Assembly: GCF_003315205.1 (NCBI RefSeq)
Contig: NZ_QNRR01000001.1
Coordinates: 992,001 to 1,056,000, forward strand
From: Roseimicrobium gellanilyticum
GTDB taxonomy: Bacteria; Verrucomicrobiota; Verrucomicrobiia; Verrucomicrobiales; Verrucomicrobiaceae
DNA: 64,000 nucleotides
Direction: 5' to 3'
The notes under the pieces were generated by a model that saw nothing but the letters and a program-made list of their open reading frames with translations, was not told where the DNA came from and made no database searches. Positions 1-64,000 of the stretch are shown here, piece after piece (the stretch's first letter is position 1; each line of letters begins with the position of its first letter). A program made the translations under genes and the position numbers.

Positions 1-322
1 CCTTGGGCCGCTTCCGTTCTTCAAGACCGAAGGCGACGTTCTCAGCCACGGTCATGTGTGGCCAGAGGGCGTAGCTTTGGAACATCATGGCCGCGCCGCG
101 CTTGTGCGGCGGCACATGGCTCACGTCCTCACCATCGAAGAGGATCTGCCCCCTATCCGGCGTGTGGAAGCCTGCGATGTGCCGCAGGAGCGTGGTCTTG
201 CCACAGCCGCTCGGGCCCAGGAGGAAGAAGAGCTCGCCGCGGGGAATGTCCAGCGATACGTCATTCAGCGCCAGGGTGGAGCCGAACTTCTTCGTGACAT
301 GCCGGATGCTGATGCTGACCAT
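1..322 (-). CDS. ABC transporter ATP-binding protein (PotA/FbpC type), 5' part only
   Basis: The window cuts this gene, so only about the first 107 residues are visible, starting with ATG at 322 on the minus strand. A Walker A motif GPSGCGKT is at residues 36-43, and the Q-loop FQSYALWPHMTVAENVAFGL begins at residue 81. This Q-loop form is typical of ATPases serving importers of Fe(III), spermidine/putrescine or related solutes, which act in the cytoplasm against inner-membrane permeases. The signature motif, Walker B and any TOBE domain lie beyond the left edge. The gene diverges from the sulfatase at 542 across a 219-bp gap in which I see no clear site. The substrate cannot be told from this fragment. 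Confidence 0.85.
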   Translation of the reverse strand, partial: MVSISIRHVTKKFGSTLALNDVSLDIPRGELFFLLGPSGCGKTTLLRHIAGFHTPDRGQILFDGEDVSHVPPHKRGAAMMFQSYALWPHMTVAENVAFGLEERKRPK

Positions 323-541
323 GCACGGCTGTTGTAGCGGGTGGAGCGCAGCGTGGCAAGCAGTGCCTTGGCATTCAGTCCCTTCATAAAAGTGGGAACT
401 GGCAGGCTGCATGAGTCTTCAATCCCGGATTTGGAGGTCAGGCTGCCGTCGCAGAAGTCGGACGATTCGTGAAAATCGGGTGACTCCCGCCTCGTTCCCA
501 CGCGCACACGTTCTCATCGCACCTCGTACCGTCTCCCTGTC

Positions 542-2200
542 ATGATCACGCGCCTCTTCCTTACTCTGCTCGCGGTCTTCTGCCTGTCCTTGCAGGGGCA
601 GGCGGCGACCAAGCCCAATGTCGTCTTCATTCTTTGCGATGACCTCGGCACAGGTGATGTGAAGTGCTACAACCCCGAGGGCAAGATCGCCACGCCGCAC
701 ATGGATGCCATTGCGGAGCGTGGGATGAAATTCACGGACGCGCACTCCAGCTCTGCTGTCTGCACGCCCACGCGCTACGGAGTGATGACGGGCCGGTACA
801 ACTGGCGCTCGAAGCTGCAGAGCGCGGTGCTCGGAGGACTGAGCCCGCGATTGATTGAGAAGGACCGCATGACCGCGGCTTCTTTCCTCAAAGAGCAGGG
901 GTACATGACTGCCTGCATCGGTAAGTGGCACCTGGGCATGGACTGGGTGGTGCTGCCGGGGAAGGATGTCAGTGAGCTGAAGATCGAATCAGCGGATCAG
1001 GTGAACAACGTGGACTATGCCCAGCCCATCAAGAACGGCCCGACCAGTGTGGGTTTTGACTACTACTTTGGCATCAGTGCCTCGCTGGACATGGTGCCGT
1101 ATTGCTTCATCGAGAACGACCGCGTGACCGTCGTGCCCACCGAAACCATGAAGCTGGCGATGAACAAGGGCGGCCCGCAGCAGACTTACACTCGAGAGGG
1201 CCCTGGTTCACCCGGCTTCAAAGGCGAGGATGTGCTGCCAACACTCACAAAGAAGGCGGTGCAGTTCATCAACGAATCCGCGGCAGGGGAAGGCAAGGTC
1301 GGCAAGCCCTTCTTCCTCTACCTGCCGCTGAACTCACCGCATACACCCATCCTTCCTTCCAAGGAGTGGCAGGGAAAGAGCGGATTGAACTTGTACGCAG
1401 ATTTCGTGATGGAGACGGACGATGCCATCGGCCAGATCGTGAATGCGCTCAAGCAACAGGGGGTGATGGAGAATACCATGGTGATTGTCACGAGCGACAA
1501 CGGTTGCTCACCCAGCGCGGATTATCCCACACTGCTGGCGAAGGGGCACAATCCCAGTGCGGCCTATCGGGGTACGAAGGCGGACATCTACGATGGAGGC
1601 CACCGTGTTCCCTTCCTCGTGCAATGGCCTGCCGTGGTGAAGGGCGGCGGGGTGTATGATCAGCCGGTTTGCCTGCTCGACTTCATGGCCACGTGTGCGG
1701 ATGCGCTGGGAGTGAAGCTGCCGGACAATGCCGCGGAGGACAGCGTGAGCTTCCTGCCTGCGCTGAAGGGCGGCAAGGAACCGGTGCGTGATACCATCGT
1801 ACACCATTCCATCCAGGGTTCGTTCTCCATCCGGCAGGGAAACTGGAAGCTCTGTCTGGCACCGGGGTCCGCGGGTTGGAGTGATCCGCGTCCTGGCAAG
1901 GAACCCCAGGACGCGCCTCGCATCCAGCTCTTCGATCTGAGCAAGGATGTGGGCGAGAAGAACAACATTGAGGCACAGCACCCTGATATCGTCGCGAAGC
2001 TGACGAAGCTTCTGGAGAAGCAGGTGGCGGATGGCCGCAGCACACCGGGCGCGCCGCAGAAGAACACAGTGGACCCGGACATCCAATCGGGCACCAAGCC
2101 CTTCACTCCGCCTGCCGGGCGAGGGAATAACAAACAGAAAACCCCCGCAAAGAAATCAGTGCAAACCGGGCTGCTTTGGCCCGCCAGAGGGGCATTGTGA
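542..2200 (+). CDS. Secreted sulfatase (arylsulfatase family)
   Basis: A 552-residue protein with an N-terminal signal peptide (hydrophobic stretch within residues 4-21, ending QGQAA). The mature part starts with the sulfatase signature KPNVVFILCDD, whose acidic residues normally hold calcium. Residues 74-78 read CTPTR, the Cys-type C-x-P-x-R motif whose cysteine is converted to formylglycine by a maturase; that enzyme is not in this window. VIVTSDNGC supplies the second metal-binding Asp-Asn pair. The family hydrolyses sulfate esters, often on marine or mucin polysaccharides, in the periplasm or outside the cell. Length is normal for the family. No polysaccharide genes lie nearby, so the substrate is unknown. 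The C-terminal 40 residues are low-complexity and probably not catalytic. Confidence 0.93.
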   Translation: MITRLFLTLLAVFCLSLQGQAATKPNVVFILCDDLGTGDVKCYNPEGKIATPHMDAIAERGMKFTDAHSSSAVCTPTRYGVMTGRYNWRSKLQSAVLGGLSPRLIEKDRMTAASFLKEQGYMTACIGKWHLGMDWVVLPGKDVSELKIESADQVNNVDYAQPIKNGPTSVGFDYYFGISASLDMVPYCFIENDRVTVVPTETMKLAMNKGGPQQTYTREGPGSPGFKGEDVLPTLTKKAVQFINESAAGEGKVGKPFFLYLPLNSPHTPILPSKEWQGKSGLNLYADFVMETDDAIGQIVNALKQQGVMENTMVIVTSDNGCSPSADYPTLLAKGHNPSAAYRGTKADIYDGGHRVPFLVQWPAVVKGGGVYDQPVCLLDFMATCADALGVKLPDNAAEDSVSFLPALKGGKEPVRDTIVHHSIQGSFSIRQGNWKLCLAPGSAGWSDPRPGKEPQDAPRIQLFDLSKDVGEKNNIEAQHPDIVAKLTKLLEKQVADGRSTPGAPQKNTVDPDIQSGTKPFTPPAGRGNNKQKTPAKKSVQTGLLWPARGAL

Positions 2201-2231
2201 CAAGGTTGTCACCAAGTTTGCTCCATGGAGC
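2197..2231. promoter_or_regulatory. Two adjacent palindromes downstream of the sulfatase
   Basis: GTGACAA-GG-TTGTCAC (2197-2212) is a perfect dyad that overlaps the sulfatase stop codon. It is followed by GCTCCATGGAGC (2220-2231), also a perfect palindrome. They lie just ahead of the GTG start at 2250. An operator pair or a short transcript hairpin are both possible; there is no T-tract to make this a standard terminator. Confidence 0.35.
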
Positions 2232-2249
2232 CCTTGCCGAGGTGGGCAA

Positions 2250-3773
2250 GTGAGCGATACTGTGCCCTCGTTGAATAACGAAGTAGAAAACAAGATGGGC
2301 AGTGGCAGGGCGCCGGCTGCAGAAACAGAACTCTGGCAGAAGTTGGAAACCTTCCCGCTAAACCGGCGGGACGCCGTGCAGGACTTCTCCGCACGGTTGG
2401 CCAGGGAAAACGGTTGGAGGCGGCCTTACGCGCAGCGCGTGAGCTCCGAGTATCTCCGGTTCCTCTTCCTCGCCATGAAGGCGGGGCATCCGGTCACTCC
2501 CTCAGAGGAGGTGGACCAAGCCTGGCACCTGCACCTGGTGTACACCCGTTCCTATTGGGACGAGCTGTGCGCGAGGGTGCTGGGCAGGCCGCTGCACCAC
2601 GAGCCCACCGCTGGCGGGATCGACGAGGGCGCGAAGTTCCGGGACCAGTACGCGCGCACGCTGCAGAGCTACACGCGCTGGTTCGGCCATGCGCCTCCGG
2701 AGGACATCTGGCCGACCGTGAGCGAGCGCTTCGGGCCTCACGACGGTCGCTGGGTGGACATGACGCGCCACTGGCTCCTGCCGAAGCCGCGATTCGTGGC
2801 AAGGCTGCGCCCCCTCCGGGTGGCGGCGGTGATGGGAATTGCCCTGGTCACCACCCTGATGGCGAGTTGCTCGGAGTCGCTCAATGTCTTCGAGTGGCGA
2901 GGGAAGGAATTTCTGGGCTTCTATTGGATGGCGTTCATCACGGCCCTGGCGACCTCGTTCTTGCTGGTGAAGGTGGCGCGAGGCAGGGCGTGGCCATCTG
3001 ATGACATGCTCACGGACCCGTATGAGATTGCCTTCCTTGGTGGAGGTGGGGTACGGGCAGTAGATGCCGCGCTGGCAGCGCTGCACGGACGTGGTTTGGT
3101 GAAGATCTCCAATGGCAACAAGGGGGACTCGGGCCTGCAACGGGTGCTGAATCCCTCCCAGCCGGTCACCAATGATGTGGAGTATGCTGTGCTTTGCGCG
3201 CTGCCCGCTTCCGCAGATGCCAACGTGAAGGACGTGCGCAAGGTGCTGCGGCCCTCCATGAACCAGCTCCGTGACAGGCTGGTGGAAAAGGGGCTGGTGG
3301 CTTCCAGCGGACAGCGTGCTGGTCTCCTGTTGCTGGCGGCGCTGCCCTTTGTGGCATTGCTCGTGACAGGTGTTACCAAGCTCATGGTGGGTCTGGGCCG
3401 GGGCGCGCCCGTGGACTTCCTCATCATCTCGCTCGCGGTCACCTTGATGGTGACCATCGTGAGGCTGGCGACGTTGCGGCGTCGGACGGCGGACGGCGAG
3501 GCCATGTGGGAGCGCTTCAAGCCGATGGAGAGGGCCATGAAGGAGAAGCTGAAGCATCCGTATGAGCCACAGGATCCTCTCATGGTGCCGCTGGCCGTTG
3601 CGCTGGTGGGTGTGCCCGGGCTGAACTGGCCCGGCTACTATGACCTCCATTACGCGCTCCAGCGCAGTAACAACGCTTCCTCCGGTGGTTGTGGCTCTGG
3701 CTGTGGCAGCAGTGGGTGCGGTGGGGGCGGCTGCGGCGGAGGCGGGTGTGGTGGCTGCGGTGGTGGGGACTAG
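2250..3773 (+). CDS. GRDP-like / TIGR04222-type membrane protein with Gly-Cys tail
   Basis: About 507 residues from a GTG start chosen because GAGG lies seven bases upstream (2239-2242); ATG at 2295 is the alternative. The N-terminal third carries VDQAWHLHLVYTRSYWDEL followed by LGRPLHHEP, the conserved His/Trp pattern of glycine-rich-domain (GRDP-like) proteins. Next come a membrane segment (ALVTTLMASC region), a second one, and a middle region resembling the TIGR04222 domain (FLGGGGVRAVDAALAALHGRG). Two further membrane segments follow. The protein ends in a Gly/Cys-rich tail with six cysteines in the last 30 residues, a hallmark of this family. Biochemical function is unknown. The gene follows the sulfatase by 49 bp on the same strand, but a functional link is not evident. 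Confidence 0.75.
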   Translation: MSDTVPSLNNEVENKMGSGRAPAAETELWQKLETFPLNRRDAVQDFSARLARENGWRRPYAQRVSSEYLRFLFLAMKAGHPVTPSEEVDQAWHLHLVYTRSYWDELCARVLGRPLHHEPTAGGIDEGAKFRDQYARTLQSYTRWFGHAPPEDIWPTVSERFGPHDGRWVDMTRHWLLPKPRFVARLRPLRVAAVMGIALVTTLMASCSESLNVFEWRGKEFLGFYWMAFITALATSFLLVKVARGRAWPSDDMLTDPYEIAFLGGGGVRAVDAALAALHGRGLVKISNGNKGDSGLQRVLNPSQPVTNDVEYAVLCALPASADANVKDVRKVLRPSMNQLRDRLVEKGLVASSGQRAGLLLLAALPFVALLVTGVTKLMVGLGRGAPVDFLIISLAVTLMVTIVRLATLRRRTADGEAMWERFKPMERAMKEKLKHPYEPQDPLMVPLAVALVGVPGLNWPGYYDLHYALQRSNNASSGGCGSGCGSSGCGGGGCGGGGCGGCGGGD

Positions 3774-3803
3774 CTGTCAGCACTACCGCGTCTGGATTCG
3801 GCT

Positions 3804-4223
3804 CTAGACGCACTTGGAAGGTGCCTTGTCGCTCATCCGCGACAATCCAAGTCGTGGCCGTAGAAAAGGAATGCCCCATGGACGGATGGTCAGCATCCAC
3901 CAGTCGTCGGCAATGAATTCCATCATCAAATGGGTGTCGTCTTGCCACTCTACCCGGCACAGATTGAAAGAGCAGGTGGGCCATCCAAGTGTTCGACTGG
4001 AAAGAAGCTGAAATTCGAGCGAGCACAGGGAGATGTGCACGACTTCCTCAAACACACAGTCGTAGTCGGTGATGAAGAGATAGCCATATGCGGTCTCAAA
4101 CTGGTGCCGAAGCACGGTGCCCTCCAAGTGCAGGGCGACGGGTTGGCCATTCCTCAAGAGCTGAGAACGTTCAACTCCGAAGCTCGAATTCGTATTGAGA
4201 GAGAACTCAGTGAGCTCAATCAT
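3804..4223 (-). CDS. Conserved-looking hypothetical protein
   Basis: I do not recognise the family. From the ATG at 4223 it has 139 residues (a TTG 12 codons upstream is less likely). It has no signal peptide or membrane segment and is rich in aromatic and hydrophobic residues in alternating patterns (HLEGTVLRH, DCVFEEVVHISL, EFIADDWWMLTI), which suggests a mostly beta fold. It lies on the minus strand 179 bp beyond znuB, after a likely terminator, so it is probably outside the metal operon. An overlapping plus-strand reading frame at 3930-4526 was judged less protein-like. Confidence that this strand is coding is moderate. Confidence 0.55.
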   Translation of the reverse strand: MIELTEFSLNTNSSFGVERSQLLRNGQPVALHLEGTVLRHQFETAYGYLFITDYDCVFEEVVHISLCSLEFQLLSSRTLGWPTCSFNLCRVEWQDDTHLMMEFIADDWWMLTIRPWGIPFLRPRLGLSRMSDKAPSKCV

Positions 4224-4372
4224 GCCTGCGTACCATCGGATGAGATGGTGCGTGCTCAAGTGAATGTAGAAGGCTTCTCCAGAAGTCTTGTTTCAGTGTT
4301 GCTGGCAGCACAAAGGATGCGCGCAATGCAAACGCTCTCAGGCATGGAGCGTCATGGGACGTGCAACATTGA

Positions 4373-4392
4373 AAGGCTTCTGGAGAAGCCTT
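4373..4392 (-). terminator. Hairpin after the metal-transporter permease gene
   Basis: AAGGCTTCT-GG-AGAAGCCTT is a perfect 9-bp-arm palindrome 10 bp beyond the stop of the permease gene. It is followed on the minus strand by a short T-run (CCTTTC). A closely related hairpin sequence recurs near 4270-4287. It probably ends the leftward metal operon. Confidence 0.5.
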
Positions 4393-4402
4393 CTGCCCAA
4401 AC

Positions 4403-5254
4403 TCAATGTACCACCTGCCGATGCTTCGCGAACAGTCCGTACTTTGGACTGAAGATGTACGCTACAGCGAACATGACGCCGAGCACCAGTACGATGGTGG
4501 AGCCGATGTTCCAGCTCAGCACATAGGAGAGGAAGAAGGCGCCGGTCGCGCCGAGGGCGCCGAGGATGCCCCCACCCAGGAAGATGGTGCGTGTATTGTC
4601 CGAGCACAGATACACGGTGGCTCCAGGAGTGACCATGAGGCCAAGGCTCAGAATGCATCCTACAGCCTGCAAGGAGGAAAGCAGCATGAGGATCATGACG
4701 CCGAAGAGGGCGTAATTCAACGCGCGCACGGGTACGCCGAGACTGGCGGCGACATTGGGCTCGAAGAGATAGATCAGCAGGGGGCGCTGAAGAACGGTGA
4801 GTGTGAGTACTGCCGTCACGGCAATGCCGAAGGCAATCCACAAGTCTGCGTCAGACATGCCGGTGATACTGCCGAAGAGCCAGTCGCTGAGCTTCTGTGT
4901 CATGTTGAGATTGGTCAGCAAGATGTAGCCCCCGGCGAAGGCCGAGGTGTACAGGATGGCCATGGAGGTATCCTGATCCAGCCGCGAGGTGCGTGACATG
5001 AAGATAGACCCCAGCCCGATGAACAGGGCTGCGACGATGGCGCCGGCAAGAGCGGTCCACTGTGTGAGTCCCATGAACAGCACCGCAAGCGCGATGCCCG
5101 GCAGCAGGCCATGCGACAGTGTGCCCATCTTCAGGGCAGACTTGCGCATCACCACAAATCCACTCATGAACCCATTGGCAAAGCCAAAGAGCACGCATGC
5201 CATCAGCCCGCGCTGGGCCGGGGTTTCGCTCAGGTATTCCCAGAAATTGCTCAT
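4403..5254 (-). CDS. Zinc/manganese ABC transporter permease (ZnuB/TroC family)
   Basis: A 283-residue polytopic membrane protein of the ABC-3 family, with about eight hydrophobic segments and the usual family length. The segment CILSLGLMVTPGATVYLC matches the conserved late-helix region of ZnuB, MntB and TroC permeases, which form the inner-membrane channel for a divalent metal delivered by the periplasmic binding protein. The start overlaps the stop of the ATPase gene by 4 bp (ATGA, 5251-5254), so the two are translationally coupled. It is the last clear gene of the leftward operon. Zinc is favoured over manganese by context (COG0523 GTPase, His-rich partners), not by residues in this subunit. 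Confidence 0.9.
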   Translation of the reverse strand: MSNFWEYLSETPAQRGLMACVLFGFANGFMSGFVVMRKSALKMGTLSHGLLPGIALAVLFMGLTQWTALAGAIVAALFIGLGSIFMSRTSRLDQDTSMAILYTSAFAGGYILLTNLNMTQKLSDWLFGSITGMSDADLWIAFGIAVTAVLTLTVLQRPLLIYLFEPNVAASLGVPVRALNYALFGVMILMLLSSLQAVGCILSLGLMVTPGATVYLCSDNTRTIFLGGGILGALGATGAFFLSYVLSWNIGSTIVLVLGVMFAVAYIFSPKYGLFAKHRQVVH

Positions 5255-6039
5255 GATGCGTAGGCGGTCTTGATGGTTTCCTCGGTGAAGACTTCCTTCA
5301 CGGGGCCGAAGGCGACCTGCTGGCGCTTCAGCAGCAGCACGTCGTCGAAGATCGATGGCACGGTCTGCAGGTCATGATGGCTCGCGATGAGCAGGCGGCC
5401 TTCCTTGGTGAGCTCGCGGAAGAGTTGTGAAAGGGCTTCCTGTGCAGGCTTGTCGAGACCGGTGAAGGGTTCATCCAGGAGGAGCACGTGTGCTTCTTGA
5501 GCGAGCGCCCGCGCGATGAAGGTGCGCTGTTGCTGGCCACCGCTCAGGGCGCTGATCTGGCGCTTCTGCAGGTCGAGCAGGTTCATGGCGGTGAGGGCGC
5601 GCTCCACGATTTCTTCATCGTGCTTCGAGTAGCGCTTCCACAAGCCGAGGTTCGGATAGCGGCCCATTTCCACCAGTCCGCGCACGGTGATGGGGAAGTT
5701 CCAATCCACATCACCACGCTGCGGCAGGTAGGCGATCTCATGGCTGCTGCTGACGAGCGCCTTGCCCCTCCAGAGAATCTTGCCTGCGTCGGGACGCACT
5801 AATCCTGCGAGTGACTTGAGCAAGGTACTCTTGCCCGCGCCATTCGGCCCGATCAGCGCCATGCTGCGGCTGCACTCCGTACGGAAGTTGATGCCCTGCA
5901 GCGCCTGGATGTCGCGATAGCTCACGGCGAGGTTCGAGACCTCCAGCCGGTGATGGTGTGCGGTGCTGTGCGTGCTGTGGCCCCAGCACACATGGTCATG
6001 CGTGTGGTCGTGACTGTGACTGTGGGTGTGAGCGTGCAT
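5251..6039 (-). CDS. Metal ABC transporter ATPase with His-rich N-terminus
   Basis: A 262-residue cytoplasmic ATPase. Walker A GPNGAGKS is at 64-71, LSGGQ at 165-169 and Walker B LLLDEP at 186-191. The Q-loop region YLPQRGDVDWNFP is the form typical of the SitB/MntB/TroB/ZnuC group of divalent-metal importers. An unusual 30-residue extension precedes the fold, with 13 histidines in alternating His-Ser/Thr/Asp order, then Cys18 and a final HHH. Such tails bind Zn or Ni in other proteins, so a metal-sensing or storage role is plausible but inferred. The gene sits between a small anchored protein (11 bp upstream) and the permease (4-bp overlap). Metal identity (Zn versus Mn) is not decided by the ATPase. 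Confidence 0.9.
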   Translation of the reverse strand: MHAHTHSHSHDHTHDHVCWGHSTHSTAHHHRLEVSNLAVSYRDIQALQGINFRTECSRSMALIGPNGAGKSTLLKSLAGLVRPDAGKILWRGKALVSSSHEIAYLPQRGDVDWNFPITVRGLVEMGRYPNLGLWKRYSKHDEEIVERALTAMNLLDLQKRQISALSGGQQQRTFIARALAQEAHVLLLDEPFTGLDKPAQEALSQLFRELTKEGRLLIASHHDLQTVPSIFDDVLLLKRQQVAFGPVKEVFTEETIKTAYAS

Positions 6040-6050
6040 CGTGGGAGCGA

Positions 6051-6497
6051 CTACCAGAGGAAGAGGTAGGACGTGGGTGAGAGCTTGTTGCCCTTGGACC
6101 AGTTCGTGAGGCTGCGATTTTGCTTTTCGCTGGGTTCCAGATCGAGAGTGAGGGCAGTATTCGGCGTGCCTTCAGGCCAGGTGGCGGAGGCGATGATTTC
6201 GAGTCCTTCCGCAGGAATGGCGAGTTCCGCCTCGAAGGAAATGCTGGTTGCCGTGGGTTTCTGCTGCTCCGGAGAGAGAAGTTCCTGACCCTGAACCTTG
6301 ATGGAGAGAGAAGCTGGAACGTGCGCCAATCGCACGCGGATGTAGGTGGGCACTTTCTCCTCCGCCTTGTTCTGCGCCTTGTCTTGAACAACCGGCTTCT
6401 TGTCCACCCGCGCAAAGGTGAGGTGTGAAAGCGGGATGGAGAGCAGAGCGAACGCAATGATGAATGCGATCACGTGAAGGGGAGGAAAGCCGCGCAC
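6051..6497 (-). CDS. Small membrane-anchored protein inside the metal ABC operon
   Basis: I do not recognise a family. The 148-residue product, from a GTG start at 6497, has one N-terminal hydrophobic segment (residues about 8-28). A lysine-rich stretch follows, then a soluble domain of beta-like pattern (YIRVRLAHVPASLSIKVQG; SISFEAELAIPAEGLEIIA). A single-span anchor with a periplasmic domain is the simplest reading. It lies between the binding protein and the ATPase, 11 bp from the latter, so it is very likely co-transcribed with the importer. It lacks His or Cys clusters. It could be an accessory or stabilising subunit; no function can be assigned. Confidence 0.65.
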   Translation of the reverse strand: MRGFPPLHVIAFIIAFALLSIPLSHLTFARVDKKPVVQDKAQNKAEEKVPTYIRVRLAHVPASLSIKVQGQELLSPEQQKPTATSISFEAELAIPAEGLEIIASATWPEGTPNTALTLDLEPSEKQNRSLTNWSKGNKLSPTSYLFLW

Positions 6498-6561
6498 GAG
6501 GGGAGGGAGTGGTGTGTGGGTTAGGCGTTAGACGCGATCAGGCAGGCGTCAAGGCACAGCA

Positions 6562-6589
6562 GGCGGATTGCCGTTTTCGGCAATCCGCC
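6562..6589 (-). terminator. Intercistronic stem-loop after the metal-binding-protein gene
   Basis: GGCGGATTGCCG-TTTT-CGGCAATCCGCC forms a perfect 12-bp stem with a four-base loop, 45 bp past the stop of the znuA-like gene. No T-tract follows on the minus strand. It may act as a partial terminator or as 3'-end protection that raises binding-protein mRNA over the downstream genes. Confidence 0.6.
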
Positions 6590-6633
6590 CTTGTGGTGTG
6601 CTCTACGTTCTGAGGGGAAATTCATTCGTATCG

Positions 6634-7536
6634 TCAGGGCTTCAGGGCCTCCACAATGGCGGTGACGTTGTGCTTCAGCATCGCTTCGAAGGTATGGGCG
6701 CTGGGGGAGGTGCCATCTGCCACCAGAGGCTTGCCCATCTTCACGCCGGTCTCGCGCACGATTTCTGTGAGGACCTTGGGATTTATCTGATCATCCGCAA
6801 ACACGGCGCGGATGTGATGCTCTTTGATGAGCTTGATCGTCTCGGACACGTACTTCAGTGATGCTTCATCCTCACGCGAGATGCCGAGCAGCGGGATGGT
6901 CTTGAAGCCATACTCCTTGCAGAAGTAGCCGAAGGACGCGTGCGAAGTCACCAGCTTGCGATCGCTTCGGGGGATGGCCGCGATCTGTTCCTGCGCCCAG
7001 CTCTTGAGTTCCTCGAGTTTTTCACTCGCGGCATCGGCGTTTGCCTTGTACGTGGCGGCGTTGCCGGGGTCAGCCTTGCTCATGGAGTCTGCCATCACGC
7101 GTGCGGCGCGACGCATGTTGTCCGCGCTGTGCCACCAGTGGGGATCAATGCCGCCTGCGGTGTGGGCAGGGCAGCACATGAAGACTTCACTGCCCGCCTC
7201 GATCTTGATGCTGGGGATGGTGCGTCCCACTTCCACGACTTCTGCGGTACCGGCGAAGGTATCGGCGACCTTGGGAAGATAGGATTCCAGTTTCTTGCCA
7301 CTGGCGAAGATGATCTTCACGCCCTTCAGTGCGGCGAGATCCTTGGTGGTGGGTTCGAAGTGGTGGGCATCGCCTCCCGGTTTGAGGAGGTCAACCACGT
7401 CCACCTTGGCTCCACCCACCTGGCGGGCGAGGTCGCCGAGCAGCGGGTGAAGGGCGGCCACCTTGAGTTGGGCAGGAGCGCTGGCAGTGAACATCACGGC
7501 CAGCAGAGCAGCGGCGAGTTTGAGCGGGGTTTTCAT
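6634..7536 (-). CDS. Periplasmic metal-binding protein of ABC transporter (ZnuA-like)
   Basis: Three hundred residues from the ATG at 7536; a TTG 8 codons upstream is discounted because the signal peptide starts cleanly at MKTPLKLAAALLAVMF. It belongs to the cluster A-I binding proteins (ZnuA, MntC, TroA). Candidate metal ligands sit at the usual places: the HHFEP motif (His58/59), DPHWWH (His133), TSHASFGYF (His199) and the FADD acidic pair (248-249). It lacks the long His-rich loop found in many ZnuA proteins; a CCPAH segment (121-125) takes a similar position. In the periplasm it would hand a divalent metal to the permease at 4403-5254. It follows the outer-membrane barrel by 75 bp in the same operon. 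Confidence 0.9.
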   Translation of the reverse strand: MKTPLKLAAALLAVMFTASAPAQLKVAALHPLLGDLARQVGGAKVDVVDLLKPGGDAHHFEPTTKDLAALKGVKIIFASGKKLESYLPKVADTFAGTAEVVEVGRTIPSIKIEAGSEVFMCCPAHTAGGIDPHWWHSADNMRRAARVMADSMSKADPGNAATYKANADAASEKLEELKSWAQEQIAAIPRSDRKLVTSHASFGYFCKEYGFKTIPLLGISREDEASLKYVSETIKLIKEHHIRAVFADDQINPKVLTEIVRETGVKMGKPLVADGTSPSAHTFEAMLKHNVTAIVEALKP

Positions 7537-7611
7537 GGCGGCAATTGGGATGGGGAACAATGAAGCAGAATAAAAGGCTACGCGTGAAACGCGGCAAGTG
7601 GTTCGGAGGTG

Positions 7612-8910
7612 TCAGCGGACTTCGGGGCCGCCCCAGTTGAAGCCGAATTGAGCCCAGACGCTGTGCTCGTCCCCGAAGTCACTGGAGTGGTCATAGTTGT
7701 ACTGGGTGCGCAGGTAGAGGGTGCGCTGGGGATTGATGTAGTAGGTGACGGAGGGACTCACGCGGAAACGCTCATCCAGCCCGGCGTCAGCGACACCCTC
7801 GACATATTCACTGCGGAGGCCGAACTCCAGGCCGTTGTCGAGGCCATAGGCAAGGGCGCTGTAGATGCCAAACTCGGTGAAGCTGCCGGACTCGGTGTGG
7901 TGTTCTTCTTCATGCTCGTGCTCCTCATGCTCGGCATGGTCATGATGTTCCTCTTCGTGCTCTTCCTCATGCTCGTGATGGTGCTCGGCGCTGGCATCGA
8001 AATGACGCAACAGACCTTCCGTGCGCCAGCGGAAGTAGCTTCCACCGGCCTCGTATCCATTCTCGCGCCACTGGTACTCGACATGCAGGCCGTACACCTG
8101 GGAGGTCTTGGAGAATTCATTGTCTCCCCACGCGCCGCTCGCGCCAAAGCGGAACTGGTGGAAGTCGTTGTAGTCCCAGTTGTTTGTCCAGTTCGCTACC
8201 ACCACGGTGTCATTGAAGAGGGCGCCTTCTGCTTCGAAGGAGGTTTCCTCGTGTTCGTGACCTTCATGGTGGTGTTCATGCTCGGGTACCACGCCCACGC
8301 TCACGCTGATGAGGGAGGTCCAGCTCACCGGCAGCGTCCAGGTGACTTCGCCGCCGATGGTGTAGAGACCGTCATCTCCGAGGAAGCGACCGTTCACCAG
8401 ATTGTTGTCCACAAAGTCCCACCCATGGGTGTGTGTCTGGTTGTGAAAACCGAAGCGATTGAGATACCGGCCACCGCGGACTTCGAAGCCGCCGGGGATG
8501 TTCTTGATTTTGCCGAACCACTCTTCGAACTCGCCATCCCAGTCATGGGTGAGCGCGTCTTGGAAGAGGTGGTAGGTGCCGTAGGCTTCGAACCACTCGG
8601 TGGGACGCAGCGAGGCGCCGAATTCAAAACCCTGGATGGTCCAGCCATCGCTCACCGGGTCGTGGTGCCCAGCGCCGAAATGCTCGACGTCATCCGCAGT
8701 GGTGCCGCCATAGACGCTCTGGAAGTGGAGGTGTGGGAAAAGGACACCGCCGAGGCTGACGTTTTCACCGGTGAGCCAGTTGGGCTCGGGAGCATGAGCG
8801 CGGCCCTCAGAGGCAGCCGGGAGCGCCGTGCCTGCATAGACAGAGGGAATGAGGCATACTGAGCAAGCAGCCGCGGTGAAGGAAGAAAGGATGCAGGGAG
8901 AAAGTTTCAT
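7612..8910 (-). CDS. His/Glu-rich outer-membrane beta-barrel of the metal operon
   Basis: Four hundred and thirty-two residues from ATG 8910, chosen over upstream in-frame codons because a signal peptide begins there. The body alternates aromatic and polar residues in amphipathic strands and ends ...WAQFGFNWGGPEVR, close to but not exactly the usual terminal-aromatic barrel ending. No TonB-plug domain is visible, so it is porin-like. Two predicted loops are extremely rich in His and Glu: about residues 208-222 (EHEHHHEGHEHEE) and about 306-340, where 13 of 32 residues are His. These probably bind zinc or similar metals at the surface. It is the first gene of the leftward operon and faces the three-dyad region. 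I infer passage or capture of zinc across the outer membrane; the family itself is not one I can name. Confidence 0.8.
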   Translation of the reverse strand: MKLSPCILSSFTAAACSVCLIPSVYAGTALPAASEGRAHAPEPNWLTGENVSLGGVLFPHLHFQSVYGGTTADDVEHFGAGHHDPVSDGWTIQGFEFGASLRPTEWFEAYGTYHLFQDALTHDWDGEFEEWFGKIKNIPGGFEVRGGRYLNRFGFHNQTHTHGWDFVDNNLVNGRFLGDDGLYTIGGEVTWTLPVSWTSLISVSVGVVPEHEHHHEGHEHEETSFEAEGALFNDTVVVANWTNNWDYNDFHQFRFGASGAWGDNEFSKTSQVYGLHVEYQWRENGYEAGGSYFRWRTEGLLRHFDASAEHHHEHEEEHEEEHHDHAEHEEHEHEEEHHTESGSFTEFGIYSALAYGLDNGLEFGLRSEYVEGVADAGLDERFRVSPSVTYYINPQRTLYLRTQYNYDHSSDFGDEHSVWAQFGFNWGGPEVR

Positions 8911-8994
8911 GCAACGTGACGAGAGGAAATTGATGTAGGTGCCTGAGGGAGTGATGTCATCAAATGTAAGAGTGGTGCATTCGTCGTCCACTTA

Positions 8995-9017
8995 CTTTTG
9001 CAAAAATGTTGCGTTAA
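8995..9017. promoter_or_regulatory. Operator-like dyad 1 of the metal island
   Basis: The first of three related 23-bp sites between the divergent metal operons. Right half TTGCGTTAA is identical to the consensus; the left half CTTTTGCAA keeps 5 of 9 positions. A 5-bp spacer separates the halves. It lies about 85 bp upstream of the barrel gene start and so could control the leftward promoter. Confidence 0.65.
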
Positions 9018-9068
9018 TTTTGATTTAAGAGGTGCGCGGGATTGTTCAGGATGCTTGAAAAAACTCCG

Positions 9069-9091
9069 TTAACGCAAAAAACTTGCATTAA
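9069..9091. promoter_or_regulatory. Operator-like dyad 2 of the metal island (best copy)
   Basis: TTAACGCAA-N5-TTGCATTAA is an inverted repeat with one mismatch in 9-bp arms. It ends 3 bp before TTGACG (9095-9100), a possible -35 element for the rightward operon. A Fur-family regulator such as Zur is the natural candidate by context, but the motif itself does not prove which protein binds. Confidence 0.75.
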
Positions 9092-9126
9092 ATGTTGACG
9101 AGACGGTTCGCTGTTCTAAAGCTCGG

Positions 9127-9149
9127 CAAATGCAAAACAGTTGCGTTAA
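9127..9149. promoter_or_regulatory. Operator-like dyad 3, overlapping the pseudopilin start codon
   Basis: CAAATGCAA-N5-TTGCGTTAA. The right half is perfect and the left keeps 6 of 9 positions. The ATG at 9130 lies inside the site, so bound repressor would cover the start of the rightward reading frame; the transcript may be leaderless or very short-leadered. Confidence 0.65.
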
Positions 9150-9852
9150 TGCACGGGCATTCTCCCTTCTCGAGTTACTGGTAGCGCTTACGGTGTGTGC
9201 TGTAGTCGCGACGCTAGTGTTCGTCATCGGCAAGGAGATGGTGACGAAAGCGCGTCAGGCCAAGTGTGCGTCCAACTTGCGCCAGATCGGCATTGCCCTC
9301 ATTGCCTACACCCAAGACCACCAGGGAGAATTCCCGCTCACGTCGCACAGCCTTGATCCGGCGACTGCTGATCAGGCATGGATTTTTGCGCTGTCTGAAT
9401 ATCTCGGGGACGTGGATGAAGTACGCATCTGTCCCGCGGATCCGAAAGGAAAGGAGCGTTTGCGGGAACATGGCACAAGCTACCTCCTCAATAGCTACCT
9501 GACCGTTCCGCAGATCGGGCCATTCGGAGAGAATCTTGGGGGGTACACGAACATCAACTTCGTGCCTGAGCCGCAGACTACGCCGATAGCATTTCCCATC
9601 AACTTCAAGCGCGGGGTGGGCAGGATGAATGATCACACCCACTCGGACACGTGGGACACCTGGGCTGCGGTGAAAAATGACATCCAGCCTGACGCGTTTT
9701 GCGGGGCATTGAGGGACGAGAACGGTCTCTCGGGCTCAGCCAACTACCTGTTTGTCGATGGTCACGTCGAAAACATACAGGCCGCCGTGGTGCACGGCTG
9801 GATCACCAGCGGGCACAACTTCGCGGACCCGGAATCCAAGCTCGAACCCTGA
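9130..9852 (+). CDS. Pseudopilin-like (prepilin N-terminal) protein in metal operon
   Basis: A 240-residue protein beginning MQNSCVNARA|FSLLELLVALT, a type IV prepilin-like leader with Phe11 at +1 and Glu15 at +5. Position -1 is Ala rather than the usual Gly, which prepilin peptidases sometimes accept. A hydrophobic helix follows, then RQAKCASNLRQIGIALIAYT, the pattern of the large planctomycete/verrucomicrobial family of type II secretion-like proteins. The C-terminal region ends YLFVDGHVENIQ, matching the DG motif of that family. It is first in the rightward operon, 14 bp before the PEP-CTERM gene, and its ATG sits within operator dyad 3. Such proteins are usually scattered and of unknown role; here metal control suggests a surface part in metal acquisition (inference). 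Confidence 0.8.
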   Translation: MQNSCVNARAFSLLELLVALTVCAVVATLVFVIGKEMVTKARQAKCASNLRQIGIALIAYTQDHQGEFPLTSHSLDPATADQAWIFALSEYLGDVDEVRICPADPKGKERLREHGTSYLLNSYLTVPQIGPFGENLGGYTNINFVPEPQTTPIAFPINFKRGVGRMNDHTHSDTWDTWAAVKNDIQPDAFCGALRDENGLSGSANYLFVDGHVENIQAAVVHGWITSGHNFADPESKLEP

Positions 9853-9866
9853 TCCCCACATACACG

Positions 9867-10712
9867 ATGCCGCCACGATTTTTTCCCGCGCGATCACAAT
9901 CCGCCCTTGTCGCCGCCTTTGTGTTTTTGGTCCCCGCCATGGTCCTTTCCCAGGTCACGATTCTCGGCCCCGGGCATATGGACATCGATTTCAATGTGAA
10001 TGCTGGGGGGGAGTGGGCCCTTTCTCTCAGTCACGATGTGCAGGGGGAATTTCCCATGGATACGAACAGCATCCTCTACGGAAGCGGGGCCTTGATGCCC
10101 GACGGCATACGCACGGTGCGACCCTCAGGCAGCCAGTGGAATTTCCTCGGAGTCAGCAGCGGCGAGTCGATCTGGGTTTTTCCTCAAGTGCAGGGAGCTG
10201 CGCCAAATGCAGTGTGGCCTGGATTGAGCACCGAGCAGACGTCCTCATCGATATTGGGCACCTGGGACCCCGAGACGCCCGTCGTTGGATCCGGGAAGTG
10301 GATGGAATTGTCCCTCGTTGGCATGGCCTACTATGGCACGGCAACCGTGCATGAGTTCTCGATGTGGACGACCGGGACCTTCGGCACGCCGAATGTGTGG
10401 ATGTCCACGAAGGACGGCATCTCAGGATTGGATGCTTTTCCCATGCTGCCAGGCGGCCATTCTCACATGAACTGGGGCTTCACCAGTGAAGGGGTCTACG
10501 ATCTGACCTTCCAACTCCGCACGTATCTTGCCAATGGCGCTCTTGCAGAGAGCGATCCTGTGACGGTGCGCTTTGGCATCAATGCCATTGCAGTCCCCGA
10601 GCCGGGGACGATCGCCCTCCTGGTCATGGGAGGGGTGCTGACAATCTTGCGGCGTGAAAGGTCCGTCGCCGCGCGAAATCTGAAACTTTCAGGACCTCAA
10701 AGAACATCATGA
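9867..10712 (+). CDS. PEP-CTERM surface protein resembling choice-of-anchor M / P_ac_wall_RPT proteins
   Basis: Two hundred and eighty-one residues from ATG 9867 (the open frame extends upstream, but a signal peptide starts here: [17 protein letters not shown]). The C-terminus has the exosortase sorting signal: VPEP at 243-246, a hydrophobic segment, then LRRER. The mature domain begins [19 protein letters not shown] and contains [20 protein letters not shown] (196-215). In my reading these match the choice-of-anchor M domain and the actinobacterial repeat (TIGR03769), known for occurring beside metal ABC transporters. Conserved histidines (37, 56, 162, 198, 200) could bind metal. The gene overlaps the COG0523 gene by 4 bp (ATGA). 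An outer-surface metal receptor is the inferred role. The family assignment is from memory of motifs and needs a profile search. Confidence 0.72.
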
Positions 10713-11914
10713 GCAACGTGCTGCCCGTAACAGTGCTGTCTGGATTCCTTGGAGCCGGTAAAACCACCCTGCTGAATCACATCCTGAACAATCGAGAGAA
10801 TCGTCGTGTGGCGGTGATCGTGAATGATATGTCGGAGGTCAACGTGGATGCCGCACTGGTGAAGAGTGGGAATGCCGGCTTCGCCCGCGCGGAGGAGAAA
10901 ATGGTGGAGATGTCCAACGGCTGCATTTGCTGCACGCTCCGTGAAGACTTGCTCATCGAAGTCGGGAAACTTGCTCGCGAGGGACGCTTTGACCATCTTG
11001 TAATCGAGAGTACAGGCGTCTCCGAACCCATGCCTGTGGCGGAGACATTCTCCTTTCGTGATGAAGCGGGGCAATGCCTCAATGACCTCGCACGACTGGA
11101 CACCATGGTGACGGTGGTGGACGCGAAAAACTTCCTGCGTGACTTCCACAGCGCGCAACGCCTCAAGGAACGGAAGCTGGCCGTGGGCAAGGAGGATGAG
11201 CGGAACGTGGTGGACCTCCTGGTGGATCAGATTGAGTTCGCCAATGTGATTCTCATCAACAAGGCAGACACTGTCGATGCTGATGAAATGCGGGAGGTAC
11301 GTGCCCTCATAGGTGCGGTGAATGCGAAAGCACGTGTCTGGGAGACAACGCACGGAGAGGTGCCACTGGGCGCCGTGATGGGCACCGGACTCTACTCCGA
11401 GAGTGAGGCTGAGCAGAGCGAGGGATGGCTGGACAGCCTGACGGAGCACACGCCGGAAACCATCGAATACGGCATCAGCAGTTTTGTCTACCGGGCCAGG
11501 AGACCGTTTCATCCCCGGCGCTTCAGCGAGTGGTGCCGGGACCATTGGGCAGGTGTGCTCCGGGCGAAGGGCATGTTCTGGCTGGCGTCACGCATGGACT
11601 TTGCCGGCCTGGTTCAGCAGGCCGGTGTCTTGCGCACTACCAGTTGCATGGGCATCTGGTGGGCTGCGGTGCACCGCGAGGACTGGCCTCAGTCTGCAGA
11701 AGCGCAAAAGGATATCCTGTCGCACTGGGAATCGCCTTGGGGCGATCGGCGGCAGGAGATCGTGGTCATTGGCAAGGACATGGATGAAGCTGCCTTGAGA
11801 AAGGAGTTCGACGCCTGCCTCTTGACGGAGGCAGAGATGCAAAAAGGTCCGAATGGATGGAGTCGTCTGGCGGACCCTTTTCCGAAGTGGCGCGAGGATC
11901 CCGCGGAGGAATGA
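10709..11914 (+). CDS. COG0523 (CobW/ZigA-type) GTP-binding metallochaperone
   Basis: A 401-residue cytosolic G3E-family GTPase. The Walker A motif GFLGAGKT is at 12-19, and the family metal motif C-x-C-C is CICC at 72-75. ESTGVSEP follows as the switch region, and INKAD supplies the guanine-specificity motif. The C-terminal domain contains the segment FHPRRFSEW, as in ZigA/YciC-like zinc chaperones, which are typically made during zinc starvation and pass zinc to client enzymes. The start codon overlaps the PEP-CTERM stop (ATGA), so translation is coupled. Its place downstream of the dyads is the main reason to read the island as zinc-related. Cobalt or iron specificity cannot be excluded from sequence alone. 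Confidence 0.92.
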
Positions 11915-11934
11915 TGGCAGTGTCGAAGGTCACT

Positions 11935-11960
11935 GTCCGGCGGGCTTTTCCACGCCGGAC
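11935..11960. terminator. Hairpin between convergent COG0523 and pstB genes
   Basis: GTCCGGCG and CGCCGGAC pair in an 8-bp stem around a 10-base loop, 20 bp after the COG0523 stop and 47 bp from the end of pstB. There is no clear T-tract on either strand, so a bidirectional terminator is likely but weakly supported. Confidence 0.4.
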
Positions 11961-12007
11961 GTGATCGGCTCTTCAGGTCTTTCGGTATTGCCGCTGTAGT
12001 TCGGGGG

Positions 12008-12772
12008 CTACTGGCAACACAGGAAGTCTTCGAGCTCACTCACGCTGGTGTTGCCGAGGACGTTTTCGGCGGTGCCGGTGCAAAGCACCTGGCCTACGCC
12101 GTCGCGCACGCCGACGAAGGCGAGTTCATCGGCGACTTTGCGGGCCTGGCGGAGGTTGTGAGTCACGACCACCAGAGTGTGATGTTCCTTGAGACGAAGC
12201 ATCAGTTCCTCAATCGCCTCGGTGCTCTTGGGATCGAGGGCACTGGTGGGCTCGTCCATGAGGACGACTTCCGGCTTGCTCGCGAGGGTGCGGGCGAGGC
12301 AGAGGCGCTGCTGCTGGCCTACGGAGAGGCGAAGCGCAGGCTGCTTGAGGCGGTCCTTCACCTCATTCCACAGGGCGGCTTCACGCAGGGCTCGCTCGGC
12401 GGCTTCGGGCCACTCGCGGCGGGGAATCTCGCCGAGGTGCTTCACACCGAAGATGACGTTTTGGTAGATGCTCTTCGGGAAGACCACAGGCTGCTGGAAG
12501 AGAATGCCGATGCGCGCGCGCAAGGCATCTGGATCCGTGCCGCTGCCATACACGGGCTTGCCGTGGAAAAGAACCTGGCCTGTGACGCGGAGATTTGGGG
12601 TGAGCTCGACGAGACGATTGATGGACTTGAGCAGGGTGCTCTTTCCTGCGCCAGAAGGACCGATGAATCCAAAGACCTTCTTCTCGGGTATGGACAGGTT
12701 GGCCTCGCGCACCAGCGTGCGTGTGCCCGCGGTGACGGTGAGCTTTTGGGTCTGCAGGATGGGTTCAGCCAT
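12008..12772 (-). CDS. pstB: Phosphate ABC transporter ATP-binding protein
   Basis: A 254-residue cytoplasmic ATPase that energises phosphate import. Walker A GPSGAGKS is at 38-45, and SINRLVELTP just after it is a PstB-type feature. LMDEPTSALDP is Walker B with the D-loop. The signature reads LSVGQQQR instead of LSGGQQQR, a Gly to Val change in a normally invariant motif. This is odd, although LSVGQ does occur in some transporters. It overlaps pstA by 8 bp (12765-12772) and is last in the pstSCAB order. No phoU or two-component genes are in the window. Confidence 0.9.
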   Translation of the reverse strand: MAEPILQTQKLTVTAGTRTLVREANLSIPEKKVFGFIGPSGAGKSTLLKSINRLVELTPNLRVTGQVLFHGKPVYGSGTDPDALRARIGILFQQPVVFPKSIYQNVIFGVKHLGEIPRREWPEAAERALREAALWNEVKDRLKQPALRLSVGQQQRLCLARTLASKPEVVLMDEPTSALDPKSTEAIEELMLRLKEHHTLVVVTHNLRQARKVADELAFVGVRDGVGQVLCTGTAENVLGNTSVSELEDFLCCQ

Positions 12773-13619
12773 GATGCGCTTCTTCGTGAATCTTCAGGCG
12801 GGCGGGCAGGGCGATGAGGCTCAAGGTGAATACCAGGCCGAGCATCACCAGGGCGGTACCCCAGATTTTTTCTGCCACACCGGGGTCGAAGGAGTCCTGC
12901 ACCAGAATGAAGATGTGATAGGGAAGGCTGAGCACGGGGCTTTCCTTGATGCCCTTTGGGAATGATGCGCCGGCGAAGATGGTCGCCGTGAACATGATCG
13001 GAGCGATCTCACCCGCGATGCGCGCCAGGCCCAGCAGTGAACCGGTGATGATGCCGCTCAGCGTCTGCGGCAGGATGACGGACCAGATGATCTGCGACTG
13101 GCGCATGCCCAGGCCGGAGGCAGCTTCCACATATTTGCTGGGCAAAGTGGCCATGCGCTCCATGAGGGCCACCGTAACTGTCGGCAGCATGATGATGGCC
13201 AGCAGAAGACCACCGCTGAGCCACGACTTGCCCCAGCCGAAGTAGTTCACAAACACGATGAAGCCGAAGATGCCGCACACGATGGAAGGCATGCCGTTGA
13301 GCACGTACAGCATGGTTTCCAGCGCGCGTTTGCGTTTGCCATCGCGGAGATAGACACCGTGCAGAAGAGCCAGTGAAACTGCCACGGGCAAGGTGGCAAC
13401 AAGGGCGGTCAGCAGCAGAATGCCGGTGCCGATGATGTTGAAGAAGATGCCACCGCTGGCGCCGACGAGTTTGATCTGCTCCGTGAAGAAGTTCCACGAG
13501 ATGGCGGGCAATCCGCGACGAGCGATAGCCCACACGAGCCAACCAAGAATGCCGCATGCCAGCAACGCGCACAGCGCGGTGATTCCACGGAAGAGATGAT
13601 GCACCAGCTTACGACGCAT
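12765..13619 (-). CDS. pstA: Phosphate ABC transporter permease PstA
   Basis: A 284-residue inner-membrane protein with about six hydrophobic segments. The permease (EAA-like) region MERMATLPSKYVEAASGLGM and the segment ARIAGEIAPIMFTA are typical of PstA, which pairs with PstC to form the phosphate channel. Length is normal. It overlaps both neighbours (8 bp with pstB, 11 bp with pstC), so the three are one translationally coupled unit. PstA rather than PstC is assigned from the conserved GEIAPIMFTA segment and the gene order. Confidence 0.9.
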   Translation of the reverse strand: MRRKLVHHLFRGITALCALLACGILGWLVWAIARRGLPAISWNFFTEQIKLVGASGGIFFNIIGTGILLLTALVATLPVAVSLALLHGVYLRDGKRKRALETMLYVLNGMPSIVCGIFGFIVFVNYFGWGKSWLSGGLLLAIIMLPTVTVALMERMATLPSKYVEAASGLGMRQSQIIWSVILPQTLSGIITGSLLGLARIAGEIAPIMFTATIFAGASFPKGIKESPVLSLPYHIFILVQDSFDPGVAEKIWGTALVMLGLVFTLSLIALPARLKIHEEAHHG

Positions 13620-14508
13620 GGCGGCTGCGGGAGAAGAATTGGAGGGAGGCGCTGGCGAGCGTGATGCCCGCTACCATGAGCATGAGAATCAAGGCGAGGC
13701 CGCAGATGGCGCCCCAGTGGATGGGATCGCCGTAGGCGATGTTGGTTTCAGAGCTGGCGAGCTTCGTGGTGATGGTCTGGCCGGACTCGATGAGGGGATT
13801 GATGGAGAGTAACTTTTCCGGCCATTGGTTATCCTGGCGCCCCACGACGAGGAACACGGCAATGGCTTCACCCAAGGCGCGGCCGAGGCCGAGCAGCAGC
13901 GCCGCAAGCAATCCGCGGGCGCTCTGTGGCAGGCTGACATGCAGGACCACTTCCGTGGAATTGAGACCCAGGCCCCGTGCTGCGGTGCGTTGCGCGGCCG
14001 GTACGCTGCGTAGAGCGTCATCCGCCAGCGTCATCACGGTGGGGAGGATCATCACGGCGAGCAGCACGGCGCCGGTGAGCAAGGTGTCACCACTGAGCGG
14101 GTCGAAAGGTGTGAGCAGATCGTAGATCCAGTTCCGCAGGAAGAGTACTCCCAGCAGCCCGTAGACCACCGCAGGCACGCCTGCGAGGAGCTCAATGATG
14201 ATCTTCACTGCGAGGCGCAGGCGCGCCGGGAGGAATTCTGATGCAAAGACTGCCGCTCCAATACCCACCGGGCCAGCCAGCAGCAGAGCGGTGAAGGACA
14301 CCAGTACCGTGCCCAGGATCATGGGGGCCGCGCCAAACTCATGTGTGCGCATGAACCACTTGGTTCCCGTCAGAAAGCTCCATCCTTCGTGCTTCCAAAC
14401 CGGGATGCTCTGCACAATGAGAAGCACCAGCATGGCCACCATGATCCCGGCCGCGACGAGCGAGAAAAAGAAGGTCGAAATTTTGGTGAAGCTCCAGCGA
14501 CTGACCAT
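13609..14508 (-). CDS. pstC: Phosphate ABC transporter permease PstC
   Basis: A 299-residue membrane permease with about six spans. It shows GVPAVVYGLLGVLFL and the ALGEAIAVFLVVG segment, both typical of PstC. LADDALRSVPAAQRTAARGLG forms the cytoplasmic coupling loop that contacts PstB. The N-terminal region WSFLTGTKWF matches the large first periplasmic loop of the family. It starts at ATG 14508, 123 bp after pstS and beyond a stem-loop (14551-14584), and overlaps pstA by 11 bp. Confidence 0.9.
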   Translation of the reverse strand: MVSRWSFTKISTFFFSLVAAGIMVAMLVLLIVQSIPVWKHEGWSFLTGTKWFMRTHEFGAAPMILGTVLVSFTALLLAGPVGIGAAVFASEFLPARLRLAVKIIIELLAGVPAVVYGLLGVLFLRNWIYDLLTPFDPLSGDTLLTGAVLLAVMILPTVMTLADDALRSVPAAQRTAARGLGLNSTEVVLHVSLPQSARGLLAALLLGLGRALGEAIAVFLVVGRQDNQWPEKLLSINPLIESGQTITTKLASSETNIAYGDPIHWGAICGLALILMLMVAGITLASASLQFFSRSRHAS

Positions 14509-14550
14509 TTACTGAACTGAAAGTGTGAACGATGCGTATATGCGCAAGAA

Positions 14551-14584
14551 CGCCGCCATCGCAAGTTTCAACGCGATGACGGCG
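14551..14584 (-). terminator. Intercistronic stem-loop between pstS and pstC
   Basis: CGCCGCCATCGC and GCGATGACGGCG pair with one mismatch over 12 bp around a 10-base loop. There is no strong T-tract on the minus strand. As at the metal operon, a hairpin directly after the binding-protein gene would favour high binding-protein mRNA over the membrane subunits. Confidence 0.5.
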
Positions 14585-14631
14585 TGAGATATATCACCGG
14601 ATTGTCCGTAAACGACGGAGAGATGGGCGGG

Positions 14632-15474
14632 CTACTTCAGCTCGGAGAGCTTGAGGTAGCCGTGTTTCTTCACCAAGTCCTGACCGCGGTCGCTGAGCAT
14701 GAAGTCCACGAAGGTCTTCGTGTCACCGGTAGGTTCGCCATTGGTGAGGAGGAAGAGGGGACGGCTCAGGGGGTAGGAGCGGTTGGCAATGTTTTCGTTG
14801 GCAGGGGAGATCTCCTTGCCGTCCTCAGTCTTGATGCTCAGGGCGAAGACCGTCTTGCCATCAGCCCAGGAGGAGGAAAGCTGGCTCAGCGCGCCCTTGG
14901 TGGAGGCCACCTTGTTGCGGGTTTCCTCATTGCCGCCCACTTCAGGGAAGCTCACCTGTGGGGCCTTCTTGGGGCTGCCGTAGACCCAGTGCACAAAGAC
15001 TTCCCAGGTGCCGCGTCCGGGCTCCTTGTTGAAGAAGGCGATGCGCTTGTCCGGACCGCCAATCTGCTTCCAGTTCTTGATCTTGCCTTCGTAGATGTCG
15101 GCCGCCTGCTGCTTGGTGATGGACTTCACGCCACCCTCCCACACGTCTGCGGAGACAATGAGGGCCACGGCATCCTCACCCACCTGGATTTCCTTGAAGG
15201 TCACCTTGGGGAACTTGGCGCGTTCTTCATCACTCACGTGCTTGGAGATCATGCCGATTTGCACCAGGCCTTCCCCCAGCATGGAGATCCCGCCGGCGCT
15301 GCCGCCTTGCGTATCGATCTGGATGTCCATTTTCTTCTCCGAGCGCAGAATCTCGGAAGCCTCAGCGGCGGGAAGATTCACCGTGGTGGAACCATTGATC
15401 TTCAGGGTATCCGCTTGAACCGAGAGGAGGGGGGTTCCGATAAGCGCCAGCAATGCGAAAAGATGGACCTTCAT
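14632..15474 (-). CDS. pstS: Phosphate-binding protein of ABC transporter
   Basis: Two hundred and eighty residues from ATG 15474 (an ATG three codons upstream is also possible). The signal peptide is MKVHLFALLALIGTPLLSVQA. The mature protein starts LKINGSTTVNLPAAEA, the phosphate-binding loop of PstS-like proteins, and continues with the periplasmic binding fold (DTQGGSAGG; FNKEPGRGTWEVF, the second anion-binding segment). It captures phosphate in the periplasm for PstCAB. It faces the divergent porin gene at 15704 across a 229-bp region with A/T-rich palindromes (ATATGCATAT and TTTGCGCAAA near 15510-15540). No convincing Pho box was identified. Confidence 0.9.
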   Translation of the reverse strand: MKVHLFALLALIGTPLLSVQADTLKINGSTTVNLPAAEASEILRSEKKMDIQIDTQGGSAGGISMLGEGLVQIGMISKHVSDEERAKFPKVTFKEIQVGEDAVALIVSADVWEGGVKSITKQQAADIYEGKIKNWKQIGGPDKRIAFFNKEPGRGTWEVFVHWVYGSPKKAPQVSFPEVGGNEETRNKVASTKGALSQLSSSWADGKTVFALSIKTEDGKEISPANENIANRSYPLSRPLFLLTNGEPTGDTKTFVDFMLSDRGQDLVKKHGYLKLSELK

Positions 15475-15703
15475 GCATGGCATCTACGAACGTCGCCACC
15501 CACTGCAAGCAGAAATATGCATATTTGCGCAAATGGGACATTGATCTGCTGGAGCGGCGGTGATTGCATGTGCCGTCGCCGCCGCGAGCAGCCTGACAAG
15601 ATTGCTGCGTTCATCTGCAAGATGGGATCACAGCCTTGAAGGTTTCTCTGCGCATTGGTGGCATTTCGCCGACACACACAACCAACCGACAGATAATCAA
15701 CCT

Positions 15704-16876
15704 ATGAAGTTCCGCTTCACCCTGCCCCTCCTGGCGGTGGGTGCCATGCACTGCCTCCACGCCGGAGAGCCGGTGGTCACCACCTCAGGAAAGGACGCCA
15801 AGGCAGTCGCTCCCGCTGCCCCGAAGGAAGAGTTCATCTATGACAAGATCTGGGGCATGGCTGTGCTCTACAAGAACAAGGACAACCCTTACATCCAGGA
15901 ACTCAGTCTCGTGGGCCGCGAGCACATCGACTGGTTCTATTTTGATGCCGATCAGGGCCAGGATGACGATTGGGTGGTGCGCCGCACGCGCATCGGTCTC
16001 AAGGCGTTGATGTTTGAGAACATCACCGTGCATGTGGAAACGGATCTGAACCTGCAGAATCCCGATCCGATCTACACGAAGCTCACGGATGCCTATATCG
16101 CATGGGCGCCGAGCAAGGCTTTCAAGCTGACCGTGGGCAAGCAGAGCGCGAAGTTCACGCTGGAAGGCTGGACCTCCTCGAACCAGCTTCTCACCATCGA
16201 CCGGAGTGTCATCGGGACGAACATATGGTTCCCAGAGGAATACATGCCGGGCGTGAGCATCTCCGGTGAGGTGGGCAAGTGGCTCTACAGCGTTGGGTAT
16301 TACTCCTCCGGTGAAGCCACCCCTGAGTTTGGCGATTTCAACGCCGGCAGCTTCGGGCTGGTGAGCATTGGCTACAACTTTGCAGAAGCACTGGGGGCCG
16401 ACAAGGCCATCCTGCGCGCGGACTACCTGTATCAGGATCCCAATGCCGGCAATACATTCACCCGTCCCAACGAACAGGTGGGCTCGGTGAACTTCGTGTA
16501 TGAGAAGGGCCGATTCGGCCTGAGTGGAGACATGAGCGCCTCGGAGGGTTATCTGGGCCAGAAGGATCTCTTCGCACTGCAGATTCTCCCCAGCGTGTAC
16601 CTGAACAGTTCGAAGACGTTGCAGGGTGTCTTCCGCTACACCTACATGAACAGCGATGGCGACAACGGCATCCGCCTGGCTCGCTATGAGAACCGCATTG
16701 TGTCGGGCCGTGGGGACGAGTACAACGAATTCTACGCGGGTCTGAACTGGTACCTCTACGGTCACAAGCTGAAGCTTCAGACGGGTGTGCAGTATGCTAC
16801 CATGGATGACGCTGCTGACGATGGCGGCGAGTACGATGGCTGGGGGATCACCACCGGTCTGCGTATCAGCTGGTAA
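15704..16876 (+). CDS. OprP/OprO-like porin beside the pst operon
   Basis: Three hundred and ninety residues from ATG 15704, which begins a signal peptide (MKFRFTLPLLAVGAMHCLHA). The mature protein is an outer-membrane barrel whose strands end in WGITTGLRISW with a terminal aromatic residue. The sequence DDDWVVRRTRIGLKALMFENI and KLTVGKQSAKFTLEGWTSSN resemble the phosphate-selective porin family (PF07396). The divergent position next to pstS supports phosphate as solute. In Pseudomonas such porins are induced by phosphate starvation; here that is inferred from context only. A strong terminator follows at 16904. Confidence 0.82.
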   Translation: MKFRFTLPLLAVGAMHCLHAGEPVVTTSGKDAKAVAPAAPKEEFIYDKIWGMAVLYKNKDNPYIQELSLVGREHIDWFYFDADQGQDDDWVVRRTRIGLKALMFENITVHVETDLNLQNPDPIYTKLTDAYIAWAPSKAFKLTVGKQSAKFTLEGWTSSNQLLTIDRSVIGTNIWFPEEYMPGVSISGEVGKWLYSVGYYSSGEATPEFGDFNAGSFGLVSIGYNFAEALGADKAILRADYLYQDPNAGNTFTRPNEQVGSVNFVYEKGRFGLSGDMSASEGYLGQKDLFALQILPSVYLNSSKTLQGVFRYTYMNSDGDNGIRLARYENRIVSGRGDEYNEFYAGLNWYLYGHKLKLQTGVQYATMDDAADDGGEYDGWGITTGLRISW

Positions 16877-16903
16877 AGCCAGATTCCATTGACGATATCG
16901 AGG

Positions 16904-16933
16904 CAACGGGTGCACTATGAAGTGCACCCGTTG
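16904..16933 (+). terminator. Rho-independent-type terminator after the phosphate porin
   Basis: CAACGGGTGCACT-ATGA-AGTGCACCCGTTG is a perfect 13-bp stem with a tetraloop, 28 bp past the porin stop, followed by TGCGTTT. The ATG at 16917 lies in its loop, which argues against that codon as the start of the next gene. Confidence 0.7.
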
Positions 16934-16985
16934 TGCGTTTGGCACCGCCGTTGACGCTCCGGGTCGCGTATCGATCTGGTGCGTT

Positions 16986-18887
16986 ATGAATGAGAAAGCC
17001 GGAGCCGATCCACGCCCGAGACGCCGTCGCTGGCCCTGGGTGTTGCTGGTGCTTGTGCTCCTGCTTTGCGGAGGGCTGTGGGGTGCGTATGAGTGGGCCA
17101 CTGCGAAGGCGGTGGCCACATTGAACAGCCGCCTCGCAGAGAGGAGCTTGTACCTGAGCTACACCTCCGGCTCGTGGGTGCCGTGGAAGGGGCTGGGCTT
17201 GGAGAACATGGTGCTCTATCAGGATGAGGCCCGGACGAAGCCCCTCATCGCCCTCAGTAATCTGGACGTGGAGTTGCCCTGGCAGGAGATGGCGGCGCAT
17301 CACGAGTTCATCAGTCGATGGAAGCTGAGCGATGCCACCTTGGAACTGCACGATCCGAAGGGCAAGGTGACCCTCGAACATGTGAGTATGGAAGCCGTGG
17401 TGCGTGACGGTGTGATTGAGTACTCGCGGCTGGACCTGAAGAATGGTCCTCGCCTCTTTTCGTTTTCAGGGGCGATTCATCTGGGGAGCGACAAGGAGAA
17501 GGAAGAAAGTCCCAAGGAATTTGTGATGGATCTGGATCCGATGAGATCCATCCTGGACGCGCTCGATTTCAAGGAGGACGCGGGAGTGTTTCACATCAGC
17601 GGCAAGGTGTCCTTTGATGCACGCGAAACTCCCATGACGTGGAGTGCCGATCTCATCGGAGAGGGTGAGCATGTAATATGGCAGGGCGTGCCCATGCACA
17701 AGGCTGTGATGAAAGCTGCGATGTCGCAAAGTGGTTTCACGGGGACGTGCAGCATTGCCTTTGCGAAAGGAGGCACCGATTTGGATTTGGATCTCAAGGA
17801 TTGGAGGGACGCACCGATGAGCTTCTCAGGAAAGATCACCGACTCCGAAGGTCGCATCAATCAGTGCAAAGGCACCTACCGCGGGAAAGACGACGTCGTG
17901 GTGGTGGAGGAGATGCAGGGGAAGGCGAACATGCTGGAGTTCCTGGGGAACTTTCCAGCGATGAATGCGCAACTGCCCAAGGAGGTGCAGGTGCGTGCCT
18001 ATCCGGACATGGTGATGAAGAATCTCGTGTGGAAGACCAAAGAGGGCACGTGGACCATGAGCTCGCTCCATCTGAGGTCACCACTGGAATTGAGCGTGAA
18101 GGTGGAGGGGCATAGCCTGCCTGTGGATCAAGTGAAGGGAGAGGTGGCGTACACGGGTACTGCCTGGAAGTTTTCCGATATCAGCGCAAAGGTGTTGGGT
18201 GGCACCCTCTCTCTGCAGGGCATGCATGATGGCAAGGTGCTGCGCGATGCTACAGTCTCCGTGCAGAATGTGCGCATGGCGGATTTGGGGCCGTGGCTGG
18301 GTGAAAATGGCTCTTCCTTTGGGAAAGCGCTCGCTTCCTTGAGCTACAAAGGTGACTTCGCGGTGGAGCCGGAGCATCTCACGGGCTCAGGTTCGATTCA
18401 GATTGAGAATTCACCCACGGTGCATGTGCCATTGCTGGATGAGACGTATGCCCTGTTCGCGGCGTTGATTCCCGGACTGAAGCGTGAGTCGGGCAATGGT
18501 GAGATGAGCGGGCAGTTCACCAGCAAGCAGGGCGTGCTGACCTTTTCCAGCTTCAAGGCCAATGGCGGCTCCGTCACCGTGACCGGCTCAGGCACGGTGG
18601 ATCTGGTGAGACGCACGGTGGCTGCCACGGCTCAGGGGCGGTTGCGTGGCGTGGGTGGCGTCGTCACGGCGCCCATCAGCCGATTGATGGAAATGGAAGT
18701 GAGCGGTCCGCTGGATGACATCCGCGTGCGGCCTGCGGGGGATGGCTTGGTCGGCAACGTGGTGGATGGCACGGTGGATGTAGCGCGCGGTACGATCAAG
18801 GGTGCGACAAAAGTCACCGGCTCCGTGGTGAAGGAAGGTGTGAAGATTCCGTTCCGTGCGCTGAATTTGTTCCGGAAGAAGAAGTGA
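16986..18887 (+). CDS. AsmA-like membrane-anchored protein
   Basis: Six hundred and thirty-three residues from ATG 16986; an in-frame ATG at 16917 lies in a terminator loop and was rejected. A basic N-terminus (RPRRRRWPW) precedes a single membrane span (VLLVLVLLLCGGLWGAYEW), followed by a long repetitive beta-rich region. The C-terminal part (SGSIQIENSPTVHVPLL; LTFSSFKANGGSVTVTGSGTVDL; MEVSGPLDDIRVRP) is the pattern of AsmA/TamB-like bridge proteins. These span the periplasm and are thought to support lipid or outer-membrane protein transport. The gene stands alone between the pst and mod regions. A specific partner cannot be named. Confidence 0.75.
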   Translation: MNEKAGADPRPRRRRWPWVLLVLVLLLCGGLWGAYEWATAKAVATLNSRLAERSLYLSYTSGSWVPWKGLGLENMVLYQDEARTKPLIALSNLDVELPWQEMAAHHEFISRWKLSDATLELHDPKGKVTLEHVSMEAVVRDGVIEYSRLDLKNGPRLFSFSGAIHLGSDKEKEESPKEFVMDLDPMRSILDALDFKEDAGVFHISGKVSFDARETPMTWSADLIGEGEHVIWQGVPMHKAVMKAAMSQSGFTGTCSIAFAKGGTDLDLDLKDWRDAPMSFSGKITDSEGRINQCKGTYRGKDDVVVVEEMQGKANMLEFLGNFPAMNAQLPKEVQVRAYPDMVMKNLVWKTKEGTWTMSSLHLRSPLELSVKVEGHSLPVDQVKGEVAYTGTAWKFSDISAKVLGGTLSLQGMHDGKVLRDATVSVQNVRMADLGPWLGENGSSFGKALASLSYKGDFAVEPEHLTGSGSIQIENSPTVHVPLLDETYALFAALIPGLKRESGNGEMSGQFTSKQGVLTFSSFKANGGSVTVTGSGTVDLVRRTVAATAQGRLRGVGGVVTAPISRLMEMEVSGPLDDIRVRPAGDGLVGNVVDGTVDVARGTIKGATKVTGSVVKEGVKIPFRALNLFRKKK

Positions 18888-18921
18888 GGGTGATGCGGTG
18901 TCGTGGGAGGTGGAGGGTGAT

Positions 18922-19068
18922 CGGAATGGCCGCAAAGAACACAAAAAGGTGAGCTGATGGAATGCGGTTGGGCAGGTTCTTGTGCAGATGGCTTTTCAGC
19001 TCGGATGGACGTGCTACTTCACGGAAGGCACCTCAGTAAATCCTTTGCGTTCTTTTGCGGCTATTCCG
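18922..19068. repeat. MITE-like 147-bp element with inverted ends
   Basis: The left end (18922-18949, CGGAATGGCCGCAAAGAAC then A-rich) and the right end (19042-19068, CTTTGCGTTCTTTTGCGGC then TATTCCG) are inverted copies of each other. The same two ends bound the GxxExxY gene at 40696-41299, and both share CAGTAAA just inside the right end. This copy has no gene, so it looks like a non-autonomous relative. The right end supplies the TAG stop of modC (GGAATAGCC read on the minus strand). Confidence 0.65.
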
Positions 19069-19720
19069 AAAGGGTTGCTTGGGTGATGCGCCCTTCTTCC
19101 ACGGTGAGCACTTCATCGCAGATGGTCTGCAGTTCCTTCTGTGAATGGGTCACATAGATCATGGGAAGGTGCAGGTCCTCACGGATGCTGAGCAGGTAGG
19201 GAAGGATCTTTTCCTTCAGGCGAACGTCGAGGCTGGAGAGCGGTTCATCGAGCAGGAGAATTTGTGGTGAGGCGAGGAGGGCGCGACCGAGGGCAACGCG
19301 TTGTTTCTCACCACCGGAGAGGTTGTGCACGCGGCGGGTGAGGAGAGGTCGTATCTCCAGCAGGTCGATGACGTGATCTGCGTGGCTCGTGGCGGAGCCG
19401 TTGGGGCGATGGCCGTAGTACAGGTTCGCGCGTGTGCTGAGGTGGGGGAAGAGGGCGAGGTCTTGCGGTACATAGCCCACGCGGCGGAGCTCGGGAGCGA
19501 GGTTTACTCTGGCTGCGGTGTCGCACAGCACGTGATCATTCAGCACGATGCGTCCGGAGGCGGGGCGGCGCAGGCCGGCGATGATTTCGATGAGCGAGGT
19601 CTTGCCTGCACCTGAAGGGCCGCGAATGCCAGTGACCGGCGCGGTGAGGGTAAGGTCTGCTTTGAGCGAGAATTCGGACAGAGGCAGGCTGACGTTCTCG
19701 AGCTGGAGCTTCAGCGTCAT
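19061..19720 (-). CDS. modC: Molybdate ABC transporter ATPase, short form lacking TOBE domain
   Basis: A 219-residue ATPase with Walker A GPSGAGKT, Q-loop VPQDLALFPHLS, signature LSGGEKQR and Walker B LLLDEPLSSLD. Typical ModC proteins have about 350 residues with a C-terminal molybdate-binding mop/TOBE domain. This one stops right after the ATPase fold (LTVEEGRITQATLSE), so that domain is missing. The stop codon lies within the right end of a dispersed repeat (18922-19068), which raises the possibility that insertion truncated the gene; a naturally short form is equally possible. The start overlaps modB by 4 bp (19717-19720). Assignment to molybdate rests on modB and modA next to it. Confidence 0.85.
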   Translation of the reverse strand: MTLKLQLENVSLPLSEFSLKADLTLTAPVTGIRGPSGAGKTSLIEIIAGLRRPASGRIVLNDHVLCDTAARVNLAPELRRVGYVPQDLALFPHLSTRANLYYGHRPNGSATSHADHVIDLLEIRPLLTRRVHNLSGGEKQRVALGRALLASPQILLLDEPLSSLDVRLKEKILPYLLSIREDLHLPMIYVTHSQKELQTICDEVLTVEEGRITQATLSE

Positions 19721-20388
19721 GGCGCGCGCCTCCTGCGTGAAAGCGTTTCGCTAATCCATAGCGCGATGAAGGCCATGATGACGGCGACCACCAGTAGCTT
19801 CATGGCTTCATGGTCGTGCCCGGTCTGCACGTGCTGGTAGATGACGAGGGAGATGGTGGAGGTTTCTCCCTGAATGAAACCTGCCACCATGATGGTGGCG
19901 CCGAATTCGCCGAGCGCTCTCGCAAAGGCCAGCACCACCCCGGCGGCAAGTCCGCGACGCGCGAGAGGAAGCGTGATGGTCCAGAAGACGCGCCAGGGGC
20001 TCGCACCCAAGGTGCGTGCAATGCCTTCAAGCCGCACCGGTACTTCTTCAATCGCGGTGCGCAGGGAGCGCACCAGCAGAGGGAAGGACATCACCCCGAG
20101 CGCGATGAGCACGGCCTTCCATGTGAAAACGATGTCCACGTGGAAGCTCTCATGCAGCCAGCCTCCGATGGGGCCGCGGCGGCCGAGGAGTTTCAGCAGA
20201 ATCAAACCCGTGGCTACTGGAGGCAGCACCAGCGGCAGGGCCACGAAGGTCTCCACCAGAGACTTGCCGGGCCACTCTTTCCTCGCCAGCAACCACGCGA
20301 CCGCCACGCCGGGCGGCAGGATCAGCAGCACACTCAGGGCGGATACCCATGTAGTGAGCCAGATCGTCTGCCACTCTTCGGCGGTCAT
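19717..20388 (-). CDS. modB: Molybdate ABC transporter permease
   Basis: A 223-residue inner-membrane permease with about five spans and normal ModB length. LPLVLPPVATGLILLKLLGR and the coupling-loop region EGIARTLGASPWRVFWTITL are characteristic of ModB/CysT-type permeases. It channels oxyanions delivered by ModA and is driven by ModC. It overlaps modC by 4 bp (ATGA) and follows modA by 34 bp, in the order barrel-modA-modB-modC. Tungstate transport by the same system cannot be excluded. Confidence 0.9.
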   Translation of the reverse strand: MTAEEWQTIWLTTWVSALSVLLILPPGVAVAWLLARKEWPGKSLVETFVALPLVLPPVATGLILLKLLGRRGPIGGWLHESFHVDIVFTWKAVLIALGVMSFPLLVRSLRTAIEEVPVRLEGIARTLGASPWRVFWTITLPLARRGLAAGVVLAFARALGEFGATIMVAGFIQGETSTISLVIYQHVQTGHDHEAMKLLVVAVIMAFIALWISETLSRRRRAP

Positions 20389-20422
20389 GCAGTGTTACCC
20401 ATGGCGGTTGCCATGAGTGATT

Positions 20423-21208
20423 TCAAGCCTCGGGCAGTACCACGAAACCAAACTTCTCAAATACAGCCTTTGCTTCGGGGGTATCGAGGAAGTCCAGATA
20501 CGCCTTCGCAGCGTCCGCATGGGTTGAGCTTTTCAGTGCAGCCATGGGATAGGTGATGACGGGGCCTTCGCTGGCGGGCACTTCGAAGGCGATTTTCACC
20601 TTCTTCGAGATGGCCGCATCGGTCTTGTAGACGATGCCGGCGTCCACGTTGCCGGACTCCACGGCGGCGAGGCAGGCGCGCACGTTTTCCGTGGCGATGA
20701 CCTTGGACTCGATCTTGTCCCAGAGGCTCAGCTTGGTGAGCCACTCCTTGCCGTAGATGCCAGCAGGCACAGCCTTGGGATCGGCGAAGGCGATCTTGGC
20801 CACACTGGACTCGGCCAAGGTTTTGCCTCCAGCGATTTGCAGCTTGCTGTCGGATGGCACCACCACCACGAGGGCGTTGGAGAGCTGGTTCTCCTTCGTG
20901 GCCGCGTTCACCAGGCCTTTCTTTTCCAGGCCCTCCATCTTCGCCAGGTCGGCGGAGATGAAGACGTCCGAGGGAGCGCCTTCTTCAATCTGGCGGGCGA
21001 GCTGGCTGGAGGCACCGAGGTTCAGCTCGATCTTGCCGCCGGTCTTCTTCTCGTACAGGCCGTGAATCTTTTTCAGCGCGTCGGCGAGACTCGCTGCGGC
21101 GGAAACACGGAGGGTGGGAGTCTGGGCCTGCATGGTGGTAGTCGTGACCAGGGGCAGGAGGACGCCCGCGGCCAGGACGGCGCGGGAGAGGAAGGTCGAT
21201 CTATTCAT
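20423..21208 (-). CDS. modA: Molybdate-binding periplasmic protein
   Basis: Two hundred and sixty-one residues from ATG 21208; the open frame continues upstream without a plausible signal peptide, so this start was chosen. MNRSTFLSRAVLAAGVLLPL is the signal peptide. The mature part has LRVSAAASLADALKKI, with the oxyanion-binding Ser/Ala-rich loop, then LNLGASSQLARQIEEGAPSD and DAGIVYKTDA, which closely match ModA. It binds molybdate or tungstate in the periplasm. The gene lies 35 bp downstream of an outer-membrane barrel gene in the same operon. Confidence 0.92.
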   Translation of the reverse strand: MNRSTFLSRAVLAAGVLLPLVTTTTMQAQTPTLRVSAAASLADALKKIHGLYEKKTGGKIELNLGASSQLARQIEEGAPSDVFISADLAKMEGLEKKGLVNAATKENQLSNALVVVVPSDSKLQIAGGKTLAESSVAKIAFADPKAVPAGIYGKEWLTKLSLWDKIESKVIATENVRACLAAVESGNVDAGIVYKTDAAISKKVKIAFEVPASEGPVITYPMAALKSSTHADAAKAYLDFLDTPEAKAVFEKFGFVVLPEA

Positions 21209-21243
21209 AGGATGATATCGATCAAAGTGGAGGTTTCGCGTGG

Positions 21244-22695
21244 CTAGAAATTGAAGGTCGCCTGCACGTAGACCCAGTCCGCACCGGTCGTGCCGCCATT
21301 GGCCGGCACGCGGCCCACGGAGCTCTTGATATAGTCGCCGGGGAAGAAATGGCCATAGCCAACTTGCAGGTCGGACCATGGGGTGGGGGAGTAGCGCACA
21401 ATCAGGTCGATCTCGGAGCCCACGTAGGAGTCGAAGCTGGGGTTCCTGCCGTAGCCATTCGCATTGCGGCCGGAGCCGGATTCCGGGTAGAAGAAATCAT
21501 TCGTATCCGCCAGCCAGAAGAGCAGGTAGTCCAGGGAGACGGTGAGCTTTTTCGTGGGCTTGATGGAGAAGGAGACGCGCGGGCTGTTGGTGTTGCGCAG
21601 GCCCGTAAGGTCCATCAGACCGTAGAAGCGGTGGTTCGTGCCGAAGAGCTGCTCAAAGGTTTCCTGCTTCCCGTCGTTCGGGTCGCCGTCGCCGGAGCCA
21701 TAGTCATAACCCAAGCCGACGCGAGGCTTTCCCCACGCCTGGTCAAAGGTGTATCCGAAACTGCCGGTGATGGCATAGGATTGCAGGTCGAGTTCACGAC
21801 CGCCGCTCACCACATCACCAAACTGGCCTGCGCTTTCGAAGGTGAAGTCCCAGTTCCCAAATGCCTTCGGCAGCGACTTGATACGCACGCCGTAGGTGTA
21901 CACGTCACGCTCGGAAGGGCCGCCAATGCCCGGAGCAATGGCATTCGGAGAGCCGGAGTCCACATTACGCGCGAGGAAGAAGGCTTGTGTCTCCAGCGTG
22001 CTCACGATTTCCTGGGAGGAGGCGTAGATGCCGGAGAAGAGATCCTCGTCGTTGGATTCATTGAAGTAGTCGTCGCGGGGGATGACCACGTTCGAAGCAA
22101 AGAGGTCAATCCAGGTCGCCTTTCCCAGGCTCCAGCGCAGGTTCACCGCATCGAAGCTGCGGCCTGTATTGCTCCAGTCGCCAATGCCGATGAATCGTTC
22201 ATCGCCGTAGAGCATTTCCTGACGACCCACTTTCAAGATGAGCGGGAAGAGCTTCGGGTCACCGAGCTGGATGTAGGCCTGGTGGAGGTCGAACACGTCT
22301 TCATCCTGGCTGGGGTCACGCTCGTCAGAAGCAACCTGGGCGCCGCGGCCCTGCACGAAGACCTTCAGCCAGCTCTCCGGTTGCCAGCCCACGTGGACCT
22401 TCTCGCGGAAGAGGAAGTAGTCGTTGCTGTTGTTCTGCCCGCGGCTGATGAAGTCGCGGTTGGGGAAGGAGCCGGCATCGTCCCTCAACTCATAGCGGGT
22501 ACGGAACTGCACGCCGAGGTCCCACTCGCTGAAGGCGGGGGACTGGGTGCGCAGGTAGTCGTTGAGCAGACCGGCACTGACGGGCTCCTTCACGGGAGGA
22601 AGGACGGGAGCCTTGGGAGAAGCGGCGGGTTCACCTGCCCAGAGGCAGGTGGCGGAGAGCAGCAGGGCAGAGGCGCTGATTTTTAGGATCGTCAT
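21244..22695 (-). CDS. Alginate-export-family outer-membrane barrel heading the mod operon
   Basis: A 483-residue outer-membrane protein with signal peptide (MTILKISASALLLSATCLWA) and terminal aromatic residue (VQATFNF). The strand pattern and segments such as WDLGVQFRTRYELRDDAG, LGDPKLFPLILKVGRQEM and VNLRWSLGKATWIDLFASNV fit the alginate-export barrel family (PF13372). The family is large and often unrelated to alginate. No alginate genes are present, while modABC follows directly. The likely role is therefore passage of molybdate or a molybdate complex (inference). A ModE-like dyad lies 59 bp upstream of the start. Confidence 0.8.
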   Translation of the reverse strand: MTILKISASALLLSATCLWAGEPAASPKAPVLPPVKEPVSAGLLNDYLRTQSPAFSEWDLGVQFRTRYELRDDAGSFPNRDFISRGQNNSNDYFLFREKVHVGWQPESWLKVFVQGRGAQVASDERDPSQDEDVFDLHQAYIQLGDPKLFPLILKVGRQEMLYGDERFIGIGDWSNTGRSFDAVNLRWSLGKATWIDLFASNVVIPRDDYFNESNDEDLFSGIYASSQEIVSTLETQAFFLARNVDSGSPNAIAPGIGGPSERDVYTYGVRIKSLPKAFGNWDFTFESAGQFGDVVSGGRELDLQSYAITGSFGYTFDQAWGKPRVGLGYDYGSGDGDPNDGKQETFEQLFGTNHRFYGLMDLTGLRNTNSPRVSFSIKPTKKLTVSLDYLLFWLADTNDFFYPESGSGRNANGYGRNPSFDSYVGSEIDLIVRYSPTPWSDLQVGYGHFFPGDYIKSSVGRVPANGGTTGADWVYVQATFNF

Positions 22696-22753
22696 GATTG
22701 GGAGTCGATGGGTGCGTGTGCAATGAGAAGCGGGCAGGGTCGGATACGGCTTT

Positions 22754-22777
22754 CGATATACTCAGTCAAATATATCG
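22754..22777. promoter_or_regulatory. ModE-like operator upstream of the mod operon
   Basis: CGATATA-N10-TATATCG is a perfect inverted repeat 59 bp before the start of the barrel gene. It resembles ModE boxes, which have CG-N-TATA arms facing inward. A ModE-type wHTH gene lies at 23986-24372. Binding is inferred. Confidence 0.55.
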
Positions 22778-22863
22778 ATGGTGAATTGGGTTCATGGATG
22801 TCATGATGTGACGTCGTCAGCTCGCGCCCTTGCTCTCCGGATGCCTGGTGGCGACCCGGGGAG

Positions 22864-23886
22864 CTAGAAGGCCTTCCTTCCCGCGACGAAGTGCAGGCCC
22901 CGACCGATCAGTCCCAGTGACGGATTCCAAACGGAATAGACGTCCAGGTGGACGAGGCCAGCGCCGCGCAAAGCGTCCATCACGTCCCAGCCAAAGACCT
23001 GGTAGCAAAGACAACCGTCGGCATTGATGGGATCGCCATGATACTCTGGAGGCTGGTGATGGATGATTTCGCCTAGGGGTGACACCGTGGCCCGCACCAG
23101 CATCTTCGTGGCTGCGAGGTCGAATGGAAACGAAGCCCAGAACAGCCCGCCCGGTTTAAGGACCCTTGCAAACTCCCGGATGGCGGCACCCCAATCAGGC
23201 ACATGTTCCAGGACCTCAAAGGTGAGGAGCGCATCAAACGACTCGTCTTCGAAGGTCAGTGAGGTGACATCTTCATGGCGGATCCCCTGGGCGGATTCGC
23301 TGCCCTTTGAAGTGCCATCACTCAAGTATTCTGAGCCCATCGCGTCGGGATAGGCCTGTTTCAGCTGCTGGAAGAAAGCGGTGACCTGCTCAGTGGCATA
23401 GATCTTCGGTTTGGTATGGGGCGGTGCAACGTTCAGCAGAAACTGGAGGGCAGCCCTCAGTCTGGTATTGAGTCCGCAGGTCCGGCACTGCATTTTTTCT
23501 CGCCAGGCGGGTCCGCGCTCATCTGCCCACTGGGAGTCGACCTCAAAAACGGCATCTGCCCGGCACACGCCGCAGCGAGCGGACGTCCCAAAGCTGTCGC
23601 GCCTGGCCCATAGCGCCGCCTCAAACGCGCGCTCGGCCTCGTACTCCGCCTTGTGAAGGCGCTGATCCTCCCAGTAGTCCTCGTAACATGCGAATTTCTT
23701 CCACCCTGCTGTGGCCACTGGCTCCAGATGACCGAGGTGGCTTTGCAGGGACGCAATCTTCTCGCGGGCCCTGTCCCGTTGTTGGGCAGCCTTGTCCCGC
23801 TGGACTTTCAGGTTCGCCAGCTTGTCGGCTTCATCAGGCCGTGGGCGCTTGTCGTCTGCTGGCTTGGATGAGATTTTTCCAAACAT
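22864..23886 (-). CDS. SAM-dependent methyltransferase with coiled-coil N-terminus
   Basis: A 340-residue soluble protein. Residues about 20-55 are charged and helical (coiled-coil-like). A CxxC pair near residue 104 (CGVC) and a second at CRTCG near 134 could form a zinc ribbon. The rest is a class I methyltransferase of the type-11 kind: VTSLTFEDESFDALLTFEVLEHVPDW is the central motif, and EFARVLKPGGLFWASFPF the following strand. Motif I is weak. Proteins of this shape often sit in glycan or surface-sugar loci, but none is adjacent. The gene has no obvious tie to the mod genes that flank it. Confidence 0.75.
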   Translation of the reverse strand: MFGKISSKPADDKRPRPDEADKLANLKVQRDKAAQQRDRAREKIASLQSHLGHLEPVATAGWKKFACYEDYWEDQRLHKAEYEAERAFEAALWARRDSFGTSARCGVCRADAVFEVDSQWADERGPAWREKMQCRTCGLNTRLRAALQFLLNVAPPHTKPKIYATEQVTAFFQQLKQAYPDAMGSEYLSDGTSKGSESAQGIRHEDVTSLTFEDESFDALLTFEVLEHVPDWGAAIREFARVLKPGGLFWASFPFDLAATKMLVRATVSPLGEIIHHQPPEYHGDPINADGCLCYQVFGWDVMDALRGAGLVHLDVYSVWNPSLGLIGRGLHFVAGRKAF

Positions 23887-23985
23887 GAGTCACTCTGGAA
23901 GTGTTAGGAGACGGGCGACAGGGATGGGACCGCCTTTGAGAGAGCGCATTCCATGAGGGCCGCAGCCTGGCAAGCTCAGGAAGAT

Positions 23986-24372
23986 TCAAAGAGCGTTCCG
24001 CAGCCGCTTCCTGAGCTTGTCCCACGTGGTGCGCGTAGCCGCCAGGGTTTCTGCTTCCAGTTTCTGATAGAGGCTGAGCACTTCCTGCCCAGTCTCCGTG
24101 AGCGTGGCGCCTCCCTTTTCGCTGCCACCGCGGGAGGATGACACGAGCGGTTCGCGGAAACCTTCGTTCATGGCCTTCACATGGAGCCAGGCCCGATTGT
24201 AGGACATGTCCATGCGTCGCGCGGCTTCTGAAATGGAACCGGTCTCGGCAATGTGGCCCAGCAACTCCGCCTTGCCCGGACCGAGCACGAGGTCATCCCC
24301 ACGGTACATGCGGAAGCGCGGGTAGAGCCGCGGTTTCTTGGAGACGGAGGCGGATTTCTTTGCGGCAGCCAC
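23986..24372 (-). CDS. ModE-like winged-helix regulator lacking molybdate-binding domains
   Basis: A 128-residue protein from a GTG start. LGPGKAELLGHIAETGSISEAARRMDMSYNRAWLHVKAMNE is the winged-helix DNA-binding domain of the ModE/LysR-like family (positions about 30-70). SSSRGGSEKGGATLTETG is the wing and C-cap typical of ModE. The C-terminal molbindin repeats that sense molybdate in E. coli ModE are absent; short forms like this are common in other phyla. It probably controls the mod operon through the dyad at 22754. How molybdate would be sensed is unclear because the local modC also lacks its binding domain. Confidence 0.8.
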   Translation of the reverse strand: MAAAKKSASVSKKPRLYPRFRMYRGDDLVLGPGKAELLGHIAETGSISEAARRMDMSYNRAWLHVKAMNEGFREPLVSSSRGGSEKGGATLTETGQEVLSLYQKLEAETLAATRTTWDKLRKRLRNAL

Positions 24373-24413
24373 GGGACTTGGGTAAGGGGGGCAGGTAGCG
24401 GCCTGATATCCGG

Positions 24414-24719
24414 CTACTTTGGCAGCTTGTTGAAATCAAAGGTGCAGCAGCCGAGGTCCAGCACGTTGTTGTGATCGCTCAAGTGGCTGCGGAAATCCTC
24501 CGCCAGGGAGTAGAGACGCTGCTGGCCCTGCTTCTCTGTCTGGAGCAGGCCGGCCTCGCGGAGCACACGGAGGTGCTTGGAGACATTGTACTGCGTGATA
24601 TCCAGCGATTCTGCGATTTCATTCACACTTCGCTCCTTTTTCAGAAGCATGCGCACCATGCGCATCCTGTTTTCCTCACCGAGCGCTTTGAGGGCGTGAA
24701 TGCAGTCGAACTTTTTCAC
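24414..24719 (-). CDS. ArsR-family transcriptional regulator
   Basis: About 101 residues from a GTG at 24719, where homology to ArsR proteins begins; the open frame extends 62 codons upstream without support. The helix-turn-helix is clear: ALGEENRMRMVRMLL, RSVNEIAESLDITQYNVSKHL and LREAGLLQTEKQG. The C-terminus DLGCCTFDF carries a Cys-Cys pair that could sense a metal, sulfide or a reactive sulfur species. An inverted repeat (24835-24860) lies between it and the divergent outer-membrane protein gene. Together with the rhodanese two genes on, this suggests a sulfur-responsive unit (inference). Confidence 0.82.
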   Translation of the reverse strand: MKKFDCIHALKALGEENRMRMVRMLLKKERSVNEIAESLDITQYNVSKHLRVLREAGLLQTEKQGQQRLYSLAEDFRSHLSDHNNVLDLGCCTFDFNKLPK

Positions 24720-24834
24720 AGGGGGACTTCTAACGCAATTGCGGGAAATCGGCAAGTCCGTCGGTGCGTGCAATGGCGGGAAACGAAAATGTTCTGAAAG
24801 TCTCGAAACAGCTTGCCGCACCAGTGCGTATTTA

Positions 24835-24860
24835 TTTATATGCGCAGATAGGCATATTAA
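24835..24860. promoter_or_regulatory. Dyad between ArsR gene and divergent operon
   Basis: TTTATATGC-N8-GCATATTAA is an inverted repeat with one mismatch in 9-bp arms, midway between the divergent starts at 24719 and 24929. ATATGC-type half-sites and the position fit an ArsR-family operator. Which regulator binds is inferred. Confidence 0.5.
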
Positions 24861-24928
24861 GGCTCTCCCCATGTGGCCTGAACCTGCCTGTCGTGCACAC
24901 GTCACATCATTGCATCACACGCTCCCTC

Positions 24929-25603
24929 ATGAAACAGCATCTCGCCTGTGCCTCCCTGGCTCTCGCCGTCCTTTGCGGCTCCCTCTCCGCCACCCCCAGC
25001 GGTCTGAACAACATCCCGACAGCCGACGTCACCCCCATGGGCGTGGGCGTCATCCAGGCATTCTCGAACTTCGGCAATGATGTCGATTCGGATTTCAACC
25101 TGGGCTTCAAGACGGGTCTGGACATCTTTGGCCAGAAGTTCGAAATCGGCGGCGACTCCCACATCCTTCCGGACAAGGGCGGCCCGGTGGTGTTCCAGGC
25201 GAAGTACTCGCTTCCTTTTGGTGAAGGGCTGCCCACGCTCGGCGTCGGTGTGGCGAATATCGCCCTCGGCAGTGATGACCGCGATCGCGCAGGCGATCCC
25301 TTCACATACGTGGTCCTCTCCCATGATTTTGATGGGATGTTCCGGGCTCACGCCGGTTACGGCTTCCAGACGGACAACAACTCTGTGCTGCTCGGTCTGG
25401 ACAAGACTTTCAAGGTGCTGGAGCGCGACCTCGTGCTGCGCACGGACCTGATTCAGATCCAGGATGAGTCCGACTGGATGGCCAGCTTCGGCTTCCTGTA
25501 TGCCCTTCACGAGCACGTGGTGCTGGAGTCCTGGATGAGCCAGCCCTTCGACGATGGGGATCCCATCTTCACCGTGAAGCTGAATTTCGTCCTGAAATTC
25601 TGA
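24929..25603 (+). CDS. Small secreted protein, probably an outer-membrane barrel
   Basis: Two hundred and twenty-four residues from ATG 24929. The signal peptide is MKQHLACASLALAVLCGSLSA. The mature sequence starts TPSGLNNIPTADVTPMGVG and runs as amphipathic strands to VKLNFVLKF, ending in phenylalanine as outer-membrane proteins do. I know of no function for the family. It lies divergent to the ArsR gene and 50 bp before the periplasmic rhodanese, so it is probably co-transcribed with that gene and controlled by the dyad at 24835. Confidence 0.65.
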   Translation: MKQHLACASLALAVLCGSLSATPSGLNNIPTADVTPMGVGVIQAFSNFGNDVDSDFNLGFKTGLDIFGQKFEIGGDSHILPDKGGPVVFQAKYSLPFGEGLPTLGVGVANIALGSDDRDRAGDPFTYVVLSHDFDGMFRAHAGYGFQTDNNSVLLGLDKTFKVLERDLVLRTDLIQIQDESDWMASFGFLYALHEHVVLESWMSQPFDDGDPIFTVKLNFVLKF

Positions 25604-25653
25604 CATCCGCCCACCCCCGAAAAAACAGACAGTCATTGCCATCGATTGAACCC

Positions 25654-26595
25654 ATGAAACCCAGACCCAAGACACTCGCTCTTCTGGCTGCCACAGCCCT
25701 TTTCGCAGGCTTTGCCGGCAGCGCCTCGGCTGAAATCGGCATCATCTCGCCGGAAGAAGCCAAGAAGCTCATTGAGACCTCCGACGCGGCCAAGCGCCCC
25801 ATCGTGCTGGACACCCGCGGCGGTTACAAGGATTACTTCCGCGGCCACCTGCCTACGGCGCATCACATCAACTTCGACACCCTGCGTGGCACGGACCACG
25901 CGGTGCCGGTGCAGTATCTTCCGGCGGACATCACCAAGGCACTGCTGCTCCGAGCGGGCGCGACGGCGGGCCGCACCCATATCATCTACGCCACGGGCGA
26001 GCAGCTTCCGAACGATGAGATCCTGAGCGCCAGCATGGTCGCCTTCGTGCTGGAGAAGTACGGCATCGACGACATCAAGATCGTGGACGGTGGCCTTCCT
26101 GCCTGGAAGGCGGCGGGTTTCCAGGCCATCCAGGACTACTACGGCAATCCCGCAGGCAAGCTGCCCAAGAAGGGCAATCCTGAAGTGGCCCTGACTGTCG
26201 AGGATGTGCTGGCGAAGAAGGACAAACCCGGCCACATCCTCGTGGATGCGCGTCCCATGAATGAATACCTCGGCCAGGATGAAGTGTGGCTGCGCAAAGG
26301 GCACATCCCCGGCGCGATCAGCTTCCACTGGGCGAAGCTCATGGAGAAGGACAACACGCACAAGTTCAAGAAGTACGAGGACGTGAAGGCCGAACTCGAA
26401 GCGGCCGGCATCACCAAGGACAAGGAAATCCTCTGCTACTGCGGCACTTCGCGAGAGGGCAGCTTGCTGCGCTTCTACCTGAAATACGTGGCCGGCTATC
26501 CCAAGGTGGGCCTCTACGAAGGTGCCTGGAAGGAATACGTGTGGCTCAAGGACAAGTCTCTGCCCGCGGAGACCACCGAGAGCAAGGTGAAGTAA
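25654..26595 (+). CDS. Secreted tandem-rhodanese protein (thiosulfate sulfurtransferase family)
   Basis: Three hundred and thirteen residues from ATG 25654; a TTG six codons earlier is discounted. The signal peptide (TLALLAATALFAGFAGSASA) sends it to the periplasm. Two rhodanese domains follow. The first (RPIVLDTRGGYKDYFRGHLP) has no catalytic cysteine; its loop position reads YATGEQLPN. The second (HILVDARPMNEYLGQ; RKGHIPGAISFHW) has the active loop CYCGTSREGS, the cysteine carrying the sulfane sulfur. This split matches classical sulfurtransferases, which move sulfur from thiosulfate to an acceptor such as cyanide or a thiol. The physiological acceptor is unknown. A strong terminator follows at 26635. 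Confidence 0.85.
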   Translation: MKPRPKTLALLAATALFAGFAGSASAEIGIISPEEAKKLIETSDAAKRPIVLDTRGGYKDYFRGHLPTAHHINFDTLRGTDHAVPVQYLPADITKALLLRAGATAGRTHIIYATGEQLPNDEILSASMVAFVLEKYGIDDIKIVDGGLPAWKAAGFQAIQDYYGNPAGKLPKKGNPEVALTVEDVLAKKDKPGHILVDARPMNEYLGQDEVWLRKGHIPGAISFHWAKLMEKDNTHKFKKYEDVKAELEAAGITKDKEILCYCGTSREGSLLRFYLKYVAGYPKVGLYEGAWKEYVWLKDKSLPAETTESKVK

Positions 26596-26634
26596 CCTGA
26601 CCTTCTGCCGGCACTGGTCTGGTGTTGGTGTTCT

Positions 26635-26680
26635 CAGCATGCCCCGTCGCGCTGGTGAGCGGCGGGGCATGCTGCTTTTG
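26635..26680 (+). terminator. Rho-independent terminator after the rhodanese gene
   Basis: CAGCATGCCCCG (26635-26646) pairs perfectly with CGGGGCATGCTG (26663-26674) across a 16-base loop that can itself pair (CGC/GCG). CTTTTG follows. It separates the rhodanese unit from moaA. Confidence 0.8.
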
Positions 26681-26761
26681 TTTGGAGGGCCGGAGATGGT
26701 GTTTGGCCGCGTGTCACAAGGACTTTGCCGGAAGGCCATACCGTGCGTATCCTTGGGATAG

Positions 26762-27814
26762 ATGTATTCCGAGTCAGGCATCGCTTCCGTCGCCACCATG
26801 GCATCCCCCGTGGTGCGGGATGGGCTTGGCCGTGCGCTGACAGACCTGCGCCTCTCTGTGACCGACCGGTGCAACTTCCGCTGTACCTACTGCATGCCGA
26901 AGGAGCTCTTTGGCGCTTCGCATGCATTCCTTCCGAAGTCTGAGATTCTCTCGTTTGAAGAGCTGACCCGCATTGCCCGTGTGTTTGTGGGCCTGGGCGT
27001 GGAGAAGATACGGCTCACGGGTGGAGAGCCCCTGCTGCGTCGCGAGCTGGATGTGCTGATTGCGAACCTGGCCTCCATTCCGGGTCTGCAGGATCTCACG
27101 CTTACGACGAATGGTTCCGCGCTGGTGAGTCTGGCACCCGCCCTGCGTGCGGCCGGATTGAGCCGGCTCACCGTGAGTGTGGACGCGCTGGATGATGTGG
27201 TATTCCGCGCGATGAATGACGTGGATTTCCCCGTGGACCGCGTGCTGGCAGGTATTGACGCAGCGCTGGAGGCGGGTTTTGGCCCCATCAAGATCAACAC
27301 CGTAGTGAAACGTGGCGTGAATGAGCAGGAGATTCTTCCCCTCGTGCGCCGCTTCCGCGGACCCCAGTACGTGCTCCGCTTTATTGAGTACATGGATGTG
27401 GGCAACTCAAACGGCTGGCGCATGGAGCACGTGGTGCCTGCACGCGAGATTCTGGAGCGCATAGAGCGGGAATTTCCGCTGGAGACGCTTCCTGCGCATG
27501 CTCCGTCCGAAGTGGCACGGCGCTACCGGCACCTGGACGGGGGAGGCGAGATTGGTGTGATTGCCTCGGTCACCGCGCCGTTCTGTCGTGGTTGCACGCG
27601 TGCGCGGGTCTCCTCAGATGGGAAACTGTACACCTGTCTGTTCAATGGCCATGGACATGACCTGAGGAGCCTCCTGCGGGACGGCGCTACGGATCTGGAG
27701 CTGGCGGACTTCGTGCGCGGTGTCTGGCGGGTGAGGGATGACCGCTACAGCGAGCTGCGCGCTCACCTGCCGCCTCAGACGGCGAAGGCAGAGATGTCTC
27801 ATCTCGGAGGATGA
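26762..27814 (+). CDS. moaA: GTP 3',8-cyclase (molybdenum cofactor biosynthesis protein A)
   Basis: A 350-residue radical-SAM enzyme. The N-terminal cluster motif C-x3-C-x2-C is DRCNFRCTYC (Cys37, 41, 44). The second [4Fe-4S] site is CRGC at 275-278 with Cys292 (C-x2-C-x13-C). The protein ends in a Gly-Gly pair (HLGG), which is essential in MoaA. It turns GTP into 3',8-cyclo-GTP with MoaC in the first step of molybdopterin synthesis. The other moa/moe genes are not in the window. ATG 26762 is used; ATG 26798 (Met13) is possible. Its place near modABC groups molybdenum uptake with cofactor synthesis. No Moco riboswitch was recognised upstream. Confidence 0.93.
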   Translation: MYSESGIASVATMASPVVRDGLGRALTDLRLSVTDRCNFRCTYCMPKELFGASHAFLPKSEILSFEELTRIARVFVGLGVEKIRLTGGEPLLRRELDVLIANLASIPGLQDLTLTTNGSALVSLAPALRAAGLSRLTVSVDALDDVVFRAMNDVDFPVDRVLAGIDAALEAGFGPIKINTVVKRGVNEQEILPLVRRFRGPQYVLRFIEYMDVGNSNGWRMEHVVPAREILERIEREFPLETLPAHAPSEVARRYRHLDGGGEIGVIASVTAPFCRGCTRARVSSDGKLYTCLFNGHGHDLRSLLRDGATDLELADFVRGVWRVRDDRYSELRAHLPPQTAKAEMSHLGG

Positions 27815-27870
27815 CTTGACCACCTGACTTGGGCCAGCCAGTTTGGCCATGCGCACGTGGCGCATTCCGG

Positions 27871-30800
27871 ATGGATTGGACGAACTGGCACCAACTCTAC
27901 GATGCGGGCATGGGCATCTCGGCGCGATTGCGTCTGGTGGAGGAACAGCTTCGCGCCGCTGTGGAAGCCTGCCAACCGGGCCCTGTGCGAATCCTCAGCA
28001 TCTGCGCGGGTGACGGACGGGACATCTTCGGAGCCTTTGCCGGACATCCTCGCAGCCAGGATGTCCATGCGGTGCTCATCGATACGGATGCGGCGGGTCT
28101 CCAGCGCGCGGAAACATGGGCCGTGGAGGCTGGCATGGGTGGGAGAATCCAGACCCTTTGTGCCGATGCCACTTCAGGGGCGAACTACCGTGGTGTGACT
28201 CATGCGGACATTGTTCTCGTCTCCGGTGTCCTGGCACACGTGAGCGAGGCCAGCATTCCGGGCCTCATCCAAAGCCTGCCCATGCTCCTGCAAACGGGTG
28301 GCTGGCTGATATGGAACCGGCATCTAGTGCTGAATCGTGGCAGCGAGCATGTGTCTCTGCTCCGCGATTTGCTGCGCTCCACCGGGTTCAAGGAAGAGGT
28401 CTATGAGTTGACTTCGCCGAAGGGATTTGCCGTGAGTTCCGCCCGCTATCATGGTGCCATGCTGCCGCTGGATGAGCAGAGGGTGCTCTTCGATTTCGTG
28501 GGCCTGGATCGGCTGCAGAAGGAGGCCAAGCCGCCACAGGAGTGGGCAGATACCTTCGATGCCGTCGATGACTCGCGAGAGACGCTGGTGGGACTGTTTG
28601 AGCAGATGGTGGCGGTGCATCCGAATTACCCGGCGCTTTCATCAGACACTTGGTCGTTTGATTATGAAAAGCTGGACCATGCCGCGAACCGCCTGGCCGC
28701 GGAGTTGCTGGGCATGGGAGGTTCGCCTGGGGATCGGGTGGCAATCCTGATGAACCATGATGCGCCCCTCGCCGCTGCTGTGCTGGGCGTGCTCAAGGCG
28801 GGCCGGATTGTGGTGGTGTTGAATCCCGCAGAGCCAACCGCCCGTCATGCGCAGGTATGTGCAGACTGTGCTCCCGCGTGCATCATCACGGATGCGGATC
28901 ACCATGCTGGAGCAGTCGCATTGGCGCATCATCCGAAGAGTGTGCTGCTCGTGCAGGAGCAACTTGCCGGACCGCCGGCACCTGCTCCGGAGATGCTCAT
29001 TTCACCCGATGACGTCGCGTTCATCATCTACACATCGGGAACTACAGGCCGCCCGAAGGGCGTGATGCAGACGCATGCCAATATCGTCCACAACGCGCAG
29101 AGGCTCTCGCGGACCATGGGGTTGGGGCCGGGGGAGAGGGTGCTGCTGCTGGCCTCACTGAGTGGAGGATTGGGACTGAGCACAGCGTGGTGTGGCCTGC
29201 TGCATGGTGCCTGTGTGTGCCCCTTTCCCACGGCCATCGTGGGCGTGACGGGACTGGAGGCATGGATGAAGCTGCAATCCATCACGGTCTATGTCTCATC
29301 CGCTTCCATTTTCCGGAGTTTCATGCGCACGCTCGCGGAGGGAGCGGCCTTTCCGCAGGTGAGGATGGTGCGCATCGCCTCTGAACGGGCGACCTCCGAG
29401 GACTTCGCCTTGTTCCGCCGACACTTTGCGGATGAGTGCCTGCTGCTTCACACGCTTTCCTCTTCGGAAACTGGGAACATCACGCAGATGATGTTCCGAA
29501 AAAACGATGTCGTGACCGATGGTCCCCTGCCAGTAGGGCGGCCTGCGAATGGGGTCGGTCTGCTGGTGGTGGACGAACAGGGCCGCGAAGTGCCGCGAGG
29601 AAAGGACGGTGAGATCGTGGTGCAGAGCCGCCGCCTCTCACCGGGCTATTGGGGTGATGCGGGCCTGACCGCAAAATGTTTTTCCACAGCCGCAGGAGGT
29701 CTGCGGGAGTTTCGTGGAGGTGACCGCGGCAGGTGGGATGCTGAGGGCAATCTCGTGTTCCTGGGGCGTCAGGACCATCAGGTGAAGATTCATGGATTCC
29801 GTGTCGAGCTTGCGGAGGTCGAAGCGGAATTGCTGCGCGAGCCTGGCGTAGCAGAGGCCGTAGTGCGTCCAGAAGTTTTGAACTTCGGGGAAACGGGGCT
29901 GGTGGCTTTTGTGGTCCCCTCTGCGGAGGCCGCATGCACCGAAGATGGACTGCGCCGGGCCCTGGCAAACCGGCTGCCCGGTCCGATGATTCCCTCGATC
30001 ATCGTGCTCATGGAGAGCCTGCCGCTCACGTCGCATGGGAAAGTCGATCGTTCCTCGCTGGCAGCGATGGTGCGAGCAGGGACGAGGTGGGAGGCTGGGG
30101 ACATTGAGGCGCCAGCGACAGAAGCGGAGAAAGCCCTCGCCCGCATCTGGGAGGAAGTCTTTGAGGTGAAGGCGGTGGGTCGGGAAGCGGACTTTTTCCG
30201 AATGGGCGGCGACTCCCTTACGGCGACGGTGATTGCTGCCAGAGTGGATGGCGCGTTGCGAGTGAGGCTGGAGTTGAAGGTCTTTTCCGAACATCCGACC
30301 CTGGCTGCGCTGGCGGCTGAGATAGAGCGTCGGCGGGCAGTGGGTGCCGAGTCTGCGGAGCCATCGGGTCCCGTGCGGGTTCGAAGAGATGGGCCGCTGC
30401 CACTTTCATTCCAGCAGGAGCGTGCCTGGCGTTTTTCCCAGACTCCGGAAGGGGCCTTGGGATACGTCTTGCGAGCGTGCTATCGACTGACTGGTCCGCT
30501 GAATGCCCTGGTCTTGCAGGACAGCCTCACGTACCTGGTGCGGCGGCATGAAATTCTGCGGACGACCATCGAGCTGGTAGATGGAATGCCCATGCAGATC
30601 ATTCGGCCGCCTTCCAGAGTGCCGCTCCCGCTTGAAGATGTCAGCGGCAGCGCGGATGCGCACGCTGCGGCGAGCGACATCGTGACCCGGGAGAGGCATC
30701 GACCGTTTGGTTTTGCTACCGGGCCCTTGTTGAGGTTCACCTTGATCCGGCTGGGAGAGCAGGAGCACTGGCTGCTGAGGGTGAATCACCACATCATCTC

Positions 30801-31764
30801 AGATGGTCCCTCCTGGGATATTTTCATGAGGGAGTTCAAGGTCGTCTTTGGGCAGTTGAGCCAGAATGAGGAGCCTGCCTTGCCCGCCAAAACCCTCCAG
30901 TATGCGGACTACGCGGTGTGGCAGCGGAGCCATTTTCAGAAAGGCTCGCCTGCATGGGAGGGGCTGGTGGAGAAATGGACAACCTTGCTGAGTGGTGCGC
31001 CACCCGCGCCAACGCTGTCATTCCGCCGCATGGAGCCGGAGCCCTATGCCGACCCGCGCGATGGATTTCTTTCGGTGACGCTGTCCGACGCATGTTCGCG
31101 AAATCTGGAAGCGATGGCGATGGAATGGCGAACCACCTCCTATGTGTTGCGCCTGGCGGCATTCGTGGCAGTGATCGCCATGGACGGGTGGCAGGAGGAA
31201 CTGGTGGTGGGTGTGTACATCACCGACCGGGACAGTCTGGCCGCGCAGGGCATGTTCGGATTCATGGCCAGCCTGGCGGCGCTTCGGTTGCGGTTTGATG
31301 CGGCTGAGACGTTTCGGGATTGGGTGAGTCGGGTCCAGCAGGCGGTGAGTGACGTGCAGGCGTGTTCCGGACTCGCCTTCGAAGACGTGTGCGAGGAGTT
31401 GCAGAGGCGCGGCATCGGGACCCCTGCGATCAACCTGATTGTGAAAGACGACAATGAAGAGGACCGTCTGAGCATGGGTGAGCTGGATGTTTCACGGGTA
31501 CCGCCAGAGGGTCTGCGGACCGTGCTGCCAGCCATGCCGTGGGGGTTCACAGCTGCGTTCAAAGAGGAGGGGAAGGCCCAGCTCCTCCTGGCCAGGTTCG
31601 ACGCCAGAATTTATGACCCTGCAGGGGTGCGGAGGACGATGGACCAATGGTCGCTGTTTCTTGATGCGGTGTCGTCAAACCCTGGCAAGTCCCTTGGGGG
31701 CCAATTGCAGGGTCTTGGGCCAACAGATGCGCAATCCCTGTGGGGGGATGATTTTTCAGGGTGA
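27871..31764 (+). CDS. NRPS-like megasynthase: methyltransferase-adenylation-carrier-condensation
   Basis: About 1297 residues from ATG 27871. The order is unusual. First comes a methyltransferase-like domain (about 1-215, starting MDWTNWHQLYDAG, with SAM motif ILSICAGDGRD near 40-50). An adenylation domain follows (about 235-750; core A3 IIYTSGTTGRPKG near 384; A10 SHGKVDR). Then come a carrier domain with phosphopantetheine serine in FRMGGDSLT (near 780) and a condensation domain with active motif HHIISDG (near 972-978). There is no thioesterase or reductase at the end. The A5 region reads HTLSSSETGNIT, and the A7 region lacks a standard TGD, so specificity cannot be read. It needs a phosphopantetheinyl transferase and a downstream acceptor encoded elsewhere. 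It starts 56 bp after moaA. Product unknown. Confidence 0.85.
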   Translation: MDWTNWHQLYDAGMGISARLRLVEEQLRAAVEACQPGPVRILSICAGDGRDIFGAFAGHPRSQDVHAVLIDTDAAGLQRAETWAVEAGMGGRIQTLCADATSGANYRGVTHADIVLVSGVLAHVSEASIPGLIQSLPMLLQTGGWLIWNRHLVLNRGSEHVSLLRDLLRSTGFKEEVYELTSPKGFAVSSARYHGAMLPLDEQRVLFDFVGLDRLQKEAKPPQEWADTFDAVDDSRETLVGLFEQMVAVHPNYPALSSDTWSFDYEKLDHAANRLAAELLGMGGSPGDRVAILMNHDAPLAAAVLGVLKAGRIVVVLNPAEPTARHAQVCADCAPACIITDADHHAGAVALAHHPKSVLLVQEQLAGPPAPAPEMLISPDDVAFIIYTSGTTGRPKGVMQTHANIVHNAQRLSRTMGLGPGERVLLLASLSGGLGLSTAWCGLLHGACVCPFPTAIVGVTGLEAWMKLQSITVYVSSASIFRSFMRTLAEGAAFPQVRMVRIASERATSEDFALFRRHFADECLLLHTLSSSETGNITQMMFRKNDVVTDGPLPVGRPANGVGLLVVDEQGREVPRGKDGEIVVQSRRLSPGYWGDAGLTAKCFSTAAGGLREFRGGDRGRWDAEGNLVFLGRQDHQVKIHGFRVELAEVEAELLREPGVAEAVVRPEVLNFGETGLVAFVVPSAEAACTEDGLRRALANRLPGPMIPSIIVLMESLPLTSHGKVDRSSLAAMVRAGTRWEAGDIEAPATEAEKALARIWEEVFEVKAVGREADFFRMGGDSLTATVIAARVDGALRVRLELKVFSEHPTLAALAAEIERRRAVGAESAEPSGPVRVRRDGPLPLSFQQERAWRFSQTPEGALGYVLRACYRLTGPLNALVLQDSLTYLVRRHEILRTTIELVDGMPMQIIRPPSRVPLPLEDVSGSADAHAAASDIVTRERHRPFGFATGPLLRFTLIRLGEQEHWLLRVNHHIISDGPSWDIFMREFKVVFGQLSQNEEPALPAKTLQYADYAVWQRSHFQKGSPAWEGLVEKWTTLLSGAPPAPTLSFRRMEPEPYADPRDGFLSVTLSDACSRNLEAMAMEWRTTSYVLRLAAFVAVIAMDGWQEELVVGVYITDRDSLAAQGMFGFMASLAALRLRFDAAETFRDWVSRVQQAVSDVQACSGLAFEDVCEELQRRGIGTPAINLIVKDDNEEDRLSMGELDVSRVPPEGLRTVLPAMPWGFTAAFKEEGKAQLLLARFDARIYDPAGVRRTMDQWSLFLDAVSSNPGKSLGGQLQGLGPTDAQSLWGDDFSG

Positions 31765-31928
31765 TTTTGAACGATTCTCGTCTGCCGCTGTGGAACAAAC
31801 TCGACGAAATATTGTTGCACCCCACCGCCCAGACGCTAGACTTCGCGCCACTTTTTCCGATCTGATGCTCAGGCATTGAGTGGAAATTGTGTCGGCTTTC
31901 GGTGTGCAATCCTTTTCCCCTTCCTGCC

Positions 31929-32966
31929 ATGGCCAAGAAACCTGCAAAGACTACAGCCAAACCTTCCAAGTCCGCGAAGGCTGCCAAGCCGAAAGCGCCT
32001 GCCAAGAAGGCCGTGGTGAAAAAGACTGTCCCCAAAGCTTCCGCCAAGAAACCCGCTCCTGCCCCAAAGAAGGCCGCTACGGCACCGAAAAAGTCCGCGA
32101 CATCGGCCAAGCACCCAACGGTGAAGGGCAAACCCCAATCCCCTGACGTGAAATCCAAAAAGAAAGAACCCGCCAAGCCAGCCGCGCCCGCCAGCAAGTC
32201 CAGCTCCAGCAGCAGCAGCAGCAGCAGCAAGACGACCAAAGCCGCCAAGACTCCTACTCCCGCCGCCAAGCCTGCGCCCGCGCCGGCTCCCGCTCCTGCG
32301 GCCAAGACGAACGGCAACACCAAGAGCGCCAGCAAGTCCGCCGCTCCTGCCAAGGCTCCGGCCCCGGCTCCCCAGTATTCCCCCCTGCCCAAGGTCATCA
32401 AGCAAAGCCCGCTTGAGGCTTCCGCTGACCTGGTGCTCAAGCCTGCCTACAATCCGAAGAAGCTGCCTCCTTTCTTCAAGAAACAGCATCAGCGCCTCAT
32501 TGAGCTCCGCAGCGCCCTCTCCGACCTCATGGAAGGCATGGCCAAGGAAACCCTCCGCTCCCGTCCGGAGGGCAGCGACGCCTCCGTGGGCGGCATGCAC
32601 ATGGGTGATGCTGGCAGCGACGCGTATGACCGCGACTTCGCCCTGAGCATGCTCACCAAGGAACAGGACGCTCTGTACGAAATCAACGAAGCGCTTGAGC
32701 GCATGGACCGCGGTGTCTATGGCCTGTGTGAGCTCTCCGGCAAGAAAATCCCCGAGGAACGCCTCGAAGCCCTGCCCTACACCCGCTACACGCGTGAAAT
32801 GCAGGAACAAATCGAGCGCGATCAGATGGGTGGAAAATTCCGTCGTCCCATCGTCCGCTCGGTGTTTGGCCTTGATGACGAAGGAGAAGGAGATGAGGAC
32901 GATGAAGAGGGTGAAACCAAGGAGTCCAGCCCGACTGAATCCTCGCTTGACTTCATGAAAGAGTAG
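31929..32966 (+). CDS. DksA/TraR-like protein with long Lys-Ala-Pro-rich, histone-H1-like N-terminus
   Basis: Three hundred and forty-five residues from ATG 31929. Residues 1 to about 150 are Lys/Ala/Pro-rich with a run of ten serines encoded mostly by an (AGC)7 tract (32208-32228), resembling histone-H1-like tails that bind nucleic acid. The C-terminal 150 residues form a DksA/TraR-like coiled coil (FFKKQHQRLIELRSALSDLM) followed by the zinc-finger region GLCELSGKKIPEERLEALPYTRY. Only one cysteine of the usual four remains, so zinc binding is unlikely. DksA proteins act in the secondary channel of RNA polymerase with ppGpp. It precedes rpmG by 23 bp and is probably co-transcribed with rpmG and rpsR. 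Confidence 0.8.
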   Translation: MAKKPAKTTAKPSKSAKAAKPKAPAKKAVVKKTVPKASAKKPAPAPKKAATAPKKSATSAKHPTVKGKPQSPDVKSKKKEPAKPAAPASKSSSSSSSSSSKTTKAAKTPTPAAKPAPAPAPAPAAKTNGNTKSASKSAAPAKAPAPAPQYSPLPKVIKQSPLEASADLVLKPAYNPKKLPPFFKKQHQRLIELRSALSDLMEGMAKETLRSRPEGSDASVGGMHMGDAGSDAYDRDFALSMLTKEQDALYEINEALERMDRGVYGLCELSGKKIPEERLEALPYTRYTREMQEQIERDQMGGKFRRPIVRSVFGLDDEGEGDEDDEEGETKESSPTESSLDFMKE

Positions 32967-32989
32967 TCCACTCTACGCGCCCACTTTTT

Positions 32990-33163
32990 ATGCCTCGCGA
33001 TATCATCACCCTCGAATGCACTGAAGCTCGTCCGGCAGGGATGCCTCCCTCCCGTTACGTGACCACGCGCAACAAGAAGAGCCCGAACACACCTGGCCGT
33101 CTGGAGAAGGTGAAGTTCAATCCCTTCATGCGCAAGCGCACCCTGCATCGCGAAGTTCGCTAA
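32990..33163 (+). CDS. rpmG: 50S ribosomal protein bL33, zinc-free form
   Basis: A 57-residue basic protein starting MPRDIITLECTEARPAGMP. RYVTTRNKKSPNTPGRLE and KFNPFMRKRTLHREV match the conserved core and C-terminus of bL33, a small protein of the large ribosomal subunit near the E site. Zinc-binding bL33 has two C-x2-C pairs; only one cysteine is present here, so this is a C-minus form. It lies between the DksA-like gene and rpsR in the same direction (38 bp before rpsR), an arrangement that suggests one operon ending at the terminator 33476. Confidence 0.88.
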   Translation: MPRDIITLECTEARPAGMPPSRYVTTRNKKSPNTPGRLEKVKFNPFMRKRTLHREVR

Positions 33164-33201
33164 GCGTGGGCCGTCGATTTCTCTCTTTCCCGTAGAACCT
33201 C

Positions 33202-33441
33202 ATGCAACCGAAGACCAAAGAACGCCTGATCGCCTTCCGCAGGCACAATCGCAAGCTGCCCCGTCGCCGCATCGACCTCCCCGCGGAACAGATCACTTAC
33301 AAGAATCCTGAGCTTCTCGCCAAGTTCTGTACGGAGACCGGTAAGATCCTTCCTCGCCGCGTCACTGGCGTGGCTGCATGGGTGCACCGCAAGATTACCA
33401 AGGAAATCAAGCGCGCCCGCGCCGTGAACCTCCTGAAGTAG
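33202..33441 (+). CDS. rpsR: 30S ribosomal protein bS18
   Basis: A 79-residue basic protein. [20 protein letters not shown] and [20 protein letters not shown] are the conserved bS18 core, including the ILPRR segment that contacts 16S rRNA on the platform beside bS6. Only one cysteine is present, so it is not a zinc-binding form. Length and start (ATG 33202) are normal. It is the last gene before a very clear terminator. Confidence 0.93.
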
Positions 33442-33475
33442 TCGACTGCGGCTTCGCAAAGTCCCTTTGCTTTTG

Positions 33476-33510
33476 AAAAACGTTCCGGTCTCATGGCTGG
33501 AACGTTTTTT
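33476..33510 (+). terminator. Rho-independent terminator after rpsR
   Basis: AAAAACGTTCC (33476-33486) pairs with GGAACGTTTTT (33499-33509) around a 12-base loop, ending in a run of six T. It is a textbook terminator 34 bp past rpsR and just upstream of folE2. Confidence 0.92.
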
Positions 33511-33539
33511 GTTCCACGACGAGACGCCATTCGATTCAG

Positions 33540-34331
33540 ATGCCTGCTTCCAAGCTGCATGACACCCAAAACCAGAGCGATGCTCGGGGTATCCCGATTG
33601 ATCGTGTCGGTGTGAAAGGACTGAGGTTCCCGCTCAAAATCCGGGACCGGGATCAGGCAGAGCAGAGCACCGTGGCCGTGGTGTCGCTTGCCGTGGATCT
33701 GCCGCACCATTTCAAGGGTACGCACATGTCCCGCTTTGTCGAGGTGCTGCACTCCCACGGGCAGGTGCTCACGGTGGCAGACATCGCTGGCATGCCGCGC
33801 GAGCTGCTCAAGAAGCTCCACGCGGACAAGGCGCACGTGGAGTTTCGTTTCCCATGGTTCCGCATGAAGAAGGCTCCCGCCACCAAGGCGGAAGGCCTCA
33901 TGGACTATGGCATCATCTTCGAGGTCAATGCCGAGGGTGAGAAGGTGGACTTCGTGGTTACCGTGGAAGTGGCCGTCACGACTCTGTGCCCCTGCAGCAA
34001 GGCCATCAGCGTGCATGGAGCGCACAACCAGCGCGGAGTGGTCACTTTCTCTGTGCGCTTCACGAAGCCCGTGTGGATTGAGGAACTGGTGGAACTCGTG
34101 GAAGCCAGCGCCAGCAGCGAACTTTACAGCCTGCTCAAGCGTCCTGACGAGAAGGTCGTCACCGAGCGTGCCTATGAGAATCCTGTCTTCGTGGAGGACT
34201 TGGTGCGCAACGTGGCTCTCCGTGCGAAGCAGCATCCGCAGATCACCTGGTTCAAGGTGGAGGCGGAGAACTTCGAGAGTATCCACAATCACAACGCGTA
34301 TGCGTTGATTGAGCAGACGGTGGAGCGGTAG
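33540..34331 (+). CDS. folE2: GTP cyclohydrolase IB (zinc-independent type)
   Basis: A 263-residue cytosolic enzyme that converts GTP to 7,8-dihydroneopterin triphosphate for folate and related pterins. Segments RIGVKGL-like (RVGVKGLRFPLKIRDR), FKGTHMSRFVEVL and VTTLCPCSKAISVHGAHNQRG are diagnostic for FolE2. The last holds the catalytic cysteine and the conserved Ser/His pattern. FolE2 can use metals other than zinc and replaces FolE when zinc is scarce in many bacteria. No copy of the 9-kb dyad is visible upstream. The final 91 bp (34241-34331) recur at 36398-36488, so the present 3' end may have been replaced by an integrated segment without changing the protein length. Confidence 0.94.
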   Translation: MPASKLHDTQNQSDARGIPIDRVGVKGLRFPLKIRDRDQAEQSTVAVVSLAVDLPHHFKGTHMSRFVEVLHSHGQVLTVADIAGMPRELLKKLHADKAHVEFRFPWFRMKKAPATKAEGLMDYGIIFEVNAEGEKVDFVVTVEVAVTTLCPCSKAISVHGAHNQRGVVTFSVRFTKPVWIEELVELVEASASSELYSLLKRPDEKVVTERAYENPVFVEDLVRNVALRAKQHPQITWFKVEAENFESIHNHNAYALIEQTVER

Positions 34332-34388
34332 AAGGAGGGGGCTTTGCGCGCGACTGTGTGGCTGACGCCATGGGCCGCGCAGTGGGAC

Positions 34389-36068
34389 CTAAAACGCCCA
34401 CGATGCAAACACGCGCCCTTCCCAGAGATCGAGGTCTTGCTGTCCGATACTCAGGTAGCCTGCGCTGGCCTCGATGACGACGGATCTTGTGATTAGCACC
34501 CGTGCTCCTGCGCGCACCGAACCACGCCATGGTGACGTGGAGGCAGTGGTGAAATCACTGGTGAGGATCACGCCATCGCCGGGTCGCTCGAACTCATACG
34601 TGACGCCCAGTTCCACATAGGGCACCAAGATCATGCCGTGCCGGGTGGAGATCGGCCTGTTGATTTCCACCGTCACCTCTGCCGCTCCATAGTCGAAGCG
34701 GTCCGCGCCCCGTGGTAGCTTGATGTCAAATGGTCCGATCAGCCCTTCCAGGTCATAGCCCCCGCTTTCATAGTGGGTGTAGGAGACTGTCGCCCTCGGT
34801 CGCAGGTTTAGGGTTCCGGCTTTGAAGTTTCCCGTCGCGCTCAATGAACCGGAATAGCGCTCGGTCGTGTAGTCACCCTCCAACTGCAACAACCGGATTT
34901 CGTTCTCCGAGCGCCCGTAACCAAAGGATGCATCGAGTGTCCACCTCGGTGAGACCTGACAGGTCAGATAAGGGCCTACGCTAAATCCCTCTGAATCGGT
35001 CTCCACAATGCCAGTCAAAGCTGTGGACTGGTAATCTTCGAAGGAACCCATCACTCCCAGCGTGAATGCGCTTCCGAGGCGCCGGTCAAAGCCGAACGTC
35101 ATGGTGTGGCCGTCGCCCTCGCGTTGCAGTCCTTTCCGCTCGTCATTGCTGTGGGTGTAGCGACCGTCAAACCAGAGATTGTGGTAGGCATGCATTCCGG
35201 ACAACTCCATGGCGGCATCTCTGCCTGCGAGGTAGTAGTAGGCGCCTGAACGGGGCACATAGTAGTAATAGCCATGACCCGGCACGTAAAAGTGGGTTCC
35301 GTCCGGTGGGAGGTCAGGCACTGGTGTAGGTGGTACCGGACCTGGTGGACTGGGGGGCACAGGCCTGGGAGGGCGAGGAAAGGGCCAATCCGGTAACGGG
35401 ATGTACCCGGTTGGGTGGCGTTGTGGGATGTCAGGCAGGGGGATGTATCCCGTTGGGTGACGCTCTGGGATGTCCGGCAGCGGGATGTATCCAGTCGGGT
35501 GACGCCTTGGGATGTCCGGCAGCGGGATGTATCCAGTCGGGTGACGCCTTGGGATGTCCGGCAGCGGGATGTATCCAGTCGGGTGACGCCTTGGGACATC
35601 TGGTAAGGGAATGTATCCGTTTGGGCGGCGCCAAGGAGGGAAGGGAAAATCTGGCGGAAAAATAAAGCCACCCTTCTGGTTCTGGCTGTCTATCTGGACA
35701 GGCTTCTCACCGCTCACCTCCATAAGGAAATGTGTGCCTCCGCTTCCGGTGGAGACGAACGGGGACTGGGATAGATGCTTTGCTGGGCTGGCCTCCATCC
35801 AGGCATCCACGACCTGCTGACCTTGGGTCTGCAGTTGGAATTCCCCCGTGACGTTGGTGAATGAAAGCCAGACAGATCGCGAGGAGTCCGATGTCTTGCC
35901 AAGGAAGATGAGTCGGCCCAATGACGGGTTTTTCTGAATCTGAGTGGGCAATAACACCGTGGACGGCGGCACAATTACCTGTCCCACGGTTGCCGCAGGA
36001 CAAAGGTACAAAAAAGGAAGAATAACAATGGGGAACCGCAGTTTGGCATGCCAGCTCATGTTATCCAT
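34389..36068 (-). CDS. Autotransporter-like protein with Pro-rich repeat passenger
   Basis: A 559-residue protein from ATG 36068 (or ATG 36059). Signal peptide: RFPIVILPFLYLCPAATVGQ. Residues about 45-145 form a small beta domain. About 145-225 hold six copies of a 13-residue repeat (core GYIPLPD), then a Pro-rich linker. HFYVPGHGYYYYVPRSG leads to a C-terminal barrel of about 290 residues that starts near YHNLWFDGRYTHSND and ends FASWAF, as in type V autotransporter barrels. The protein should sit in the outer membrane with the repeat region exposed or spanning. It lies between two copies of the folE2 3' end, so it may have arrived by integration. Function is unknown. Confidence 0.78.
   Translation of the reverse strand: MDNMSWHAKLRFPIVILPFLYLCPAATVGQVIVPPSTVLLPTQIQKNPSLGRLIFLGKTSDSSRSVWLSFTNVTGEFQLQTQGQQVVDAWMEASPAKHLSQSPFVSTGSGGTHFLMEVSGEKPVQIDSQNQKGGFIFPPDFPFPPWRRPNGYIPLPDVPRRHPTGYIPLPDIPRRHPTGYIPLPDIPRRHPTGYIPLPDIPERHPTGYIPLPDIPQRHPTGYIPLPDWPFPRPPRPVPPSPPGPVPPTPVPDLPPDGTHFYVPGHGYYYYVPRSGAYYYLAGRDAAMELSGMHAYHNLWFDGRYTHSNDERKGLQREGDGHTMTFGFDRRLGSAFTLGVMGSFEDYQSTALTGIVETDSEGFSVGPYLTCQVSPRWTLDASFGYGRSENEIRLLQLEGDYTTERYSGSLSATGNFKAGTLNLRPRATVSYTHYESGGYDLEGLIGPFDIKLPRGADRFDYGAAEVTVEINRPISTRHGMILVPYVELGVTYEFERPGDGVILTSDFTTASTSPWRGSVRAGARVLITRSVVIEASAGYLSIGQQDLDLWEGRVFASWAF
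35395..35640 (-). repeat. Six tandem 39-bp repeats in the autotransporter gene
   Basis: Six consecutive 39-bp units each encode a variant of RRHPTGYIPLPDI. The three central units are almost identical at DNA level, while the outer ones have diverged (NGYIPLPDV at one end, PLPDW at the other). Unit number could change by slippage or recombination without shifting the frame. Confidence 0.9.
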
Positions 36069-36397
36069 ATGGATTCAGGTTGAGGGTTGTGATGTGCGTG
36101 TTGGTGGAAACGAAGTCGTGCGACGTTTCAACACGAGCCTGGGCAAATTGGGCCGGTCACTATTGCGCGAATTCAAAATACAGAACACGTCCGTGGGGGA
36201 CAAGCATTCCCTTCTTTAGGGTATCATATTGAACGGATATTAATCGTGCCACAATTCCGCCGCGAAACATGTCTATGCGTCCTTCGCGCCAGTATTTTGA
36301 TGCGTTGCTATGTCATTCAAATAGGTGCGTATATTCGCGCTATCCGTGACCTGTGGATCAATAACGGAAGGGCGTATCTTACCTCATTGTACTCGTA
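36069..36397. other. A/T-richer non-coding stretch upstream of the autotransporter gene
   Basis: No supported gene. The 329 bp are visibly richer in A and T than the surroundings (for example the stretch around 36222-36260) and should hold the promoter of the leftward autotransporter gene. It is bounded on the right by the folE2 tail copy. Confidence 0.5.
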
Positions 36398-36488
36398 GAT
36401 CACCCGCCTCAAGATTGAGGCGGAGAACTTCGGGAGCATCCACAATCACAACGCGTATGCGTTGATTGAACAGACGGCGGAGCGGTAG
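36398..36488 (+). pseudogene. Displaced copy of the folE2 3' end (attachment-site-like direct repeat)
   Basis: These 91 bp match the last 91 bp of folE2 (34241-34331) at 82 positions (about 90%), same strand, including the TAG stop. Translated, the piece reads IEAENFGSIHNHNAYALIEQ before TAER, against VEAENFESIHNHNAYALIEQ in FolE2. The substitutions mostly keep the coding sense, so it was once a functional gene end. Homology starts abruptly at GATCACC and stops at the stop codon. It is the pattern left when an element integrates in a gene 3' end and supplies a replacement end. Confidence 0.85.
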
Positions 36489-36521
36489 AGGCGAAAGGCA
36501 GCTGGAGCGCGTCTGCCTTTG

Positions 36522-37535
36522 CTACTGCTGCATGGCCTTGAAGCGTTTCATGGCCTTGTTCTGGGCTTCTTGCTGTATCTGCGACTTCTGCGCGTCAATT
36601 GCATCGATCCTTTCCTGGATTTCGATGTACTTCTTCCGGGCTTCCTCCGTCTGAAAGACGAACTGGCCGTCCTCCAAGGTCCAGACGCTTCTGGTGGCAT
36701 GGAGGTGGTCACAGAGTTTCTTCATCTCATCCAGCAATGAGAGTTCGAGATTCCACGTCTCGGTGAGCATGGAGTTCGGGCTTTCCTTTCCCTCATTGTA
36801 TCCCTGAAGAATATCCCGCTTGATGGCCTCATCGAAACCATGCTCATCGAGCCGCTTCGGGAGGTTGTCAGCGAGGGCCAGAAGTTTCCTGAGGCACGTG
36901 ACTGTGGCCGCCCGCGATTCCTCCAGGATCCTGTCAGTCTCCTGGAATGTGGGGTCTGCTGCCATTCGATTGAGATCGAATACGTTGTCCAGTCCCGCCT
37001 TTTCGACGCTGGCGAGGTATTCATTCTGTACCGCGACGACGTCATTGGCGTAGCCGTTTAAGAATTCACGGGCGCGCTCGGCGTGCGTGGTCGCCGATTT
37101 GCCTGTCTCCAGGCGGAAGTCCGTCCTGCGGGGGCGCCCATCCGCATCCAGTCGTTCGGTCATCAATTTCTCCATGTCCTTGCCCATCTTGGCCCGCACC
37201 TCTTTTGCGGAATTTTTCTCCGCGCGGGCAGCGGCTTTTCTTTTTTCGGTGAGCTCCCATGCCGTGTATGCGCCACCACCCACGATCATGAAGAAAAAGC
37301 CAGCGACGCACACGGAAATGATGATCGCGGTCCGGACATTGCTGGGACTGGAGCTTCGTGGTGCTCCCGGAATAGCCGGTGGTGTTTGCCCAGACTGGCG
37401 CAGGGCTCCCGAACCAGCAGGCGTGAAAGGAACAAGAACAGGGCTGTTGCAGAAAGGGCACTTTGCCTCCGTTCCCATCTGAGCAGCATCAGCATTGATC
37501 GGCCGTCCACAGTGTATGCAGGAGAACAGAGGCAT
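36522..37535 (-). CDS. Membrane-anchored hypothetical with N-terminal zinc ribbon
   Basis: Three hundred and thirty-seven residues from ATG 37535; a TTG five codons upstream is less likely. Residues 1-35 carry two C-x2-C pairs (CIHCGRPINAD and CPFCNSPVLV), a cytoplasmic zinc ribbon. A Pro/Ser-rich linker leads to one membrane span (TAIIISVCVAGFFFMIVGGG). The remaining 240 residues are long charged helices ending in a Gln/Lys-rich coiled coil (IQERIDAIDAQKSQIQQEAQ). Proteins of this layout are common in the Planctomycetes-Verrucomicrobia group, with no known role. It stands alone after the folE2 tail repeat. Confidence 0.65.
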   Translation of the reverse strand: MPLFSCIHCGRPINADAAQMGTEAKCPFCNSPVLVPFTPAGSGALRQSGQTPPAIPGAPRSSSPSNVRTAIIISVCVAGFFFMIVGGGAYTAWELTEKRKAAARAEKNSAKEVRAKMGKDMEKLMTERLDADGRPRRTDFRLETGKSATTHAERAREFLNGYANDVVAVQNEYLASVEKAGLDNVFDLNRMAADPTFQETDRILEESRAATVTCLRKLLALADNLPKRLDEHGFDEAIKRDILQGYNEGKESPNSMLTETWNLELSLLDEMKKLCDHLHATRSVWTLEDGQFVFQTEEARKKYIEIQERIDAIDAQKSQIQQEAQNKAMKRFKAMQQ

Positions 37536-37637
37536 GAAGGGATGCCGCAATCGCGACTGATTCCAATAGCCGCGAAACGAAGGGTGTGCAACGCGCAGGG
37601 GGATGAAGAGCTGGCGGAGTGCGTCTGCGAGCGAGGC

Positions 37638-38651
37638 TCACTGAAGCAGGTCGAGCTCCCAGTGCTCCGGATAGTGCGTGTTTGGGAATACCTCCCGTGC
37701 CTCGCGCAGCATCTCCAGCCACTCCGCCCGCTCGTAGCGATCCGAGACGTGAAACAAGATGAGCTTGTCCGCGCCCGCTTGCCTTGCCAACTCGGCAGCC
37801 TGCACTGTGGTCATGTGATAATTCTTCCGGGCAAGTTCGATGTCCGCATGCCGGTACTGGCCTTCGCAAATGATCGTCTGGCAGCCGTGAAGCGTCTCTG
37901 CCAGGCGCTCCATGGCGGAGTCATCAAGGAGGAAATCCGTGAGGTAGGCGGTGGCGGTTCCCTGGGATTTCGTCATCAACGCTTCCTGCAGGGATTTGAT
38001 TTCATGACGCACGCCATCAATCAGAAGCGGTGGTGAGTCTGGAGCGGCATCCTTGAGCTGCTTCAGCCAGGGACCCGGCTTCAAGCCCAGTGAGTCCAGC
38101 TTTGAGGTGTCGACGTTCCGACGTAGGTGCTCCTCCACGAGATAGGCGATGGAAGGCGTCTTGTGCTCCATGGTGAAGGCCTTCACGATGCCGCCGGCGC
38201 CGTTCCACACGATGCCCTGATGCGGCTGCGATGATTCCTCATGCGCCACGCTGAAGGCTTCGCCGAGATCAAAACGGGTGGTGCGGATTTCTGACTCGTG
38301 GATTTCCGAGACGCGCCATTCCCCGGGCTGACCACCTTGCAGGTTCCAGAGAAAGCCCTGAAAGCGATGCTGTAGAATCTGTGCGGTGCCGGGAGGTCCC
38401 CAAATGTGGTTGGGTTTGGTGAGCCTGTCGTAAGTGCAGCGGAAGAACGAATCGAAGCCCGCCACATGATCCATGTGGAGGTGGGAGAAGAAGAGCTGAT
38501 CCACGTTGCTCACTTCCGCGAAGGGAAGCGTGGAGGCGCAGTTTTCCCCGCAATCGAAGAGCAGTCGTTCGAGTGACTTGCCGCTGTCGATGCGCAGGAA
38601 GAGGGTGTTATCGCAGCCCGCCTCTCCCAAGACGACATTTGTGAGGCTCAT
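37638..38651 (-). CDS. Metallo-beta-lactamase-fold hydrolase, RNase Z-like
   Basis: A 337-residue protein with the metal-binding motif FSHLHMDHVAGFD (H-x-H-x-D-H). Further ligands are expected in MEHKTPSIAYLVEE (His) and ILFHVSDRY (His). The layout, with a first strand LLFDCGENC and a C-terminal HVSDRY, resembles the RNase Z/arylsulfatase-type subfamily that trims tRNA 3' ends or cleaves phosphodiesters. Full identity as RNase Z is uncertain because the exosite arm (FRCTYDRLTKPNHIWGPPG) differs from the classical one. It lies 50 bp downstream of nagB on the same strand. Confidence 0.7.
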   Translation of the reverse strand: MSLTNVVLGEAGCDNTLFLRIDSGKSLERLLFDCGENCASTLPFAEVSNVDQLFFSHLHMDHVAGFDSFFRCTYDRLTKPNHIWGPPGTAQILQHRFQGFLWNLQGGQPGEWRVSEIHESEIRTTRFDLGEAFSVAHEESSQPHQGIVWNGAGGIVKAFTMEHKTPSIAYLVEEHLRRNVDTSKLDSLGLKPGPWLKQLKDAAPDSPPLLIDGVRHEIKSLQEALMTKSQGTATAYLTDFLLDDSAMERLAETLHGCQTIICEGQYRHADIELARKNYHMTTVQAAELARQAGADKLILFHVSDRYERAEWLEMLREAREVFPNTHYPEHWELDLLQ

Positions 38652-38701
38652 GATGGCGAGGTGGAGAGGCGAGACTGACCGGTGAAATTCACTTCACCGG
38701 C

Positions 38702-40585
38702 TTATACCTTGCGCCACCGCTGGAAGCTCTCGATGGCCTCGTAGTTGGCGAGACCGAGGGCGTCGTATTGCTGGGCGGTGCCCTGGTTCACCTTGGTGAC
38801 ATCCATTTCCAGGGTGGTCAGTGACTGGTAGCGCGTGAGAGCGCGGGCTTTGCGCTCGAGCTGCATGGGGCTGGCGGGCACGGCCATGTCGATTTCCCAA
38901 GGTTCCAAGGCCTTCTCGCGACCGCGGTAGAGCCAAACCGAGCAGGCGGAGGACCAGTCCTCATGCTGAAGCTCGGCAAGCGCCTGCTCCAACGCACGGA
39001 AGCTCAGCGCGGCCACACTGGAGGGATCCGCCGCGTCACCTGTGATGTAGATCTGATGCGGGCGGAACTCCTGCAGCAGCTTCACCACTTCCGAGGTGTC
39101 CTCCGGGGTCAGCTTGAAGCGGCGATAGCGACCGCGTTCGTAGAAGGGGAGATTGAGGAATTGGACTTTCTCCTGCGGGATGCCCAGCGCATGGGCGGCA
39201 TCACGCAGCTCACCGCGAAGGATGAGGCTCTTGAGCTGGCGGAGGGCGGGCTGGTCTTCCCCGAACTCACCCTTCTCCTCGAGCAGGCGCAGGATGTGGC
39301 GGGCGTAGTCGGTCTGCTCGTCCCAGCCTTCGGGTGAGAGCGTGGCGATTTCCTGGAGGATGCTGGCGAACTTGTCCGCCTCGCTGTCCGCCACGCGCAG
39401 GCTGCCGCTCGTCATGGCGACGACGCGGATGTCATGGCCCTGCTCCACGAGGCGATCAATGGTGCTCCCGAGGCTCACCACAGCGTCCTGCGGCTCGGGG
39501 CTCAGTACGAGAGAGCGCTTCGGATACGGCTTGGCGCGCTCCGGGCGGAAGGTGTCGTCCGCGTTGGGTTTGCCGCCGGGCCATCCAGAGATGGTGTGCT
39601 GGAGCTGGTTGAAGATATTGATGTTCAGCTTGTACGCCGGACCTTGTTCGCTCAGCAGATCGGAGAGACCGTGCTCGTTGTAGTCCTCGTCGATGAGCTT
39701 CAGCACGGGGCGGTCCATGCTGGAGGAGAGCCAGCACACGGCGCGGCGAGTCTCGCTGGGGGACCACTTCACCGGGCCGACGAGCCATGGCAGCTTCACA
39801 CGGGTGAGCTCACGTGCGGCGCCCTTGTCGATGAAGAAACGGGCCTCGGCGTGCTCCTGAAGGAAGGAGGCAGACACGGCGTCCGTCACCGGGCCTTCGA
39901 CGGCTTTCGTCACGACACCGGCCTTGTTTTCACCCCACGCCATGAGCACAATCTTTTTCGCACGCAGGATGGTGGAGACACCCATCGTGATGGCGAAGCG
40001 CGGCACATTCTCTTCACCGCGGAAGTCCGCCGCGGCGTCCTGACGCGTGATGCGGTCCAGGGTGATGCGGCGAGTGAGAGATTCGCGGGAGGACCCGGGT
40101 TCGTTGAAGCCGATGTGGCCCGTACGACCGATGCCCAAAATCTGGAAGTCCACACCGCCGGCGGCGTCGATCATTTCTTCATACGCACGGCAGTGTTCAA
40201 AGACCTGATCACTGGGGACAAGACCGCTGGGGAGGTGGATGTTCTCCTTCGGGATATCGATGTGATCAAAGAGCTGATCACACATGAAGCGATGGTAGCT
40301 CTCCGGGTGCTCCGGGGTCAGGCCGTAGTACTCGTCCAGATTGAAGGTCACCACATTCTTAAAGCTCAATCCCTCCTCACGATGAAGGCGGATGAGTTCA
40401 CGATAAAAAGAAACGGGCGTGGAACCGGTGGCCAAGCCGAGCACGGCGGTCTTCTTCTTTGCCGCGCGGGAGGTGATAAGTTCCTTCACCTCCTGGGCGA
40501 GGGCGGCAGCAGCCGCCGCCGAACTGTCATGAATGATGGTGGGGATCTTCTCGTAGGCCTCGGCGGCGGAGCGGCGCTTGGACAT
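38702..40585 (-). CDS. nagB: Glucosamine-6-phosphate deaminase fused to degenerate PIG-L deacetylase domain
   Basis: A 627-residue protein. Residues 1-290 form the NagB fold: GLATGSTPVSFY (50-61), FNLDEYYGL with Asp84/Glu85, and GIGRTGHIGFNEP with catalytic His157. Here Thr155 replaces the common Asp. It would convert glucosamine-6-phosphate to fructose-6-phosphate and ammonia. The C-terminal 260 residues resemble PIG-L/LmbE deacetylases, but the metal motif PHPDDE reads PEPQDAV (near 362-368), so His and Asp ligands are lost. The second half is probably non-catalytic or regulatory. Long NagB proteins with this fusion are known in Bacteroidetes and relatives. No nagA or sugar transporter is adjacent. 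Confidence 0.85.
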   Translation of the reverse strand: MSKRRSAAEAYEKIPTIIHDSSAAAAAALAQEVKELITSRAAKKKTAVLGLATGSTPVSFYRELIRLHREEGLSFKNVVTFNLDEYYGLTPEHPESYHRFMCDQLFDHIDIPKENIHLPSGLVPSDQVFEHCRAYEEMIDAAGGVDFQILGIGRTGHIGFNEPGSSRESLTRRITLDRITRQDAAADFRGEENVPRFAITMGVSTILRAKKIVLMAWGENKAGVVTKAVEGPVTDAVSASFLQEHAEARFFIDKGAARELTRVKLPWLVGPVKWSPSETRRAVCWLSSSMDRPVLKLIDEDYNEHGLSDLLSEQGPAYKLNINIFNQLQHTISGWPGGKPNADDTFRPERAKPYPKRSLVLSPEPQDAVVSLGSTIDRLVEQGHDIRVVAMTSGSLRVADSEADKFASILQEIATLSPEGWDEQTDYARHILRLLEEKGEFGEDQPALRQLKSLILRGELRDAAHALGIPQEKVQFLNLPFYERGRYRRFKLTPEDTSEVVKLLQEFRPHQIYITGDAADPSSVAALSFRALEQALAELQHEDWSSACSVWLYRGREKALEPWEIDMAVPASPMQLERKARALTRYQSLTTLEMDVTKVNQGTAQQYDALGLANYEAIESFQRWRKV

Positions 40586-40695
40586 GGTCGTGGAGTGAGG
40601 TGGAAAGCGAACGTGCGTGCGTGCGAGCCGCCAACATCACGAGCGGCGGGCACAATGCAAGTGGTGGGGTAGTGTCAGATGTGAGGCAGCGTGAT

Positions 40696-41299
40696 CGGAA
40701 TGGCCGCAAAAGAACGCAAAGAGCGCAAAAAGTGATGAGCGGTGGGTGGTGCAGCACTTTGGAGGGTGGAGCGCTGCAGGTAACCAGCTAAGCACCCAGA
40801 GAACCGCTCCGGGGTGGGTTCTGCGACAGGGCGTACTTTTTGATTTGGAATTTGTAGGAACCGAAGTTCATGAGCAGGCCGTGCTCGGTGCGTGTGGACT
40901 TCAGATAGCCGAGCAATTGAGCCGCATGCTGTTGAAGCAAGGTGCTTACTGCCTTCAGTTCCACTAGGATAACACCTTCGATGAGAAGGTCCGTGAAGTA
41001 CTCCCCAACTACAGTGCCGTCTTCATCTAACACAGAAACCGGCTGCTGCTGACCAACCATGAGCCCCTGCTTCCGAAGCCGGTGCACCAGAGTATTCTCA
41101 TACACCTTCTCCAGGTGTCCGTGCCCATGATACAAATGGATATCATAGGCCGTCTGCCGCACAAGATTGCACAGATCATTTATAGGATGCATGGAGCAAC
41201 CATGTATGCCCAGCCATTAGGCCGTGACAAATGCCCCCCAAACTTTCTCGGCCGGTCAGTAAACTTTTGCGTTCTTTGCGTTCTTTTGCGGCCATTACC
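40696..41299. mobile_element. Repeat-bounded element carrying a GxxExxY gene
   Basis: The left end (40696-40732: CGGAATGGCCGCAAAAGAAC then repeats of GCAAAG) and the right end (41265-41299: TTTGCGTTCTTTTGCGGCC then ATTACC) are inverted copies. Together they bound 604 bp whose only gene is a GxxExxY protein. The same ends flank an empty 147-bp element at 18922-19068. No target-site duplication was evident by eye. Confidence 0.55.
40788..41192 (-). CDS. GxxExxY family protein
   Basis: A 134-residue protein with GHGHLEKVYENTLVHRL, the defining G-x2-E-x2-Y motif (TIGR04256). YFTDLLIEGVILVELKAV contains the Asp...Glu-x-Lys residues of a PD-(D/E)xK nuclease-like core. The family is spread in many copies in some environmental bacteria, and its role is unknown. 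The gene lies inside inverted repeats at 40696 and 41299, which suggests it travels with, or acts on, that repeat. Start ATG 41192. The C-terminus (NPPRSGSLGA) is unconserved. Confidence 0.85.
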   Translation of the reverse strand: MHPINDLCNLVRQTAYDIHLYHGHGHLEKVYENTLVHRLRKQGLMVGQQQPVSVLDEDGTVVGEYFTDLLIEGVILVELKAVSTLLQQHAAQLLGYLKSTRTEHGLLMNFGSYKFQIKKYALSQNPPRSGSLGA

Positions 41300-41326
41300 A
41301 GCACCTGCCACCCGCTGCACACAGTG

Positions 41327-42022
41327 TCACTCCTGCCAGTCCGCTGCTGTGCCTGCGCTCTTGGACTTGCCCAGGCGGTTGCCTCGGCGGGCGTCGGCGA
41401 CGGCGAGCATGGTGGCTTCGCAGGCATCGGCGATGATGTCGAAGCGCTCGGTGGCGATCCATTCCTTCTTCAGCATCCAGGTGCCGCCCACGGCGATGAC
41501 GGGTTTGAAGGGGAGGTACTCCGAGAAGGTCTCCAGCGTGATGCCACCAGTGGGCATGAAGCGCATGTTGGGGAAAGGTCCATTGAGCGCCTTCAGTATC
41601 TTGATGCCGCCGCTGGCTTCAGCCGGGAAGAACTTCACGCACTCCAGGCCAAGATTGGCGGCGAGCATGACTTCCGTGGCGGTCGTGGCGCCGGGGATGA
41701 TAAGCACCTGTTTTGCCTGGCAGTGGCGCACGAGGTCGGCATCGATGCCCGGCGTGACGATGAATTTCGCCCCGGCGGCGATGGCCTCATCTGCTTGAGC
41801 CGGGGTGAGCACCGTGCCGGCACCCACGAGCAGCCCGTCCTTCGCAAAGGCGGCCATGCGTTTGAGAATCTCCAGGGCGGCAGGGGTGCGCAGGGTGATT
41901 TCCGCGCAGGGAAGGCCGCCGTCCAGCAGCGCATTGGCCAGAGGCTCAGCGTGGGACACGTTTTCCAGGATGACGGCGGGCACCACGCCCAGTTGCTCAA
42001 TACGAAGGAGATGCTCGTGCAT
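41327..42022 (-). CDS. eda: KDPG/KHG aldolase
   Basis: A 231-residue (beta/alpha)8 class I aldolase. CAEITLRTPAALE holds the catalytic Glu and the Arg of the phosphate site, and LECVKFFPAEASGG holds the Schiff-base Lys. GAGTVLTPAQADEAIAAGAKFIVTPG and FMPTGGI are further conserved segments. It splits 2-keto-3-deoxy-6-phosphogluconate to pyruvate and glyceraldehyde-3-phosphate in the Entner-Doudoroff and uronate pathways. The C-terminus carries about 20 extra basic residues. No kdgK or edd gene is next to it; it diverges from purC. Confidence 0.92.
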   Translation of the reverse strand: MHEHLLRIEQLGVVPAVILENVSHAEPLANALLDGGLPCAEITLRTPAALEILKRMAAFAKDGLLVGAGTVLTPAQADEAIAAGAKFIVTPGIDADLVRHCQAKQVLIIPGATTATEVMLAANLGLECVKFFPAEASGGIKILKALNGPFPNMRFMPTGGITLETFSEYLPFKPVIAVGGTWMLKKEWIATERFDIIADACEATMLAVADARRGNRLGKSKSAGTAADWQE

Positions 42023-42173
42023 GCGTGCACGCTAGCCAGTACGAGTGCGGGCCGCAATTCATGAATTCCCCAAGTCGCGTCCGTTCCCCCGGCCGTCAGC
42101 GAAGGGCGGAGGAAACTCCTTGCGCCCGGGGGCAATTTGTCTGAGTCATCCGGTCCTGTTTTCATTCCCGCAC

Positions 42174-43481
42174 ATGTCCCAGACCAGCCTCCCCTCCGTC
42201 CGCCCTTCCGAACTCGGCAAGCCCATCTACGTCGGCTCCGTGCAGCACCTGTATGCCGTGCCGGGACGTGATGACCTCATGGTCTGCGAAACGACGAACG
42301 CCGGCAGCGTATTCGATGTGGGCAGCATTTTCGACATCCCCGGCAGTGACGTCGCCCGCGCCACCTTCCGCCATGCGCTCTACACCCGCATGGGCAAGCC
42401 CGAGACCTGGGCCAAGGTGCGTGACGCCATCGTGGCCGACCCCGACCTGCCTGCCTACTTCAAGGAGGACATCCAGAAGGGACCGCTCGAAACGATGCTG
42501 CGCGAGGGCGCGAAGACCCACCACGTGGGTATGCTCGATGGAGACACGGGCGTGATTGCGACCGAGGGCATGCCCGCGAAGCCCAGCACCTACAACGTGG
42601 TCCGCCGCTTCCCGATCATGAAGCCGGTGCAAAAGACCTTCCTCGGCACCTACGTGTATGACTACGCCATGTTCCACCAGGCGGGCACCTATGTGATCCC
42701 GCTCGAGAGCATCGTACGCTTCGGCATCACCGGAGGCTCCTCCGTGCTGAAGAAGTACGGCAGCCTCACGGACTCCGGCAAGCGCGCCTATGAAGCCGAG
42801 CTCGGCCTCACCAAGCCCATGCAGGCCTGGCAGTTCCTCGAGAAGCCCATCTTTGACCTTACCAGCAAGCACGAGCCGGAAGACCGCAACGTCTCCAAGC
42901 AGGAAGCGCTGCTCATGAGCGGCCTGGAGGCAGAGGCCTTCGTCTCCGTGATCAAGATGACCATCCTTGGCGCTTGGGCCGTGCGTCAGCTCCTCGATGA
43001 AATCGGGCTGCTGCTCTGGGACATCAAGTGGGAGTTCGCCGTGGATAATGGCGACTTCTACTACGTGGACACCATCGATACCGACAGCTTCCGCGCCACC
43101 AGCTTCCTTGAGACGGACGGCAAGAAGCTTGTGCTGCACTACAACAAGCAGGCCATGCGCGACTACTACAAGATCGTGCACGCCGACTGGTTCAATGGCG
43201 TGAACGAAGCCAAGAAGGAAGCCAACAAGAGCGGCGTGCCCTTCAAGCAGGTACTCAAGGAAGGCCAGGCCGCCGGTAAGTGGCCAAACACCCCCGTGGT
43301 GGATCCCGAGTTCCTCGGCCTCCAGGCGAAGAAGATGGACCTCATCCGCCAGCACGTGCTCGGCGGCGGCGACACCGCCAAGGTGAAGGCCGCATTGAAG
43401 GACGTGGGCGTGGCCGAAGTCGAGTTCTACCGCGCGCGTGGTCTGTTCGATGAATATGCCAAGGCGAATGCGGTGGCGTAG
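42174..43481 (+). CDS. purC: SAICAR synthase, long form
   Basis: Four hundred and thirty-five residues from ATG 42174 (the open frame extends 43 codons upstream without support). LGKPIYVGSVQHLYAVPGRDDLMVCETTNAGSVFDVGSIF, read as its separate parts, has the ATP-binding N-lobe of SAICAR synthetases. IPLESIVRFGITGGSSVLKK gives the substrate-binding segment, and WDIKWEFAVDNGDFYYVDTI the metal/ATP segment. It joins aspartate to CAIR in purine synthesis. Typical bacterial PurC has about 240-300 residues; the longer form has insertions in the middle and a helical C-terminus. purL and purQ lie 10 kb away. A terminator follows at 43537. Confidence 0.9.
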   Translation: MSQTSLPSVRPSELGKPIYVGSVQHLYAVPGRDDLMVCETTNAGSVFDVGSIFDIPGSDVARATFRHALYTRMGKPETWAKVRDAIVADPDLPAYFKEDIQKGPLETMLREGAKTHHVGMLDGDTGVIATEGMPAKPSTYNVVRRFPIMKPVQKTFLGTYVYDYAMFHQAGTYVIPLESIVRFGITGGSSVLKKYGSLTDSGKRAYEAELGLTKPMQAWQFLEKPIFDLTSKHEPEDRNVSKQEALLMSGLEAEAFVSVIKMTILGAWAVRQLLDEIGLLLWDIKWEFAVDNGDFYYVDTIDTDSFRATSFLETDGKKLVLHYNKQAMRDYYKIVHADWFNGVNEAKKEANKSGVPFKQVLKEGQAAGKWPNTPVVDPEFLGLQAKKMDLIRQHVLGGGDTAKVKAALKDVGVAEVEFYRARGLFDEYAKANAVA

Positions 43482-43536
43482 TGGTGCAATGGTTGGCTTT
43501 TCGGACCGCTAATCTTCGCTAACGAACGCTAATTTG

Positions 43537-43563
43537 AGCGGGCTCCCGGTATGGGAGCCCGCT
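43537..43563 (+). terminator. Terminator after purC
   Basis: AGCGGGCTCCC-GGTAT-GGGAGCCCGCT is a perfect 11-bp stem with a 5-base loop, 55 bp past purC, followed by TTGTTTGG. Just upstream lies a short direct-repeat patch (variants of CGCTAA at 43508-43532). Confidence 0.8.
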
Positions 43564-43611
43564 TTGTTTGGGATGGATACGCTGCGTTGTGTTGTGGTAA
43601 AAAAATCCGGC

Positions 43612-43977
43612 ATGAACATGGAATACCATCGAGAACGTCTTCAATGGGCCTTACAAGCTCTGGCGCTGCCCGCGCAAGCACAGCGGCGGCTGTTTCCACC
43701 TGAGGTGTGTGTGCCAGACGAGCTGGTTCTAAATTTTGATGAGCATTGGCATCATGTCGATGATTTGGCGCAAGACCAGATGAATGCCTTGGTTCGCTTG
43801 GATGAGGTAATTAATCATTGGAGCGGTATTCAGCATCCTGATGTCTGGGAGGATGCGGCGCTGGACTCTCACCATGTTTGGTTTGAGTTCCGCGCATTGG
43901 CTCAAGAAGCTTTGAGGGCGTTCGATTGGCCCGTCGAGGAACCACCGCCTGATCCTGGAAAGATCTATGTAGTGTAA
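43612..43977 (+). CDS. Small hypothetical protein
   Basis: No family recognised. From ATG 43612 it has 121 residues; upstream in-frame starts at 43534 and 43573 lie in or right against the purC terminator. The protein is soluble, acidic and rich in Trp, His and Glu (NFDEHWHHVDDLAQDQMNAL; HHVWFEFRALAQEALRAFDW), probably helical, with no signal peptide. It converges on the SLC13 gene, 35 bp apart. Confidence 0.5.
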   Translation: MNMEYHRERLQWALQALALPAQAQRRLFPPEVCVPDELVLNFDEHWHHVDDLAQDQMNALVRLDEVINHWSGIQHPDVWEDAALDSHHVWFEFRALAQEALRAFDWPVEEPPPDPGKIYVV

Positions 43978-44012
43978 GCGCTCGGCAATACCATTCCTCG
44001 TGATTTGCCCTT

Positions 44013-45791
44013 TCACAACGGCCACACCCTCGGCACGAGCACAATCGCCACGACAAAGATGACCAGCGTGAGCGGCCCACCCACGCGGAGGTAGTCAAAG
44101 AACCGGTAACGCCCCGGCCCGTACACCATGAGGCACGCGGGCTCCAGGGGTGTGAGGTAGGAGCAGCTCGCGGCGACGGCGACCATCATGGAAAAGGTGC
44201 GGGGATTCACGCCGAGTTGCAGGGCGGTTTGAATGGCCACGGGTAACACCACCACGGCGGCGGCCTGGTTGGACATGGGTTGGGTGAGCAACACGGTGAG
44301 AACGAAGAAGGCGCTGAGCAGCCAGAATGGCCCGGCATGGCCCACCCAGTCCACGATGAGATCCGCGAGATACACGGCGGTACCGGTGTGCTCCATGGCG
44401 ACACCGAGGGAGAGCATGGAAGCCACGAGCACGAGGACTTTCCACTCCACGGCTTGGTAGGCCTCCTCAGAGCTGAGACATCGCGTGATGAACACAGCGA
44501 AGACACCCAGCATCACGGCCACGGGAAGCGTGACCAGCTTGAAGGTGGGCAACAGGATGACCAGTGCGAAGATGGCCATGGCCCAGGGGGCGTGTTTCAC
44601 TTTGGGGCGTTCTCCCTCCAGCATGCCGAGGATGCTGAAGATGCGCTGGTCACTCACACGAATCATTTGCTCTCGCCGGCCCTGGACGAGCAGGATGTCT
44701 CCCACCTTGATGGGGATGGTGCTCATCTTCTTGTGCATGGTCTCACCATGGCGACTGAGGCCCAGCACCTGCAGGTCGTAGCGCTCGCGGAATCCGGCGT
44801 TCTTCAGCGTGCGGCCAATCAATCGGGAACCGGGAAGCACCAGTACCTCGGCGAGTTCCTGTTCATCCGGCGTGATGGCGGGATCGGAGAGCTTCACATC
44901 CGCCTTGATGTCGATGCCGGGAATGTCCTTGATGCGTACGATGTCATCCGAACTGCCTTCCACGATGATGACATCACCACCGCGCAGCATGGAGCCGGCA
45001 CGTGGCTCATAGTATTCATCCTTGTTCCGAATGATGCGCACGAGCGTTAGCTCCATGTCGCGCCCGAGGCCGGACTTGGCCACGGTCTTGCCTGCGAGAG
45101 GGGAGTCATCGTGTATGAGAAGCTCGAAGAGGTAGGGGCGCACCACGAGCGTGGAATCTTCCTCCGAGGAGGCGCCAAAGCGGTCAGGTACCAGCTTCCT
45201 TCCCACGAAGATCATGTAGAGCACCCCGAGTGCCGCAATGGGCACACCCACCGGCGCCATTTCGAACATGCCCATGGGTGCCATCTTGTGCTGCTGCATG
45301 AGCCCACTCACCACGATGTTTGTGGACGTGCTGATGAGGGATACGGAACTGGACACGATGGACGCGAACGCCAGCGGCATGAGCAGCTTGCCCGGGCTGA
45401 TCTTCGCGCGCTTGGCGATGCCAAACACCACGGGAATGAAGAGAGCCGCCGCGGCAGTATTGCTCATGAAGGCGCTGAGCCCCGCCGCTGCGACGAGCAG
45501 CACAATGTACAACACCTTGGGATTGGTTCCCGAGTGTCGCAGGATGGTGCGCCCCAGCAAGTCCACCACACCCGTGCGCACCAAGGCCGCCGTCATGATG
45601 AGCAGGCCGAGGATGAGGATGAAAGTATCACTGCCGAAACCCGCAAATGCCCGATCCAAAGGCACGAGCCCCAGCAGCGTAAGGGAGAGTAAAAGTCCCA
45701 GCGCCACCACATCGGCAGAGATCCATTCAAAGGAGAAGAAGACCAGGGCCGTGGCCGTGAGCGCCAGCAGGATGGCAATGTCGGGAGTCAT
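44013..45791 (-). CDS. SLC13/DASS-family permease with two RCK-C (TrkA-C) domains
   Basis: Five hundred and ninety-two residues from ATG 45791. About five N-terminal spans include SAFMSNTAAAALFIPVVFG, with the conserved Ser-Asn-Thr of the family. A cytoplasmic insert holds two TrkA-C-like domains (LAGKTVAKSGLGRDMELTL and LIGRTLKNAGFRERYDLQVL). The C-terminal half adds further spans with LTQPMSNQAAAVVVLPVAIQ. The fold imports anions such as sulfate, dicarboxylates or phosphate with sodium. Bacterial members with RCK-C domains are often annotated as sulfate or citrate permeases, but the ligand cannot be read here. It diverges from the HIT gene. Confidence 0.85.
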   Translation of the reverse strand: MTPDIAILLALTATALVFFSFEWISADVVALGLLLSLTLLGLVPLDRAFAGFGSDTFILILGLLIMTAALVRTGVVDLLGRTILRHSGTNPKVLYIVLLVAAAGLSAFMSNTAAAALFIPVVFGIAKRAKISPGKLLMPLAFASIVSSSVSLISTSTNIVVSGLMQQHKMAPMGMFEMAPVGVPIAALGVLYMIFVGRKLVPDRFGASSEEDSTLVVRPYLFELLIHDDSPLAGKTVAKSGLGRDMELTLVRIIRNKDEYYEPRAGSMLRGGDVIIVEGSSDDIVRIKDIPGIDIKADVKLSDPAITPDEQELAEVLVLPGSRLIGRTLKNAGFRERYDLQVLGLSRHGETMHKKMSTIPIKVGDILLVQGRREQMIRVSDQRIFSILGMLEGERPKVKHAPWAMAIFALVILLPTFKLVTLPVAVMLGVFAVFITRCLSSEEAYQAVEWKVLVLVASMLSLGVAMEHTGTAVYLADLIVDWVGHAGPFWLLSAFFVLTVLLTQPMSNQAAAVVVLPVAIQTALQLGVNPRTFSMMVAVAASCSYLTPLEPACLMVYGPGRYRFFDYLRVGGPLTLVIFVVAIVLVPRVWPL

Positions 45792-45871
45792 CGGGAGTGG
45801 GAGCCGGTGAACGGTGGTGGTGTGTTGCCTTTGCAATGGAATCGCCAAACAGAGGCCGACCGGAGGAAAGA

Positions 45872-46282
45872 ATGTGCGAGTTTTGGTTCCGCCGCCCTAC
45901 GGATTCTGCTTGGATGCAGGTCGTGGATTTTTATTGCGACCAGGTGTTGAGCGGCAAGGTGTCGGTGCAGAAGCTCGTGGAGACCGAGCACGTGCTCGCC
46001 TTTCACCACACGCAGCCCTACTGGCCGGTGCACCTGGTGATCATTCCGAAGAAGCACATCGGCTCACTGGCCACCGTGGAAGGGAGTGACTTTCCCATCG
46101 TGGACGAGATGCTGCGTGTGGCTGCGGACCTTTGCCGGCAGGTGACAGGGGAGCATGGCGGCTGCCGTCTCTCCACGAACAGTGGCGACTACCAGTCCAC
46201 GAAGCACCTGCATTTCTACATTCACCACGGGGCGCGATTGAAAAATGAGGATGGTAGTCCGGCGACGGGTTCCCAATCCTAG
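45872..46282 (+). CDS. HIT-family (histidine triad) nucleotide hydrolase
   Basis: One hundred and thirty-six residues from ATG 45872, chosen because GGAGG lies six bases upstream. FHHTQPYWPVHLVIIPKKHI is the conserved core strand-helix of HIT proteins. KHLHFYIHHG is the histidine triad, with the last His region slightly changed from H-x-H-x-H-x-x. HIT proteins hydrolyse AMP-lysine, adenosine phosphoramidates or dinucleoside polyphosphates. It is followed 17 bp later by a zinc-ribbon hypothetical and may form a small operon with it. Confidence 0.85.
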   Translation: MCEFWFRRPTDSAWMQVVDFYCDQVLSGKVSVQKLVETEHVLAFHHTQPYWPVHLVIIPKKHIGSLATVEGSDFPIVDEMLRVAADLCRQVTGEHGGCRLSTNSGDYQSTKHLHFYIHHGARLKNEDGSPATGSQS

Positions 46283-46299
46283 AGCGCAATTCATATCGT

Positions 46300-46692
46300 A
46301 TGATTCTCCCTGGTGACATCAGTGCCGAAGCACACTTTGTCTTCAATGGTTTCCGCCATCTCCTGACAGAGACGGAAAGGCTTGCCTGGAAGAATCTCCA
46401 GGTACGCTTCAAGCAGCACCACTCGGACAATGATGCCACGAAGAAGGGGCTTGCGACCTGGCTGAACCATTCTCCCGAGGTGGATGCGTTGCTGGCAGAC
46501 GGCCCAGAGTCCTTTTATCGCCGTGTGATCCATCGACTCTACGAAGAACGCTGCGCCGACCTGAACCTGTGTCCGAAGTGTGGCGCTCTCTGCCGTACTC
46601 CCAAGGCCTGTCTTTGCCCCTCCTGCAACCACACTTGGTATCATACCCGCGTGGAGGCCAATGACTCTTCCGGAGCCCAACCTCCACCTTGA
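46300..46692 (+). CDS. Hypothetical protein with C-terminal zinc ribbon
   Basis: A 130-residue soluble protein, no family recognised. The first 85 residues are helical and charged (LLTETERLAWKNLQVRFKQH). The C-terminus has CPKCGALCRTPKACLCPSC, a likely zinc ribbon of two C-x2-C pairs. It probably binds nucleic acid or protein through the ribbon, which is inferred only from the motif. It is 17 bp after the HIT gene on the same strand. Confidence 0.6.
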   Translation: MILPGDISAEAHFVFNGFRHLLTETERLAWKNLQVRFKQHHSDNDATKKGLATWLNHSPEVDALLADGPESFYRRVIHRLYEERCADLNLCPKCGALCRTPKACLCPSCNHTWYHTRVEANDSSGAQPPP

Positions 46693-46766
46693 CACCACCC
46701 CTTCTTCGAGCACCCATATACCGTCGCCACCTTACGGCTTTTCCGCCCCACTCACCCCCACCTCCC

Positions 46767-47213
46767 TTGATCAAGACCTACGAAATTGCTGGCAAATTTG
46801 AGCACGAAGCCAATGCCGCCTCCCTGTTGTACGCACCTCCCGCGAAGCCGCTGACGTTTCGCAAGACGATGCGCTACATCTTTGATTATGAGGGGGATGA
46901 ATCCGCGCTGGATGCCTTCGTGAGCAAGGTGCTGGTGGATGCCATCAGCCAGGAGGAACATCATGACGGAACTCCGCTCTGGCCGAATGCGAACCTCATC
47001 CTCGACTACGGTATGAAGGGCGGTGCCTTGGACCTCGAGAAGGAGGCCATCCTCAGCTACTACCGCACGCTGTCCCAGCCTGCATTCACGCTGAAGAAGC
47101 TCACCCTCAAGACGCGCCTCTATGTGTTCGGCCAGGGTGCCGAACCCTCCATTTTTGTGCGGGATATCGTGAATCCGGCGATTCATACGCACGAAGTGCT
47201 GAAAGCCGCCTAG
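46767..47213 (+). CDS. Conserved-looking hypothetical protein, TTG start
   Basis: No known function. About 148 residues if it starts at TTG 46767 (then IKTYEIAGKFEHEANAASL). A TTG at 46689, overlapping the previous stop as TTGA, would add 26 low-complexity residues. The sequence has an even mix of helices and strands (MRYIFDYEGDESALDAFVSK; NANLILDYGMKGGALDLEKE), with no signal or membrane segment. It is close to the gene before it and may share its transcript. The start is the least certain part. Confidence 0.55.
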   Translation: MIKTYEIAGKFEHEANAASLLYAPPAKPLTFRKTMRYIFDYEGDESALDAFVSKVLVDAISQEEHHDGTPLWPNANLILDYGMKGGALDLEKEAILSYYRTLSQPAFTLKKLTLKTRLYVFGQGAEPSIFVRDIVNPAIHTHEVLKAA

Positions 47214-47261
47214 CCAGCCCGCGTTTTTTCCCGCCATACTTTGCTCAAGAGGCGGGTTCCT

Positions 47262-50200
47262 ATGAAACAGAACGGCTCCAGGAGGTTGCGGTTTCAGTCG
47301 TGTATGCGCAGCCGGTGGGTTGCGGTGCTGGTCGCGTCTGCCATGGCCGCGTGTGGTGCCGGGTCCTGGGTACAGGCGGGACCTTCCGTAGAGCACCGGC
47401 ACACCGGACGGGACATCATCCGGACCCAAGGCTGGTCTTCCGTGCCTTACTGGAGGCAGCTCCGGGAGCAGGCGGACAGTCTCATGGGCTGGGGGCTTTA
47501 TGAACGAGCGGCAACGGCTTACGGATTTGCCGACGCCGTGCTGATCCGACTCAAGGGGAAGTCCCATCCCGACACTTTGAGAAATCAGGTGGACCTTGCG
47601 GATGCGCTGCTTCGTCTGGGAAAACCCGATGGGGAAAAGAAGCTGCATGAGGCCTATGCGCTACAGCGCGAGCATCTGGAGAAGGATGATCCGGACATTC
47701 TCCGTACGTGCCATCTTCTTGCGAGTCTGTTGATTGCGCGGTGGAAACTTCCGGAAGCCGAGAAGGAGCTGAAGGCCATCATCGCCCTGCGGGCAAAGAG
47801 GCTTGGCCCGGGTCACTCGGATACCCTCACGAGCCGGGAGAACCTGGCCTACGTGTACACCATGATGCTCAACTATCAGGGGGCTGAGGAGCAGCTCAGG
47901 GTCATTCTCGCGGCGGACATGCTGACGTTTGGCCCGTTGTCACTCCAGACCTGTGCGACACGTGAGCGGTTGGGACATTGCTTCCAGAAGCAGAGCAAGT
48001 TCGACGAGGCGCTGGCGGAGTTCCGTGCGGTGATGATGATTGTCATGGATGAGTTCGGTCCCCGGCATCCGCTCACCTTCCGGGCCCAGCACCAGCTTGC
48101 GTCCATCATGTATGATCAGGGTAAGCATGAGCATGCGGAGCAGGACTTTCGCGATCTGGCCAAATCCCTTGAAGACTTCCTTGGGCCGGACAGTCCGGAG
48201 ATTCTTCCGTTCCGGGAGGGCATCGCGGACTGCCTGAGTGCACGAGGGAAGCTGGCGGAGGCGGAGCAGGTATTGCGGGATGCGGTGGAGCGCTGTGCCA
48301 AAGATCCGGGGGAGAGCTCACGGCTCATGCAGGATCTGCGGGCGAACCTCGCCCACATCCTGATGGAGGAGCGCAAGCTGGATGAAGCTGAGCGGCTCTT
48401 CAATGCCGCCCTGGATCAGAGGACCAAGGCATTGGGGACCAATCATCCCATCGTGCTGGACTCGGTGAATGACCTGGCTGCGTGCAAAATCGCCCGCGGT
48501 GACCTGCGTGGCGCGGAGCTTCACCTGCGCAATCTGGTGGATCTCCGTGAGGAGTTGCAGGGCCACAATCACCCAGCGACGTGGTTTTCCCGGATCTACC
48601 TTGCGGACGTGCTGAGGCAGAGCGGCAATGCGGTGGAGGCGCTTCCCCTCTTTGAAGGCGTATGGAGATACAATTCCGCGACCCTCGGTCCGCTGCATCC
48701 CTACACCTTGAAGGCCGTCAATAACGTGGCCATCACCCTGTTCCAAATGGGCAAGGTGGAGGAGTCCTTCAACATCCAGAGCAAGCTGTTGAAACAGCGT
48801 ATCCGCGTCATGGGTCCGGATCATCCGGACACATTGAAGAGCCGGATCAATCTCGCCTTCAACTATGCCGATGCCCGGAAGTATCAAGATGCGGAGCGCA
48901 ACTACATTGAGGCATTGCTGACTGCGGAGAAGACGCTGGGGGTGACGCATACGCTGACGCTGAAGTCCCTGCTGGGGTACGGTGAAATGCTGGCGTATGT
49001 CCGCAGGAGTTCTGAGGCGGAGACTGTTGCGCGACAGGGTATGCGCAGTACCACGGGTTTCAGCGAAGACGACATGGACGCCTTGCAATTCAAGTCGCTT
49101 CTGGGGCTCAGTCTGATTCTGCAAAATCGCGCCAAGGATGCAGAGGCCGTCGCTGCGGACTTTGATCTTTTGCTACAGCGGAGGCAGGGCATGATGGACT
49201 GGCACCAGCTCTCTCTGGCGAACATGGTGGTGTGGGTGAATCTGGCCAACGGAAAGCAGGCGGAGGCGCGGGATCTCCTGTCCCGGAACTTGACGCAGAT
49301 GCGAGCCATGGGTGCCAGCGAAACGGACGTGCCCTTTGTCCGCATGCGCTGCCTGGAGGCAGTGCTGCTGCATTTGACCGGCAATGACGAGGAGGAAGGC
49401 AAGGTGCTGGAAGCGCTGGAGCCTCGTCTGAAGGAGTTTTTCTATGATGACGAGCCCATTCGCCTCCTGTCGCAGAGCTTGAAGCGGAAGGGACCGCTGC
49501 CGATTCCTGCGCTCATGCATGCGGTGCAGTTTTCCCGCATCAAACCCCAGAACCAACTTTCAGAACAGCAGGAGAAGGCGGGCATCTTCTTCCCTCCGAA
49601 CACCTCCCTCGCGCAGAAGAGGCGTGTCTACGACGCCTTTGATGAAGCGCAGACCCTGGCTGACAGCAAGGAACACGAAAAGGCACTCGAGAAGTTTGCC
49701 ATCTACCTGAAGGTCGTCACCGAGGTGACCGGCGAGGGCACGGTGAGTTCCCTGAGTGGCCATCTTAGCCTGGCGCGGGAGGCCGTGCTTTGCAATCGCA
49801 TCGATGCCGCGCGTGAGCACACGAAACAAGCCGCCGAGGTGCTCAAGAAGCTCGGTGAAGATCAAGGTCGTGTCGTGCCACGCTTCCTGCAGAAGGTCGT
49901 GGCAGTGCAAACGGAGCGTGGCAATGTGCAGGCGGCCACCACCTTGGGAAATCTCTTGGTGGAGGCGAGTACGGCGGCGGTTGGTCCTGCGAACCACACC
50001 ACGCTTCATTTGGAGAACATCCTGCTGGAACTGAAGATCGTGGCCAACGCTCCCGATACGGGCGAAGCCCTTCAGGCACTCACCAAGCGGATGGCCGAGA
50101 AATACGGCGAGGAAGAAGGCAACACGCTGCTTCTGAAGGTGAAGCTTCTGCGCTGGTATCTGCAGAAGAATGATTTTCACGCTGCCCACACCCTGGCGTT

Positions 50201-50693
50201 CCGCATCGAAACACCGGTGAAGCGTCTTTTCGGGGAGTTCTCAGAGTCCGCCCTGTATGTGCGTGAAGGCATTGCCGCTGCTCTGGAAGGCCAGGGCCTG
50301 AGGAATCTCGCTGTCGCAGAAACCAAGATCATCCTGGCGGACAGCGAGCGTATTGCCGGAGCGGAAGCCGTGGCGACCGTGCTCACGCGTCACCGTCTTG
50401 CGCTCATGCATGCACGGGGTGGGCAGTGGGAGGAGGCCTTGCAGCTTCACTTGATCAACGAGAAAATTCTCAAGCACCCTGGCACAGAGAAGCATCCCGT
50501 GATGATCGAAGTACGGGCGAGCATGGCCCATGCCTATCTTTCACTCAATCGCAACATGGAGGCCTTCCAGGCTGCCAAACAGGCTCACGAAAGCGCCGTC
50601 GCCATCATGGGTAAAGACAGCCCCATGGCTCAGATGACAAAGACGATGCTGGATGCCGCGGGGATGAATGCCCTGGCCAACCCCCAGAGATAA
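47262..50693 (+). CDS. Large secreted kinesin-light-chain-type TPR protein
   Basis: About 1143 residues from ATG 47262; GAGGCGGG lies nearby as a possible ribosome site. An N-terminal signal peptide or anchor (WVAVLVASAMAACGAGSWVQA; the Cys may also be a lipobox) is followed by repeated 42-residue TPR units of the kinesin-light-chain kind. Their recurring signature is G-x-x-HP-x-TL, seen in GKSHPDTL, FGPRHPLTF, LGTNHPIVL, LGPLHPYTL and MGPDHPDTL. The second half has more degenerate TPR helices. Such proteins act as protein-interaction scaffolds, here probably in the periplasm. No partner is evident nearby. Confidence 0.8.
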   Translation: MKQNGSRRLRFQSCMRSRWVAVLVASAMAACGAGSWVQAGPSVEHRHTGRDIIRTQGWSSVPYWRQLREQADSLMGWGLYERAATAYGFADAVLIRLKGKSHPDTLRNQVDLADALLRLGKPDGEKKLHEAYALQREHLEKDDPDILRTCHLLASLLIARWKLPEAEKELKAIIALRAKRLGPGHSDTLTSRENLAYVYTMMLNYQGAEEQLRVILAADMLTFGPLSLQTCATRERLGHCFQKQSKFDEALAEFRAVMMIVMDEFGPRHPLTFRAQHQLASIMYDQGKHEHAEQDFRDLAKSLEDFLGPDSPEILPFREGIADCLSARGKLAEAEQVLRDAVERCAKDPGESSRLMQDLRANLAHILMEERKLDEAERLFNAALDQRTKALGTNHPIVLDSVNDLAACKIARGDLRGAELHLRNLVDLREELQGHNHPATWFSRIYLADVLRQSGNAVEALPLFEGVWRYNSATLGPLHPYTLKAVNNVAITLFQMGKVEESFNIQSKLLKQRIRVMGPDHPDTLKSRINLAFNYADARKYQDAERNYIEALLTAEKTLGVTHTLTLKSLLGYGEMLAYVRRSSEAETVARQGMRSTTGFSEDDMDALQFKSLLGLSLILQNRAKDAEAVAADFDLLLQRRQGMMDWHQLSLANMVVWVNLANGKQAEARDLLSRNLTQMRAMGASETDVPFVRMRCLEAVLLHLTGNDEEEGKVLEALEPRLKEFFYDDEPIRLLSQSLKRKGPLPIPALMHAVQFSRIKPQNQLSEQQEKAGIFFPPNTSLAQKRRVYDAFDEAQTLADSKEHEKALEKFAIYLKVVTEVTGEGTVSSLSGHLSLAREAVLCNRIDAAREHTKQAAEVLKKLGEDQGRVVPRFLQKVVAVQTERGNVQAATTLGNLLVEASTAAVGPANHTTLHLENILLELKIVANAPDTGEALQALTKRMAEKYGEEEGNTLLLKVKLLRWYLQKNDFHAAHTLAFRIETPVKRLFGEFSESALYVREGIAAALEGQGLRNLAVAETKIILADSERIAGAEAVATVLTRHRLALMHARGGQWEEALQLHLINEKILKHPGTEKHPVMIEVRASMAHAYLSLNRNMEAFQAAKQAHESAVAIMGKDSPMAQMTKTMLDAAGMNALANPQR

Positions 50694-50715
50694 GTGCTGA
50701 GTTGCTCAGCTTCCT

Positions 50716-52426
50716 TCAATGGGTATCCAGCTTCGCAGCAGCAGGTGGTTCCTGCAGCGGAATATCCACCACGATCGGGCGGTGGTCTGAGAACTTGGGT
50801 TTCACACTGTCGTTGAATTCCGCGAGGGTTTCTCCGTAGTGAGGCGCCAGCACATAAGGGGCGTTGTCATCGTTGGGATCCTTGAGGTGACCCGAGCGAA
50901 CGAAGAACCAGTCCAGCCGGTACCGCCCAACGGGGCCAATGGGACGGCGCACGCTGAAGGTAGTGCGGTGTCCCCAGCGACGGTGCTCGTTGCTGTTTGC
51001 GAGCGTGCGCGAGTTCCGGTTGATGGAGCGATCCGCATCCCCCCTGAAGTCGAAAGAAGTTCCATCCGCGAACCGATGATCCCGCACCTGCTCAAACATG
51101 CCGCGCACCGGATTGGGGAGGAGAATGGGAATGTCTGGAGCGAGAGGATTTTGGAAGTTCTTCAGCACATTCACGATACTGCGCTCGCGGTAGCCCGGTA
51201 CTACGGTGCCGGTGACGAGGTCAGAAACTCTCGCGGCTGTGTCGAGCAACGCTTCTGGCGTGTTCACCTGACGCCACACCACCCTTACCAGGGAGGTGGC
51301 GCTGAGATCTTCGGGCGCGGAGTTGTGGTCGCCTGCCATGATCACGGGGTGGGGCACATTTTTGATGCGGCCAAGAATCTCCACCATTTGTTCTTCGCGG
51401 CCTTTGGGGGTCGTTTTGATCTCCAGGTGATTGTTCACCAGAGTCACCACACCACCGGGCACCTGTGGCACTGCGATGTCCACGCGGAAGAAACAGCGGC
51501 CGCCTACTTTCAATTCACGGCGTATCTCGGAGTCGAAGGCGATCTTGCTTCCGATGCGACGACCATGCTCGACGGGGTCTGCGATCTTCCGTTCCCCTTC
51601 ATACCAGTCGTACACTTTTTTTCAGGGGCACCACCTGGGCATTCACGATGGGGTAGCGAGAAAGAATCGCGGAGCCGAAGCCTCCCTTGTAGCGTGCCTT
51701 GTCGATGGGCAGGAAGTGTTTCGTACCATCCCTGTCGATGGCCGCTGGCTCCAGACCAAGCATCACGGGATCCACCTCCACCGCTTGCACGGCGTAGGCG
51801 TAGTTCATGCCAAGCGCCTTCGCCAGGGTGCGCGCAGCGTCCACGTAGCCAGAGCGGCTCACGCCAATGTCCATTTCCTGGAGGAAGATGACGTCTGCCG
51901 TGGCGAGGCGCTCCCGCTGGCGTAGCAGCTCGGCGAGCGTGCGTTTTCCCGGCGTGCGCTCTTGCTCACGCAGCATGCTCTCGTAAGAAGACTGGGAACC
52001 GAGGGCTTCCGCGGCGCTGGTGATGTGCAGTGACTTCTCGATGTTCCAGCTCGCTACACGCAGAAAGTTGCCAAGGGTCGGTGTGCTGGCCTGTAGTGGG
52101 CGCTTGCCCGAGAGATAGGCGCTGTTGTCGATGATGGGAGTGCGCCAGAGCGTGTCGAGTTTAGACTTGAGCCTGCCCTGCGGCTCGGGATTCTTCATCA
52201 GGACCAGGGCTTCCTCATAGGAAGGGAATACAGGTTCCTCGTGGCGGGCCAGTTTGCTGCTCACCCCGGTCGGAAATTTGATTGCCGCACCACGTTGTAC
52301 CCCGGTCGTGAGGGACGCGTTTTTCTTGGATGCCGTGCAGCCTGCACTGAATGTCAGCAGCAATGAACCCGCGAGGAGAAATGTACTCACGCGTGTTGGA
52401 GAATGCCGTCTCTGGATCGCCGCCAT
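50716..52426 (-). pseudogene. Endonuclease/exonuclease/phosphatase-family lipoprotein, split by frameshift
   Basis: Two reading frames on the minus strand together make one protein of about 568 residues. The first (from ATG 52426) has a lipoprotein signal ending in FSAGC, then VASWNIEKS, FLQEMD and GFGSAILSRYP. The second continues in another frame with LVNNHLEIKTTP, VIMAGDHNS and FSDHRPIVVDIPL, the remaining catalytic motifs of the EEP fold. The break lies at a run of seven A (T7 at 51616-51622 on the plus strand); six A would restore PLKKVYDWYEGE. A sequencing error, a true mutation or transcript slippage are all possible. The substrate (nucleic acid or phospholipid) is unknown. Confidence 0.8.
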
Positions 52427-52490
52427 GGAACTGAAAGTGGCAGATGTCCCTAGCTCCTTTGGGACTTGGGGACAAGGCGAAACATGGCAG

Positions 52491-53042
52491 CTATCGCCGT
52501 GCACTTTCGACCTTTTTCCTGCAGAACTCATCGAATGCATCCGATGAAGCCTTGTCTGCAAAGGCGCGAAGCGGAATGATGTGGGCCAGATGCTGGGCGA
52601 TATAGATGATCAGGTGGCGGTTGGTACGGGCGATTTTTTGGACGCCTGCCCATTTCTGTTCTGTCTTGTTGTAGACGGTTTCCTCCGCCAGGAAATCATC
52701 CGTGACGGTGATGGTGTGCTCGGTCAGGACGGTCTTGTTCCGGCGGGAAATGATCCCCAACACAGTGGTGATCCCGAGAACGAGAACCAGAAAGCCAAAG
52801 ACTACCGTCTCCAGGATGACGAATGTGATGAGCTTTCCCGCTGTCGTGTTCACCTCGGACACCACCCCCACATTCACGTAAGTGACCAACGCGAAGCAAA
52901 TGCCGTAGATCCCCAGGATCAGAGGCGAGTGCAGATAGTGATAAGCGCTGAACGCCAGATAGTCCCAGTAGGTGATGGTGAATCGTACGCTCATGGGCGG
53001 GGTGCCGCTGGTCCGCTGTTGCGATGAAAGCTCGTTTTGCAT
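52491..53042 (-). CDS. YcxB-like membrane protein
   Basis: A 183-residue protein. Residues about 38-58 and 70-98 form two membrane spans (LILGIYGICFALVTYVNVGV; FVILETVVFGFLVLVLGITT). The C-terminal 70 residues (EETVYNKTEQKWAGVQKIAR then LIIYIAQHLAHIIPLRAF) match the YcxB-like domain (PF14317), a pleckstrin-like fold of unknown role. MSVRFTITYWDY near residue 17 is the family's usual N-terminal strand, so ATG 52994 is an alternative start. The gene lies 64 bp upstream of the lipoprotein gene on the same strand and diverges from purL. Confidence 0.75.
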   Translation of the reverse strand: MQNELSSQQRTSGTPPMSVRFTITYWDYLAFSAYHYLHSPLILGIYGICFALVTYVNVGVVSEVNTTAGKLITFVILETVVFGFLVLVLGITTVLGIISRRNKTVLTEHTITVTDDFLAEETVYNKTEQKWAGVQKIARTNRHLIIYIAQHLAHIIPLRAFADKASSDAFDEFCRKKVESARR

Positions 53043-53140
53043 GTGGTGGAGAAAGGCCGGGCGATCCCGTAAGGTAGCGTATCCAACGCTACGATCGCTT
53101 GGAATAGCATTTCATCTCCGGAAAGGACAAGTTCATTTCC

Positions 53141-55666
53141 ATGGCCGGTCTCAGGAGCTCACATCAAGCCTGGGACGGTCTCGCCACTTTCTCCACCCCC
53201 GCCATTGACCCGGCCCGGATCCGGGGGCAAAGCATGGGTCCACCACAAGCTGCTTCCCGCGCCTTGCAAACTCATCCTACCGCCACCGGCCGCGCCGTTT
53301 TCCGTCACATCCCCATCACCTCGCTTTCTGGGGATGAACTGCTCGCACTGAGTCAGAAACACAAGCTCTCCCTCTCCCGCGAGGACATGCTCGCGGTGCA
53401 GAAAATCTTCCAGGAGGAGAAGCGCGAACCCACGGACGTGGAACTGGAGGTCATCGCCCAGACATGGAGCGAGCACTGCAAGCACCGCATCTTTGGCGCG
53501 CGTATCGAGCACAGTGTGAACGGGAAGGCAGAAGTCATCGACAGCCTCTACAAGACCTATGTCAAGGCGGTGACGGCTCGCATCATGGCAAAGAAGCCGG
53601 GCTTCGTGCTCAGCGCCTTCACGGACAATGCCGGCTTTGTGAAGCTGGATGAGAAGTTGGCGGTGTGTCTCAAGGTGGAGACGCACAATCACCCCAGCGC
53701 CATCGAACCCTACGCAGGTGCGAACACCGGCCTTGGCGGTGTGATTCGTGACATTCTAGGCGCAGGGAAGGGTGCCAAACCCATCGCCTCGCTCGACGTG
53801 TTCTGCTTTGGCCCGCCTGATACGAAGCAGGAAGACATCAAGGCCAAGGATGTGATCCACCCGCTCGGCGTCATGCGTGGCGTGGTGCGCGGCGTGCGCG
53901 ACTACGGTAACCGCATGGGTATCCCCACGGTGGCCGGCGCCATCCAGTTCGACGATACCTACATCTACAATCCGCTCGTGTTCTGCGGCACGATGGGCGT
54001 CATCCCGATTGGCGACATCGACAAGGAAGTGAAGCCGGGCCACCTGCTCATTGCAGCGGGCGGGCGTACGGGGCGCGATGGCTTGAAGGGCGCGACGTTC
54101 TCCAGTGTCTCGCTGACCACGGCGAGCCACGAGGAAGACCAGACAGCGGTGCAGATTGGCAATCCGATCGAAGAGAAGAAAGCGGCTGATTTCATCCTCG
54201 CGGCACGTGCGCAGGGATTGATTCAGTTTGTCACGGACTGTGGCGCCGGTGGCTTCAGCAGCGCGGCTGGTGAAATGCTCAGCGAAGTCGGTGGGGAAGT
54301 GTGGCTGGACCATGCCCCGCTCAAGGAGCCAGGTTTGGAAAGCTGGCAGGTCTTCATCAGCGAGAGCCAGGAACGCATGGTCATCGCCATTGAGGAGAAA
54401 GACCTCGAAGCGATGCAGAAGCTCGCAGCTGTCTACGAGACCGAACTGTGCGTGCTGGCCAAGGCCGACGGCACCGGCATTCTCAAAGTGAAGCACCACG
54501 GCGAAATGGTGTGCGAACTCGATTGCCGCAAGCTTCACGAGGCACCTCGCCGCCACATGAAGGGCGAATGGACGGAGTCCACGGATGAAACTGCCGGGTT
54601 CACCTTCGAAGAAGGCTGGGAAGATCTGCTGCGTGGATTGCTCGCGGACTTCACCATCGTCTCCCGCGAGCCCATCATTCGTGAATACGATCACGAAGTG
54701 CAGGGCAACACCTTGCTGAAGCCGCTCGCCGGCGCACAAGGTGACGCACCACAGGATGGCTCCGTCATCCGCGTGGATGGCAGCCAGCAGTGCGTGGCTC
54801 TCGGTCTCGCGCTGCTTCCTGAGTGGGGCAAGAACGATCCGTTTGCGATGGGGCGCGCGTGTGTGGATGAGTGCGTGCGCCAGCTCGTGGCCATGGGCGC
54901 GAATCCCGAGCGCATCGCCATCCTCGACAACTTCTGCCTTGGCAATCCTGACGACCACCGTGAACTCGGCGCTCTCGTGGAAACTTGCAAGGGCATGGCG
55001 CAGACCGCCGAGACCTACGGCACGCCCTTCGTCTCCGGCAAGGACAGCTTCTACAACTACTTCAAGACGGACGAAGGTCCCGTATCCATCCCGTGCACGT
55101 TGCTCGTGAGCGGCTTTGGCGTGGTGGAAGATGCCAAGCACATCGTGGGTGCCAGCGTGCGCCGCACAGGCAGCAAGCTCTGCCTCGTGGGTGATACCAC
55201 TCCCGGCCTTCGCGGCGCGGTGCTGGTGAAGGGGATGCAATCCCAGGCGGGACAGCCGGCGAACTTCGACGAGGCCAAGGCGCTCGAAAACTACCGCGCG
55301 TACTACACGCTCGTGGAAAAGGGCGTGGTGCTCTCCGCGCATGACATCAGCGAAGGCGGTCTCGGCGTCGCGCTTGCTGAGATGGGCTTCTCCGGTAAGG
55401 CGGGCCTCAGTGTGGATCTCGCGAAGCTGCCGACGAAGGGTGCCTGCGAGACCGCGGAACTCCTCTTCGGTGAAACGCCCGGTCGTATCGTGCTAGAAGT
55501 TGCTCCTGAGAACGCCCACCTCGCAGAGGCGCTGGGCTTCCCGGTCATCGGTGAAACCACGGCGGATGGAAAGCTCAACATCACCAAGGGTGGCGAGCCG
55601 CTCATCAATGCCTCTATCGCTGAGCTCAAGCCGATTTGGAAAGAGGGTCTGGTGAACTACTATTGA
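53141..55666 (+). CDS. purL: Phosphoribosylformylglycinamidine synthase, synthetase subunit
   Basis: Eight hundred and forty-one residues from ATG 53141; ATG 53234 is an alternative since the first 50 residues look unconserved. IAQTWSEHCKHRIFGARIEH is the ATP/FGAR site with its conserved His. VKVETHNHPSAIEPYAGANTG, seen here as LKVETHNHPSAIEPYAGANT, is the signature of PurL. PFVSGKDSFYNYF and LSAHDISEGGLGVALAEMGF mark the second half. With ammonia from PurQ it converts FGAR to FGAM in purine synthesis. Small PurL usually needs PurS; no purS is visible here. purQ follows after 54 bp. Confidence 0.93.
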   Translation: MAGLRSSHQAWDGLATFSTPAIDPARIRGQSMGPPQAASRALQTHPTATGRAVFRHIPITSLSGDELLALSQKHKLSLSREDMLAVQKIFQEEKREPTDVELEVIAQTWSEHCKHRIFGARIEHSVNGKAEVIDSLYKTYVKAVTARIMAKKPGFVLSAFTDNAGFVKLDEKLAVCLKVETHNHPSAIEPYAGANTGLGGVIRDILGAGKGAKPIASLDVFCFGPPDTKQEDIKAKDVIHPLGVMRGVVRGVRDYGNRMGIPTVAGAIQFDDTYIYNPLVFCGTMGVIPIGDIDKEVKPGHLLIAAGGRTGRDGLKGATFSSVSLTTASHEEDQTAVQIGNPIEEKKAADFILAARAQGLIQFVTDCGAGGFSSAAGEMLSEVGGEVWLDHAPLKEPGLESWQVFISESQERMVIAIEEKDLEAMQKLAAVYETELCVLAKADGTGILKVKHHGEMVCELDCRKLHEAPRRHMKGEWTESTDETAGFTFEEGWEDLLRGLLADFTIVSREPIIREYDHEVQGNTLLKPLAGAQGDAPQDGSVIRVDGSQQCVALGLALLPEWGKNDPFAMGRACVDECVRQLVAMGANPERIAILDNFCLGNPDDHRELGALVETCKGMAQTAETYGTPFVSGKDSFYNYFKTDEGPVSIPCTLLVSGFGVVEDAKHIVGASVRRTGSKLCLVGDTTPGLRGAVLVKGMQSQAGQPANFDEAKALENYRAYYTLVEKGVVLSAHDISEGGLGVALAEMGFSGKAGLSVDLAKLPTKGACETAELLFGETPGRIVLEVAPENAHLAEALGFPVIGETTADGKLNITKGGEPLINASIAELKPIWKEGLVNYY

Positions 55667-55720
55667 TCCTCATCTCCCGTTTCTCCGCCCCACGTATCCT
55701 TTCTCTCTTCTCCTCCTTCA

Positions 55721-56431
55721 ATGGCCGCTACTCCGAAAGCACTCCTCCTCAAGTTCCCCGGCACCAATTGCGATGCTGAAACAGCCCGCGCACTTCAGTC
55801 CGTGGGTTTCAAGACGCAGGTGCTGCCCAGTGCCTTGCTGGAGCCTCATGCGCTTGATGATGTGCAGATGGTCGTCTTCTCCGGTGGCTTCAGCTACGGG
55901 GACTATGTGATGTCAGGTCGCTTTGCGAAGCTTACGACGCTTTCCAAGCTGGGTGATGGCCTGCGCAAGTTCGTGGACAAGGGCGGCTATGCCATGGGCA
56001 TCTGCAACGGCTTCCAGATCCTCACGCAGCTTCATCTGCTGCCTGAAGGCAGCCTCATTCACAACACCAGCGGCCGCTTCCTCTGCCGCTGGGCGGGCCT
56101 GAAGAAGAACAGCGCCAGCCCCTATCTCAGCGAAGTGCCGGATGAATTCGAGCTTCCTGTCGCACACGCGGAAGGTCGCTTCGTGGGCATCGAAGATGCC
56201 GCAGGTGACTACGTGAAGAACGGCCGCGCCGCGTTGCTCTACACCAGCGATGTGAACGGCAGCACCCATCAGATCGCTGGCCTCCAGGATGAAACCGGTC
56301 GCGTCTTCGGCCTCATGCCACACCCCGAGCGTTTCCTCTGGAAGCAGCATCACTATGATGCCGACTGGAGCGGTGCTGAGCACGGCTGGGGTTACTATAT
56401 GTTCCGCAGCGTGTTCGCGGCGATGAAGTAG
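55721..56431 (+). CDS. purQ: Phosphoribosylformylglycinamidine synthase, glutaminase subunit
   Basis: A 236-residue class I glutamine amidotransferase. KFPGTNCDAETARAL is the start of PurQ, VFSGGFSYGDYVMSG the oxyanion region, and MGICNGFQILTQL carries the nucleophilic Cys. GLMPHPERFLW supplies His and Glu of the triad. It releases ammonia from glutamine for PurL, encoded directly upstream. Length and start are normal. Downstream (56432-56580) is a short non-coding gap with a patch resembling the dispersed GCAAAAG repeats. Confidence 0.94.
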   Translation: MAATPKALLLKFPGTNCDAETARALQSVGFKTQVLPSALLEPHALDDVQMVVFSGGFSYGDYVMSGRFAKLTTLSKLGDGLRKFVDKGGYAMGICNGFQILTQLHLLPEGSLIHNTSGRFLCRWAGLKKNSASPYLSEVPDEFELPVAHAEGRFVGIEDAAGDYVKNGRAALLYTSDVNGSTHQIAGLQDETGRVFGLMPHPERFLWKQHHYDADWSGAEHGWGYYMFRSVFAAMK

Positions 56432-56580
56432 AGAATACGGTATGCTAAGTCGCGCGTTGCGGCGTGGTTCATTTGCTGGATGAGCCGCAGAGAGACGCAA
56501 AAGGCGCAGATAGGAACTGGTGGCGATTGAGCGGTTCGTCGCTTCAAGGAATACTCTCACTCCTTGAGTAGCGATGCCTC

Positions 56581-57339
56581 TTAGGTGGTGTTCGTGCTCG
56601 TGGCTTTCTTCTTGCCGGTGTAAACGGGCTCGATGCGCGGATCCCACTCTTGCGGGATCATTGGTAGGCCCCAGCGGGCGTTTTCTGCTTTCGCGTCCTC
56701 GTAGGCGAGTTGCATGGCTCGCATCGCCCGCTCGGTGGACGGGGTGACTATCCGCGGTTTGTCTTCCTTGAGTGTCATACGAGTCAGAAGGTCACTCACC
56801 TCATCATACGAGTGATTTTCGCTATCGGCAATCGGAGTAAAGGTATTGAGCTCATTGTCCCACACCTTCCACGCATCCGCGAGTGACACGTAGGTATGCA
56901 GAAAGTTCTCCACACTCCGCCGGAAACGCCGACGAATGTCTGCATCAGGCACATGATGTCCGCCCTTCTGCACCCGTTGCGCCACGCGCTCGATAGCAAC
57001 TTCCGGTGAGGGTACCACGAGAAAGTGCAGCATGATGACAAATCCGGCTGTCTTGGCCTCCTCCAAGAGGCGTGCATAAGTCTTGCCGCTCAGAGTGCTT
57101 TCCAAGCCGAACGAGGATCTGGCATCGATCAGTCGCCGCGCCTCTTCCAGAAGGAGCCTGCCTGCGCGGAGAGCCGTCAGTTCCGGTTTGAGGGGGGAAA
57201 GACCTCGAGCCAGTTCATCCGCATTCAGGAAGCGCTCAATACCTTCTGCTGGTAGCAGCCGTCGTGCAAAGGTTGTCTTGCCCGTGCCATTGCATCCGCC
57301 GATCAGGAGCAGGGTGGGGGACTCGTCCGGGATGCGCAT
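56581..57339 (-). CDS. Zeta-toxin-like P-loop kinase (COG4185 type)
   Basis: A 252-residue protein. LLLIGGCNGTGKTTFARRLL carries the P-loop GCNGTGKT near residue 15. NADELARGLSP and FGLESTLSGKTYARLL follow as in zeta toxins and the predicted ABC-type ATPase family. HFLVVPSPEVAIERVAQRVQ and VPDADIRRRFRRS complete the fold. Zeta toxins phosphorylate the peptidoglycan precursor UDP-N-acetylglucosamine; chromosomal COG4185 proteins may have other kinase roles. No recognised antitoxin is adjacent; the preceding gene (57411-57812) is a candidate partner. The 60-residue C-terminal tail is extra. Confidence 0.8.
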   Translation of the reverse strand: MRIPDESPTLLLIGGCNGTGKTTFARRLLPAEGIERFLNADELARGLSPLKPELTALRAGRLLLEEARRLIDARSSFGLESTLSGKTYARLLEEAKTAGFVIMLHFLVVPSPEVAIERVAQRVQKGGHHVPDADIRRRFRRSVENFLHTYVSLADAWKVWDNELNTFTPIADSENHSYDEVSDLLTRMTLKEDKPRIVTPSTERAMRAMQLAYEDAKAENARWGLPMIPQEWDPRIEPVYTGKKKATSTNTT

Positions 57340-57410
57340 ACGTTGCAGCCACGGAAGGTTGGGCCATGCACAGCGTCAAGCCTGACATGGTTCAGGGCCC
57401 TGCGAACGGC

Positions 57411-57812
57411 TCAAGCGGCCGATGAAATCCTGGAGCCCTCGCCCAAGTCCATCGGGCGATCGTAGTGGGACGTGTGGAATTGCATCCCCGTTTGAAGGGC
57501 TGTGCGCGTCGCCTGGATTTGAGCAATGGCCTCAATGCGACGCAGCAGCGAGTCGAAGGATGCTTTCCGGACTGCATTGAGATGCTGGGAGGCGTCGTCG
57601 AGTTGGGTCCGGTATTCGTGAACCAAGTCGAGGGCAAGACTGGCGCGCCCATGCTCACCTAGTGAGAGATAGGCCAGGCATAAGGCCACCTCATTCAACA
57701 GTTCTGGCTCGGAAGTGAGTGACGCGAGGCCCAGGCGCAAATTCTCCACCTCCGCCTGCAGGGAGCGGTCAATCGCGTTGGGGCGCGAAAAGGGATTCTG
57801 GGAGAGCTTCAT
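57411..57812 (-). CDS. Helical hypothetical protein upstream of the zeta-like kinase
   Basis: One hundred and thirty-three residues from ATG 57812 (a TTG six codons upstream is less likely). No family recognised. The sequence is almost wholly helical (SLQAEVENLRLGLASLTSEP, LLNEVALCLAYLSLGEHGRA, SFDSLLRRIEAIAQIQATRT), soluble and mildly acidic. It ends 71 bp before the zeta-like gene on the same strand, and a dyad lies upstream of its start. That layout fits an antitoxin-first toxin-antitoxin operon, but this is inference from position only. Confidence 0.55.
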   Translation of the reverse strand: MKLSQNPFSRPNAIDRSLQAEVENLRLGLASLTSEPELLNEVALCLAYLSLGEHGRASLALDLVHEYRTQLDDASQHLNAVRKASFDSLLRRIEAIAQIQATRTALQTGMQFHTSHYDRPMDLGEGSRISSAA

Positions 57813-57871
57813 GAGGCTGGTGGGCACCAAGGCAACTGCCTTGGAAGTCTAAGAGAGCCGCAAAAGCAGTC

Positions 57872-57895
57872 TATAAATTTTTGTTGATATTTATA
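57872..57895. promoter_or_regulatory. A/T-rich dyad upstream of the putative toxin-antitoxin pair
   Basis: TATAAAT-N10-ATTTATA is a perfect inverted repeat 60 bp upstream of the start at 57812, in an A/T-rich patch. It could be an autoregulatory operator. Confidence 0.4.
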
Positions 57896-58458
57896 AAGCA
57901 TTCCTGATGTGGATGCATTTATTAAAATTTCCATGCATATCGAGGAGGTGTTTTTGCTCTTCAGTATGGTGGAGAGCATGCATCGCTGGGCAAAAGAGAC
58001 ACATTTTTGCAAAACTTCGCGCCACCTTCGGCCTTTGGATTGGGATTTTTAGCCGGCACGTCGGGTGCCCGCCCGGGCCGGACCGGTCCTTGTTCCATTC
58101 CGCCCGGGCTCCCTTATAAAATTGCCGGGCAAGGGGCGTTGACTTGGGGGGAATCAGCCCTAAGGACAGCCGTCCCACGCCTGTGCGGGAAGCCACATTC
58201 CCATCACAGCATTTTCAATTTTCCATGATTGCCAAAGGACAAAATTCTTGATACTTAAGAAGTGCTGATTTTTTGGGTGTCTCTGGCAAGTTCCGTCGTT
58301 GTTTCTGCTTCTTTTTGACCGCAATGCCATACCCCGTGACCCTGCCCGCCCCACTCTGGAGGACGAATCCGGGAGTGCAGGTTAGCCTCGCGGCTTGGGG
58401 TAGGAGCGCCCTGCGGGGCCTTGTGGGGGGCTTGAATCGATGGCCACTGGAGGCCGCT
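57896..58458. other. Non-coding region before the dcw cluster
   Basis: About 560 bp without a supported gene; mraZ, which often precedes rsmH, is not here. The stretch moves from A/T-rich (57896-58000) to G+C-rich. It should contain the promoter of the rsmH-murF operon. A 101-codon frame on the minus strand (57891-58196) was rejected as unlike a protein. Confidence 0.6.
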
Positions 58459-59487
58459 ATGCCTGCAATGGGAGTCCTGGCATCCATGCCAGCCCTGCCC
58501 CAGTGGGAGTCTGGCGGCGCTGGTGCATCGCGGTCCCCTGAGCCGGTCTTCGATCCCCTTGCCTATCACGCACCCGTCCTTCCGGAGGAGGTTCTGCACT
58601 TCCTGCAACCTTCTCCTGGCAAGCTCTTCCTCGACTGCACTCTTGGGGGGGGCGGTCATAGCGAACTGCTCCTGGCGGCGGGTGCTGAGGTCATCGCCCT
58701 CGATCAGGATTCAGAAGCGCTGGCGCATGCCCGGCTGCGCCTGCAGCAGTACGGCTCACGCTTCCGCTCCTACCAGTCGAACTTCCGCTACTTCCCCCAT
58801 GTGCTGGAAGAGGCGGGCATCTCGGCGGTAGATGGCATCTTGGCTGACTTCGGCGTTTCTTCCCATCAACTTGATGATGCACCGCGTGGCTTCTCCTTCA
58901 TTCGGGAGGGTCCCCTTGATATGCGTATGAATCGGGAAGATGGCCAGACGGCAGCCGACCTGGTCAATCATGCGGAGCCCGGGGAACTCGTGCGCATCCT
59001 GCGTGAGTATGGCGAGGAGCGGCAGGCGCCACGCATCGTGCGCGCCATCGTCAAACGCCGTGAGCAGCGCCTCTTTGAGACCACGTTGGATCTGGCGCAG
59101 GTGATTGAGTCCGTCATCCCACGGCATGGGAAGAAGACGCATCCTGCCACGTTGACCTTCCAGGCACTGCGCCTTGCGGTGAATGATGAAATGACTGTGC
59201 TGGATGAGTTCCTCGCGCAGGTGCCACGCTGGGTGAAGCCCGGCGGACGTGTTGCGTTGATCTCGTTCCACTCGGGAGAGGACCGCCCGGTGAAGCAGGC
59301 GCTGGCTCGCTACTCGACTGAGTGGCTGGATCGCCCCGAGTGGCCGGAGCCGAGGCGCAATCCGGATTTTTGCATGCGCTTGCTGACACGCAAGCCCGTC
59401 GAGGCCACGGAAGCCGAATTGAAACGCAATCCCCGCGCACGCAGTGCCAAGCTGCGTGCGGCGGAACGCCTGCCCCAGTCCGCATGA
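58459..59487 (+). CDS. rsmH: 16S rRNA (cytosine-N4) methyltransferase
   Basis: Three hundred and forty-two residues from ATG 58459, chosen because TGGAGG lies five bases upstream and the length then fits the family (about 310). The frame stays open for 62 codons further upstream without homology. YHAPVLPEEVLHFL and LDCTLGGGGHSELLL form the SAM site. LADFGVSSHQLDDAPRGFSF and GRVALISFHSGEDRPVKQAL are diagnostic. The enzyme methylates C1402 of 16S rRNA in the P site. It heads the dcw genes; the stop codon overlaps an upstream ATG of the ftsL frame (59484-59487). Confidence 0.94.
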   Translation: MPAMGVLASMPALPQWESGGAGASRSPEPVFDPLAYHAPVLPEEVLHFLQPSPGKLFLDCTLGGGGHSELLLAAGAEVIALDQDSEALAHARLRLQQYGSRFRSYQSNFRYFPHVLEEAGISAVDGILADFGVSSHQLDDAPRGFSFIREGPLDMRMNREDGQTAADLVNHAEPGELVRILREYGEERQAPRIVRAIVKRREQRLFETTLDLAQVIESVIPRHGKKTHPATLTFQALRLAVNDEMTVLDEFLAQVPRWVKPGGRVALISFHSGEDRPVKQALARYSTEWLDRPEWPEPRRNPDFCMRLLTRKPVEATEAELKRNPRARSAKLRAAERLPQSA

Positions 59488-59504
59488 AGCGCGAGGAGAT
59501 CAAC

Positions 59505-59873
59505 ATGCCCCGCCGCCGCAACGAGCCGCGTACGGTCCAGCCGTCGCAGTTCGGTCTTGGCATTGTGCTCATGTTCATTGCAGTGACCGTGGGTGGTGCT
59601 GCGCTGGCGAAGACGCTTGTGAAAAACAAGACGCACGCCATCGGTCGCGACCAGCAGGCCGTGGAGCGCCAGATCGCGTCGCTCCAGCAGGAGATCCGCG
59701 CGCTGGAATTGAACATCAAGGAAGTGCTTGCGCCGAAGCATCTCAAGGATCGCCTTGCTGCGCAGCGCACACAGCTCAAGGAGATCGAGAAGAAGAACAT
59801 TGTCACCATACCCGCCGTGCCGGTGGCCAAGGTGCCGGAACCTGAACGGAAGGAGGGCACGGACAATCCATGA
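59505..59873 (+). CDS. ftsL: FtsL-like septal protein
   Basis: One hundred and twenty-two residues from ATG 59505, preceded by GAGGAG at the best spacing; ATG 59484, overlapping the rsmH stop, would add seven residues. A basic N-terminus (MPRRRNEPR) precedes one membrane span (FGLGIVLMFIAVTVGGAALA), followed by a periplasmic leucine-zipper-like coiled coil (VERQIASLQQEIRALELNIK). Sequence is too divergent for firm naming, but topology and position between rsmH and ftsI are those of FtsL. FtsL joins FtsB and FtsQ to activate septal wall synthesis. The stop overlaps ftsI by 4 bp. Confidence 0.78.
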   Translation: MPRRRNEPRTVQPSQFGLGIVLMFIAVTVGGAALAKTLVKNKTHAIGRDQQAVERQIASLQQEIRALELNIKEVLAPKHLKDRLAAQRTQLKEIEKKNIVTIPAVPVAKVPEPERKEGTDNP

Positions 59874-61834
59874 AGAATTCGCAAAAAGCCCCTCCAGATA
59901 CCAACCGCTGGTTGCCCGCACGTCTCGTGCTGGTGACGGTGGTGTTGCTGGGCTGCTTCGGCGCTGTTGCCTGGAGGTTGCATCAGGTTCAGGTGAAGGA
60001 GCACAAGCTGTGGCTCGCTCGCACGGAGGCGATGCTCCGTACCAAGCGCGTGCTGCCCGCGATGCGCGGCCCCATCCGTGATCGCAATGGTGAACTGCTG
60101 GCGCATGACAAGGTGCTGCACCAGCTCTGGGTGCACACGCATCGCATGCGTGACATCAATGACGTCACCGCCCGCCTCGCCATTCTCGAGAAGCGCGCAC
60201 CCAAGGCCATCTCCCGCGAGATGGAACCGGAGGAGATCTTCACGCGCTATCGTCAGCACATTGCCCGGTTGCTGGCGTGCACGGTGGAGAATACGACTGA
60301 GCCATCGCAGGGAGCGTTGGCGGAGATGGAGCGCGTGCTGACCCGTGAAGACCGCAAGGAGTTCGCCTGGCTTGAGCCCATGACAGAGGACCAGGCGGCG
60401 AACTGGCGCACGATGCTGGAGCAGAATCGCATCGTGGCCGTCACCATGCGTCCATTCGTCCGCCGTTGCTATCCTTCGGAAGATCGGCTTACGCATGTGC
60501 TGGGTTATGTGAATGACCGGTACGCGGATCCAACGACAGGAGATCTCATCAGCAATGATGCGCTCGCCTTGCATCCCCAAGCTCGCCGTTTGCAGGTAGG
60601 CTTGGAAGGCATCGAGGCGGTGTTCAATGCCGAGTTGACCGGCAGCGATGGCTACCAGTGGATCGAGCGCGATCGCAAGGGGCGGGAACTTACCGCCTTC
60701 CGCGGTGAAACGGCGCAGCCCGCCCATGGGCATGATGTCATGCTCACCATCGACCTGCACTTGCAGGACGCCCTGGAAGAAGTGCTGGAGGAGGCCAATG
60801 ACTACTACCGGCCGAAGCGCATCATCGCCGTGCTGGTGGAGCCAAACAGCGGCGAAGTCCTCGCGATGGCGAGCCGTCCGCATATTCGTCGCGATGCGGC
60901 GAATGGCGTGACGCCGAATCTCGCCGTGAGCACCCCGTATGAGCCAGGTTCCGTGTTCAAGGTGGTGACTTATGCGGCGGCCTTCGATGCAAAGCTGGCC
61001 TGGCCCAATGAGATGCTGAACATCGATCCTTCACTGCGCACCTTTGCGAAGCTGAACATCAGCGATCATTGCCAGAGCAATGTCAGCGTGATGCAGGCCT
61101 TTGCGCAGTCGAGCAACCGCGCCGCCTATCTGCTTGCTGCCCGGCTTGGAGAAAAGCGCTTCCTCAAGAGCGTGCGGGACTTCGGCTTCGGCGCACCGAC
61201 GGGAATTGATCTCACGAATGAATCAGGCGGTGTGGTGCACAAGCCTGGCACACCGACGTGGGATGGCCTTACCTTCTCGCGCATGGCCTACGGACACGCC
61301 ATGACGGTCACGCCTTTGCAGATGTGCATGGCCGTGGCGGCGATTGCGAATGGAGGCAAACTGATGAAGCCGCAAATCGTGAAGGAGATTCGCGATGAGA
61401 AAGGGGATCTGGTGCGTCAGTTTGAGCCTCAGGTGGTGCGCCGTGTGTGCAGCGATAAGACCGCGAAACTCATGACACAGGCCATGGTGGGTGTCGTGGA
61501 GAATCCCAAGGGTACCGGTGCTCGCGCGGCCGTTGATGAAATCATGGTGGCCGGAAAGACCGGGACCTCTCAGCTCTACAAGTCAGTCGGTCGTGGAGGT
61601 GTGCATGAAGGTCACTACTGCGTGTCCTTTGCCGGGTTTGCCCCAGCGGACAATCCCAGCTTGTGCGCCATCATCGTGGTGGACGATCCCTCCGAGTCGG
61701 AGGAGACCGTGAGCGGCGGCAAGCTCGCCGCACCCATCTTTGCCCAGCTCATGGATCGCTGCTTGCGGACCATGGCCATCGCTTACAACGGCAAGACCGT
61801 AACCGCATCCGATCGCAAAGGAGAAGGACAGTGA
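59870..61834 (+). CDS. ftsI: Division-specific transpeptidase (class B penicillin-binding protein)
   Basis: A 654-residue bitopic protein. A short cytoplasmic tail and one span (LVLVTVVLLGCFGAVAW) precede a pedestal domain starting at RGPIRDRNGELLA. The transpeptidase has the SxxK motif at 361-364 (GSVFK), SxN at 414-416 (SSN) and KTG at 563-565 (AGKTGTSQLY). It crosslinks septal peptidoglycan in the periplasm. Starts as ATGA over the ftsL stop and ends as GTGA over the murE start. Length is slightly above E. coli FtsI (588) because of an insert in the pedestal. Confidence 0.93.
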   Translation: MKNSQKAPPDTNRWLPARLVLVTVVLLGCFGAVAWRLHQVQVKEHKLWLARTEAMLRTKRVLPAMRGPIRDRNGELLAHDKVLHQLWVHTHRMRDINDVTARLAILEKRAPKAISREMEPEEIFTRYRQHIARLLACTVENTTEPSQGALAEMERVLTREDRKEFAWLEPMTEDQAANWRTMLEQNRIVAVTMRPFVRRCYPSEDRLTHVLGYVNDRYADPTTGDLISNDALALHPQARRLQVGLEGIEAVFNAELTGSDGYQWIERDRKGRELTAFRGETAQPAHGHDVMLTIDLHLQDALEEVLEEANDYYRPKRIIAVLVEPNSGEVLAMASRPHIRRDAANGVTPNLAVSTPYEPGSVFKVVTYAAAFDAKLAWPNEMLNIDPSLRTFAKLNISDHCQSNVSVMQAFAQSSNRAAYLLAARLGEKRFLKSVRDFGFGAPTGIDLTNESGGVVHKPGTPTWDGLTFSRMAYGHAMTVTPLQMCMAVAAIANGGKLMKPQIVKEIRDEKGDLVRQFEPQVVRRVCSDKTAKLMTQAMVGVVENPKGTGARAAVDEIMVAGKTGTSQLYKSVGRGGVHEGHYCVSFAGFAPADNPSLCAIIVVDDPSESEETVSGGKLAAPIFAQLMDRCLRTMAIAYNGKTVTASDRKGEGQ

Positions 61835-63348
61835 AGATTCGTGACCTAATCAAAAACCTGGAAAAACCCGTCGTGAGCGGCAGCCTCGATACCGAGGTGG
61901 AATCGCTCACCTATGATTCACGCAAGGCGAAGGCCGGTGCCGTGTTTTTCGCCCTGCGTGGCAGCAAGACGGACGGCCATGACTTCACGGGCAAGGCTCT
62001 GGAGCAGGGCGCTTCCGCCATTGTGGCTGAGACTGCGCCACCCGATGACTGCAATGCCGTGTGGCTCCACGTGAAGAACAGCCGCATCGCCCTCGCGGAG
62101 ATGGCCGAGGCGTTCTATGATCATCCCGAGAAGAAGCTCAAGCCAGTAGGCGTGACTGGCACCAATGGGAAGACTACAACGGCCTTTCTCCTGCATCACC
62201 TGATGAATCACGCGCAGATCCGCTGCGGTCTTCTCGGTACGGTGGTCTTTGATACCGGGGGCAATCTGAAGCCTGCGACGCACACCACGCCGGAGTCCCT
62301 GGAACTCCAGGGACTGCTGTCGGAGATGGTGCAGAATGGCTGCCGCGCCGTGGCCATGGAGGTCTCCTCGCACGCCTTGCATCAGCATCGTGTGCATGGT
62401 GTGCCGTACGAGGTGGCCATCTTTTCAAATCTCACCCAGGACCACCTCGACTATCACGGCACGATGGAGGACTACTTCATCGCGAAGATGAAACTCTTCG
62501 AGATGACCGCGGCCCATCCCAAGGGCAAGCTCATCATCAACATCGATGACAAGTGGGGGCGTCTGCTGGCAGATAAGTTCCAGTCGCATCCCGGGCTGGT
62601 GACGTACGGCTTCGGTCCGCTGGCAAACTTCCGGGTGGGAGATCCCCGGTATGAACTCACCGGCACGACGTTTGAGCTGCATCACAAGGGGCGCCAGTTC
62701 CTCGTGCGCACGCCGTTGATTGGCCAGTTCAACGTGTACAACACTGTGGCTGCGGTCGCAGGCGCGTATGCCGCGGGTTGCAACCTGCGTGAGGCCGTTC
62801 GCGCCATGGCGCAGGCACCGCAGATTCCAGGGCGCATGGAGCGTGTGTCTCCAGATAACAGCCGCTTTCACGTCTTCGTGGACTACGCTCATACGCCGGA
62901 CGGCTTGGTCAATGCGCTCTCCACAGCACGTGCGCTTCGTCCTTCGCGCATCATTACGGTCTTCGGCTGTGGTGGCGATCGCGATCGCCTCAAGCGTCCC
63001 CTCATGGCCAAGGCCGTGGAGGACAGCAGCGACGTGTGCATCCTTACCAGCGACAATCCCCGTACGGAGGATCCGCAGCGTATCATGGAAGATGCTCGCA
63101 AGGGCTTCACCCGCGAAAGCCATGTGCTCGTCGTGGAGCGCAAGAAGGCCATCGACACCGCACTGCAAGGGGCGCGGGATGGGGACATCATCGTCATCGC
63201 AGGCAAGGGCCATGAGCCCTATCAGGACATCCAGGGCGTGAAGCATGACTTCGATGACCGGAAGATTGCCCGCCAGCTTCTTGATCGCAATACGCGCATC
63301 AAGGGTGAGATCCGCCTGAAGAAACAGCAGGAGGGGGGGCGCCCATGA
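61831..63348 (+). CDS. murE: UDP-MurNAc-tripeptide synthetase, meso-diaminopimelate type
   Basis: Five hundred and five residues from GTG 61831, which overlaps the ftsI stop (GTGA) and has AAAGGAGAAGGA upstream. TGTNGKTTT (109-117) is the ATP loop of Mur ligases. AMEVSSHALHQHRV holds the carbamate/magnesium region. DNPRTEDP (about 408-415) is the DNPR motif that marks meso-diaminopimelate rather than lysine as the added amino acid. The enzyme acts in the cytoplasm on UDP-MurNAc-L-Ala-D-Glu. It overlaps murF by 4 bp. Confidence 0.95.
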   Translation: MKIRDLIKNLEKPVVSGSLDTEVESLTYDSRKAKAGAVFFALRGSKTDGHDFTGKALEQGASAIVAETAPPDDCNAVWLHVKNSRIALAEMAEAFYDHPEKKLKPVGVTGTNGKTTTAFLLHHLMNHAQIRCGLLGTVVFDTGGNLKPATHTTPESLELQGLLSEMVQNGCRAVAMEVSSHALHQHRVHGVPYEVAIFSNLTQDHLDYHGTMEDYFIAKMKLFEMTAAHPKGKLIINIDDKWGRLLADKFQSHPGLVTYGFGPLANFRVGDPRYELTGTTFELHHKGRQFLVRTPLIGQFNVYNTVAAVAGAYAAGCNLREAVRAMAQAPQIPGRMERVSPDNSRFHVFVDYAHTPDGLVNALSTARALRPSRIITVFGCGGDRDRLKRPLMAKAVEDSSDVCILTSDNPRTEDPQRIMEDARKGFTRESHVLVVERKKAIDTALQGARDGDIIVIAGKGHEPYQDIQGVKHDFDDRKIARQLLDRNTRIKGEIRLKKQQEGGRP

Positions 63349-64000
63349 TCCCGCTCACCGTCCAGATGGTGGTCGAGTTCTGTGAGGGCAAGCTCATCAA
63401 AGGCGATACCCAGCGCATCTGCCGTAGTGTCAGCACAGACTCGCGCAAACTCGTGGCGGGTCAGCTTTTCATCGCTCTTGTGGGGGACAAGTTCGATGGT
63501 CATGACTTTGTGAATCAAGCCTCGCAAGCTGCCGCCACCGCAGTGGTGGTAAGCAAGCTGCCCGCGGATGCAGGCTCACTGAGCTGTGCCGTGATCGAAG
63601 TGCCGGACACATTGGTCGCGCTGCAGAAGCTCGCCGCGCGCCATCGCCAGCTTCTCAAGCCACTCATCGTTGGTATCACTGGCAGCAATGGGAAGACCTC
63701 CACCAAGGACCTCACGCTTGCCGTGCTGCGAAAGAAGTACGAGGCCATGGCCACCGCCGGGAACCTGAACAACCACATCGGTGTGCCCCTTACGCTGCTC
63801 AGCATGGAGGAACCCCAGAATTGCGGGGTGGTGGAGATGGGCATGAACCATCCTGGGGAGATTGCTCCACTGGCCGAAATCGCCCGTCCGGATGCTGCCA
63901 TCATCACGAATATCGGCATTGCCCACATCGAGTACATGGGCTCACGCGAAGCCATTGCTCTGGAGAAGGGGACGCTCGCGGAGGCCGTGCATGAGAAAGG
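63345..64000 (+). CDS. murF: UDP-MurNAc-pentapeptide synthetase, 5' part only
   Basis: The first 218 residues or so are visible; the gene runs off the right edge. Start ATG 63345 overlaps the murE stop (ATGA) and has GGAGG upstream. The N-terminal domain (VSTDSRKLVAGQLFIALVGD) is followed by the ATP loop GITGSNGKTSTKDL, and AGNLNNHIGVPLTLL with GVVEMGMNHPGEI are MurF signatures. It adds D-Ala-D-Ala to the UDP-MurNAc-tripeptide. Order and overlaps are those of a standard dcw cluster, with mraY, murD and others expected beyond the window. Confidence 0.94.
   Translation, partial: MIPLTVQMVVEFCEGKLIKGDTQRICRSVSTDSRKLVAGQLFIALVGDKFDGHDFVNQASQAAATAVVVSKLPADAGSLSCAVIEVPDTLVALQKLAARHRQLLKPLIVGITGSNGKTSTKDLTLAVLRKKYEAMATAGNLNNHIGVPLTLLSMEEPQNCGVVEMGMNHPGEIAPLAEIARPDAAIITNIGIAHIEYMGSREAIALEKGTLAEAVHEK

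Follow-up and report, generated by a model that had tools for sequence, protein, structure and literature searches.

A probable Zur box between divergent zinc operons of Roseimicrobium gellanilyticum and its occurrence in Verrucomicrobiales

Introduction

Which regulator controls a pair of zinc operons that diverge from a single intergenic region? In the verrucomicrobium Roseimicrobium gellanilyticum, a stretch of 64,000 nucleotides (contig NZ_QNRR01000001.1, positions 992,001 to 1,056,000; the whole stretch is called the window below) carries three copies of a 23-bp dyad, TTAAYGCAA-N5-TTGCRTTAA, between a minus-strand porin-znuA-znuC-znuB operon and a plus-strand operon of a pilin-like gene, a choice-of-anchor M gene and zigA (Table 1). 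The original prediction, made from the letters of the window, was that a Fur-family repressor (Zur or similar) controls both operons. The analysis described here supports that reading from sequence: the genes behind the box make up what would be a fitting Zur regulon, and a Fur-family protein with an apparent Zur-type ligand set is encoded in the genome. The most fitting reading of the motif is as a Zur box belonging to the order Verrucomicrobiales, and the dyads in the window are very probably boxes through which a zinc-sensing Fur-family repressor, most likely the protein here called FurC, would shut both operons.

Results and Discussion

The dyads and the genes on either side

The three dyads are present where the original prediction had placed them, and copy 2 is, as it held, a 9-bp inverted repeat with one mismatch. 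Counted against the consensus, copies 1, 2 and 3 have 3, 0 and 2 mismatches, respectively. Absent from that prediction is the overlap of copy 3 with the plus-strand operon: the ATG of its first gene lies inside the copy.

Table 1. Dyads, flanking genes and possible promoter, in window positions.
Feature	Position	Strand	Remarks
Zur-box copy 1, CTTTTGCAAaaatgTTGCGTTAA	8995..9017		adjoins promoter region of porin-znuA-znuC-znuB (minus strand); 20.8 bits
Zur-box copy 2, TTAACGCAAaaaacTTGCATTAA	9069..9091		central, best; 34.9 bits
Zur-box copy 3, CAAATGCAAaacagTTGCGTTAA	9127..9149		ATG of pilin-like gene (9130-9132) inside; 28.0 bits
Possible core promoter, TTGACG-N16-TAAAGC	9095..9122	+	between copies 2 and 3, by eye
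Type IV pilin-like protein (N_methyl, DUF1559)	9130..9852	+	leader MQNSCVNARA/FSLLELLV; family matches
Choice-of-anchor M / TIGR03769 protein, PEP-CTERM	9867..10712	+	start by eye; listed ORF from 9699
ZigA zinc metallochaperone GTPase (COG0523)	10709..11914	+	NF038288, 612 bits (cut-off 600)
His-rich porin-like outer-membrane protein (by appearance)	7612..8910	-	start by signal peptide, by eye; ORF to 8991
ZnuA zinc-binding protein	6634..7560	-	PF01297, 229.9 bits
148-aa protein of unknown function	6051..6497	-	without family match
ZnuC-type ATPase	5251..6039	-	family matches
ZnuB-type permease (ABC-3)	4403..5254	-	PF00950, 143.2 bits

By their coordinates the genes of the plus-strand operon are tightly packed, and zigA, the third of them, has no site of its own. 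On the other strand, the porin-like protein had no match in Pfam, NCBIfam or PHROGs; homologs 43-65% identical to it lie beside the motif in other genomes. Homologs of the 148-aa protein (34-48%) are likewise found between znuA and znuC at five loci of other genomes (L037, L044, L080, L082, L083). Beyond zigA, and converging on it, the minus strand at 12008-15483 carries what by the appearance of its ORFs is a PstB-PstA-PstC-PstS-like phosphate ABC transporter set.

A consensus promoter scan of 8900-9250 called no promoter, and the -35/-10 reading in Table 1 is a weak one, made by eye. A TTGA(C/T)-like element between the paired sites of pilin-like promoters was seen in the same way in the window and at five other loci (L084, L046, L082, L083, L126).

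Departure from chance

Are three such dyads more than an accident of composition? A scoring matrix built from 46 sites in other genomes of the family, with the three window sites left out, ranks the window copies first (scores in Table 1), the next place in the window reaching 4.0 bits; in 8 Mb of simulated sequence, scores of at least 20 are expected 0.008 times per 64 kb. A search of the 7.93-Mb genome at up to three mismatches returned the three copies and one weak further place (C3:266349), so that matches do not fall at random over the genome; the reversed control pattern gave two matches under the same conditions. A model search, with the model built from the 46 sites plus the three window copies, found only the three copies among the 150 of 1162 first-look candidates that were scored; the best E was 0.009 and that of the weakest copy 1.05, which taken by itself would not be convincing.

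A palindromic dyad in three copies close together might also be a mobile or palindromic repeat that came to lie here by accident and regulates nothing. This explanation was rejected, and its probability is close to nil: the search of the 7.93-Mb genome gave three copies and one weak match, and the dyad stands before orthologous zinc genes in many genera.

Distribution among relatives

At up to two mismatches, a cut that under-calls sites (as at L260 and L262), the motif is found in 32 of 68 genomes of the family and not in the other 36. In the order Verrucomicrobiales, 123 of the 239 genomes carry it and 21 match the reversed control. Over the phylum, at up to one mismatch, 16 of 387 genomes carry it, eight from the order, five from other orders of the class and three from other classes (G287, G349, G310). 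The last figure equals the three found with the reversed control, and the loci in other classes have no zinc-locus homolog nearby; occurrence beyond the class was read as chance.

Homologs of the window's zinc locus lie within 1.5 kb of 57 of 73 sites at loci of the family and of 20 of 30 sites in the rest of the order (all from one other family, f2). Outside the order the figures are 5 of 7 sites within the class and 0 of 4 beyond it, and none of 21 control loci scored. The homologs counted are those of seven window proteins, ZnuC matches below 45% identity having been dropped as generic ATPases, and the loci with sites were chosen for carrying the motif. With a laxer count that admits FurC and weak ZnuC matches, 3 of the 21 controls score, two through ZnuC-like ATPases and one through FurC.

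A count without such selection starts from ZigA orthologs of the order, picked by protein alone and without regard to the motif: 54 of 70 have a site of at least 16 bits within about 350 bases upstream, leaving 16 without a strong site, and the reversed matrix gives 1 of 70 (with a 12-bit cut, 55 of 70 against 5 of 70). Eight of 78 rows went unused: six of them, all but one without the start or most of the front of the gene, and two (L263, L264) that have no site of at least 12 bits and would make the count 54 of 72. The matrix was trained on sites of the family, some from ZigA promoters; among ZigA loci of other families (L301-L334), 24 of 34 pass. Neither the motif nor ZigA was found in G061, the sole other genome of the genus searched. 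Together with the ZnuA, porin and pilin-like/anchor-M genes that follow the motif in other genera and families, these counts bear out the expectation that it should precede orthologous genes, and a palindromic site kept across relatives before zinc-uptake and zinc-sparing genes is one of the marks of a Zur regulon.

At sites without a window homolog, the genes directly behind the box include znuA at L239 (Pfam), a FeoB-like permease at L039 (Pfam; by resemblance also at L062, L067 and L077), MerC at L247 (Pfam; L243 is alike by eye) and, at L040 and similarly L042, an Fe/Mn superoxide dismutase gene (Pfam) divergent from one resembling, by eye, a TonB receptor. ZnuABC, COG0523 proteins, TonB receptors and SodA are listed as Zur targets elsewhere in passages of PMC6103462, and known Zur boxes overlap the promoters of such genes (passages of PMC6103462 and PMC8000910). 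Two loci carry His-rich, secreted-looking proteins behind the box, with motifs such as LHLHTHTG (L059 at about 600, minus strand; L067 at 14611, plus strand); the L059 protein has no Pfam match, and both are possibly akin to ZepA-like zinc exoproteins. Behind the box in the window (9130-10712) and at L046, L082, L083, L084, L122, L126 and L127, a pilin-like gene (DUF1559) and, next after it, a choice-of-anchor M gene form a recurring pair. We know of no function for this pair, and a search of the open-licence literature for choice-of-anchor M gave no paper on zinc, to judge by titles; its position suggests a surface structure made in zinc starvation.

Form of the box

Among 113 distinct sites, G6 and C7 are kept at 98-99% (arm values are inflated, the seeds having been picked at up to two mismatches), and the centre is weak, with T at 56% beside the central base. 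The unit is thus more aptly described as 11-1-11, loosely constrained at its centre, than as two 9-mers and a free 5-bp spacer. The classic Fur-family frame is 7-1-7, TGATAAT-N-ATTATCA; set on it, the core here is TGCAAnT-N-AnTTGCA, which has C at -5 and little constraint near the centre, and to judge from the letters it looks like an altered Fur-family box.

The best-known Fur-family members bind AT-only boxes, and the TGCAA half-site is unlike these, as it might be if the dyads were the operator of a non-Fur zinc or manganese regulator of the AdcR/MarR, ArsR or MerR type. We consider this very improbable: the motif is associated with FurC (see below), and its symmetry, its 23-bp length and a purine that is almost invariant on either strand, six bases from the centre, fit RNNNYxxxRNNNY, the rule for a single dimer of E. 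coli Zur in passages of PMC4219657. The E. coli box itself, GAAATGTTATA-N-TATAACATTTC in the same source, differs from TTAAYGCAA-N5-TTGCRTTAA. The Zur boxes of Enterobacteria, Bacillales, Actinobacteria and Cyanobacteria, as described in passages of PMC6103462 and PMC8000910, are likewise palindromic and stand before zinc genes. Nearer at hand, passages of PMC10957091 report one putative Zur site in L. yonseiensis, a relative in the PVC superphylum, spotted by its authors by eye and likened by them to the Clostridia Zur site; those passages give neither a matrix nor wider conservation for it, whereas the present motif has both.

Paired sites and start codons

Two Zur boxes per promoter are described for S. 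coelicolor znuA and B. subtilis yciC (passages of PMC6103462 and PMC8000910), and pairs are common here also, with 63 distinct site pairs within 300 bp around 130 seed sites. After merging those of equal spacing and more than 50% identity outside the sites, 46 clusters are spaced 24-80 bp, 11 of them at exactly 36 bp and 8 at exactly 26 bp. The spacings are periodic at about 10.5-11 bp, with 10.5 and 11.0 fitting equally well; the Rayleigh p is about 2e-5 and the maximum-count p 6e-5; both values are rough, as the test was picked after the spacings had been seen and clusters of one genus are not independent. The half-turn pattern does not extend to most porin promoters, whose sites are 32-34 bp apart, or to some ZigA promoters, at 31 bp. 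A search of the open-licence literature for site spacing and for the literal site sequence found nothing relevant.

At the pilin-like genes, taken from loci chosen for the motif, the start codon falls inside the downstream site in 6 of 8 genomes, each time in one and the same register (NNN ATG CAA..., with the leader MQxxC). One of the six is from another order of the class; G385 and G208 lack the arrangement. A weak pilin-like match outside the eight (L045 in G012, 37%) has no site. Because the arm AATGCAA yields an ATG in most sites, the conserved feature is the register and not the ATG itself. The distance to the upstream site is 58-59 bp in these promoters (54 bp in G532), and a TTGA-type element lies between the two. 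If TTGACG-N16-TAAAGC were the promoter in the window, transcription would begin on the ATG or beside it and the mRNA would be leaderless, which is a guess, as the promoter scan does not call the element.

A candidate repressor

The genome encodes three Fur-family proteins, FurA, FurB and FurC. FurA and FurB lack the Cys/His ligand set, and their best NCBIfam matches, all under cut-off, are to Irr/PerR/Fur and PerR models. FurC (C4:26067-26639; 191 aa from the start chosen) has a His-rich N-terminus and a FUR domain (PF01475, 56.5 bits against a cut-off of 23.1); its score against the NCBIfam Zur model is below cut-off (NF008646, 25.8 bits against 167). An AF2 model of a FurC ortholog (pLDDT 88) matches structures of Fur, PerR and Zur with Z up to 15.0, a comparison in which Zur was not separable from the other two. 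The Cys4 structural zinc site (C146, C149, C187, C190) is kept in 95-96% of 81 rows, four fragments included; in 44 rows chosen from 80 FurC orthologs, three of these Cys are invariant and the last is present in at least 90%, some rows ending earlier.

Where would such a protein sense zinc? By eye on the alignment, FurC has no canonical inter-domain site 2 (Cys, two His, carboxylate), the references being C79 and H87 of ScZur and the ligands of EcZur (the latter in passages of PMC4219657): the strand leading up to CxxC has no Cys, and three positions ahead of CxxC, where ScZur has His87, stands Tyr or Phe. The candidate ligands are His140, Asp142, Cys159 and His179, kept in 77 of the 81 rows (the other four are fragments of 22-38 residues); all 44 chosen rows have His-x-Asp ahead of CxxC, Cys-Pro behind it and the HELEFFG His. 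Passages of PMC9337993 describe, for Zur of Synechococcus WH8102 (SynZur; PDB 7ne9), a sole sensing site in the dimerisation domain, an N2OS set of D77, H79, C95 and H115, contrasted there with other Zurs and reported as conserved within cyanobacteria. FurC is like SynZur in having H, D, C and H at matching positions when CxxC, CP and HxLEFFG are taken as landmarks; HMMER aligns its Cys and last His to C95 and H115, and the first pair, where the alignment has a gap, is placed by its distance from CxxC. It is unlike SynZur in that His and Asp are swapped, the loop before CxxC is two residues longer and, in this genome, the N-terminus is His-rich. The 7ne9 sequence is the best PDB match of the FurC domain at L152 (Verrucomicrobium) and the fourth for the R. 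gellanilyticum protein.

FurC is near-universal in the order and absent from one genus, g12 (0 of 32 genomes: 19 are listed as lacking a FurC match, and 13 do not appear among the FurC-positive genomes). Among 181 genomes at least 90% complete, taken at any contamination where the search tool's own tally gives 176, the motif occurs in 92 of 141 with FurC, 1 of 8 without it outside g12, and 2 of 32 in g12, FurC being taken as absent if the best E was above 1e-20 and G039, with a divergent paralog only, counted as FurC-bearing. Outside g12 the association has a Fisher p of 0.005 and partly follows phylogeny; the two matches in g12 are without zinc-locus homologs. Counted against it are the 49 of 141 FurC-bearing genomes without a site at up to two mismatches, and G073, which has three motif matches and no strong FurC match.

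Might another Fur-family protein read the boxes, namely a divergent FurC paralog where there is one, or FurA or FurB in this genome? Such paralogs, near zinc operons, lie within a few hundred bases of sites at L058, L073, L084, L232 and L233, and farther off at L067 (within 0.9 kb) and, at a distance of some 7 kb, at L251. A site stands about 110-140 bp upstream of the paralog match in G228 and G234, and at L232 and L233 the paralog has one just upstream. The FurC orthologs themselves are not near the motif: 0 of 80 of their loci have a site at up to three mismatches, and FurC is therefore not autoregulated via the box. Where present, the paralogs could be the true readers. In the five that were read, the Cys and first His are gone, whereas the Asp is kept in all five and the last His in three; these paralogs might sense something else or act without zinc. 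This genome has no divergent paralog, yet it has a perfect site, so that a paralog was dropped as its Zur and FurC is preferred as the repressor here; FurA and FurB lack the ligands, and the motif is mostly missing from FurC-less genomes. A reader other than FurC is thus unlikely, though the strongest of the alternatives.

At L084 a variant dyad with a 4-bp centre, CTAATGCAA-ACAA-TTGCAATAA (5828-5849), lies upstream of the divergent paralog, and may be an autoregulatory box with altered spacing.

Proposed mechanism and implications

The dyads, their conserved placement ahead of zinc genes, the FurC ligand set and the tendency of motif and FurC to occur together lead us to infer how the locus may work, including binding by FurC, a response to zinc, repression and the positions of the promoters. 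FurC would sense zinc at a single site (His140, Asp142, Cys159, His179) in its dimerisation domain, as cyanobacterial Zur does. In zinc-replete cells a zinc-loaded dimer would sit on each 23-bp box: copies 2 and 3 would bracket the pilin-like/anchor-M/zigA promoter, copy 3 also covering the start codon and first codons, and copies 1 and 2 would flank the start region of the porin-znuA-znuC-znuB operon, so that one intergenic patch could close both operons. In zinc shortage Zur would leave, and ZnuABC uptake, outer-membrane passage, the surface proteins and the ZigA chaperone would be made.

A more far-reaching picture, which we offer as tentative and rather doubtful as a whole, is that Zur of Verrucomicrobiales is non-canonical, sensing in the dimerisation domain only; that it has its own TGCAA-type box, bound by phased tandem dimers (26, 36 and 58-59 bp, near half-integral turns); that at the pilin-like operon, on a leaderless start codon, the operator is at the same time coding sequence; and that under zinc starvation this operon yields a surface apparatus made up of a pilin-like protein and an anchored one.

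Zur boxes and Zur regulons are known; what is new is a lineage-specific box together with a candidate regulator of unusual Zur type. The order gains a usable Zur box and a candidate regulator, where searches of the open-licence literature gave one site, found by eye, and zinc regulons become readable in more than 100 genomes. The ligand pattern of FurC suggests use of the cyanobacterial kind of sensing site in a second phylum as well; the pilin-like/anchor-M pair and the porin-like protein become candidate zinc-starvation proteins.
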